Shown piece after piece: positions 1 to 64,000 of a DNA stretch of 64,000 bases; within the stretch, counting starts at the first letter, position 1, and the number at the start of each line of letters is the position of its first letter. Under the pieces are notes generated by a model, which saw nothing but the letters and a program-made list of their open reading frames with translations, was not told the origin of the DNA and did not search any database. This DNA comes from Cepaea nemoralis (taxonomy: Eukaryota; Mollusca; Gastropoda; Stylommatophora; Helicidae): NCBI GenBank assembly GCA_014155875.1, contig JACEFZ010018156.1, forward strand, positions 496,001 to 560,000, read 5' to 3'. The position numbers and the translations under genes were made by a program.

Positions 1-1300
1 AAGAAGATGATGATGATGATGATGATGATCAATTAGTAAATGTTTGTAGTTTATTAAAGAAATCAGGAGCCTTGGAATGTGATCAACATCGAACAATTAG
101 TTTAATAAGCCACATCACGAAGATTTTGCTAAGAATTATCATGCAAAGAGTTAGGAAGAAAATACAACTCGAAATAGGAAAAGAACAATGTGGGTTTGTA
201 GAAGACAAGGGTACAGTAAATGCTGTAAATATGCTGAGAACATTAACTGAATGTTCTATAGAAGTAAACAAAGACCTACACCATTGTTTTATTGACTACA
301 CAAAGGCTTTCGATAAAGTAAGACATGTCAACATGATAAATATGCTTGCAGATCTACAAATTGATGGGAAAGACCTTAGACTTGTAAAAAAAAACATATA
401 TTTGATACAAGCTGCCATAAAGATTGATAATGAAGTAGGCCAATATGAGCCTATTAAGAAAGGTGTGAGACAGGGATGTGTAATGCCTCCAGATCTTTTT
501 TCCCTGTACACTGAAAATATTTTCAGAAATGTAGAAGATATGAAAGGAATCATCATTGGAATATGAAACATCAATAACATTAGATATGCGGATGATACAG
601 TATTGATTGCAGACAACAAACAGGACCTGCAACATTTAGTAAACACAGTGAACAACTAGGATTAGAATTAAATTGTAAGAAGACACTGATTATGGTCGTC
701 AATAGGAAAGAGGAAATACCACAATATACAAGTAAATGGGAATATTCTTAAACAAGTGAATCAGTACAATTATCTCGGAATAGTTACAGCATCTGATGGG
801 AGATGCCTTGAAGAGATTAGAACAAGAATCGCCATGGTGAAGGTAGCCCCTTTTGCAAGATGGAAAGCATACTGACCAATAAAAATATGTCATTTGCAAT
901 GAGAAAAAGAGTGTTGAGGTGTTATATAGAATGTTATATAGAACCTGTACTTTTGTACGGGGTGAAGCGTGAACAGGCTGAAAAGCATCTGATGGCTGTG
1001 GAAATGTGGTTTCTGAGGAAAATGCAAAGAATACCATGGACAGACAGAAAAACTAATGACCAAGTCCTACAAGAAACAAACTAAAAATCTAGAAATTAGA
1101 TGTAGACAATCAACATTTTGGTCACGTTATGAGAAGAAATAAAATGGAGAACTTGGTGACAACTGGCAAGATTGAGTAGAAGGGAGAGAAATTATCTGGA
1201 TGGCTTGGCCATGTGGCATGGCCAAGACAAGAAAGGTTCTTATAGTTGCTGGAGAGGAAGGAGCAGAGATCAGACCTTGAAGAACACTACTGCCAGCTAC
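1..1300 (+). mobile_element. Degenerate RTE-like LINE relic (family E), RT and C-terminal region
   Basis: Starts in a GAT repeat. Frame 72-566 shows RT motif A (FIDYTKAFDKVRH) and motif B (GVRQGCVMPPDLF). After a TGA at 564-566 the same frame continues to IRYADDTVLIAD, the YADD catalytic box. Further downstream EMWFLRKMQRIPWTDRK belongs to the C-terminal part. Several frameshifts and stops show it is dead. No endonuclease domain remains. Related scraps lie at 20990-21255, 37840-38050, 42085-42815, 43330-43610 and 58000-58790. Confidence 0.75.
7..30. repeat. (GAT)n microsatellite
   Basis: About eight GAT units at the left edge. Other LINE fragments here end in similar GAT tails, so this may be the tail of an element lying off-window. 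Confidence 0.8.
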
Positions 1301-1439
1301 AAGGACAGGAAGCCGAAGCTAAGCAGCAGATTTCCCGTCTGCTGTAGACCTATCCAACCCAACAGAATCAGGTCAGGAGCAGAATTTCTCCAGTCAGTAA
1401 TTAGTGACGAAAGAGCAATAAAAGCTCAATAATCTAGAA

Positions 1440-1955
1440 CTCAAAGACTAGACTTTAGGAATATACGTAGACGTATATAAAAATACATTGGTAGCATTTG
1501 CAACCCCATTTTTCTATGTCAGTGTTCCTCCCATGGAGAATACATAGTGTGATATTGTAATAAATCTTTGATGTAGATTTTAAATTTCAAATCACATGAT
1601 TCTGTTATAATCTTGATTAAGATTAAACCAGTGCTAGAGTGTGATAGATTGAAAGTTTTTACTATAATATTTGTCTTCCTATCTCCGTGTTGTAAGAAAG
1701 AAGGGGGACTGGGGATTCTTTTACTTCCCAGGCATTGTGTAACAGGATAACTAGGTCTACGGTCTATACTTTAGTACTGTTGTTCATCTTATCTTCCATA
1801 GCCTGGCCACCGCTTAGAAGACTAGATCATCTCTGGGGCCTGCATTTCATACAGCCTAGATTCCTATGAGTCATTTGATTTTTTCTTCTTCAGTGGATAG
1901 TCTTTCATTCAGAAAGTCTACTTGACCTTTCTTTTGTGTGAGAAATCTAGCATTA
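1440..1955. other. Intronic or downstream sequence, nothing recognised
   Basis: AT-rich. No coding exon, tRNA-like head or clear tandem repeat seen on either strand. Confidence 0.4.
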
Positions 1956-1957
1956 GT

Positions 1958-2110
1958 AAGTGACCCCGGGAAGGTTAACCCGGTCAACAAATGCCCGCAG
2001 AAGTCGGATGTGTCGGCCTAACAGAGCAAGAACGCAGCTCTGCTGTAAACAGGCACAACGCAATCACGTCCGAAAAAAACTCCGGATGAACGCAGAAGAA
2101 GAAGAAGTAA
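1958..2110 (+). repeat. Interspersed repeat (family I)
   Basis: Shares GAAGTC-GATGTGT-GGC and CAGCTCTGCTGT blocks with 51130-51270 and ends in GAAGAAGAAG. It looks like the 3' end of a LINE or SINE; class undecided. Confidence 0.5.
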
Positions 2111-2184
2111 GTGACCAAAAGGTCTCTGAGGTTTTCTTTTGCTGCTGTAATCCCTGCCTCTCTTCTTGCTAAAAAATAAAATTT

Positions 2185-2400
2185 AGTTGCATGTTCTTCA
2201 CAGTACGCAGCAGTCAACCCCATCATTTTGGCTGTTCGTAATTCTTGGGCAAGTTTTACATTCAGTAGTTTGTCATTGCTTTCTTTCTGAATGACCGGCT
2301 CTTATACATTTTTCGAAAAAACCAGCACCACTGTGTTTTGAACCCGGGTATATTGGATTATGAATCCTGTCCGCAACTCCTTTGCCATGGAGACTGGTCT
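2185..2400 (-). mobile_element. tRNA-headed SINE
   Basis: On the minus strand a tRNA-like head (A box around TGGCAAAGGAGTTGCGG, B box GGGTTCAAAAC) is followed by the motif AGAAAGCAATGACAAACTAC shared with other SINE copies in this window. Confidence 0.65.
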
Positions 2401-3530
2401 CTTCTTGCTAGAACATCTAAATATTGCTTTTCATCCACCCTTATGTGCTTCTTATCGTCTTTGTTGACTTCTGTGTATTGTTTATTGGCTCTGACTTTTG
2501 TCTTGAGGGTTTCAGGCATTATTCATGCCTTGTTTGCATTCCCTTCTCCCAAGGACTTCCACGCACGAGTCGCTCCAAATGCTTTTAACCTGTTGCCAAC
2601 TCTTTTTTTGTGCTATAATTATTTACTAAGTGATGCAAGACCTGATTCTTGTTAGAGATTGTGACCATAAACCATTTCTTAGTTTCATGGTTTCTGAGAT
2701 AACCTATCTATTGATATCCATGTTTATAAGACATTATATATCTCTTGAGTTTTAACTTGATGTTACTTATTAGTATGGTGATGCCCATGTGGCTTTATGG
2801 ATTCTTTTGTGAGGAAAAACACTCTCATCTGTGGCATATTGATTAACAGCGCAAAAATGAGTGTACACTTCTCTGTTTTCATTCATTACCCATAGTCTAT
2901 GTCTCCCCATGACCTGTTTGTGACAAGTGTTATCCTATCCTATTTTGGAATTTAGGTCACTCATCTAAATTGTGATATAGTCATTTCTTAAATCAACAAT
3001 TATGTTTTGAAGTTTCATGCAAAATGTTTATTTTCTTTTTTATGGTTCTAAATGTTGTTATCATTATTCTAGAGCTTCCCACTAGAATAATGTTTCCTTT
3101 GCCTCTTTTTATAACATTAGGGCCACTCCTTCACTGCGCGGGGGGAGGGGGGCATTTTTCTCTTTATGGCCTGAGAACAGCACTGTTTCACCTGTGTCTG
3201 GATGCTGTGTGCTTGTTCCATTCCACCTTGTTTCTCACAATCCCAAAATACTGATCTTATAAATATCATTTCTTCTACCACTTGTGCAGTCTTTCCTAAT
3301 TCATACAGAGTTGTAACATGCCAGGTGCAAATCTTGGAGATTTTCCTAAATTAAAGAGATTTAATCAGTGCCAAGGACTCCTCACGGCTTTCTCCACAAC
3401 ACTCCAGAAGAGTTTCCTTTCCTCTTTATTGGCTGAGCAATTCTTTTTTCTTTATATGACTTATTCATGGTTGATTGGATGTTGTAGCTGCATTTTTCTA
3501 CATGGGTTAGCCTACCCTAAGAATAACCTT
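2401..3530. other. Nothing recognised
   Basis: The open frames on the plus strand here lack any recognisable domain, splice context or composition bias. No repeat family is identified. Confidence 0.4.
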
Positions 3531-3832
3531 CTTTAGTCGCCTTTCATGACATGCTTGATAGGGTGCAATGGTACTATTCTTTGTTTCCCTTGTGGGCCCC
3601 AGTAATTCTCCATTGTTGCCTTTGAGGACATGTAAGGTAGATTAGCATTATTATTCTTTGCATCCCCTTAGAGTCCTGGTAACATATGGGTGGAATCTTC
3701 CATTGTTGCTTTTGACGACATGTATGGTAGGTTAGTGTTATTATTCTTTGCTTCCCCTTAGAGACCTGGTAACATATTGGTGGAATTCTCCATTGTTGCC
3801 TTTGATGACATGTTTGGTAGGTTAGTGTTATT
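3531..3832 (-). repeat. Tandem array of a SINE conserved domain
   Basis: Four head-to-tail copies (period about 89 bp) of a segment containing, on the minus strand, GGGCCC-CAAGGGAAACAAAGAATAG followed by a CATGTC-GGCGACTAA block. Copies start near 3531, 3611, 3700 and 3789. The first is closest to the domain in the SINEs at 46.2 and 47.7 kb; the others are more diverged and the last is partial. Confidence 0.7.
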
Positions 3833-4212
3833 ACGGTTTTGTGTGCTGGACTGTTTTCTTGTCTGCCCCATTGCCTGCTTGTTGCAATTATTTCTTCTCT
3901 TCCTCTTTGTTAAATAATGGCTAATTAGCTATTTCTGTAGCTTCTAGTGGCTACTTTAAATTAAATGTTTTGATCAGAAGGAGGTATTATTGAGCTAAGG
4001 TGAGCTGAGTCTAGAACCTACATCACAGCACTCAGAAAATTTATGTCAAGGAGGTATTATTATAACTGTCTACTATAGAAAGAGTTAGAGTACTGAAGGT
4101 ACAGTGTGAGTTAAAGTAATAGCTTTCTGGAATAGAATGAGTGAAAGTCCTAACAAACATAGAGCAAGTTCATTTCACAACTGGCTTGGGCATAAACAGA
4201 TAAAGGAGTTTT

Positions 4213-4624
4213 TGTTTTTCTGAGTGGTCTTGAGGTATGGTGTCCGCCTCGAGTACTGGAGGTCCCGGGTTCAGGCCCCAGTGAGGACCGGGATTTATTT
4301 AAAAAATCCACCTGGACTTCCAGTAATAAAATTTCCCCTGGTCTCTGGGTAGTGAGATCGGACGCCCGTGTGTATTGTTGCGCACGTAAAAAATCCTTTG
4401 GCAGTTGGAAATCGAAAAAGAGTAGCCTAACGGCGCTGCCCAGGCAAAATTTCGAGTTAAAAATCTACCCAAAGTATTTCAGGATTCTCGCCGATGCAAC
4501 GGAGTTCGTGCATTGAGCTGAGTTTCTCCAGACTCAGGTTTGAGTTAGGAGGAAAACGGAGCACTTATGGGTTAAACCGTGTGCCGTGATGTTGATCCAA
4601 CGACTAAACTAAACTAAACTAAAC
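4213..4624 (+). mobile_element. tRNA-derived SINE with (AAACT)n tail
   Basis: The head shows a Pol III-like A box region (GTGGTCTTGAGGTATGG) and a B box GGGTTCAGGCC. A unique body follows, then a TAAAC repeat at about 4605-4624. The 3' half recurs inverted at 60296-60475 with about 85-90% identity by eye. Confidence 0.8.
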
Positions 4625-4932
4625 TTGTTCTTCTTCACACACCTTTAGATGTCAACCTGAATATAGTTAAATAAATTAGCAGTCAACCTGAGATTATTGA
4701 CATCCCCACAGAGCTTGTCACAAGAATTCAACATAATGACTCATGTAACTGTAATTAGCATCATGTTAGTGATAATGTGTGGGGTAGTGTCACTGTGTTA
4801 CCGGAATTATCAAACTTGTATTTATATACAATGTGGTATTAAACATAAATGTTAAAGTGTTTGTAACAATGGCTAACAAAGACTGGTATTTACTGTGTAT
4901 ATTTAAACAACTTTATATTTTTACTTTCTTAC

Positions 4933-5009
4933 CAATTAAAAAACCCTTTGGATCAAAGGCCACACACTGAATATGGTTCTTTTCAAACATTCTTGAAGCA
5001 ATTACTTCT
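4933..5009 (-). CDS. CFAP251: CFAP251 coding exon 21 (last visible exon)
   Basis: 77-nt exon (CACCAG / GTAAGA), phase 2 to 1. Encodes KEVIASRMFEKNHIQCVAFD, then PKGFLIG. R-x-F-E-K and the following blade start match the family. No convincing next exon was found between 4932 and 1, so it probably lies off the left edge. Confidence 0.87.
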
Positions 5010-8000
5010 CTGGTGTGACAAAAAGTAAATAATACTATAACTGTATTAATATCATGGAAGCAATTACATTTCTTTTATGAAAAAGAAAAATGGTAGTAAA
5101 CAATGCTAACACTATAAGCTCACTAGCATTAATAATTAGTTAAAACTGCATCAATTTAGCAATACAATTCTATTCTGATTTGTTGGCAGGACATAGCATT
5201 AATTAGATGTTAATATAGATGGTTTAAATTCTTAACTCAACATACCACATATTTCATTTCATGAAATGTGATGGAAAATAGTGACAATGTAGATTTTTAA
5301 TAAGATGAATAATTAGAAGAGATCGCAGATGACCGAGGTAATAAATAAAGAGGTGGTAAGATGATGGGATGTTTAAGATTTTTCTCACACGACCCCAGTA
5401 TGGAATATCTAAAGGTCAGGGGGAACAAGGTTCAAAAGGTAAGTCTTTATTTTCCAAGTTTTAAAAAAAAAACTAAATGTTGTATAGGGTTATAAACAGG
5501 ATATTGTAAAACTGTAAACACAGAAAGTTTGGTAAGTTTTGCACCACGAACACTCACATCTCCCTCTGTCAAGAATGCTGATAATAGTGGCTCTACGTAT
5601 TGACTTTTTGTTGTTTAAGAGTTTAAATAAAATCTTCAAGCACCTGGTCTACACAACAAAAGTAAAAGTAAATGACCCTTTTACATCCCCTAAGGTACAT
5701 TGGGCATTTAGTGTTAGATCCATATTGTGTTAAACCAATCGGCATTTGGTAAGTGATGAGGTCAGCATCGCGCCTTTACTTCCCAAGATGTTTCCTGGTA
5801 GCCATGTTAGATTAGATCACTCTGGCAGCCCAGGTCAGTTTAAAAACTCCACCCCAATGTGAATTCAAACACATGACCAAAGGGCAGACAGACTGTGCTT
5901 ATGTGGCTCTCACATGGTCTATAAAGGCACCTTTTTTGCAAAACAATTTGTAGATATCATTATCATTCAGTAAAACAAGAACACTAATTCTTGTTCACAC
6001 TCTCTCAAAGTATTTATTAACTCCATTCTTGATTTCAAATATGCCCTTCATGCCTGTGAGGAATGATTCCATGATGGACAGAAATGTTGTCGGTCAGATG
6101 ATCTATTTAAACACTTTGTCTTCGATGAAAGCAATAAACAGTGGTTGATTCTGTTCACATCATTTTCTTGCCCCCTTGCTCTTGTGCAGTGTTACATTGC
6201 TTGAATTCCTGTGGGACCTGTCCATCCTACCAGCAAAGCTCTAATAGCTGTTGGATCTGTATAGTATGTCTTGTCCACTCATAATAACCTCTATTGGAAT
6301 CCCATCCTTATTCAGAACCCTCAGAATTTTTAAGAGAGAAAGCACTTACTTAAATTATTTAAAAAAATAAAATTATCCTAACAGCCAAGGTTAAAAACAT
6401 ATTTCATACAAATCAACAATCAGAAGACCTACTTAGTTCTATAATTCCACAGCTTCAGTAAGCCTGAAAAGCTTCCTATGGCAACAACAGGCCTGCAAGA
6501 AGAAATGGTAAAATCATGAACTCAAAATACTAAATGGATTTTTAAAAATATATTTCAGAATCTGACATAATTGAAAAGTGTTAATCTAAAATTGTAGACA
6601 ACATTTTCAAATTTAAATACCTTATTTTGAACAGGTTTTATAAGAACTTTATAAGTTCACTAGAGAGTCAGCTTTCATGCAGACTGTCATACCTTAGATT
6701 GAATCATTTAGTAGAGCTGATATATAAGACACCTAGATTACACTATAGTGCATGATTTGTGTGACAATGTAACACAAGTTGGGATATGCATGACAGTTTG
6801 AGAACCATGCTCACCGTTTAAATTGCAACACTCCATGAATTGGGCTGATCACCACCTATCTGGCTTGCATGAAAGACTATGAATCTCACAGGAAATGTGT
6901 CTGAAGTGATGTGAGCACTGTTACTTTAAAAAAAAATATAGGTAGATATCTAATTATAGCCCTTTCTTGTTACTGTCTTGTACATTGCACTTCACATTAG
7001 CCACTTTATTTGCTGGATTTGCCCAGGATGTAAGGTGTGTCTAAGGTGTGTCTAAGGTGTGTCTAAGGTGTGTCTAGCTGAATCACCTGAGGAAAGACTG
7101 TCAGCAGCCTAGTTATAAATACTGACATTCAAATTAGGTTAATGTTAGCACAGATTGTTATTTTAAAAGATAAATATCTACAAATCACATTTATCTTTGT
7201 CTCCACATTCTTCTTCTTCTTTCGTTCGCTTGAAATATGTCTATATCTGCAATGTCGTCTCTTGCATGAATTGAACTGTTTTTTTCAGTTCACACAGTGG
7301 TCCATAGAGTTTATCTTCCACTGTCGTCTCTCTAGGCCAGAAGGTTTGCCTAGATATGTTATATTTTGGGCAGTCTTGGAGTATGTGCTCTGCTGTCTGC
7401 GACGCCAATCCACATGTGCACATGGCTGTTTCACCAATCTTGAATTTTGTATACATGTGGTTGCGTAATCTATTGTGTCCTGTTCTGAGGCGCAGAATAA
7501 TGACTTGTTCTGGTCTGTCCATAACGTGGTAGTCATCTTGAGCAGGTTTTGGTGGCTTTCTGACTGATTTGATCATTCTTTTCTTTTGGTGGTATGTAAC
7601 GGGCACATCAAGCTGTTCTTCTTTGGCTCCTTCCTTAGCCAATTGATCAGCTCTGTCGTTTCCGGGTACTCCACAGTGAGATGGTATCCACTGTATGGTG
7701 ACTTTATGCTGACTGCTAAGTTCAGAAAGTAGTGTCCTTAGTACTGGCAATTTCCCAGAGAGGAGCGCCTCGAGTACTGATTTTGCATCTGTTAGTAGCA
7801 CCACAGGTTGTGTACCATTGCTGTTATTTAGTAATTTCTCTGTTGCTATCTTGATTGCCTCAATTTCGGCATCATAGTTATGGCAGTACTTTCCTGTCGG
7901 TACTCTGGCTGTGTCCCTAGTATTATTTGGGTATTCTATGTACACTCCCGCTCCTCCATTTCGAACAGCATTTTGTGCTGACCCATCTGTGTAGACTCGG

Positions 8001-11000
8001 ATCCAGAGGTCCTGTGGGTATTCTTCATCAAGGAAGCTGAGAGTGGCTGTTCTGCGCTGCACACTGTTCTGTTCTTCCTTGTCAAATATTCCTCTCACTT
8101 TTGTCTGGATTTGTAATGATAGTCTATGCTCATCTTTCCATGGAGTTCGCTCTGGAATAGTTGTTAGGGGGATACCAACTGTGGGCAGATCAGTGGCTTC
8201 TCTGCAGAGTCGTTTGGCCTGGTGGATAAAACTACTTCTTTTCAACCGCCCCATAGCTAGGTTTTCAAATCTGTTCTTCATAGGGTGGCCTGGCAAGCTG
8301 AGGAACTTTTCTGCTTGTATTAGCGTTTTCGTATCTCTGCGCTCACTCAGTGCCTGTGTCCTCCCCATCTTCTCCATTTCCACTATAGGGGTTGATCTCA
8401 TCCCTCCTGTGGTGACTCTAAGTGCTTGATTTTGCACCTTGTCCAGCTCTTGTAGTGTGGTATTTGATGCTGAACACCACGCAGTTGACCCATATTCCAG
8501 GTGTGGTCGTATGCTCTGTTGGTAAACTTTGCTAAGTATTTTCGTACTGGCTCCCCATGTGGTTCCACTTAGCTTTCTCAGGATGGCTATTTTCCTTCTG
8601 GCTTTTGCTACTGCTTTGTTGATGTGCTTTCTCCATGTCAGCTTGCCATCAAATGTTACTCCAAGGTATGTTGGTTCTTTATCTTCTCTTAGGGGTGTTC
8701 CATTTATCTGGATGATCCCTGCCTTTTGTTTTGGAGAGAGGGTAAATAGGGTGGTGCTGCACTTGTCAGTGTTTATGCTGACACACCATCTATTTGCCCA
8801 TGCAGCAAATGTATCTACAGCTCTTTGTAGCAATCTGGTGGCCACTGATGCATATTCATTTGTGCTCCATAGAACCAGGTCATCGGCGTACATTGCCGCT
8901 TTAATTCCATGCGGTAGGTGAGCAACAAGATCATTGATGAAGATTAGAAAAAGTGTGGGGGACAAGACTCCGCCCTGGGGGACACCGTGACGCAGTAGTA
9001 CTTTCTTGCTCTTGAGTCCGTCTATCTGTACTCGGGCTCTTCTGTTGTGCAAGTATGCTTTCACCCATTTGTACATTCTTCCATTGACTTTGCAGTTTCT
9101 CAATTTCTTCATCAGACCTTCTTTCCAGACTTTGTCAAAGGCTTTCTTCAGATCTATCCATGCCGCAAGCACCAGCTTCTTCTCTTGGAATGCATCCTCA
9201 ATTTCTTGAGAGAGGTAGGTTGTCTGATCTTCCGTAGAGTAGCACTGCCTAAAGCCAGCCTGCTGTGGCACAAGGATGTTTTTACTTTCAATGTACCACT
9301 GCAGTCTGTGATTGATGATGCGCTCCAGTGTTTTGCAGAGACAGCTGGTGAGGCTAATTGGTCTGTAGCTAGAGGCAATGGAACCATCTTTCCCTGATTT
9401 TAGGAGGGGTATCATGATTGCTTCTCTCCAGGCTTGTGGAACACTGCCTAAGGTCCAGCTGTTATTGAAGATCTGCAACAGCTTTGTTTTGGCCTCTGTT
9501 CCTAGGTTCCTGATCATTTCATTGGAGATACCATCAGCTCCTGGTGACTTTCTCATTTTCAGTTTTGATATGGCTAGCTCCAGTTCGCTGATTGTGATGG
9601 GTGCCTCCAGAACCTCTTGTACTATTTCCTTCTGTCCTGTATGTTGTCGTTTCTCTCGAATCTCTTGTTGTTTCTCTGGACTAATTTTGATATTGCTATC
9701 TTGTGCGAACGAGTCCGCAAAATGGTCAGCTGCTTGCTTTCTTGTTAAGATTTTTCCATCTTTATGTAGTGCAATTTTTGAGTTTCTCCCTGTGCCCTCG
9801 TCATTAAGCTGTTTTATTAGCTTCCACAATTTCCTTGTGTCTCTTTCAAAGTTCAGAGACTCCGTTTTCTCCTGCCAGCTTTTCCGTCTAGCCTGCAGCT
9901 TGGCCCTTTGAAATTTGGCTTTTGCATGCTGGAATTTATTGTGGTGCTCTTGGCTGGGTGTGGCCTCTGCTTGCTTTCTACACACTTCAACATCATTATG
10001 CAACTGTTCCAGTTCACTACTCCAGTAGGGTTTATATTGTTTACGGGCTCCTCTTGGTACTGTTTCTCGCGCTGCCTGTAGTATGCATTTCCCAAACTCT
10101 TCAACTGCTTTATTTATGTCTTTCTCAGTGTTCAGGTTTCTAACCAGTATGCTGGTGCGATGCTTGTACATTGCCCAGTCTGCTTTCTTGTAGTTCCACC
10201 TCGAGAGGGTGCTGCTTTCACTTACAAGCTCATTTTCTACGGTTAGAAAGACTGGCCGATGGTCACTGCCACCAAGTTGTTTCCCAACAGTTCTTGTAAT
10301 GTTCCACTCCAGGTCTGGTGAATGAAAAGCCAGGTCAGGTGTAGTTGTAGAGTAGCATGATCTCGAGTAGAAAGTATGTGGGTCGGACGGCTTGTTAATC
10401 AACATGAATCTATTCTCATCTTGCCAGTCTTCCAGTCTCTCTCCTCTCTGGTCCATGTGATCATAGCCCCAGCTCTGCGAGTGGCTGTTGAAATCGCCAC
10501 ACACAATCATTTTTTCTTTTAGTGGTAGAGTGTTCAGTGCCTGTGGGCGGTCACTTGGACAGTAGTAATTGATCAGATGTAGATCTGTATTACCTGTCTT
10601 AAGTTTAAGTGTCTGATACTCAGCCCCTTCCGTGTAGACTTTGATTTGGGAAGCCATGATGTTATTTCTTACAAGGGTCAGTATCCCACCTTTTCGCCTG
10701 TTCTTTCGGTCAGATCGGTAACACTGGTAGCCTCTGATTTTGAAGGCTATATTTTCATTGAGGTGAGTTTCTTGCAAGCAACATATGCTTACTTTCTCTT
10801 TGTCCAGGATGTTTTCTAATTCTACTTTTTTGTTGCTGACTCCCTCCGCATTCCAGTGCATTATTTTAAGTCTTAGTTTAGTATGGCCAGTCGTCCTATT
10901 CTCATGTCCCCTGGCTCCACAGGACATCTGAGAAGGACCTCCAGTAGTTGGGGTTGGACCCTTTCGAGACATAGGGCCCGGCACTGCACCTGCCTGGGGG

Positions 11001-14000
11001 TCCAAAGCAGGGCGAGCACCATAACGATTAGCAGTAGTCGACATATTCCATTTTGCGTGATTGCGTGGCATCCTGATTTCTGTGGTGCGCCTCTTGGCTG
11101 GTTGCCTCCGTCTTCAGCACCTTTCTTTGCTAGAGCAGACTGTGGTCTTACTCGAGTGTAGATGTGTACGCGCGCACACGCCTGTCTGCGCATGCATGTA
11201 CGTGCATACACATCTAGAGCATACTGGTTATTTTCCGGCGCCAGAGACTCGCCGTCGCCCCTTCTCCTGTTAGTTTAAACAGGCCCGCCACGTGAAGGCC
11301 AGGAGTTGGACTTTTGCTGCATAGGTTATGTATTCACGAGCCATCCACATGATTAAAGTTGTCCGGATGGCAGGGCAGCTGTGTTGTTCCTTGAGTTTGT
11401 TGTACAAGCTAGACTGCCAGATATGCTACAGATGAGTGAGCCAACACTACAACACAGCATCCTGACACAGACGCTCTTATTTTGGTTATATTCTCAATGT
11501 CATAAGTTGCCTGTACTTTACACATCATTGCATCATCATTGGCACCTTGCCGTCTTGACAGACGATAGTTTGTGCTCTAAAAAGGCATAATAACTTTTAA
11601 CTATGGCGGTAGCGAGTGTGACTGATAAGGCCAATTTGCGCTGTAAATGTCCGTTCACAGTGGGTGCATGTGAACACGTGGTCATTTCCACCATCATGCA
11701 CCATCTTACGTCTCAAACGCTTGGTGTGTGACTTTTCTGCAATAATTTTCTCCTTTGACTTTATTCCATTTCTGATATTTGCCCTCCACGCAACACGTTC
11801 AGCGGCGACTTGCTCCCAATGTGCATTATCAATGCCTGTATCAATCATGTCCCGCTTACACACATCTTTGTATCGTAGTAGAGGCCGACCCTGAGATCTC
11901 TTACCCATCTGTAATTCACCAAAAAAGATATCCTTTGGTATTCTACCATCATCCATCCTCCTAAGATGTCCTATCCATCTAAGTCTACGAAGACTGAGCA
12001 TGGAATAAACTGTCACACAACCTGATCTTTCCAATACTTCAGTATTTGTGATTTTGTCTTGCCACTTAATACCAAGAATTCTTCGCAGACACCGCATATG
12101 AAAGCTGTTTAAATTGTTCTCTTGGTGTGAGTAAGTTGTCCAGGTTTCACTGCCATAGAGAAGAGTACTAAGGACACAGGCTTGATAGACAAGGACTTTT
12201 GTTTTGGCAGTAAGCTTCCTGTTCTCCCAGACTCTTTTTCTTAACCTGTTCATTGTTGTTGCTGCCTTACCAATCCGGATGTTGATTTCCTGATCTAGGG
12301 ATAATTTGCTATTTACCACTGATCCTAGATATGTAAAATGGTCTACTATCTCTAGTTCGGCGTCGTCAATAAAGATTGATGGTACCCCATGTGCACCTTG
12401 TGACATAATCTGTGTCTTCTTTTTGCTAATTGTTAAACCAAATTCAGAACAAGCATTGGAGAATGCAGATAGTAGACATTGCAATTCTTCCTCAGAGTGG
12501 GTCGTAACTGCAGCATCATCTGCAAAAAGCAACTCTCTGATCAGTACCCTCCTAATTTTGGTCTTAGCCTTCAATCTCTGAGCATTGTAGAGGCCGCCAT
12601 CTGAGCGTGAGTGAATGTATATACCACCATCCTGATCACGAAATGCATATTTCAGTAGAAGTGAAAAGTATATTCCAAAGAGGGTGGGAGCTAGTACACA
12701 ACCTTGCTTAACTCCACTCTTGATTTCAAATTCTTCAGAAGTTGCACCATCAAACTTGATTATACCCTTCATGCCTGTGTGGAACGATTCCACAATGGAC
12801 AGAAGAGTTGGTGGGCAGCCAATCTTCTTTAGTGCCTTGAACAGACCCTCACGACTGACCAAATCAAATGCCTTTGTGAGGTCGATGAAGGCAATAAACA
12901 GTGGTTGATTCTGTTCACGGCATTTTTCTTGCATTTGTCGCAATGAGAATATCATATCAGTGGTAGACCGGTTCTGTCGAAAGCCACACTGTGATTCGGG
13001 GTAGACTTGATCTCCTAGGACTTGAAGTCTGCGCAGAACAATTCTGGCAAATACTTTTCCAACAATACACAGAAGTGAGATACCCCTATAGTTGTTACAG
13101 TCGCTCCGATCACCCTTGTTCTTGTACAGCGTTATGATGTTTGAATCTTTGAAATCCTGTGGGACTTGTCCTTCACGCCAGCATAGCTCTATTAGCTGGT
13201 GGATCTGTAGAGTGAGTGTTTCTTGCCCACTCCTGATAACCTCTATTGGAATCCCATCCTTACCTGGAGCCTTGCCAGATGCAAGTTCATTTATAGCACA
13301 CTTAACTTCTGTTATGGTGGGAAGTGTGTCCAGGTGGTCAAGAGTTGGTAGAGCCTCTATGGCATTTAGGGCATCATCCGCTAGTTTGGTCTCACTTGAG
13401 TAAAGCTCCAAATAGTGCTCTACCCATCTGTCCATCTGCTGTTTCTTATCAGTGATGACTTCTCCAGTCAAGGTTTTCAGCGGTGCACTTCTTTTGATCA
13501 CTGGACCACAGGCTTTCTTTATTCCTTCATACATGCTTCTTATGTCTCCCTTATCACTTGCGATTTGAATGGACTCACATAACTTGATCCAATAATCATT
13601 TGCACACTGCCTGGCAGCCTTTTGCACATCCTTCCTAGCTTGCCTTAGCTCACTCAGAGTGTTACGCGTTGGTCTTTCCTTGTTTCTTAAGAGAGCTTTC
13701 TTCTTCTTATCAATCAAGGGCTGCAGAGTCTCGCTGTTGGCCGCAAACCAGTCCTGCCTCTTATGATCCACAGTGCCGTAAACCCCTACGGCAGTTTTAT
13801 AAAGAGTTTCCTTAATTTGACCCCACTTTTCATTTACTGTACAATTTTCTGGTGTATCAGTGAAAGCGTCTTCAAGTTGCTGTTGAAACTGAAAGCACTT
13901 TTCAGGATCATGAGTGTTAATAATATTAATCCTGGGGCTAGATTTGTGTTTAGCTGTGTAGATTCTCTTTGGTCTCAGTCTAACTCTTGCAACAACCAAA

Positions 14001-17000
14001 GAATGATCTGTATCACAGTCAGCACTGTGGTAACTACGAGTCAATGATATATGGTTCAGATGTTGTCTCCGTGTGATGATGAAGTCCAGCTGGTGCCAAT
14101 GGCCGGATCTTGGATGTTTCCATGTGACCTTATGCATCTCTTTTGTTTTAAAAAAAGAGTTTGTAATACATAGGTCATTACTGGTGCAATGCTCCAGCAG
14201 CCTTTGCCCATTTTCATTCATGCGACCGATGTTGTATTTTCCAAGGGACACTGGCCATGAACTCGAGTCCTTGCCCACACGAGCATTGAAATCACCGAGC
14301 ATATAAATGTAGTCAGATTTTGGAACTGCCTTGATCACGGAGTCTAACTCCTCATAGAACAAATCCTTCACATCATCAGAGGAATCGAGTGTCGGTGCAT
14401 ATGCAGTAATAATGGTGGCAAACCCACAAGAGGTTGCCAAGCGCAGGGATAATAGTCTTTCATTTCCTCCTGCTGGAATTTCAATCATTCCCAGTAGCGA
14501 ATTCTTCACTGCAAAGCCCACACCGTGTTGCCTTTTTTCTGCCTGCCCTCTACCCTTCCAGAAAAAGGTGTAGTTGTTTTCCCTGAGTGACCCTTCCTCA
14601 GCGAGGCGAGTCTCCTGCAGGCCAGCAATATCAATGTTAAGACGATTGAGTTCGGCATCAATCACAGCCGTTTTTCTCACATCGTCAATATTGGTCAAGT
14701 CAGTGGAAAATCCTGGACACATGGTTCTCACGTTCCAGGTTGCAAGCCGTAGCTTGAGGTTTCTATTTTTATTTTTGTTTGTACCTGGTGCATTGGTTTT
14801 ACAGCCTGCGATTCAGATTTTGTCCTAGCCCCAAGCACCCATTGAAGCAGGCAGGCTGTGGCGGATCAGCACCCAATTGGCTGGGGGCTGCCCAGCTTGA
14901 GGCGGGCGGTAGCTGATCAGTGACACCTATAGGTGTCTCCCACCGTCAGAGGCAACACGTGGCGCCCCATGTCTACGCCAACTGACAAGGACTTATAACC
15001 CGTAACAGTTGCCTCTCGCTTTGATTCCGAGACCAGTTAAGACCAGGGATGGAGTTATTGCCTCTCCATAGCACAAAGCCTGGGCTAAAATATAGAGATC
15101 ATGTGTTGCCCATGCAGCATGATCCCTCTCTCGGCCTGCCTAGTTCACTCCAGAGGAAAGGTAACACCCCTACATCTGGAACAAGACAAGCTGCAGAAGC
15201 TGCCGGATCAGCAAAGCATTGCTCTAACTGTCCGCCTGTCGGAGCTTCGATCCTAGACCAGTCGCCAACCAAGGCTTAGGGCCTGGTAAGCCCTGCCATG
15301 ACAATTTTGTCTTTAGCTTGCATTTCCTCGCACCAGGGTAAGGCTTGTACCCTCCCAATTGTGCTCTTCCGCCCGAAGCCGTACTTTACACATACAGTTA
15401 TGATAATCATATAGCAGTCAAAGAAGACATTTTTGGAACAGACAATATACAATTTATACACAGAAACCACAAACAATGACAAGGTTTCAGCCAAATTACA
15501 GTTCATTTATTCACTTCATATGATAATTAACTCTGTAGTATGCACTTGACCAGATGCAGCAAAATATGCCAGGCAATCACATGTGCAATCTATTGTTTAT
15601 GACTTCTGTGTTTAAACAAAAATGATACTTTCAAATGCAGATAACAATACTGTCATACTTTAAGTCATACTTACAGTCTCGGGTGGCAGTCCAAGGCATG
15701 CACAGCTGAATCATGTTCTCTGTGAATGACCTAGTGTGTGTGTGTACACATATACTGATTTAGATTGTTTATACAGTGAACATGTAATGAGATGTAAAGA
15801 AAATAAAGAAACAAAAGCCACTAGAGATGGTTGTGGGCAATACAAATATGGGTCTAACATTATATGTTCAATGTGCTTAAGGTGTGTAAAAGGATCAGGT
15901 GACTGATTTCTGGCCAGTCCCATGAACTCAATTTTTTTTTTCGCTTGCTCACCCGCTCGCTTTTGAACTCAAGTGTAGACCATAGTACAATTTATAGTAG
16001 TAATGGACTGAATTTAGCATGTGGATTAGCTTTCTCTATTAACAGTGTCCCTTGCCTTCAGGCAAACCCACTTTGACTTCAGAGGTACTTGTAATTTACG
16101 TCCCCAAGTCAAGGACAACAGGTCAACATTTTAGTCCAGCTGCCTGGTGTAGGGGCTGAACCGCTTACCTCAGCATCAGCACAAAGAATGTTTAAGAACA
16201 CGTGTTCTTACCCATTCAACCATGTGGACCTGCACATGAACTCAATTAAGTGTTAATCTATATCTCCATAGCCTTGCATCTCTGTCAAAAATACCATTAT
16301 TCACCTCTGTTCATGCATTTTAATAATCAATATGGGCGTAAATCAGTAATTAGATGTTTGATTTTAATTTAGACAGCACAGTTAGATGTATCAAATTAGC
16401 AACCGAGTATGAACTATATGGGGTTAGTTACACATCATTAGGAGCCAGTGCCTATATAAACAAAATAATTCACAGTGACAAGGTTAGTTACATATCCCTT
16501 AAAGTCAACCCCCAGCATTATTTGGCTGTTTGTGATTTCTAGGCAAGTTTACGTTCAGTTGTTTGCCATTGTTTTTTAAATGACTGGCACTTATACCATT
16601 GTAACAAAACCTGTGCAAGGTGTTCTGTTTCCAAATCGCCTGCAGCTGTGTTTCAAATGTGGTATGTAGGATTGCGAATTATGTCCGTAACCCCTTAACC
16701 ATAGCTCTGCCAATTAACATTGGATGCATTGAATTCGACAATTATTCCAAATAAGGTCGCCCACATCTGGTAATGATATAATCCTTTTACATTTGTAGGA
16801 AAAAGTAATGGGCTACTTAGCTGTGTGGATTAATGGTGGTTTTCTCACATGTTCAATGTGGGGGTCATAGATTGAGCAAAGATCTATACCCAGCCATTCA
16901 CTAGCCTATTAGGTTAAGCTGGTCACTCTACAGGCAGTTTGTTTACAATTTTTGTGGCAATATTATTGCTTTTTATAATCTCAGTTCTGTTATGCCCACT

Positions 17001-20000
17001 TATCATTACTATAAATAATACTTAAAGGCTATCATAAAATTTCACATTTGCCCTTGCATTTATAAATTCACTTACTATAAATATATGCACATAAAATGTA
17101 ATGTAACAAGCAACACACAAAAAGTAAAGCATCTACCTTCAGCTTAGTTCCATCTGTTACAACACTACAGTAGACAGCAATGGCTGTTCCAACAATAAAA
17201 TCTCGAATAACAAACGGTTTGGCCTGTTTGGTTGCATCTGATGGAAAATCACTGCCTTCCTGAGCCCTACAAGAAGAATATTCCAACACTACTAAGTATT
17301 TGAAACAAAAAGTAAATCATTTTTCAAAAACTTCTTGTAGAACAGATTTAACATTCTATTTCAGATTTTACAATCTAAGTCGAAAACACTTTTGTAAAGA
17401 ACAGAAAAATACAACATAATGATTTGTTTCTGACAGCATCATCTTTATAAGTTTCTCATTAAATTAATAAACAACTATGACTGTTTTTGTTGAGTGTTTT
17501 TATGAAGCAGATTTGGAAAGATACTCGAGAAATGTAAGCAAGACTTACAAAATACAGAATGTCTTCCTTGTGAATACACTAACCAGAGAGCAACTTGTAC
17601 TTTCTTGGTACTTTCTACTAGAAGTAATAGCTCGTATAGGGTCTCCGCTTGAGTTCAAAGAATGCAAGTGGGAAAAAAACATCAGCTATTTCCAAATCAA
17701 CAAGTTGCCATGTCAAAATTCACTGAATTCCATTTCTGGTGGTAGTTATTGTTGTCTTCAAAATCCAGTGTATAGTTGGTAAGAATAATACACATGGGAA
17801 AAGGCATCCTTGTTGCATTCCTGTTCTGATCTCAAACGTATCTGTTAGTTTTCCTTCATGAAGAACTCTGTATGTTATGTGTCTATATGTTGCCCTTATG
17901 AACTAAACAGTGGAAATATGTCAATCATACAGATTAAAGCTTCAAGTGAGAGGAATGTTTTCACTGCACCAGGATTTACCCCCACAGGCTCACTCTCTCT
18001 ATGTAGAATGGTAGGCCACCTGCTGAGAGCATGGCATGAAGCATGAAGCCCAAAGCTCAAGTGATAACCCCCAAGGGTCTGCTAAAATACTGCACTCGGG
18101 GTCTGAGTGATGCAGTCCAAAAGATAACCCACAAATTTCACAGCCAGATGGCTTAACCTCTTCACCACATAGATCACTGACGTACTGCTTGACTGTACAT
18201 ATGGTACAACATGTTTACAAGCATAAGGGATGATAAAAAATAGATAACTTACATGGGTGAAAAATCTGGGTTGTATGCAAAAGACACTGCTGTGCAAGGA
18301 CCAGTGTGCAAATGTTGGTACCTGATTCAGAATAAAACATGTACATATACTAACAGCTGGGAAGCTTGATAGGAAAAGAACAAGGAATTTAAAAAACAGG
18401 AAAGTTATATATAATACTTATTTGATTACATGTGAAAATTAATGATAATTCCTAATTTTAAAAAAATAAAGCATTTTGAAATATTATTTGCACACAATTA
18501 ACTGCAAATAAAAACATACAGTAAAAGAAGAGTGATAAAACTGACCAGTAAATAAGCCGCAGACCTTGATCAAAGAACTTGATATGTCCTGCAGTGTCAC
18601 CAATCACAATGAAACTGTTAATTCAAAATACGTTAATAATTAATATGTCTTAAACATTTTTCTATTCTTAATAAGCAGTGAATGTTAATCAGAGTAAAGT
18701 TAAAGAAAAAAACAAAACAAAGTAAAAACAAAACAAAGTAAAGTCACAAGACTTAAAAAGTCGTTAAAAGTCTACAGGGTCGACTTCATTGCACCGGGTT
18801 TTTATCCCATATGGCTTGGTCTCTTTTCGCAGTGCGTCGCACAAAGCACGAAACTCCATAGCTCTAGCGACGGCCCACAGGAGTCTCCTGAAAATTTAAC
18901 TCATGAACCAAAGGACGCGGCCTGGTATCGAACCCTATAATCTTCGGAGCCCGAGTCAAACAGCTTGACCACTTTGCCACGGAGACTCCCTGTCATTGGG
19001 GTCTTCATATTTTTAGGCTACAATATAATGAGGTGGTGTGGTCATTTGCAGACATCGCTGCCAATCCCTTCCCAGACAATTCCCACAAAATTATGAAAAT
19101 TGTGCCCATTTTATGAGGCTGGGTTGTACCCACAGTCTGGTTAAGCAAGTGCACTCACCACCATGCTACTGTGCCTCCAAATCAAAGTAAAGAATACTTA
19201 TACAAAATGGCAAATTAAAAAATATCCAAAAAAAGAGTGAATTTAATATATTCTGCTAGAGGATCAGAGGTGTGGAGAAACATGATTGACCCCATAATAT
19301 TTTGAGACATTCGATGATTAGGAAAGTTAATCAAAATATGACATATTCATAAACATATGAGGCAACTGGTAAATAATGAAAGACTTAGGGAAACAACAGT
19401 ATATGAATCAGAGCTTATGGCTTGTCATATAAAGAGGGCATATGAAAAAACAAACCAAATATGCTGTTCGTTCAGATGAGAGATCAGAGTACTAAGCTAT
19501 GATAAACTACTACTTGGACTAGTACTGCAAACAGTTAGTTATCTTGACCATGCTCAACCTTCAATTCTAGTTGTGTGGTTATGTTGTCATGATATCATTC
19601 AACCTTCTGTACTAGTTATGTAGTTATGTTGTGATGACACTGTTCAATATGTCAATACTAGTTGCTTGGCTATATTATTAAACCTTCTATTCTAGTCATG
19701 TGGTTATGTTTTCTGTATATATTATTTTACTTGCACACTGCACAAACTTACTTGTCTGTGTTGGTGAGAACATTTATTCCCTTGTCATGCACTTTGATGA
19801 TCTTCAGTGGCTTCTTGTCAGCACTTTGATTGACATCCATGACTGAAATCAACAACCAAAATGTAGCAAGTACTTACATTACTGAGGTCTTAAAATTCTT
19901 AAGATAAGGACACAGATAATGAAATAAATCATGCAAATGATAACCCAATTTCTCTTGATGAAACCTCTCTCTCAGAGGTGGCATCATATGTACATATTTA

Positions 20001-23000
20001 GGAAGTAGTGTAGACAAATATGAGAGAACAAATAAAGACATTAAAATAAGAATGCAAACAAGGAACAGGAGTCTTTATAGCACTAGAAAATTTGTGCAAG
20101 TTAAAAAGAAATTAAATCTAGAATAAAACTTAGAATATTTAAATCCAACATCAAATTGATACTGTTGTATGGATCAGAAACATGACTAAAACAATTACTA
20201 AACATCTACAAACAATTGGTGCTTGTGCAGAATATAAAGACTAAAACTGTGTGTGAGAGTTACCGATATAGAGCTCATGGAGCAAACTAAACAAATTCCA
20301 GTGAATTAAGATGTGAGAAAAAGATGCTGGTTTTGGGTTGGAAATATAGTGAGGGGAAAAACTTTATAGGAAATCTAGAATCCCTTTATTTGGAACTCAG
20401 AAGGGGAGAAAAAATAAAGGAAACCTAAAATCACCTTAGAGTAGAAACCTGTCTTATTGCTAGGTGTATCCACCTAGTGGCAGATGGTGGAGTAGCCTAT
20501 AAATATAGAGGTTGGCTGGGAATATGTCAAATACATGGCCGTGGGTCAATGCATGGTGGTCATTGACATGAGGCTGGTTTGTTGTTTGTTGGTGGGGCAG
20601 CTATTTTTATAAGATAACCCCAAAATTCTAAGACAAGGCCACCAGTTGGTAAGAGGTATCATATATAATCAAACCCCACATGTTCATACCCTGAGAGCAG
20701 ATAAATAAATAAATGTTTGCATATCCTTTACAGGACATCGCTGTCAACATCAGCATCTTTCAGCTGATTGTTGATTTCTTGGCAAGATTACGCTCAGTAG
20801 TTTCCCATTGATGAGAGCAGATGGTCAATTAGAAATATCAAATAATAAATGAAAAGACTGAGGATTGTGTGATATCAGATAGAATATCAGATAGAAAGAG
20901 ACAGGAATGACAACACTTGACAACAAAAGTTATCCATTCTGCAGGAGAGAATCACCACTAGGCATTATTATAGATCTGTTCATACCAAAATGCAAAGATT
21001 ACCATGGACAGCCAGAGAAACCAATGAGCAAGTCCTATAAGAAACAAATGAAATCTGCAAACTGATTAGAGAAAGTAGACATAGACAGTCAAATTTAATA
21101 AACAAACATGAGAACTTGGGGGACAACTGGCAAGATTGAGGAGAAAAGAACAAGGGGAAGGCAAAGAAGTAAATATCTGGGTTGCTTGACCACATGGCAT
21201 AGTCAGGAAAGAACACAGAGCTGATCCATGACTCTGGTGATCAAGTGAGACATGGCACACAATGATGATAGTCAGATGAAATCTATTAAAGGAACCTGAA
21301 CAGTGTCAGACAGCATTTTACTGGTAAAGTTAAATGGCGGGCATTTTGATGTCAACATCATTCAAGCTTATGCCCGAACAGCACAAAGAAGTAACGATGT
21401 TCAGATGCATTTGCTTGCTTGTGTTCGTTGGCTTGAGCTCCAACACAAAGTCCTGTATGTCGGATGAAGGCATCTTGTTGTCCAACATCAGTGTGATGTC
21501 ATACAGGACCTGAGGTTTGCGTGAGTATCCATTGTCCCATTTCTGGCTTATTGGTGTGCAGACTGCTGGTGCCTCGCCATACAGGCAGACACTCTCCGAC
21601 TTCGGAGGAATCGGCGATCCTACTGACTTTAGTCAGGACCCCGAAGGGACCAGTTGCCCAGGACGCTCGACGAGGACGCGTCAATAGGTCTTGGCCAGTA
21701 TATAACCCGGCCCTGGTGCCTTGGAAACACCTCTGCGTCCCAGATGCACTTTATAGAGGCCTGAACTGTGCCGGTCTCCCTGGACTAGGAGTTAACGTCT
21801 TTCTTCGCAATCCCATATATTCTCGTGAGTAACGTAACCTGCATGAGAATCGGTAGAGGTTCTCATCACATTGGTAACTTATGGGGTATGTGAGCCGGTC
21901 GCTCAGAAAGCAATGGCAAACTACTGAGCGTAATCTTGCCTTGTACATCAACAGCAGCTGAAAAATGCTGATGTTGACTGCAATGTCCTGTAAATAATAT
22001 GCACCAAAAAAAAAAAAAAAAAGAACAATGTCCTGAAGAAGTGAAACAATCATAAATAAATATCATATTGAAAGACTTTAATGCTAAAATTAAAAGTCAA
22101 CAAAATGTCTGCACAGTAGGTAATTATGGACAAGAAAAGAATAATGAAAGAGTAGGCAGACTTGTAGAGCGAGCGTGATATGATTGATGGAAACATCTGG
22201 CAAACAGCCAAGAAGATAATGGATGTACAAGAGCCCTGACAATAAGGTCATAAACCAGACTGGTTATGTCCTCAACGACAGAAGATGTTGAAATACTTTA
22301 CTTAAAAGTCACAAAACTGTACCAAATGCTGACTACTACAGTGATTAGTTATTAATTATAGGCAAACTACATATAAAGTTAAGGAAAGTCAAAAAGATAA
22401 TCAATAAATTGTATTATCACCTCCATGTACAACATCGACCTACAATGTCTACCTACAAGACAGCAGGTTTGTGTATTGCTTCATCTGGTCCCTACCCCTT
22501 GCTCTGCCTGACTATGTGACCCTATGAGTAGCTGTGCTACCACCGTCAGACAGCTCTTGGGGGTTACTGGGGCTTTGCAAGCCCCTCTAATGCTACAAGG
22601 CGGATACACAGCCAATGAGGACTAGAACACAATACACACAGTTTTATACAAAATACCAGGAGAATGAAGTGAAAATAACATGAAAATATTTTGTTGAACA
22701 TAACCAAAAAATCCAACACTTAATACAATCTTTAATAACAAACTAGCAAGGTGAGGTGGTGTTCTGAGGCAAGAATGGCAGGATAGGACAAGACTGGATG
22801 AAAGTCATGGTGCTATATTAGGTTAAAAAGTCAGATAAGATGAGTAAAGAAAGAAAATATTTTTGTAGGGATGAATTGAGCATAACTGCTTAACATTAGT
22901 TAGAAGAGCCAAAATAATTTTTCCTGCAACCACAGAAACATCTGAGCAAGGAACTCCCTGCAGAAATGGAACAGCATGCTTTGCGTTGCCTGAGTCAGTG

Positions 23001-26000
23001 GTGACTCTAATATATACTAATTTTTTTCTTTTGGAATTACCTCAAGGAAGAAGGTAAAGGTAAAGAAATAAATATTGCATAATTGCTAGATTTTAACAAA
23101 TAGTATACATGGATGGCCACAACCCGAAAGTTGGAGGGTGGAGAATTAGACATTATTCAAAACAATGTTTTCACATAATAATCTGGGCATGAACATGTAT
23201 GAGGCAAGGGAACCGGTACAAGACTGAGAGTCTTTTCAGTGGACCATGATGAGAGCAATGTTCTGCAAAGAACCATTTGTATAAACATGAGCAAGGATGA
23301 AATGTCTTCTGTGGGAAGCATACAGTGTTGGCAGACTACATTGATGATGTGAAGCAACCACTTAAGATAACGATAATAATTCAAATATTCAAAGAACAAT
23401 TCAAATGTTAACAATTCTTGGCAACAGAAAAATAAAATGTTGATTAAACTGCAAATATGCTTTACTTGGAAGACCAGTCCAAACATCAATTTCTGGTTTA
23501 ACGTACACTGAGAAAGAAAATTAACATTGAATTTATTTAGATTGTGTATATAGAAAAATAACACAATATAAACTAATAATTATGAAGTACCATAGAACTG
23601 TTTAGAAAACAAAAGTACCTATTAGAAATAGTAGCTTTCAAATTGTGCGCAAGAGTAATGAAAAACCATGAAGTTCTTTCTAATGTCATAACCCATTTTT
23701 GATAACCTTGTCACAAAATAAATCTGCTGGTGCATTTTCAATCAACCATTTACCTGCATTTACCTGGATAAGTGAGTAATTAAAATAAATTAGTCAACAT
23801 TTTAACAACAAATATAAATGATTATTTTTATATGGGAAATAATCATTTATCTAAGGAAACATAACATTATTAAATTATAAAAACATTAGTAAATTCTCTA
23901 AATATTCTATTAACTTTCCTGTTGTCATAACATTTTCCAGTGTACCCTTTCTTTAATGAGGTGTCTAAAGAACGTGGATGTTCTATTTGTCGTACAAGTC
24001 ACAAGATTGCTTAATGAGCTGGTTTCTGTTGAGATGTCTGTATTACAATTTTACTCTGTGTGAGGTGCTTTCAACGTTATGAGGTCCAATATATGGAAGT
24101 GGGATTAAGCAGTCATGTGCATGATGCAAAAATTCCTTGAGTGAGCCCAGAACCTGAGCCCCATGTATCGGCACTGCATTAATGGAAGGCTCCTTGGATG
24201 TCAAGGAATGCCCATGTATTGCCCATGCTTTCCATTGAGAGCTGAATGTTCTGTATGTACCTGTAATGAATGGCCTAAATGATGTATATACTAGGGCGAG
24301 TCAATAAGTAAGTCACACAGTTCTGTGGGATGGCAGGTAAATGTAGTTTGTGTTATCTACAGGTGTCATTAGGTGACAGCAACATCAAACTTTATATTCC
24401 CATTCATCAGGTGGTGCTAGGTGTCTTATGCGCATGCGCAGCGCATAAACAAAATGGCGACTGTACTTATGGAGTATACAACCAAATAGCAACATGCTGT
24501 TGTGCATTTTTTGTGGGCAAAAGGACTGCTTGCAAAGGACATTCATAAGGAAATGCTTCCTGTTTATGCTGACAAATGTTTGTCCCGTAAAGCGGTGCAT
24601 AGCTGGGCAGAAAAATTTTCTCAAGGACGCTCTAAAATTGTTGATGAAATCCAATCTGGTTGTCTTGTTGAGATTGCCACAGAAGCATCCGTGCAGAGGG
24701 TGGAAGAGATGATTAGAGGTGACAGGCAAGTAACGATAGACTCTGTAGCATCTGCAATAGGGTGCTCACATGGTTCAGCATTCAGCATAATGCATGATCG
24801 ATTGAAATTTAAGAAAGTGTGCTCAAGGTGGGTACCCAGACAATTGAAGGAGGAACACAAAATGAACCGATATGGCCTGTCCTTGCATCATCTCTGTCGA
24901 CACGAAGATGAAGGAGAATACATGCTGAACAGGATTGTTACTGGGGACAAATCATGGGTGCATCACTAACAGCCTGAATAAAAGCGTGCTTCAATGGGAA
25001 ACATCCTTCTTCACCGTGTGACCAAAAATTCAAGGTTACACCATCAGCAGGGAAGGTTATGCTGACAGTGTTCTGGGATTGTCAAGGAGTGCTTTTAACC
25101 AATTTCAAGAAGAAAGGTGACAATGTGAATTCTGAATCGTACTATGAAGTTCTATCGATGCTTCATGAAGTAATTCAAGAAAACATCCAGGACTGCTGAC
25201 TAGAGGAGTGTTGCTTCTTCATGACAATGCCAGACCACATGCAGCTCGATTAACTCAGGAGAAAATTAACCAACTAAGGTGGGAAGTTCTGGAACATCCA
25301 CCTTACAGCCCCAAATTAGTCCCTAGTGATTTCCACCTTTTTGGTCCACTGAAAACCCACCTTGGTGGGAGACATTTCGCAAATGATGCCGAAATTGAAT
25401 GTGAAGTGAAAAACATGGTTTAGAAAACACAGCACGCAGTTCTATGCAATCGGTTTGGGAGGACTGATAAAACGATGGGATAAGTGCATCAATGTTGGTG
25501 GAAATTACGTTGAGAAATAAAGGGACAATGTATGTACAAAAATAAAGGATAAAGCGACGCAGGCGACATCATCACATTGAGACAGTGGAATGTCTTATGG
25601 TGCAACCCAGGAAGGTCAACCAGGACAATAATTACCATAGTGATGTTTGATGTGTCACTAAAAAAATTTTACAGCTCATTTGTAAACAGACACAATACAA
25701 CCACCACCCTTCATTGGATTCGCTGATTCCTCCGAAGTCGGCGAATATCTGCCTGCACGGCGAGGAACCACCAGTCTGCACACCAATAAGCCAGACATGG
25801 GATGTCACCATCCAACAAAGAGGACTTCATGCTGGAGTTCACAGCCAGCGAACGCAAGCAAGCAAGCAAGCATTGGAAGTACAAAGACGAACGATCATGA
25901 AGACAAATGGTTGTGTTCAGAAGTCAAATCAGATTATTATTATAAATTTGGTTATAATGCCTATTATAGTAACTTCCATATCATTAATTCTTTTTCATAT

Positions 26001-27473
26001 AAATTCAACTACAATTATTTATTTCTTCGTAATAAACATTATTGTAAATTCCATTTGTGTATATGGTGAGAAACAGTTATTATTTTGTGAATATGGACAG
26101 AAAATGGTGGTGGTCACTTTATGAGCCTATTCAGACAACTGAAGTAAATTAGCTAAGTAACATTTAAATATATTAATGTGGTTGTATCAGAATCTGTGTG
26201 TTGTTTGTGTGTTGGCAAAGGCTTCCTGGCAGCAATATTCATCCTGTCACTTGGGATTGTGTTCTTGTAAAACTGACCAATTCCACTTCTTGTGTTTGCC
26301 GATTTACTCATTCTAATTTTACAGTTTTCGTGCCGAGTGACTTGCTTCGCTTCGGAAGTCACGGCTGGCAAGCATCGTCTGGATATTTTCTCCGGGGCAT
26401 GCTGGGTAATGAACAGGCAGACAGATTGGCTGGCTCTGCAAAACTTGGTGGAGTATTGATGCATGATAAGGCAGATGTGGTTGCAGCCTTGTAGGAGCAC
26501 GTGTACACCTCGGAGGAGCAAATGGATCACCATGGTCTGGCAAGAATGCAACAGTGTGGAGTGACGAGGGGATCTGGCCGATGCTCGACGCTTAGAGGAA
26601 AGGCGAGATGCACATATAATCAGATTGCTACTGGTACTACTGGGGTTGGAACGCTTCGCTGGCTTCTGAGGATGGGGACGAAGCACTTATCAATCAATCA
26701 ATCAATCATTTTACAGTTTTACTGCAGTTGCACCAATTTAATTTCTTATCATCATAATCAGCAATGTTTTCCAGGCAGAGCACAGGCAAAATATGCAGAA
26801 CAGCATTTGTTCCTGTTTTCCTGATGGGCTTCTTTTGGACATATACTTTGAGAACCACAGTGGTGTGGTCGGAGTGGAATTTCCAAATAAGAAATTTGCA
26901 ATAGTACAGCTTTCCATTCAATTACTAACAGGACATTTTTTACAACAATGTGGTCTTGATGCATTCAATGCAATAAATTTCTGGCCATTAAGGTCTTTCA
27001 TCCAATGTTGAGAAGTTTACACTTGCAGCAATATTTCCTCTCACAATACCAATTCATCATTTAGTAAACACACATTTGATGAACATTTTAACTAATTTGT
27101 CACATGGTAAGCTGTGTTCATTGAATATTTAGCCCAATTAATCATTTAGTAAGACACAGATTAAAAGGACATTTCAACCAATTTGTCATTTAGTAGGACA
27201 TGTGTTTAATAGACATGTAATACAATTCACCATTTTGTTGGACACAGATTAGAAGGACATTGGAACCAATTTGTCATTTAGCAAGACACATATTTGATTG
27301 CCATTTTTTACCTATGATTTAAGAGTGGTCTCATGAATGCTAGATGCTTTTCCACTTCAGTTCTGGTCACTGTATCTCTAGGAGCCACCAACTTCTAGAT
27401 CTTCAGCTGGATTCAGGCCTGTGATGACCATTTATCGATGGTGTACAACATTGATATATGACAGACATCCTGT

Positions 27474-27512
<39 letters not shown>

Positions 27513-30500
27513 TTCCACTTCTGTCGTCAAGCGTCGTGGGGAGGAATAATTTGCGTTCCAGTGCCCGGTGGGCGGCACTGGATAGTGTCATTCCGTGTGG
27601 TTGTACAATGTCTCTGATGTCGTCAATCCATTTTCTTCTTGGACGTCCTAATGGTCTCGTCACAGATGATCTTTGATGTAAGGCCAGTGATGGTAGTTGC
27701 TGATGTTGCATTCTAACGACATGGCCAAACCACTTGATCTTCTGTCTTTCAATAAATGTGGCACAAGGTGTTGATCCCACAGTCTGTCTGATAATAGCAT
27801 TTCTTACTCGATCTCGGATTGTTAAGTTGGCAGCTCTCCTCAGGCATCTCATTTTGCAGGTGTTGATTTTGCGAAGGTGTAATTTGGATAAAGTCCAGGT
27901 TTGAGATTGGTAGCATAGGGTTGGTGTGAATATGCTGTTTATTATCTGTTGTTTTGCGGACATGGGTATGTTTGGATGTTTCAGTAAGGGTGATAGTTGA
28001 TATGTAAGTGCACTAGCTTTTTGACATCTGATTTCAATTTCTCTGTCCAATCTGCCATCTTCTGTGATCATACTTCCAAGGTATTTGAATTCTTTAACTT
28101 GTTTCAGAGTTGTGTTATTTATCTGTATATTTAGTGGGCCTGACGATCTGCTAACTTGCATTACTTCGGTTTTGGCTGTGTTTATACTCATATTGTATCT
28201 GCTGCATGTTGAACTCAGATTAGTAATATGATTTGTAGTATGCCCTCATCGCTGTAAAACAGGCACTGATCATCTGCAAATAGAAGTTCATTTATTCCCT
28301 GTGGGTCAGTTGTTTCATCTGGAATAAAGAGTTCTAAATTTTCTGAATCTGTTCTGCCGAGACTTGCTTCTTTCTTGCTTGTTCCTGTATGTGGTTTCAA
28401 AAATTAGCAAACAACCAGCAGATGGCCACAGTGAGTTACAAGGTATCCTTTATATGTATGATGACAGCCTTAATGTTCACCCATACTTATGATCGAAATC
28501 ACACCATATGTTTTTCTATATTTAAAAGTACAGTACAGTCCAACTTACTTTTGGATAAAGGTCTGTTATTATCCCAGACTACCAGATTGCCCAGTGATGT
28601 AGCTGTTAGAGCTCTGGCTATACCTATCTGGTACAAAGACTGGCTGTATCTTCCAACAGGCTTGTTGAAATCCTTGTCTGTCAGTGGAGGTGCATAATAT
28701 TGTATGTAGTTTTCTTCCTGCAAGAAATACAGATCCCACAGAAGATCACTAACACTATAAAGGCAACTATAGAGACATGAAATGCAGAGTTCTTCATGAG
28801 GGAAAATTAACACACATGCTTGAAATAACAGGAATGTGACAGGTATGCCTTTTGACATCTTTATTACTCTTACTGACTATAGCCTGGAGTATGAAGACAA
28901 CAGTTACCACCAGAAATGTAATATGATGGACTATGACAGAGCAGCATGATGATCTGGACTTTACAAATGACACTGTCTTCCTGTCCTTAGTATTAAATCA
29001 GGTGCAAGATAAATTAAACACACTTGATGGGCTTGATGGAAGGTCACAAAAATTAAAGGAAAATAATTCATAGGGAAAAGGAAAAGATAATGAAAATAAA
29101 TCAAACAAATGATAACCCGATCTTCCTTGGTAAAACCTTACATAGTGGAATCATACACCTATTTAAGTAGTAATGTAGACAAAGAACAAATAGATTAAAA
29201 TAAGAATACAATAGACAAGAAGAGCTTTTATAGCACTATGAAATTTGTGGAAGTCAAAAGAAATGAATCTAGTACCAAACATCAAATATTCAACTAAAAG
29301 GTCAAATCAGTACTGCTGTATGGATCAGAAACATGGTGAACGACTAAACAATTACTAATAAACTACAAACATTCATTTACTGGTGCCTGTGCATAGATGG
29401 ACTAAAATACTATGACAGAATTGCTATTGCATAGCTCATGGAGAGAACTAAATAAACTGCAGCAAAACAAGAGGTGATGAAAAGATGCTGGTGCTGGAAA
29501 GGACACACATTGAGAAAACTGCTAATGTTATAATTAGAAAGTCCTTTCTCTGGATCCTACAGAGCAAAATCAATAGCGGGAGACCTAGATCACACGGAGA
29601 AGAGAATCAGAGACAGTGTTGAATAATACTGGGGTACACAGAGGGGATGGCAAAAGACAGAAGGACTTGACATGAGTTGGTTGAGACCTATGTTTCACTG
29701 TGGGATAAAAGGCAGAGGAAGAAGACAGTCATAATGCAGCAATACTACTTCCACATGAAAACTGTTTAGAGAGCATTTATTCACGTGTCCCTATAAATTC
29801 TGATCAGAGATATGCTTAATGTGGTATTTATAAATGATATAAATGAACAATTTGGCTTCTCAATTAAATGTGTTAACAAATACAATAAGTTGTAAAAATA
29901 TTTGTAAACTATTTAACAGTTAAAAGAAAGAGGCAAGCATTCACGCTTGTATGTTTTCACATTTTCTGTTCTGTCACTTGTCATTCTTGTTGTTATATCA
30001 ATGGTTTATTTATTCATTCATAGATTCCTGTTTCCAACTGTCAAATGTTTTTAACCATCATTTCTATCAACACCATAAAATTAGACAACTAAATGGCGAA
30101 AACATGTTACAAATGTGCAAGAGTAGATTAGTGGATCTGAAATACGCTCTACAAGTAACAAAAACATTAATATATATGCATATGCTCACACAAAAAAGAT
30201 TGGTCTAAACAGAGAAAACAAATTCAAAATATTCTGGGGGGAAAATGGGTGCATTTCAAATAATGGAAGCCATGCCAAAGTAAATAAATGTCTGTGAATT
30301 TAGTAACCAAATTAAACATTTTTCTTTAACAACAATTATAAAGTTCCTAACCTATGAATCAGTAATTATGTTTATTGTGTCTGAACAGATCTGATATTAC
30401 AAAATGCAAAAATACATCCTAATAAGACACACCAACAAAACAAACAAAACAAGTCCTGTAGCGGGAAACCTCATGTGTGGTTAGTGCTAGTGACATCAAA

Positions 30501-33500
30501 TTTGTGTATTTCATGGGTGTACGAAGGAACAGGTGGCAATACTTTCCCTCCCATACAGAATGATGGCATCAAACACTAGTCCAACCGCTCTCATGCCATT
30601 GTGAGTGTAACGTCTTATCCATTACACTAACACACTCACTAAGATACACTAACAAGTATACACAATCTTTAACAGCCAATATTAATTTTCTGAACAAATT
30701 AACTTTTGGAAAATCTAGAATACAACTTACCCAGTGAAAGAAAAGAACCTGTGATTCACTATTTGTGACAAGATGATGTATATCAGTTGGGTCAAAATAA
30801 ATGAAACTTTGAATTCCATATTCTGGCTTCAGATCAGCTGAGCAGATTGGAACATCACCATCGACTGTCCAGTTCCAAATGGCTAGAGTCTGACCAAATA
30901 AACATGATAATTTTCATTATGTGAAGGCTTTCTGTCTTTTATTTCATAAATTCGTAGTTAAATTAGGTGAAGTCAGTAAGTCAGTTACAAGTGGACAGTA
31001 ACATAATTATTTATTTTTGGACTTATATTCGCAGTTAAATGAGGTGAAGTCAGCAAGTCAGTTACAAGTGGACAGTAACATAATTATTTATTTTTGGACT
31101 CATATTTCTCTGTTATTGATACAGTTATCCCATCACTGTATCAATGCTTCGAAACATGCAGCCTAGGTGACCTTTCTGGTGGAAAATGCTAATAGTACTC
31201 TTAGTGAACTCCAAAATACTGTAGACATAACCTTCTTGGCTAGTGGAACAATCTAGAATTTCTTGACTGAAGGGGAAGAGGATGTTTCTATTGTGATTCA
31301 TGTTGTCCTAGTGAATCACCTGGGCATCCACCATGAGCACTCTTTCTGAATATTCAACTGGTCATGCATTAAAGTAAAAACATCAAGGACCTTTCACATA
31401 CTTTGAGGCAAACCGGGTTCATATTGTTAGTTCTATATTTGTATAGACAATAGGCACAATAGGCACTCAACAGGTGATATGGTTATGCTAGCTGCCTTTA
31501 TTTCCCAGGACATTTTCTGATACCCATTCTACAATGGGTCGAAGTGAGAGCCCAATTAAAATAAAACCCTCATTGAGGATTGGAAAATATGACTTTTGGG
31601 CACACATGTTAGCATGCTTACTATTGCTGTTGCTATAGTGTCTATTTTTACTTGTCCGTCTTTTGGAATCATCTCCTCAATCCTCAACGAATATTTTTCT
31701 GTCACAATCTCAGTGTGATAAATTAACAGGCCAGTCTTCATGAATAATTTTGTTAGTGTCTTTTGAAGAAATTATCAACTCATTCATGTAGCACTTTTGA
31801 AGAAATTATCAACTCATTCATGTAACACTTTTGAAGAAATTATCAACTCATTCATGTAACACTTTTGAAGAAATTATCAACTCATTCATGTAGCACATTT
31901 GGAGAAATAATCAACTCATTCATGTAGCACTGTTGAAGAAATTATCAACCCATTCATGTAGCACATTCAGAGAAATTATCAACTCATTTATGTAACAATT
32001 TTGGAGAAATTATCAACTCATTCATGTAGCACTTTTGAAGAAATTATCAACTCATTTATGTAGCACTTTTGAGGAAATTATCACCTCTTTCATGTAGTAC
32101 TTTTGGAGAAATTTTCAACTTGTTCATGTAGCACTTGTGATAAACACTTTTCACTATAGACAGGTAACAATTCCTTATAAATATCCTTCTCATTAAGTTT
32201 TTATGTCCCATCCCCTTCAAATGTGCACAACAGCATGCTGTTCTATTATTGTACACTGCACAAGTGCAAATGTCATTTTTATCTACTCTGCACTTGCTCA
32301 TGCAATTACCAAGTTATCTAAGCAATTTGTAAAGTTGGATGATGCTTTCACTGAATGAGACCTATAATAAACTACAAACTATCTGTTCAGCTTCCCCATA
32401 TCTGTATATAACTTATTGAGCTTCCCTTTTAGGAAACACTATTTTGACTGTGAAGATAGCCTTCCTTTGAGCATGATCTGTGACTTTTACTCTGGGATGC
32501 TAAGATAATTAACTGAAACGCCGATCGCATTCCGGCACGAACCTAAGGCCTATCCACGTCATGGAAGCACTATACTCGAGTTTCGCCCTCGTTTGAGCTC
32601 GTCAGTAGTGCATATCCCTGACCGGATCCGGAAACAAGCCCCGGATCACGCGTGTGAAGCGGGTGTGTAACCACGCAGCACACACTGGACACGCCAAATT
32701 ATCACACCGGAATACCACAACGCTACCCATCGTAGGCTATGCTCAAGATTGCCCAATCGCCGCGACTGACGTCCGTCAATCGATGTGGACCCGAACGATC
32801 AGGACTTCTCACTGGCAAGGAACACCAGGCCTCCTAAATCCAGTGAGCAATGATAAAATTGATTATTTGGTTGTTTCGGGATTTGAAATTTAAATATTGA
32901 GCACAACCCACTACTGGAAACGCCGATCGCATTCCGGCACGAACCTAAGGCCTATCCACGTCATGGATTTAGGAGGCCTGGTGTACCTTGCCAGTGAGAA
33001 GTCCTGATCGTTCGGGTCCACATCGATTGACGGACGTCAGTCGCGGCGATTGGGCAATCTTGAGCATAGCCTACGATGGGTAGCGTTGTGGTATTCCGGT
33101 GTGATAATTTGGCGTGTCCAGTGTGTGCTGCGTGGTTACACACCCGCTTCACACGCGTGATCCGGGGCTTGTTTCCGGATCCGGTCAGGGATATGCACTA
33201 CTGACGAGCTCAAACGAGGGCGAAACTCGAGTATAGTGCTTCCATGACGTGGATAGGCCTTAGGTTCGTGCCGGAATGCGATCGGCGTTGCCAGTAGTGG
33301 GTTGTGCTCAATATTTAAATTTCAAATCCCGAAACAACCAAATAATCAATTTTATCATTGCTCACTGGATTTAGGAGGCCTGGTGTTCCTTGCCAGTGAG
33401 AAGTCCTGATCGTTCGGGTCCACATCGATTGACGGACATCAGTCGCGGCGATTGGGCAATCTTGAGCATAGCCTACGATGGGTAGCGTTGTGGTATTCCG

Positions 33501-36500
33501 GTGTGATAATTTGGCGTGTCCAGTGTGTGCTGCGTGGTTACACACCCGCTTCACACGCGTGATCCGGGGCTTGTTTCCGGATCCGGTCAGGGATATGCAC
33601 TACTGACGAGCTCAAACGAGGGCGAAACTCGAGTATAGTGCTTCCATGACGTGGATAGGCCTTAGGTTCGTGCCGGAATGCGATCGGCGTTTCCAGTAGT
33701 GGGTTGTGCTCAATATTTAAATTTCAAATCCCGAAACAACCAAATAATCAATAATTAACTGACTCATAAAGGAAGATCAGCATCATGCCAACATTAAAGT
33801 AAACATGTTAGGCTTAATGTATATAAAATTACAAGAAATACATATCAGCTGAAATACCTGCACAGGTAAAGCACTGAGTGTTGCCAAGAATCTGGAATCA
33901 GGGGTTAAGGATACTGCAACCACCCCTCCTTTAGGGTTTGGATCAAACATGGTTTGAATTGGAGTCCTAGGATAGTTAATAATAAATGAATTAGTAAGTT
34001 AACAAGGCATCTGAGTATATTTAGTGTGTCTCAGAGGTATATCTCACCCCCACTGGTCCGATAGTTGACTCATTACATTTATACTTGCCATATTAATTAA
34101 AGAGATAAGAGTTGTTGGAGGTTATGCTGCCAGTGTTGTCAACACAAGCACATGAGGGTTTGATGTCTGTACTCACCATTCACTGTGGAAAGACTGGCCG
34201 CCTAGTCCTCCATGCACTCAGGCCTTGTGGCATAATGGCTAACCACCATTATTCAGTTGACAAGAATTCAAGCCAAGAAGAGGAGAAAATATAAAACAAT
34301 GGACTTTGCTAACGCAAACTGAAACCAAACCTTTAAAACTTAATGCAACATCAAAACTGGAACTGGAACAAGTGACAGATGACGTCAATTCTAGGAAACA
34401 TTTCATCAGCCCAAGCTCAGGAGATCATTGGACAAAACAGACATGTGACACTGCTTCCGCGCGAAACGCCTGTTTGGAAATGTTAATCGCGCACTCTTCC
34501 TAAAACATGCCTGATGAACAGACGTGAAAGCTAGTGTGACCGGATTTTCAAATAGGGAAGGCAGAATGTCTGGATCCCAGTGAAATCTTGGTGGCAACCC
34601 AGTTGGCAACCCACAACCAACCAGCTGGCAACCAACTGACCAACCAACCAAACCAGATCCCAGAGAGAGAAAGAGATGACCCACACTTGAGATGGAAGAA
34701 GACTTGGTCATGGGCAGAACTGGAGTGGATCCATCAGTCAATGGACCCAGGCTTATCCAAATCTCCCATCACAAGGGTACCTTTCTTTTAGGAACACACA
34801 ACACTCAGTTTCAGGAACTGATACATAAATGTTGATTTCACTATCACCACACTTAACATGTACAACATTCAATTGTTTACCATGTTTTCACACTTGTTGA
34901 CATCATGTATATTGATGCTTATTTATTGATGGTTTGTAATATTGGTCCTATATGCATGTTTCTAATTTATCTTGTGTACACCACAATAGAAATGTACATG
35001 ACAGGCCAGAAGACACAGGCCCATTCAATAAATAATTAACTGTCACTGATCTTATGTTGATTATTGGTTCAACCTATCTGTGATTCTCCATCTTATGTGT
35101 GTACACTAAGTTATCAAGATCTATTGTGATTGGTTATGTGTTTAATTGTTTAAAAACAAATTAACTCATGAAGGAATATGTAATTGGGAGAGACTCAAGG
35201 TCTATCAACTGCTCAACATCCATGCTTTCTTAACATAAATCAGGCTGAGAGAATTCTCCAGACTTTCCTCAGATTTGATAAACAAAAGGGGGGTTCAAGA
35301 GCTATAAGAATCCTTGGAGAAGGGGCAGAATCCCAGTTGGTATTTATTATTTTCACCAGGGCCATAATCTATATCTCGTAGACAAAATTAAATAAGACGA
35401 GGCCTGCAGATAACTCGAGGGTCATATTCTGGGGTTATTGAAGACAGAAGAGGATGGGGCCCAACTTCTTTGATTAGAAATGGGGCATGCACCAAAGTGA
35501 TTTCCCACTCCCTTCAAAAATATATGACAGGCCTAAACAATGTTATGGTGATAGCCCTTTTACACCCACAGCAATTCCTGCTATGGAACTTTATTTTAGT
35601 TGTCTCATATTTGTACATTTCTTGTGAATTAATGAGCTACATTTGTCTCATATATGTACATTTCTTGTGAATTAATGAGCTACACTTGTCTCATATTTGT
35701 ACATTATGAAAGCTATTTCATGTGAATTAATGACCTATAGGTGTCTCATATCTGTACATGTGTGTTGGAATAACAGCTAAGTAATTTTGCTGATAATGGC
35801 ATGTGCGTGGTTGGGTGATGGTCGACACCTGCCCTCAACATTCACTGGGGTGGGGGAAGAGAGGAGAAGACTGGCCATCTATTCTTCCATGCAATCAGTC
35901 CACAAAATATGACATTTCTAACACTGCACATACCCACAGCAGGCTTCTACTTTGGGACTTTGTGTAAAAAGAATGCCGAAAGTTATGCTATATAAATTGC
36001 AGTATGTGTCAGTTGTTTTGTTTTCACTGTCTGTTGTTGGCAACAACAACTTTAAACAACACACTAAGAAGTTACAAGCAAACAGGCAACAGTAGTGAAA
36101 AACTGAATGTTACCCTGTGTAAGTATCCCAAATGTTAACCATGGCGTCTGGCCCAACATCTCCTGTAACAAGCCATCTTTTGTCTTGTGACACGGCTGAG
36201 CATCTAATTGGGTTAAGCTGTGGAAACAGTTACAATCATCATTTTGAGATGTTCATGATGACAGATATGGCCAACTCATCAAGCCTCAGGTTGAATAATA
36301 GGAATACAGAAGTATTGGTGATAAAAGATGAATCGATCATGCCTAAGAGTACAATCAAAGTAAATGGTATTAATTTGGAGTAAGTGCAGAAATGCAAGCT
36401 ATCTAGGCACACATATAACATCATATGGAAAATGCATTAAATTAAATACAGAGATCAAGAACAGTAGAGGACAGGCAACAACTACAATATATGAGGGCGA

Positions 36501-39500
36501 GTCAATAAGTAAGTCACACAGTTCTGTGGGATGGCAGGTAAATGTAGTTGGTGTTTTCTACAGGTGACAGCAACATCAAACTTTATATTCCCGGTCATCA
36601 GGTGGCACTAGGTGTCTCATGTGCATATGCAGCGCATAAACAAAATGGTGACTGTACATACGGAGTGTACAACCAAAGAGCAATGTGCTGTTGTGCGTTT
36701 TTGTGGGAAAAAGGACTGCCTGCAAAGGACATTCATAAGGAAATGCTTCCTGTTTATGCTGACAAATGTTTGTACCATAAAGCAGTGAATAGCTGGGTAG
36801 AAAAATTTTCTCAAGGGCACTCTAAAATTGTTGATGAAATCTGATCTGGCCGTCCTGTTGAGATTGCAACAGAAGCATCTGTGCAGTGGGTGGAGGAGAT
36901 GATTAGAGGTGACAGGTGAGCAACGATAGACTCTGTAGCATCTGCAATAAGGTGCTCAAATGGTTCAGCATACAGCATAATGCAAGATCGATTGAAATTT
37001 AAGAAAGTGTGCTCAAGGTGGGTACCCAGACAATTGAAGGAGGAACACAAAATGAATTGATTTGGCCTGTCCTTGCATCATCTCTGTCAATACGAAGATG
37101 AAGGAGAAGACATGCTGAACAGGACTGTTATTGGGGACGAATCATGGATGCATCACTACCAGCCCAAATCAAAGCGTGCTTCAATGCAATGGAAACATCC
37201 TTCTTCGCCTTGTGTCCAAAAATTCAAGGTTATGCCATCAGCAGGGAAGATTATGCTGACAGTGTTCTGGGATTGTCAAGGTGTGAATTCTGAATCATAC
37301 TGTGAAGTTCTATCAATGCTTCATGATGCAATTCAAAGAAAACGTCCATGATTGCTGACTAGAGGAGTGTTGCGTCTTCATGACAATGCCAGACCACATA
37401 CGGCTTGATTAACTCAGGAGAAAATTAACCAACTAAGGTGGGAAGTTCTGGAACATCCACCTTACAGCCCCGACTTAGCCCCTAGCGATTTCCACCTTTT
37501 TGGTCCACTGAAAACCCACTGAAATTTCACGAATGATGCCGAAGTTGAATGTGAAGTGAAAATGTGGTTTAGAAAACAGAGCTGCAGTTCTATTCAGCCA
37601 GTTTGGGAAGACTGATAAAACGATGGGATAAGTGCATCATTGTTGGTGGAAATTATGTTGACAAATAAAGGGATAATGTAAGTATAAAAATAAACTAGTT
37701 TCAAATTGTTATCATATTTAGTTATTTTTCTACAGCCATTTGTGACTTACTTATTGACGTCCTCTCGTAGGATGACCAAAAGGCTGACAGGCAAGAATGC
37801 TTGACAGTGTGCATACCATATCCACTAATTATACTAGTTTATGAGAAGAGAGGCATTGGAGAACACCATGATGACTGGAAAGATCAAGGTGAAGAGAGGC
37901 AGAGGCAGACCAAGAGAAATGATGCTGGATAGACTGAGACGGTGGCATTGAGGAATATCATCAGCAGAATGATCCAGAACACCAAAGACCGAGACAGGAG
38001 ATCTGTGGAGAGGCATGAATGCATACGCCCGCTGGCAATTCGATGATGATAATGATGATAAAAAATTACAGAAATGTTAACTGGTTATAACTTTCATATT
38101 TCAGTATGCCAGCTTAAATACATAAGGACTCTTTGCATTTTGTTAAAATTCTGTTATTTATTTTTTGTGTTCGGTATCTATTTCTTCAATATGGTCAACA
38201 ATCGAGACTCAAACCACTGAAGATGTAGCTGAAAACACAATAGAAATATTATGCACGACTCCTTCAGAGAGGCAGTCATAATAATTTAAAATATTTCAGT
38301 CTAGTAAGCAATAATAGTCAAAATAACAGAAGATAACAAATATTCCTATATCATGAAAAGAGACAATTTTTTTTAAACTATGAGCTACCAAAATACACAA
38401 AAAAACAGACATTGATAGCAATACAAAATTGCATCAACAGACCTAATTACCAATTTACACAAATATATAAAATACTACAACATACAAGAGTCACATTTAC
38501 AGCTTTGATATAATTCATATGGTGCCATAACAAACAGATGAATTTCATTTACCGCCACATATTTCAGTGTAAACAAACCTGTATATTTATGAAACACTTA
38601 CATGAGCCTGTAGGATGTGCTGTTTATTATTCTTGAAATCATACATTATGCCTACGTGTGCACAAGGGTACATAATTGCTTGACGAACTCCATCACTCAG
38701 GTTTAACACTGGAACATTTCGGTTTAGACCAAAGGACCAGACAATGTTCTGTTAAAAACAAAATGAAGATAATTTGTTTAAAGTAAATAATTATGATACC
38801 AAAACACTAGAAAATGCTTGGTTAAAAACAAAAAATGAACTAATTCTTTCGAGTATATAATTTTAAAGGAATTTAGAAAAGAGTAAACATTTTGTATCGA
38901 AATGTGAATTGACTTCAAAATACGAATAACCTGGGTGTATCTATAACATGTATCCTGTCAGTCATACAGAGTCCTTGCCAATACCCACAAACATGGCACC
39001 AAGGGCTTAGAGCAGAAGCACAAATAATATGTAAGGAATGTGGAATGAACAAAGTCAACAATGAAGAATTTAAGAACCAGTGGACAAATATGCTGGCACA
39101 TAAATGTTGTCACTTCTACTCAGCGAAATTCAAGGTAATGTGAGGTTTATTCTTCTTTGCCCTTTATCCCTCATTGGGGTATAGGCTTTAAAAAAACTCA
39201 CGCCAAGCCTTCCTATCTTTTGCAATCTGCAGCAGCGCCATCCATGTTTTCCCCCGTATTATTTCTCTCTGTCTTTAATTCTCCTCTCCATATGTTTTTA
39301 GGTTCCCCACTATCATTCACCCTGTAAGTTCCAGACAAGGGAGTTTCTAGATATGCTATCCTCATGTTTTCTCAATATATGTCATATCCAGCACAATGTC
39401 TAGCATCTTGATCCACTGGTTTGTTTCATTGAGTTGTTTAGTTCTCTCCAAGAGCTCTATACTGACAATTCTGTGATACACTTTTAGTTCCCCTAATCTG

Positions 39501-40480
39501 TGCTGCAGGCACCAATTAATGAATGTTTATAGTTTATTAGTAATTCTTTTAGTTATTCTCCATGTTTCTGATCCATTTTGTGGTACTGATCTAACATTTG
39601 AGTTAAATATTCTAAGTTTGGTGCTAAGTTTAATTTCTTTCTTGACTTCCACAAATTTCTGAATGCTATGAAAGCTCTCCTTGTATTTTGTATTATTCTT
39701 GTAATATCTTTACACGTTTCCCCATCTTTGTCTACACTGCTTCCTAGATAGGCATATGATTCCATATCTTGAAGTGAGGTCTCACCAAGGAAGATTGAAT
39801 TGCTTTTTGCTTATTTAATCTCATTATCTTTGTCTTCCCCCTTTTTAGACCTACAATTTTTAGACCTAATTGCATCAAGTATATTCAGTTTATTTTGCAT
39901 CTGATTTCATGTGTGTGACACAGGATCTGTTTGGTCACAACCCACAAATCCAATATTGAGTGGCAAGTTTAAAGTTGAACACTTTGCTTTAGTATTATGC
40001 ATCATGTGGCTATCTGGCCAGTGCATGATCTGTCTGATCAAAAGCCTGCATGTTCATCCATTAGTGGTTTATAACTAGCATTTCTTAATCTTTCCTACAT
40101 AGAGTATTAGCTCATCCTAACTTATTGATGTCATTTAAAGGAACTTTACATTGAATTACATATTACCAAAGTAAAACACAAAAATGAGAAAAAGATGAAG
40201 TAAGAAAATTATGTTGTTTAATTAATAAGTGTTTATTATTGCTTGTTTGAAAAGTGCACCAAATTATTTAAGTGTTCTGTGGTATTTACTTGGAATTATC
40301 AGAAAACATAAAATAGACTGAACTAAGGGAGCGCCAAGGAACAGATGGATAGCTCCCACAGCTACACAAACACAGACTCAATGCATTATATAATGGTGCA
40401 CCAAAACGCTCAGCTTAAGATTGGTAGCTTCAACTTCCTGTGTACTCTCAGCAGCAACTGTGCATCAAATGTCATTGTCC

Positions 40481-40557
<77 letters not shown>

Positions 40558-43500
40558 GGATGGGCGGGCGGGCGGGCGGGCAGGCAGGCAGGCAGGCAGG
40601 TGGATGAACAGATATGAGATCAGTATGAGAGCTCAAAAGGCAGACATACAGACAGACAAAAATATGTAAATAATTAGGTTTCAACTGACACTCTTAAGAT
40701 GAAGGAACTAGAAACACCACACAACAGAAAAGACAGACAACAATGCCCATTCCCTTCCCCTGCAGGACTAACGTTTCCAAGTGAGCATCCTCCATGATTC
40801 AAGTGGTTTAAGCTAAGAACATATTGTTTTACTGAGCTACAGAAAAGTGTATAATGATGTTACCAAGGCTGATGTTGACATCTGTCCATCTATGGTTGTG
40901 TAGGATCTACTATCTGGTGTTGGCAGGTGAGACATGTGTGGAGTTGTCACATCTTCAGAACCCTGAATCACAGAATTTAAGTTTCAGTACACATATTTAC
41001 TGTCTCAAAATACAAACAGAATGAGTCTAAGATTACAAATAGTATGAGTCTCAGAGTACAAATAGTATGAGACTCAGTGTGCAAATAATAGAAGTCTCAG
41101 AGTACAAATAGTATAGTACAAACTGTATGGTCTCAGAGTACAAATAGTATAGTACAAACTGTATAGGTCTCAGAGTACAAATAGTATAGTACAAACTGTA
41201 TGGTCTCAGAGTACAAATAGTATAGTACAAACTGTATGGTCTCAGAGTACAAATAGTATGAGTCTCAGAGTACAAATTATAGAAGTCTCAAAGTACAAAT
41301 AGTTTGAGTCTTAGATGGTCTGACACAACTTTAAGTCATTAGGTATCATTAGGTGCAGACAGCTGCATCATTCAGAAAAGTTGGACAAAGTATTAAAAAT
41401 AAACCATGCCAAGCATCACAGGAAACAATGTACTGAACATGGCAACCAGAAGATACTTCTTCCTCCTTCTTCTTCTGTGCTCCGCTTTCAAGAGGAGTGT
41501 GTCACATCTAATTATGTGCCTCAAAGATCAATGTGAATTGTTTGCTTCCTCTAGATAGATTTCATCTAAGATTGTGTACATTATCTACATGCGTGTAGGT
41601 TTTCTTTCCTTACAATTTTGACATGCCTTATGGTCTACTCTTCGCAATTTTTAACTGCCATGGAATTTATAACTACACAGCTTGTATACTGGATCTCCTG
41701 TCTTCCCCCCTCCTTACCTGAGAAGGCTAGGTATCTGAGCTCCTTACCCAATAGATTGATTGATTGATTGAGTGATTGATTTAGGAACCGACATCACAGC
41801 ATTCGGGACATTCCCATAAGCGCTCCGTCCCCATCCCCAGCAGCCAGCGAAGAGTTCCAACACTAATAGTTCCAGTAGCAATCTGATTATATGTCCGTCT
41901 CGTTATATATATGTGTTATATATGTTACCCAATAGATGAAGTGAACAAGTGAAATCATTAGATACCACTAGTTCTTGGAAAACATTCTATATTTAGTGCT
42001 AAGTATAATTTATTTTCACTTTCAACAATTTTCTAGTGAAAGCTCCTCTTGCATTTTGCATTCTTATTTTAATATCTCTATCTTTGCCTGACATTCTAGT
42101 ACCGGAGAGTGCAGAGAAAGAAAGGACTCTCCTTGAATATCAAGAAAACAGTAACAATGGCAATGGTAACAAAGACAAATGTGACACCAAAATGTGAAAT
42201 GGAAATAGAAGGGACAATTCTTAACCAAGTGGATAATTTTAAATACCTGGGGACATTATAACATCAGACAGAAGGTGCACAACAAGGATTAAGAGCAGAA
42301 TAGGGCAAGTGAAAGCTGCATTTCAGAAAATGAAAAGTATTTTATGCAATAACTCACTATCACTGAATGCAAGAGAGTGCTGAAGTGCTATATAGAACCT
42401 GTTTTCCTATATGGCTGTGAAATCTTTAAATGTAAATGAATAAATTAGAAAGAACTTGAAAGCAACAGGGATGTGTTTCCTAAGACGAATGTTGCAAAAT
42501 TCCTTGGACTGCCAGAGTAACTAATGACGGTTGCCTGAAAGAGGCTAATGAAACTAGAATATTATATACAACAATAAGAAAGAGACAAACAGCTTTCTTC
42601 GGTCATGTGATGAGAAGAGAGGCATTGGAGAACATCGTGACGACTGGAAAGATCAAGGGGAAGAGAGGCAGAGACCGACCAAGAGAAATGATGCTGAATG
42701 AATTGTGATGGTGGCATGGAGGAATATCAGCAGTAGAGTTGATCCAGAACACCAAAAACCGAGATATATGGAGTAACATGAAAGCCTATGCCAGCAGGCA
42801 TGGCACTTGATGATGATTATAATGCTCTTTGTCCACATTGCTACCTAAATATATGTATGATTCTACCTCTTGAAGTCAAGTTTCACCAAGACAGATTCAA
42901 TTACCGTCATGCTCGGATTATTCTCATTAGGTGTCAGGTGCATGGGCAGTAAAGCTACAGTACATAGATTCACTGTTCACTGATCCATATTAAACTGCCA
43001 TTTTACAACATCTAAGAAGTTGTTTTATTATTTTTAATACGGTTAATATTGTTTAACAGTTATTTACCATTTATTTCAATTCTCATATCCATATGGATAT
43101 ATCTTACCATTTGTTTTAATTGTAAATTGGAATGAACTGTGCAATTTCAAAATCGACAGTTACAGTAATCTTCCTATAGTCCATGCTGTGTGGCCTTCTG
43201 TGTCATGTAATGTTAATACCAATGTTCCTTCATGCCATGATGTCAAACTGTCCAGCATCTTCTCACTTGGTCTCCCCCCCCCCCCCCCCCCCCCCCCCCC
43301 TGCGCGCACGCCCCCATCCCGTCTTCCTCTAGTTTTCACACTGTCATTATGTACTCCATCTTTCCCTGTCTCATGACTTGCTCAAAGAATGTGGACTGTC
43401 TTTTTCTGATGTTAGTAACCAATTTGCTTTGTTAGTTAGCTTTTCGCAAAATATCTTCATTATACTTTTTAATCCATCCATGGTATTCTTATAATTCTTT

Positions 43501-46500
43501 TATAAAACCACATTTCTGCAGCTTCTACATAACTCCTTAGTCATCTGCTAATTGCCCATGATACACTTCCATACATCAGGATTGATTCAATATAGCTCTT
43601 AAAGACTCTTTTTTCTCACCTCCATTGGCAAAGATACATTGCACAGAATATTCTTCATCTGGTTTTTGTAGACATAAAATAATATATTCATGATGCAAAC
43701 AAAATGTAAACATAACACTTTAAAACTCTTACTTACACCAACAAGACCATCTCCTGCAGAAAAAATGAAATACAAAAGATCAGTGAAAACTACATTTTCA
43801 CACATATTCCTCAAAATATTAACATGCAATGTTTTTCAAACATTAAAATAACCTATATTACTGAGTAACACAGATTTAAAATACATCCCCAAATAATACA
43901 GCAAAGTTCAAAGTTCAACATGTTTAATGCCATCATCACCATGTAGCAGGTTCTTTGTAGAACATCACTTGCACTATGGCCTGCCAAAAAGTTCTAGATT
44001 TCTTGCCACTGAACCTCATGCCCAAGATGCCTGCCAAAAAGTTCTAGATTTCTTGCCACTGAACCTCATGCCCAAGATGCCTGCCAAACAGTTCTAGATG
44101 TCTTGCCACTGAACCTCATGCCCAAGTTGCCTGCCAAAAAGTTCTAGATTTCTTGCCACTGAACCTCATGCCCAAGATGCCTGCCAAACAGTTCTAGATT
44201 TCTTGCCACTGAACCTCATGCCCAAGATGCCTGCCAAACAGTTCTAGATTTCTTGCCACTGAACCTCATGCCCAAGATGTCTGCCAAACAGTTCTAGATT
44301 TCTTGCCACTGAACCTCATGCCCATGATGTCTGCCAAACATTTCTAGATTTCTTGCCACTGAACCTCATGCCCAAGATGCCTGCCAAACAGTTCTAGATT
44401 TCTTGCCACTGAACCTCATGCCCAAGATGTCTGACAAACAGTTCTAGATTTCTTGCCACTGAACCTCATGCCCAAGATGTCTGCCAAACAGTTCTAGATT
44501 TCTGGCCACTTCACCTCATGCCCAAGATGTCTGCCAAACAGTTTACATTTCTTGCCACTGAACCTCGTGCCAAAGATGTTTGCAACTTCCTATCTAACTT
44601 TGTGCTGGTTGACCCCTGCCTCTATTTCCAAGAAACAAGTCTTCCATCCCTGTTGTTTCTAAGCCACTGTGACGTTTTACTTGGTCAAAGTATTTCAGCT
44701 TCCGACACATGAAGCTGTTTATGAGCCAGCTTTCTTCGAATTTCAGATCTCCTCGAATGTCCATATTTTTCTTTTTGGTCAACAATATTCAAACAAATTT
44801 TTTGTAACATTTAAGCTCAGTACGAACAGATATAATTAATAATATCATCAGTAAGAGCAAACAATACACAATTAAGAAGACAATCACAATATATTTTAGC
44901 AGTGATAGTTTTTATCTCCCTCAACACTCCAAGTCAATAAGACTCCAATTATAACCAGTATGTTTTAATTGCTATCATTCTTAACTCATCTTACCCAGTT
45001 TTATAATCATTTCAATATTTTACAAAGTTAATGCATTTGGAGAGGCGCGGCTCACCAAGTGACTAAGAATGCCGGGTTCTCCATCGGGTGACCCGGGTTC
45101 AAATCCTCAGTAAGGGGGAAAAAAGAAAAAACCCTAACCTGCACAGTTCGTGGTGACTGCATCCTGGCAGGCAAGCTAGACACTGTAGCGGAGACCATGA
45201 TCAATCCTCCTTTTGTTAGCCAGGCTAGTGTCTGCCCAGGATGTCCCATATGGAAGTGAAGAGAGATTCACATAAGTACATCAGTGCAACATTTTATGTT
45301 CACCTGGGCAAGATGACTGTCTGTAGTAATTCAAGCTTTTGAATTAACAACATTATTTTAAACAAGTCCACATTGGTTGGTGAATGTGATGTAATTTTCC
45401 ACCTACAATGAACCTCCTCCCTCCTGCACACACAGACAAAGTATAGCATGTACATACACACACATGTGGACATGCACTATGACTGGACTTACTTGCATTG
45501 GTGTTGGTATCAGGCTTTTCCTGAAAGGAAGGGTGAAAGATGTCAGTTGTATTTTGTATAAACTTTTGTCCTTTTCATAATTTCATTCATAATGAAAACA
45601 TATGAAGACGAAATATGACTGCAATAGCAAGTAACATATATAAAATCAATCAAATCTAACCAACATTGGATGATGTATGAAGACAATCTGTATTTCTCTT
45701 ACAATTAGAAATGTCAATTATCTTATGGTACATTTTGTTAACTGGTTCACTGCCCCCAATTTAGTGTATATTTGGACCAAGCAAAGATTGTTGGCAGAAA
45801 ATGGGAAGTAGGGGTGTGTCACAGTAATAATCTAAAAATGGTTAAAATGGTAGCAGCTATATTTTATTATATATCAAATTAAAGGAGATTGCACAAGGAA
45901 CATGTTAGTATTGCTACTATTGCTATAGGTTAGAAATATAATAATAATATGGTTAGATTTTGTAAAAAGAAAATTGAAGTAGTTCATTTGCGCCGACCTA
46001 TCAGCTCATGGCAGGCAACTAGTTAAGGAACTTCAGCTAGGTAGTTCAGTGGCTAGCACTCTTGCCTGGTAGCCCCATAGTCATATATTCAAATCCAAAT
46101 CAAGGCGGATTTTTCTAATTAATCTGGGCTTCCAGATCTACCAAAATGGGTACCAGAAAATGTCATGGGAAGTAAAGTCAAACCACATCAGCCATCTAGT
46201 GTAGGTTGGTCTATACAAATCTATGGCTACTCCTGTGTGTTGCCGGGGCCCATAAGGGAAGCAAAGAATAGCAACACTGTAGCCTACCACGCATGTCGTA
46301 AGAGGCGACTAAGGAGGCTTGATGGTTCCGTCGCCCTGCTACTGAGTGAGTGCTTGGCGCGACACTGTGAGCTGTGAGTTTCATGTGAAATGCTTTTTTA
46401 ATCTGCCTGAGGTTTTTTGGAACGTGACTGCATGTTCGGAGTGATGGCAGGTGGCTATGTCCCAGAGCTGACCAGTTTTTGCCTTATGCAGAAATGCGTG

Positions 46501-49500
46501 GCTGCTGGGCTCTGGTTGACTGCCACTGCCGTCGGTGATGAACTGTATGTTCGTGGACTGTGTAGGTGAACATCTAGGAAACATCCAGATAGGAAAATGA
46601 CTGCCGATTCCATCAGAGATGAATTGGTTGTTTCGTGGGGGACTGGTGTGTTGACATTCTGGCAGCAGCATTATGCACAGTGTATCTGTGCGGGCTGTTG
46701 TTTGTCGAGACTCCTGTCTTTTCCACTTTTCACATTGGGCAGTGGGGAGCGTTTTGTGTGATATTCACTGGCACAGGAACGGAGCATAATGGGGACTGAC
46801 CCGTTGCTGTGAAGTTGGAACTGTGACTAACTAACTAACTAACTAACTAAATCTATGGCTAGCTTTATGTGCCCAATGCAACTCAATACATACAAAAGGG
46901 TCCTTTATTTTGTTTTTAAAAGTCCTGTAGCAGGAATCTGCTGTGGGTGTGTGAAGTGTTGGGGCCGTCACGTGATGTAGACCTGAGTGCACACAGGAAT
47001 AGGTGGTCAGTCTCTCCCTCCCACAGCAAGACGAGAGCCCAGCTATCGAACCCTCCACCGATCATGTCATGTGTTGTAGTCCTGAGTGCACACAGGAATA
47101 GGTGGTCAGTCTCTCCCTCCCACAGCAAGAGGAGAGCCCAGCTATCGAACCCTCCACCGATCATGTCACGTGATGTAGACCTGAGTGCACACAGGAATAG
47201 ATGGTCAGTCTCTCCCTCAGCCCAGCTATCGAACCCTCCACCGATCATGTCACGTGATGTAGACCTGAGTGCACACTGGAATAGGTTGTCAGTATTTTCC
47301 TCCCACAACAAGAGGAGATCCCAGCAATCAAATCCTTCATCGATCTCGGTCATGCCATTCTCAGGTCAGCAGTCAGTAAAAACATGAAACTCTCACCTGC
47401 TGGCTACTGGCATCTATCTTGTTACCATGCTCTTCCTCCTCATGGTATTCGTTGGCTGCAGTATTATTCTGTAATGTATCATCCAGTAGATCAGCTGTGG
47501 AAACTTCACCTTCAGCTGCCTTCTCGTCTTCGTAGCCAGTCACCTGTAATCATTATCATGATAATTCATCACTGCTGTCAACATACCAAGTTAATCTGTC
47601 TTTCTTTTCATTCCTAACTCATTTCTCTGTACTATTTAAGCATGGAAACATCCATTAGAATTTCAGTATAAATATACAACATCTGTGTGTTACTGGGGCC
47701 CATAAGGAAAACAAGGAATACTAACGCTGCAATCAACCATACATGTCATTGGAGGCGACTAAGGAGGGTTGGCAGGAAACTGGCTACCTCATCACAGAGA
47801 AAAAACTATAGCTGCAAAATCCAGCCAATCATGAACAAACCTACAAAAAGCTTGGCGTCAGTTGATAGAGGGCCTATACTCCACTGGCAGATGAAAGAAA
47901 GAAGAAGAAGACATCTCCACTGGCAGATGAAAGAAGAAGAAATCTCCACTGGCAGATGAAAGAAAGAAGAAGAAGAAATCTCCACTGGCAGATGAAAGAA
48001 GAAGAAATATAAAATCTAGATGTAATGTATGTTTAGGTAAAACTAGTGGTCAACTATAGTTCACAGTCATTTCTTATGGAGCTTAGTTGCAGCAGAAAGG
48101 ACATAGTAAATAACCTGGGTAGGAAATTAGGTAGAAGATACAGGATAAGAAGATATGCTAGGGAAATTATTAGAATTGAGTTTGTGTTCTGAATTGTTGC
48201 TAGGTTGCAGGGTAAATTTTTGTTCTGTATTGTTGCTAAGTTGCAGTGTTGAGGAAATTAAACTAATGCTTTCTATCTCGGCAGGAGCAACTGGCCGAGT
48301 GGCTAGAATGCCGGATTCTCCTTCGGGAGACCTGGGTTTGAATCCTCAGTAAGGTGTGGAGTTTTTTTCTGTCGGGGGCGAAAAGAAAACTCTAAACTGC
48401 ACAGTTTACGGCGACTACACTAGCCAGGTGGCCTTAATTCCCCAGGCTCAAGACCCCCGTCACGCCACAAGGTACTATATTAGCAGTAAATGACAGTTTT
48501 TTTTTTATATCTTGGATATTTTTCCTACCTGAAGTTTTTAACTGATGCCATGCATTGCTAGATTGGGTCAGGGTTACTACCATTCAATTATTATTATCAT
48601 CATATTCATCATGGTTCACATGGTGAGAGATTGTATTTGGGCAATTATTCTATAACAGTCTGTAACAAACAGTTTTTAGAATTATAATTTCACCAGCATT
48701 ACTAATTCTGTTACCATGGGATGCTTCATGATGCATTCTGAAGTATGTTTCTATTAGTATGTATATCTGGGAATAAAAAGAAAACATTCATTATGGGTCC
48801 ACACTATTGAAGTAATGCTATTTCATATTATTTTTCATACATTCAAGGAATGATATATAAAAACTATAGTAGCAAATGCTGGTCTCAAAGTATGTTTCAT
48901 TGTTTTCTGTGCACATTAAGCATGTGAAACAAGTACAAACATTAGTTTTATATCTGAGGCACACCATCTTATGATAAATGAGATATCAGTAGAAGGAATC
49001 TGACTGGAAGGTCTCAAACTAGACAACTATATTCAGGCAGTGTGAGCTGTGTTCCACAACAGATATTTCATGGTGGAACAAAAGCAAGACTGGGATGGTC
49101 ATTTTCATTAAGCAACCAGAGACAGCCTGTGTGCATTGTCGTTTACAGTGGTTCACTTGACGTTGTGTTTATGTGATCTCAGCCTGTGAATATGCCATGT
49201 AATTCTGGGTAATGATCACTGATTATGTTATGCATCTATCACTGTGTCTCATCCAGTACTTCACAGTTGTTGTTAAACAAAAGAGGTAATGTGTTCACCC
49301 TTAGACGCAAGAGTATTGCTTGAAAGAACCATGCTGACCATTTAACAGTGGTAAGATTATGAGTGAATGTTCTGTGAGGGATTGATAGAGGAAATTCAGG
49401 TATGAGTGCACAGATGTATATGTCAAAGGTGAGAAAGGATGACACTCAATTGTGACTGGTGAACTCATTCAAAAATTGTGACAAAGCCGTAAGTAAAAAG

Positions 49501-52500
49501 CATCGTTTTACAATTTCTGATATTTCCACTCAGTTGTCAGTTGTCTCAAATTTCAATATGACTGTGTTTCAAACTGATTGCATTACCAACATTTCTTTGC
49601 TTTGTGGGTACCAAAACAAACGACAGATATTCACAAAGCTCAAAGAAAGGCTCAAGTTTAATGTTTCTTCTATGCCACCAGGAATTTCTTGACAGAACTG
49701 TGACTGGACATGGGTGCAGTTTGTAAGTACAGAATTGAAGGAACAGGGCAAATGGGACATTTACAGATATACCATTGAAATACAGAAAAACACGCATCAC
49801 ATATACTATAAAATATGTAAATTTAGCTTGTGATGATGATAATGCCAGTCACATTATTAGTGAGGTGAAGGTTACAGTAGCCCCAAATAAATGAAATTAC
49901 ATACTTCTCTATATTCAAGTGTTTCTGCTTCTGAAGGTTCTCCTTCTGTGGTTTGTTCTGAGAGAGGAAAAGAAAGAAGTACAAAACACATCAGTTTTAT
50001 TTAAAATATTGTGTTTCTATATAACAATAAGTGATACTAATATTGCAATCCTTGGCATACTTTCTATAGACACATGCCATGATGAAAGATAGCTAAATTT
50101 TTTTTTTCCATTTAATTTTACCAAGTATTACACAATGTTCCTATTGTTTCTATTCTAATAATGTGATATTTAATATAAATTGTGTTTGCAACTAAGCCTA
50201 TTTAAAAACATTTACGTTACCTATTAGGTTGTTCAGAGTATCCTGAACATTTATTTGTAAAGCCACATTTATGTGGCCTCAAGAGATTTTCTTGCTTGTT
50301 AACTAACTATCCAGAACTCACAGCCACATGTTAAAACTGGTTCATGGTATTGTGATTTTGATTACAGTTAAGGCTGCTGTGTTCTGTATGTACTGGGAAA
50401 CCCTAGGATACACTGAGGGTGCCAGCTAGCTCTATGCTGTTTTTACACATGAAAGATTTCTGTAAAATTCCCATGTCAAACACCACTGAATGGGTGTCCT
50501 ACTAAATAACAAATCAGGTGAAAAGTCCATCAACTGAATTTCCTACTAATTGATGAATCAACATGGTGAGATTAAATCTTGGTATTCATACACATTTCTA
50601 AAAATTGGGAGAGATTACATCTTGATATTTATACACGTTTCTAGAAACATGAGGAAATTGAGAGTGTATAAAATGTGCTGCATTGAATGCCTTGAGGAAG
50701 GTAAATGCTATGTTAGTCACAGAACAAAGTGTTCTGTTGAAGCAAATTTCTAAGGAGGAAAGACTACACCATGGTTCACAAGATATTTGTATAAAGCAAG
50801 GGCACCTTCAAGGTACAAAAGGATCAAATACATATTTGTCCAAGGTAGGTAATATACCTGGAACATGCTGTTAATCGTGAACACAAATGCAGAAGTCATT
50901 AACCAAGACCCCAATCCTTGAAACAAACAGCTCATTGTCTAAAAAGAGCTGGTAATAGCAAACTAAGGAATAGAGCAATGATGTCAGCAGTCCAAATGAG
51001 ATTATATATTACATCCTGCTGGTCTCTAAAGGTGCAGCCCATTATGAATAAGCAGCCTCCTTGGATGGAACAAATGGATGACAACCCCAAATTGATGCAG
51101 TTCTATTAAACTAACCAGGAAGACTAACCCAATCTACAAATGTCAGGAAGAAGTCAGATGTGTTGGCTGAAAAGCATAAATATCACAGCTCTGCTGTTCA
51201 CAAGCATAACACAAATACCATCCAACAAAACAATATATATGACAAATGCAGAAGTAGAAAGTAAAGTTAGTTCTAAGCAACACACACAATTTTTTTTAAA
51301 TCTACCAATGACAAGTATTAAGTATTTATTTCATAAGATGTTCTTTATTTTATAATGTTCTTCATTTAATGATGTTATCTATGTAACTAGATATTTGAAT
51401 TTCCTTTTTTTTTGGGGGGGGGGGGGGGGGGGGAGGTTAAATTAATATCTTTATATTTGGGAAGAATCCATTTCTTTGATATTAACTTTGCTTCTGTCTT
51501 CTACAAATTTAAGGTAAACCAATTTTTTTTCATTTTCTGCAATCATTGGACTAAAATGTTGACCTCTCGTCCTTAACTTGGGGACATAAATTACAAGTAC
51601 CTCTGAAGTCAGAGTGGGTTCACCTGATGGCGAGGGACACTGGTAATAGGGAAAGCTAATCCACACACTAGAAGTAGTGGACTATGCTTGAGTTCAAGGT
51701 GAGCGAGTGCCCCCCCCCCCCAAATAATGTTCTGTAGTTCCCTATGAATTTGTGTTATTCAAACAGTGTTCTCAGCATAATGTAAACTGTGTAAGTTATG
51801 TCCACCAGTTGCAATCACTGGCATATTTTCTATAGATCTCATTATATGAGATGCGTCTAAAATTGCTGCACTTTAGTATAGAAGAGTCAAGGCATATATC
51901 TGGAAATTGTTGTGAATGTAATTCTTTCTTTACATATTCATGCCTGAAGATAATGCCTTTCTCCCACCTCTTTATAGCCAGTCTGATGTCTGATCTGATT
52001 GTTCTGGGCTAAGAACATCTCCAGCTCAGTTATCAAGTTCTAGTAATTGGAAAGCTTGATGTCTAAATGTGGATGATTCATGTTTGAAAACAATGACTTC
52101 TTCCCTGTCTGGACCCAGTCTTACAAGTTTTCATATGGTTAAGAGCATTCTAATTTCCATCTTCAAAATGGCAGTCCTTCATTATTATAGAGAATATCAT
52201 GCTCGCATGAATCATTATAAAGGTCTTTCATGTATTCTGACCATGTATTTAAAATTTTATCTTTGTCTATTATGATTTTACCTCTTTGGTTTTCAGGCAA
52301 ACTGTTGGTATGCATGCTCTTTTGTTAGGGAGGTTATGAATTCTTGTGTGCATTAATTTGGTATGTTGAGTGCTGAGTTATTTTTCATTTTCTCTGCAAT
52401 TTTCCTCAAGCCACAATTCTTTTGTTACTTTACATAATTTTCTAATTTTCCTTTGATTCTCTTAATAACTGCCATTTCCTTTTTTGTTGTTTTTTTATTC

Positions 52501-54433
52501 TTTCAGTTAGTTTAAAGATGATTTCAGTCATCCATTTCTACTGACCTATCAGCTTCCATGTGAGGAAAGATGCACATTCTCACAAATGTGGCTGGCACCT
52601 GTTTGCTGGTCTTGTACCACAGACTCTCACAAATGTGGCTGGCACCTGTTTGCTCGTCTTGTACCACAGACTCTTCAAAAGGGACAATTAATCATCTAAG
52701 GGACTTCTTGTATATATCATAGGCTTATATCACCAAAATGTTGTTGTGTTGTTGTTGTTGTTACTAACACAATAAACATGTCTGCTATCATATTAACAAA
52801 TTTTAAGCCATAACTGTGACACTCTTCTATTTCCCATCTCCCACCATCCATTTTAGTTTGGTCCAAACCTACTTTTTTTTTAGCATTGAATCTGTTAATC
52901 TTTGCATTACTATGACCTGGCACTTTCTGACAACTTTTGAAAAGTCCCTATTGGTGTAAATTCTACAGCCAAGGTATTCACAGTTTTTGAAAAAAGAAGA
53001 AAGATTTTGATTTTTACCATATCTATTGGTAGTCAGGATGAACTATTTTAATTCCTTAACAGTTTGAGAGGAGGACTATATCACCTGCCTATCTAAATTT
53101 TGAAATTAGATCTCCATCAGTTATGAAAGGATCAAATTGTCACAAGTCTCATGATTTTGACGTTTCTCATTACATTTGCTGCATAGATGTTGAATGGGGA
53201 GAGAATGCAACACTGTCTTACTCCCCTTTGTATCTCAACCTAGTCTGAAGTTTGATGTTACTCTGATTGCTGTTTGTTGTTCACAACATAAAGTTTCAAT
53301 TAGGAGGATCAAATGTGCTGGAACCTGCATATCTCTATGATGTTCCACAATTTCTGAACAAGTATGAAGATCTACACTGTACTCTCTGCATTTCTCAAAG
53401 ATGGTTCTCATTTTAAAGATATGGCGCTGATGCGTCTGCCCTGTCTAAAACCCTCAGTTAAATACACAGAAAATGAAGTTAATGGTGTAAAACAAACATA
53501 AATAGTATTAATGAAAAGAAATAGTATTTGACAAATACAGAACAAGACACAATAGATTACGCAACCACATGTATACAAAATTCAAGATTGGTGACTCAGC
53601 TATGTGCACTTGTGGTTTGGCATCGCAGACAGCAGAGCACATACTCCAGGATTACCCAAACTACAACATATCCCGGCAAACCTTCTGGCCTAGAGAGACA
53701 ACAGTGGAAACTCTATGGACCGCTGAATGAACTAAAAAAGACTGTTAGATTCATGCAAGAGACAACATTGCAGTTATAGACATATTTCAAGCGAACGAAA
53801 GAAGAAGAAGGAAGACAAATACAGCAACATGTATTTTTTTTAAAAATGGACTTCATATGAGGACATTACCTGAACCATAGCAAAAGACAAGAAAATGAAG
53901 AAGAAAACACAAAAAAAAAGAGCAGCTGTTGGTGTTGATATTAATCAAGCCAGCTGTGCCAAAATGTTAAGAGAAGCATTCTAAGTTTCATAAAAATATG
54001 GCCAACATTATGTAGGATGCTAGACACTAGAAAGCTGTCATTATAAATGGCAAGCCAGGCTATGTTGATTTTACCATGCTTTTCCTCTTGTTCACTTTCT
54101 TCCTTTTCCTTAGTGGCCTGTTGCTTTACTAGAACATGACAATATCATTAATAAATAAATCATAATCAATATTAATGTACAGAAAGTGTGTGTGTGTAAG
54201 TGCATGTGTATGTGTTTGTGTGTATGCTTATGTGCGTGCATGTGTACATGTCTGTGATTTCTGTGTGTCCAAGAATGCATGTGCCTGTGTGCACGCATTT
54301 GTGTGTATGTATACTCTAGGCACCTCACACACCCACATATGTGTATTCTGTGGATAATTTTTTTAATGTGGTGTCTGATGTGCAGGTGTGTGTGCACGCA
54401 TGCACGCACGCATGCACACAGACAGACAGACAG

Positions 54434-54508
<75 letters not shown>

Positions 54509-57350
54509 TATATATATCTATGGGGACCACAGTCAATGGCAGACTTACATAAATCATCAACCACATTGGCAGAGATTCAGCCATTTGGTATGTTTTATAT
54601 TCCCATCATAAGTCAGAGTTGAGTTCAGTTGAGTTAAGGACCGACATTACTGCACTCAGGATATTCCCATACGTGCTCCGTCCCCTCGTTCAACAGCCAG
54701 TGAAGGGTCATACTACTAATCGTTCCCACCGCTATTTGATTAAAGGTTCTCCTGGTCTTCCCACTCAGTTATGAGATTCTTCCAGAACCCCTGCTGATCC
54801 CCCGCAATCTGATTCTTTCCACATATGGTTTCTCAATCTGTTCCCCCCGCCTTCTCTACCTGGTCCCACAAACTACGACCACCTCCGCCTTGTCCATAGG
54901 CAATCTACCACCAAGTCAGTCAGTCAAGGATCTGTTTACATGCTTTAAGGTGCATTGGACATATGATACTGGATTCACATAAAGCATGTGTAAACCAAGT
55001 CCTAGGCCTAGGGATAAAATTACAGCTATGATGTATACTGATTGTTTCATCCACTCTCTCTTGCACAGTTGTGAGACCTGAACAACATAAGTCCAACAAG
55101 ACAAAACTACATACCAAATGACCATGCACTTAAAAATATATACATTGCTTACATACTTAAAAATATAAAACTGCACTGGCTTGGTCATGTATGTAACATT
55201 GCAGATGATTAATCCACAAGCCGTTTTTTATGGATAGTTTTGTAACAGCAATAAGAACACTGGACATCCTTAGCTGTAATTCAAAGGTGTGTGCAAGTCA
55301 TGAAAGCAGTGGATATAAATGCAACAACCTGATCATAATAAGTGCAGATGCACTGTGGCATTACTCTGAGCCTCATAAAATAAGACTGCTATAATAATCA
55401 GGGAGAGAAAAACTCGTCGAATGCAAGGCTTTTTACTCAAATACAAAAGCATATGTGCATACATGTGTGTGTACATATATGCTTACTTATATTCATACAC
55501 TCATGCATGCATACATATGTTCATTACAAATTTTAACACATCAAGAATAATAGTTCACACATAAAACTGCAAGCATTTTACAATACAGACACTAATTAAA
55601 ACTAACAGACCATTAAGAATTGCTTCAAAGAGAATTTAATTTAACTATAACAATAATTACCTCCATCATAAAGATCTAGGTCTTCACTCTGTTTATCCTC
55701 AAATTCTGCTGTGAATAAGTAAAGAGTAGAGGAAATGTTCCATTCAAATGTGAATTCTCATGCAATATTTATAAAAAGCACCAAACAGTCAGTCTATCTT
55801 ATTTTCTGTACATATTAAATTTGACTGCTGTACATTACCTTTTCTATCACTATTGTCCATATTTTTATCATTTCATTGTAATTGAAATTACAAAGATAGT
55901 ACACATTATCTCATTATACAATGTCTAAAACCATTTCATACAGTCAAAGTATAGTAAATGGCACTTTTACATGCATTAACAGAATCTGTGCCAAACAAAA
56001 AGTAGGACCAAACAAAAATAAACGACAGAAAATGGGAAGTAGTGGTGTGACACAGTTATGGCTTAAAAGTTGTTAGTAAGGTAGCAGACATGTTGTATCT
56101 TAACACAGTGGCAATATTTATGTGACACATAAGCCCATGGCAGATATAGGAAGTCACTACAGATGATTATTCATCCCATGGCACTTAATCAGTTAAGGTG
56201 TATTGGCCATATGGTATCAGACCCATACTTTTATAGACCTCCTGGCATTTGAGGGGTGATGCCACTATCATGCCAGATTTTACACTGAATTAACAAAATA
56301 AGGAGGAGACCAACAAAATGTTATTTAGTACTTTCAGCTTTATTCATCATTCTATGTTTACTGTATAAACTATGTGAAAACTTTATGAAAACTGGGTATG
56401 TCGTAATGGTATAATCGTTATATGTGGGTTATACCACCCACCTCTTGACATCACAAAAGGTAACCTCATTTTTCAAATTTTGCGTGCTTTGGCACTTAAC
56501 TACTTCTAATTTTGGGTGTTTAAAAAGTTACACTTTAAGAACTAAAAGTAAATTATATACAAAATAATTTTTTATTTTTAAAATTTTAATTTGCCGGCTC
56601 TCTGGCTGAGGGGTTAGCAGATTTCTCCGTTAATTCAGAATACTCTCGTGGTTGACGTGAGCACACGAGAACTAGAAGTGGTTTGAGTTGCGCCAGTGAC
56701 TTATGAGAGTATGGAGCTGGTCGCTCAGAAAGTCATGGCGTGCTGATGAGCATAATCTAGCCTAGGAATCAACATACAGCTGAAAGATGCTGGTGTTGAC
56801 CACAAAATCCTGAAACAGGATGGAAACGCGAGAAAATTTTTTTTAAATTTAATTTTTTATTTTTCAATCTATATATATAAAAGAGAATGATTGTGTGTGT
56901 CTTTGTTTGTGTCTTTGTGTGTCCCATATACGTTCACGAATGGTCCATCCGATTGAGAAGAAATTTTCTACAGATGTTCTTCTCATTCCCGCCAAGCCAA
57001 CTGGCATAGTTTGTTAGTTTAAAAACAGTTATTTACGTATTAAATTGAATTTAATTAAAATATTACAAGGGGACTTAACTTAAGAAAAGTTATATCAAGG
57101 GACATAACTTTTAGTCGCATGTAGTATTATGTAATTTAAATAATTGTATTTTTCTTAAGTTTCATAAAATGTTTAAAGTAGTTATCAACAGTCATATGCG
57201 TTATAATATAATGATTAAATCTTTACGGCATTTTCAAAGTTTTCATAAAAATAATGCATCTATTTTAAATACGTGAAACTTTTCAAACCCATTTTTCCCG
57301 CAACGGGAACGGGAAAGGGCCAAACACAGACAGACAGACAGGACAGACAG

Positions 57351-57389
<39 letters not shown>

Positions 57390-60300
57390 TCCCCGCCAGG
57401 GGTTGGGCAAAGCCGGGCTGGGTCAGCTAGTTTAAAATAAATGATAGTGGTTATTAGTGATATTCAGTAGATGGAGTTTAAACACCATCATCATACGGGT
57501 TACAAATGAAAACCTTAAAAATGTACAGATGGCCGGTATTATTCGTTGTAGTGGGTATGGATTAGTGTCATTCTGTGTTAAGGAGTGGGTGAGTGAAAGC
57601 GTAGCTAGACCATTGCTAGTTAGTGAGCTTCTCTATGCAATCTACAACAGACAGAATACTTTAAACCAACATTAGAAAACAGAATCAAGATTTAACCAAG
57701 AAATTCAACTTTGGCAATACAATAGAATACATAAAGAGAGGCAAACTGAGAGTAATCATGAAATAATTGAGACAAAAAGAAATAGAGACTGCACCTAACA
57801 ATAAACATAAACTGTGCCTACTTTCTACGGAGATAGATTAAAGCTGCTCTAGACTTGACAAAAAGTAAAATAAATGCATTTTTAGAATGGAATCATTATC
57901 ATCACCATGTGCCATGTTGATCAGTGTGAGCAGTCATGGTTAGCCATCTGCACACAATCACCAGTCTCAGAACAGGTCTGTGTTCTTGTCTCAATAAAGT
58001 CAAATGGCCAAGCCATCTAGGTATTTATCACTTTGCCTTGCTATTTTTCCATCAATTTTACCAGGTATCACTAAATTTTCCAGCTGATTTATCCTCATAA
58101 TATACCCACAAATCTTGACTGTCTATGTCTAATTTCTCTAATCAATTTACAATTTTCATTGTTTTATTGTAGGACTGTTTCATTCGTTTTTCTGTGTATC
58201 CATGGTATTCTTTGCATTTAACTCAGAAACAATATTTCCACTACCATTAGATGTTTCTCAGGTGTCTGTTTAATGTCCACGTTTCACATGCACATAACAG
58301 TATTGATTCTATGTAGCACTTCAGTATGTTTTCTCACTGCAACTGACAGCATTTTATTGGTGAGTTTGTCATGATGATTCTTGTTCTAATGTCAACATCT
58401 TCCATCAGATGTTATGATGCCATTTCACCTGTTTAAGAATTTTCCCATTTACTTGGATGATACATTGTGGCATTTCTTTCTTCATGGAGATGACCATAAT
58501 TTCTGTTTTCATACAATTTACATTTAAATCTAATTGCTCACTGTGTACAATAACCACATCAAATAAATGCTCCAGATCCTGTTCATTGTCTGCATTCAGC
58601 ATTGTATTTTTTGCACAGTTTACATTGTTGATGTTATGTTCTCATTTGGCAACTTCTCCCATGTCTTCTATATTTTTTGCAACACTTTCACCATATAATG
58701 TAAAAAGATATCCCTGTTGCACACCTCTCTTGATTGGCTGGTATTCACCAACTTCAATATCAATGTGTATGGTGGCTTATTGTTTGTATTATATGTTCCT
58801 TCATTATAATCATTTGTTGCGCTGCAGTTTCCTGCTGTGGGTTAGTGATGTGATAGTGACATCACGTGTTGTAGGCCTGAGAGCGGGGAGGAATAGGTGG
58901 CCAATCTTTCCCTCACTTTGTCATGTGGCAAATGAGGCAATGAATTACCTGGGGATACGGTTTGATCGAAGCCTTCTTATAATGAGCACATAGACCAGGT
59001 GATAACAAAGGCCAAGTAGGTTTTGGCTGTGATGCAGCTATACGATGAGCTGGTCATGTCTGTTTTTGAATATGCGATGGCGATCCTGACTCTCAGCCGT
59101 AAGCAGATGGAAAAGATGGAAAGGATACAGAACAAAGCTATGCATATTATTCTTGGATGTACAAGAGATACATTATGCAGGGTGATGCACCATCTTCTTG
59201 ATTTTCCAACCATTGAAGACAGAATACAAATTTGCAGAGCACGTGCCTACCTCAGAGTCAATGCAAACACACAACATCCACTGCATAGTGAAATTAAGAA
59301 GGTTATGGGCAGCAGGTTAAAAAGAGGAAGGTCGTGGATGGGTCAAGCCGAAGACATATTAAACAGATGTGTTCACTTTAGGATTTAGAACCTGGCAAGG
59401 AGTGGGTACAAGTGCCAACAGATGTCTGTACGTCTTTTTCAGTTTGCATCCAACTAGACAGAAAATACAGACAAGAAAATCCAGCTGCTGTGGAGGTGTA
59501 AGTACAAGCATTGATCTTCGAGAATTCATTAGATGATTCTGTCATTTACACAGATGGGTCAGTCGTTCAACGTCTCAGAAGTTCTTGGGCCTTTATGGCT
59601 CAGGCCGGAGGGAGAATTGTGAAGGAGGATTCTGGTGCTTTTGTTGTGACCACAAGTAGCCTGACTATGGAAGTCATGGCAGTAAGTAAAGCAATCACAT
59701 GGCTTGAGACACAGACATTCACTAGGGCATGTTTCCTTAGTGACTCAATGAGCATGCTCAAGAGGATAGAGATGGGGTGGATCCGAAGAGAGTGGTTGCT
59801 GTCTCTGGAGCGGTCTCGGCTGGCAAAGATTAGTTTCCTTTTCATGCCAGGGTGTGTGGGAGTACAAGGAAATGAGCGGGCTGACAAGCTCGCAGGTAAG
59901 GCTACTGTGGAAGGCAGACGCGCCATGGACTAGGCTGACATTCTGAATGCTCTAGGAGAAGTAAATCGTTCGCAAGAACCAAGTCATGACTGTAAATCTA
60001 CAACCATGATCAGGATGCGAGAACAGCAAATTAAAAGAGGTGTGGCCAAACAAGACCACTCTGCAGGAAGCCAAAGAGGATTGATAAACCAACACAGAAC
60101 TGGTGTTGTTAGCCGCTACATGCTGCAGGATTTGCTGAGGAGGGAATCCAAGTACTTATGGACTGAATGGTTTGATGTGCAATGAGGATGATCTGTCGAC
60201 TAACTAACTGACTGACTGACTGACTAACTTTGACATGTGATGAGTCCAGGCATCATCCATGCTCATGACATTACCAGCACAGCTTGCTATCAACTTTAGT

Positions 60301-62086: not shown

Positions 62087-62860
62087 TTCCTGGACTCGAT
62101 CAACAAATCCGAGTTGCAGTGCTGAGATCACAGAAATCTACAACTACAAGAGGCATCACGGAGTCTTCGCCGTTGCTAGGACGCTCCATGCGCAACTCTG
62201 TTACTTTACGACTTATCAGTGTTTGGTATTTCTACCACTTTCTTTCAAGATTTTTGTGATGCCAAATTGTAAAGTTAATAATGGTTAATTATTAAACTCG
62301 AAATCTTAATTTTATAACATAAAAATACAGTCAGTGTAATTTGCGACAAACGACATTAGAATCGATTCATGTATTGTATACACTGCAACATAGCGGACTT
62401 GGTGCTCACTGAGAAGAATTGATTGTGAACCGTTATAAACTTCACGTCTTAGTTTAGTTACCAGCGTATATTGTTAATGGGTTGGGTGACCAGAGCCCCT
62501 ACTATCTGCTTCTGTTCTATCTCTGGTGAAGCTTGGGTACTTAGATTAGTTTAGTTTACAGTCCGTTGGTACTTACTAACTAGTGCTCACTGGGAAGGGC
62601 AGCTCATAGTCAGAGTGAGAGTCACTTCGAAGAGAAGGAACCAGATCTTAGTTCTTACTTCCGAAGTTACCAAAGTCCATGACTAACGGAATCTACTGTA
62701 CCAATTGCTACCAGAAGATACGAGAGCTTCAAGTGCCAGTAGTTACCAGTTAGCAACAACGTTAGACAATCAGCACGTCTAATTACAGTGCTAGCTAAAT
62801 CATGCACTTTTAAAGTGTGTTTCTGTTGATACAAGGGCGAGTAGAGGGACCACAGCCACA
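62087..62860. promoter_or_regulatory. Divergent intergenic region between CFAP251 and PIGL start codons
   Basis: These 774 bp separate two opposite ATGs and must hold the 5' UTRs and promoters of both genes. I see no clear TATA box and no strong CpG island. It has fewer recognisable repeats than the flanking introns. A shared bidirectional promoter is inference. Confidence 0.55.
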
Positions 62861-63143
62861 ATGCTTGTGCTCGAAACAGTTCACAGATATCTACAGTGGC
62901 TATTAGATTATCATATTCTGTTCACAGTTGTTCAGTACTCTATTTTCCTCTATGTAGTTGTATGTAGTGGTCTGTTTTTGATTGTAACATTGAAAACTGT
63001 TGATTCACGTAGAAGGAACATTTCTGCAGGGGGGACAGTTCTGCTAGTAACTGCACACCCCGATGATGAATGTATGTTCTTTGCACCAGCTATACTTGAA
63101 CTGTCACATTCAAATTCAGTTCACATCCTGTGTGTGACTACAG
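62861..63143 (+). CDS. PIGL: PIGL exon 1: N-acetylglucosaminyl-phosphatidylinositol de-N-acetylase (5' part)
   Basis: Known role: PIGL removes the acetyl group from GlcNAc-PI, the second step of GPI-anchor synthesis, on the cytosolic face of the ER. Seen: 94 codons from ATG 62861 to a consensus donor GTAAGT at 63144, leaving phase 1. Residues about 22-46 form a hydrophobic segment (FTVVQYSIFLYVVVCSGLFL) fitting the N-terminal ER membrane anchor. A de-N-acetylase core follows, VLLVTAHPDDECMFFAP. Its A-H-P-D-D-E motif carries the metal-binding His and Asp and the catalytic Asp of the family. The exon ends in CVTTG, where relatives continue with N-Y. The human protein is about 250 residues, so later exons lie beyond the right edge. 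The gene is divergent from CFAP251. Confidence 0.92.
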
Positions 63144-64000
63144 GTAAGTCAATACAATGATCGCCAATAATGTCATGACTGACATAGAACTACTTAATGT
63201 TGCACTGAATGGACATATCATTGACCAGTGTATATATTAAAGAGTCCTTGGTGTTGTTATATTTGATCTTAGTCTTTTCATTCAATTACTATATTTGTCA
63301 CATTATACATAGATATAAATGCTTGGTTTCATCAGATGAAACAATTAGTGCCAATATCGCTACTATAAAATTAGCTATAAAGTCAACAGATACAAAAGGG
63401 GCATTGTTTAACACAATCTTCCTATGAACATTATGATACCAGGCTAAGAATTGTAACAACAGAGATGAAATACTTGTGAAGAATACATGAGCTGCCAGGT
63501 GGAAACAAAATCTGAAAAGTAAAACCAGGAAGGAAGAGGATATATTGTCAACAGTGGATGTGATCAAAAGACATTGAGATGGTTGGGTTATAGAACAGGC
63601 TATCCCCAAACAGCACACCACAAACAGCATTGCCCTGTGTGGCAACCAATCAGAACAGATTCTCAGCTAGATGTTAAGGACAGATTATTGCAGAACCCAA
63701 TGGCACATATATAATGATTGCATCAAATATGAGAATGAATATATAGGCAGCCACTTCATTTCATCAGTGGTTATCTGAGACTCCATATACAGTAGTTAAC
63801 ATTGGACCATAACTGATGGCATCAGAGGAAGACTCCAGACAGGAATGTCAGACAGCTATGGCACTGAAGACAATCCTGCAAGTGATATGGGTTGAAGGTG
63901 TACTTAAGGAAGAGGAATGGATTTGCATGTATGAAGACGGGACAAAATATAATTAAGTCTGTATAACCCTTGGCAGAGTCATGCATTCTGAGAGCATAAC
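63144..64000 (+). other. PIGL: PIGL intron 1 (5' part)
   Basis: Starts with the GTAAGT donor. I recognise no exon or named element here; there are short unrelated open frames only. Confidence 0.6.

Follow-up and report, generated by a model that had tools for sequence, protein, structure and literature searches.

The metazoan non-LTR retrozymes have been described (PMC7229834) as tandem units of approximately 150-450 bp, arranged as dimers to multimers, that contain type I hammerhead ribozymes, lack LTRs, have target-site duplications (TSDs), when present, of more than 4 bp and produce self-paired RNA. These elements accumulate as RNAs of 170-400 nt, among which circles are abundant, and that report does not decide how their insertion is primed or by which enzyme. 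The plant LTR retrozymes (PMC4918200, PMC7229834, PMC7761336) are likewise non-coding, carry hammerheads and use a circular RNA intermediate, as is proposed below, but their type III hammerheads, LTRs, PBS/PPT and 4-bp TSDs are unlike the features found here. A second group of relevant systems is provided by the Penelope-like elements (PLEs), which combine a coding frame with a minimal ribozyme, whereas the element studied here has no coding frame and a full canonical ribozyme. The PLEs of Adineta vaga show head-to-head pLTRs, one of which bears a 31-bp tail, and TSDs of 8-10 bp (PMC3846280). For the Anolis PLE PAc, both target strands were found to be cut and extended, starting at an internal AC-rich site with the tail lying between two start sites, and no difference was seen between the start sites of the top and bottom strands (PMC11167929).

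The window, a 64,000-nucleotide stretch of the Cepaea nemoralis genome, contains three identical type I hammerheads, two in forward orientation (33195..33239 and 33597..33641, cuts predicted after 33233 and 33635) and one inverted (32567..32611, minus strand). The sequence-only reading had described these motifs, and its coordinates and sequences match, as do its invariant bases (CUGACGA, GAAA and GUA), the 6-bp stem I (GCACUA/UAGUGC), the 4-bp stem II (GCUC/GGGC, with one G-U pair), the stem III of one A-U and one C-G pair capped by UCGA, and cut positions that agree with the GUA triplet. The 402-bp spacing was also recovered, as a repeat with a period of 402, 2.0 copies and 99% matches. In the comparison with Rfam models suggested in the same reading, all three copies match Hammerhead_1 (33.1 bits each, E 5.2e-6 in a 1.5-kb search), just below the cut-off of 34, and a search of the whole window at that gathering score listed nothing because 33.1 bits falls 0.9 bits short. 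A strict pattern of core and paired stems matched three times in the window, compared with none in 100 mononucleotide shuffles. That reading had also named core mutations in most copies as a point against active ribozymes; the core is instead kept in 193 of 193 copies found within the fetched loci, 182 of them identical across all 45 nt, although these loci are the most query-like ones and the finder tolerated six edits, so that strongly mutated copies may have been missed. Its remark that a short stem III favors dimers fits the description of axolotl HHR_Amex1, in which stem III is weak, the tetraloop palindromic and cleavage more efficient in the dimer (PMC7229834). Scans of viral_contigs with the window hammerhead and with an Rfam-like type I consensus returned no matches.

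The inverted copy, previously noted without explanation, proved to be the most informative part of the locus. Together, the inverted and forward arms form one insertion, head to head, inside a 12-bp TSD (32505..33762 with both TSD copies). The left TSD copy, ATAATTAACTGA (32505..32516, plus strand), is followed by an inverted arm of 451 bp, or 1.12 units (32517..32967, minus strand), whose outer end lies at phase 401 rather than the usual position near 29. This arm overlaps by 4 bp, at the inner 5'-5' junction (32964..32967), with a forward arm of 789 bp, or 1.96 units (32964..33752, plus strand), whose outer end at phase 60 corresponds to the start site termed A. The right TSD copy (33751..33762, plus strand) begins with two bases that also fit the element, a case of microhomology. 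Phases are counted on the reference 402-bp unit (33290..33691, plus strand; phase 0 = 33290). An AC-rich stretch (33319..33350, plus strand) separates start site B (phase ~29) from site A (phase ~60); its phases 42-60 are predicted to be mostly unpaired, and it corresponds to the PLE tail.

The insertion contains no reading frame of at least 130 aa (32505-33762), and thus neither RT nor GIY-YIG, so the element itself is not a PLE. No LTR-like flanking repeat was found in the window array, and BLAST matched the unit to nothing else in the window, including its LINEs. Two long LINE frames are present elsewhere in the window; among the 120 listed of 1015 protein matches to the window LINE, the few that carry names include Branchiostoma and Batillaria. 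Folding predicts strong self-pairing of the 402-nt RNA (circular MFE -163.4 kcal/mol, z -6.4), and the GC content of the unit is 51.2%, compared with 36.9% in the flanks and below 50% in metazoan non-LTR retrozymes (PMC7229834), a trait taken here as descriptive rather than as a criterion. The type I hammerhead, the 402-bp tandem units, the many near-identical copies and the self-paired RNA support the earlier identification of the element as a retrozyme of the already known animal (non-LTR) type, which is non-coding. The head-to-head bipolar arrays, the two start sites and the 12-bp TSD, by contrast, find no description in the available part of PMC7229834.

The same 3.47-Gb genome was used for comparison. 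The best 40 of 1200 candidates were scored, giving 285 matches. Forty places were reduced to 37 independent query-like (young) insertions by removing L022 (identical to L021), L031 (identical to L028) and L043 (truncated by a contig end) before counting; L043, too, is head to head. Two arms were found in 24 of the 37, all 24 oriented head to head, and one arm in 13, of which 11 end at site A; L027, with a second fragment of 29 nt, was scored as single-arm. Arms reach 10.5 units and two-arm arrays about 17 in total, and both arms exceed one unit at 16 of 23 two-arm loci, many uniform units per arm being a feature not shared with PLEs. Assembly errors within the arrays are possible.

Outer ends fall preferentially at two positions (statistics on 23 loci, extended to 24 by the addition of L046). 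One outer end lies at phase 58-65 in 22 of 24 two-arm insertions (site A), and the other at phase 27-34 in 19 of 24 (site B); both classes occur together in 17 of 24, and the same class never occurs twice (0/24). In all, 41 of 48 outer ends fall within two 8-nt bins where 1.9 were expected, and the sites are separated by ~31 nt (28-35 in 15 of 20). The exceptions are the inverted arm of the window (phase 401) and L010, L024, L025, L032, L035 and L044. The head-to-head orientation and the ~31-nt tail (as the site pair, in 17 of 24) are the marks of PLE-type insertion. The possibility that a linear monomer was inserted whose end lay at the ribozyme cut was considered and rejected, with none of the outer ends of the 24 two-arm loci at phase 345/346 and the closest, the left end of L025, at 341. 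Microhomology with the target averages 2.0 and 2.1 nt at the two outer ends, compared with 0.54 and 0.87 nt when targets were swapped, and no A-rich or simple tail was seen at the A ends. The targets show a weak motif (A at -2, G at +1, T at +2) that is no more than suggestive. When 195,600 unmasked bases from the flanks and the window were scanned for the AC-rich stretch, all matches were partial, with up to 4 mismatches and many in simple sequence, and a scan for a PLE motif gave none. Inner ends, in contrast to outer ones, are uniform over the unit (KS p 0.77) and uncorrelated between arms, lying within 10 nt of each other at just 2 of 23 loci.

A TSD of at least 12 bp flanks 20 of 24 two-arm insertions, with a length of 12-14 bp in 19 of these 20; L010, L012, L035 and L040 lack a 12-bp TSD, and an 11-bp match at L038 was excluded as element sequence. 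On average, about 4 of the 12 or more TSD base pairs match the element as well, and for this reason few repeats exceed the control when flanks alone are used. The shuffled control comprised 21 loci, including the duplicate L022, and a test of single-arm against two-arm TSDs was devised after the data had been seen. Related, single-copy empty sites were found for L033, L015 and L017, and empty-site alignments of L021 and L032 have gaps at or close to the TSD. For the window site, a search for an empty allele matched only the two occupied flanks.

These observations are probably best explained by a single retrozyme insertion through two-ended priming on a 402-nt circle, with a PLE enzyme acting in trans. 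As reported for relatives, oligomeric transcripts would cut themselves by means of the hammerhead, the 402-nt monomer would be closed by a host ligase, and the resulting circle would serve as the template for insertion. A nuclease would cut the target with a 12-bp stagger, leaving two 3' overhangs, each of which would pair over ~2 nt with the RNA and serve as a primer. Reverse transcription would start at site A (phase ~60) from one overhang and at site B (phase ~29), ~31 nt upstream, from the other, both sites lying within the AC-rich, largely unpaired stretch. Each cDNA would then travel a variable distance around the circle before the two arms come together at their 5' ends and are linked, giving a head-to-head array whose 3' sides face outward, together with a 12-bp TSD and a tail of ~31 extra nt on one arm. 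Cutting and extension of both target strands would parallel PAc (PMC11167929), while the lack of a strand difference among PAc start sites counts against this reading.

Sequence variants bear on the template. Variants common to both arms make up 26 of 94 within loci compared with 66 of 2852 between loci, a degree of sharing reached in 0 of 20,000 permutations, and, judged by majority allele, the arms agree at phase 67 in 19 of 19 loci (25 loci entered this test, among them L043 and an incomplete L046, and 19 cover phase 67 in both arms). At L010, L013 and L015, outer and inner units differ, and do so in both arms; therefore, not every array derives from one uniform template. Such mixed alleles would be accommodated if the templates for two-ended priming were not circles but long, linear transcripts of many units, and for the anole PLE it was unprocessed RNA that mainly served as template in vitro (PMC11167929). 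This version is unlikely, as arms of up to 10.5 units would demand long transcripts with many intact ribozymes left uncut, and the relatives accumulate short RNAs and abundant circles (PMC7229834).

It is rather improbable that the RNA was inserted by the enzyme of a LINE (APE-type non-LTR), the inverted arm arising through ordinary twin priming as in human L1. In LINE-1, a second priming event leaves truncated copies with an inverted 5' part between TSDs, much as here (PMC2837659), LINE frames are at hand in the window, and the one-armed insertions, which mostly end at site A, would also fit. The second start of the retrozyme, however, is fixed ~31 nt upstream, its TSDs are nearly constant in length, poly(A) or any simple tail is missing from the A ends, both arms often exceed one unit, two-armed insertions form the majority, and the unit has no BLAST match to the LINEs of the window.

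Self-priming or fold-back of one cDNA, proposed for Penelope elements of the same layout with an antisense template (PMC3846280), would account for the variants common to both arms; it was rejected as very improbable, given the unrelated inner ends and the ~31-nt difference between outer ends that each show microhomology to the target. Unequal crossing-over, inversion and gene conversion acting on ordinary satellite DNA would yield homogeneous tandem units, and conversion between arms could contribute to variant sharing, but this explanation is left with almost no likelihood by the TSDs, by the related empty sites and by the fixed orientation and outer phases, and it was likewise rejected.

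For two-ended priming on a circle, the most likely enzyme is a reverse transcriptase of PLE type that carries a GIY-YIG endonuclease, and PLE-type genes are present in the same genome. GIY-YIG gave 107 matches above cut-off, and one 909-aa frame scores 26.6 bits for GIY-YIG (cut-off 22.6) and 27.9 bits for RVT_1 (cut-off 29.6). In one PLE family at six loci, no start-site sequence or hammerhead common to the retrozyme and the PLE was found. At the PLE loci L052 and L053, the 3' positions at which the two arms end differ by 137 nt, resembling the two-site rule; these loci were not counted because they are near-copies, because L051 has the same sequence next to the shorter end, and because no TSD above 6 bp could be identified.

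Dozens of near-identical, probably young insertions record the act of insertion itself, in the stagger, the start sites, the microhomology and the shared variants, and connect the smallest elements with ribozymes to the machinery of Penelope. On balance, it seems plausible that animal retrozymes in general move by two-ended rolling-circle target priming, in which a dimeric PLE-type enzyme would make one 12-bp staggered cut and start on a single circle at two dedicated sites separated by 31 nt, producing a bipolar multimer; in Penelope elements, the tail and the head-to-head pLTRs would be traces left by this process. Retrozyme mobility thereby becomes open to direct tests that combine a purified enzyme with a circle of 402 nt, and the head-to-head structure of Penelope elements gains an alternative to antisense self-priming.

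The sequence-only reading had described complete type I hammerhead ribozymes at 33184-33650, spaced by 402 bp, with a further copy inverted upstream. The sequence was found to match this description on re-reading, and 402 bp was confirmed as the length of the repeat unit (phase 0 at 33290; predicted cut at phase 345/346). The Rfam type I hammerhead model matched all three copies, at 33195-33239 and 33597-33641 on the plus strand and at 32567-32611 on the minus strand, each scoring 33.1 bits (E-value 5.2e-6, 1.5 kb searched), slightly below the gathering score of 34; at the gathering score, Rfam gave no matches in the whole window. A strict core-plus-stems pattern gave three hits in the window, compared with none across 100 shuffles. 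The element is almost certainly a retrozyme. Its inverted arm (32517-32967, minus strand) and forward arm (32964-33752, plus strand) belong to a single insertion, joined head to head and flanked by copies of a 12-bp word, the target-site duplication (TSD; 32505-32516 and 33751-33762). Three differences were found among the window units, each private to one unit. The window also contains tandem arrays at 31760-32140 (34-bp unit, 11 copies, 88% matches) and 43979-44578 (50-bp unit, 12 copies, 95% matches).

When the assembly (3.47 Gb, 26,579 contigs) was queried with one unit, the 40 candidates scored of 1200 contained 285 matches, with an identity of 99-100% in the 150 matches listed. All 39 other places in the candidate list were fetched for comparison with the window, and once two duplicates and one array truncated at the end of a contig had been set aside, 37 independent insertions remained, including that of the window. 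These are the most query-like copies and are therefore probably the youngest. Two insertions were seen twice, one on contig C3728 in opposite orientations about 19 kb apart (loci L021/L022), the other on two different contigs (L028/L031), which may reflect duplication, haplotigs, or an assembly artefact.

Two arms were present in 24 of the 37 insertions, always head to head (24/24), with the RNA 3' sides outward. The outer ends of these insertions are not random. One lay at phase 58-65 in 22/24 loci and the other at phase 27-34 in 19/24; both classes occurred together in 17/24, and the same class twice in none of the 24. The exceptions were the window, with its left end at phase 401, and loci L010, L024, L025, L032, L035, and L044. 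The left end of L025 lies at phase 341, 4 nt before the position where the ribozyme is predicted to cut, as would be seen if the template had been the end of a linear monomer. Eleven of the 13 single-arm insertions ended at phase 59-63, and two at 28-30. Inner ends were consistent with a uniform spread and showed no relation between arms, which ranged from 71 to 4236 nt.

Flanking repeats of at least 12 bp were found in 20/24 two-arm loci (twelve of 12 bp, four of 13, three of 14, and one of 22, in L024, located in a tandem repeat), the pattern to be expected if the stagger is almost constant at 12 bp and some repeats are lengthened by chance. In a flank-pair control, repeats of at least 11 bp occurred in 15/21 true pairs versus 1/420 mismatched pairs. 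The difference shrank considerably when only the outer 25 nt were compared (at least 9 bp in 4/21 true pairs; mismatched maximum 9), because the repeats extend into the aligned element ends. A related empty site of L033, with one TSD copy, aligned across the target without gaps at 93.8%; this target is a LINE like that at 12197-12005, and the unoccupied site can be seen in the window LINE copy. For L015 and L017, related sites lacking the insertion and carrying a single TSD copy likewise aligned across the target, and alignments for L021 and L032 were gapped at or near the TSD. Two long open LINE frames on the minus strand were noted in the window, at 7241-11113 (1290 aa stop to stop; endonuclease, RT, and RNase H domains) and 11597-14812 (1071 aa stop to stop; endonuclease and RT domains). 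Single-arm loci had a repeat of at least 9 bp in 6/13 cases (9, 10, 11, 11, 11, and 16 bp; the 16-bp one falls within a tandem repeat), whereas two-arm TSDs were never below 12 bp (Fisher 9e-5, post hoc test). This difference would fit retention of both overhang tips, proposed to be kept because both served as primers.

Across 20 loci, the target tip matched the next RNA bases by a mean of 2.0 and 2.1 nt at the two ends, compared with 0.54 and 0.87 nt for swapped targets, and the observed means were reached in 0 of 2000 swaps each. The two starts were 28-35 nt apart in 15/20 loci (exactly 31 in 7/20) and bracket an AC-rich stretch predicted to be mostly unpaired at phases 42-60, the remainder of the RNA being predicted to be strongly paired (fold z -6.4). 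Very likely, both ends of a single target break acted as primers.

Locus-specific variants recurred in both arms of the same insertion. At phase 67 the two arms agreed in majority allele in 19/19 loci (A in 13, G in six), and two of nine units in one arm of L025 deviated. Of the variants, 26/94 were shared within a locus versus 66/2852 between loci, at least one being shared in 16/25 loci, and none of 20,000 permutations reached the observed within-locus level. Gene conversion between arms could contribute to this sharing, but as a full account it leaves the outer ends and the TSDs unexplained. Copying of both arms from the same circle is the likely explanation. The outermost units of L010, L013, and L015 were unlike most inner units in both arms, and therefore template switching or multimeric circles may occur in addition. 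Alleles along the units recurred every four units in the L025 minus arm (GGAGGGAGG) and the L015 plus arm (GAAAG), which may reflect multimeric circles or later duplication.

The element is a new family among the metazoan non-LTR retrozymes, as characterized in the available portions of PMC7229834, where their GC content is given as below 50%, compared with 51.2% here. Those portions describe TSDs as larger than 4 bp "when present", propose tandem cDNA synthesis from circles, and leave the enzyme and priming open, with Penelope-like elements (PLEs) a strong candidate. No published description of bipolar arrays with two start sites was found in the open-licence PMC literature, searched mostly through listings.

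For one PLE protein, cutting and extension have been shown on both strands, with no start-site difference seen between top and bottom strand; its start site is internal, in an AC-rich stem loop, and the 30-40 bp PLE "tail" corresponds to the sequence that separates two start sites (PMC11167929). Inverted head-to-head pLTRs, TSDs of 8-10 bp, and a 31-bp tail at one pLTR are reported in the available text of PMC3846280. At least 107 GIY-YIG matches were found in the genome, in frames of up to 909 aa; in the 909-aa frame, GIY-YIG scored above its cut-off and RT just below. One PLE-type family (loci L051-L058), whose frames with RT and GIY-YIG are 851 and 909 aa long, has copies partly in tandem (L057) and partly head to head (L052, L053). 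No start-site sequence common to the retrozyme and PLEs was found in this single PLE family fetched. The retrozyme carries the same set of marks as these two sources describe for PLEs, and the enzyme that inserts it may well be that of PLEs.
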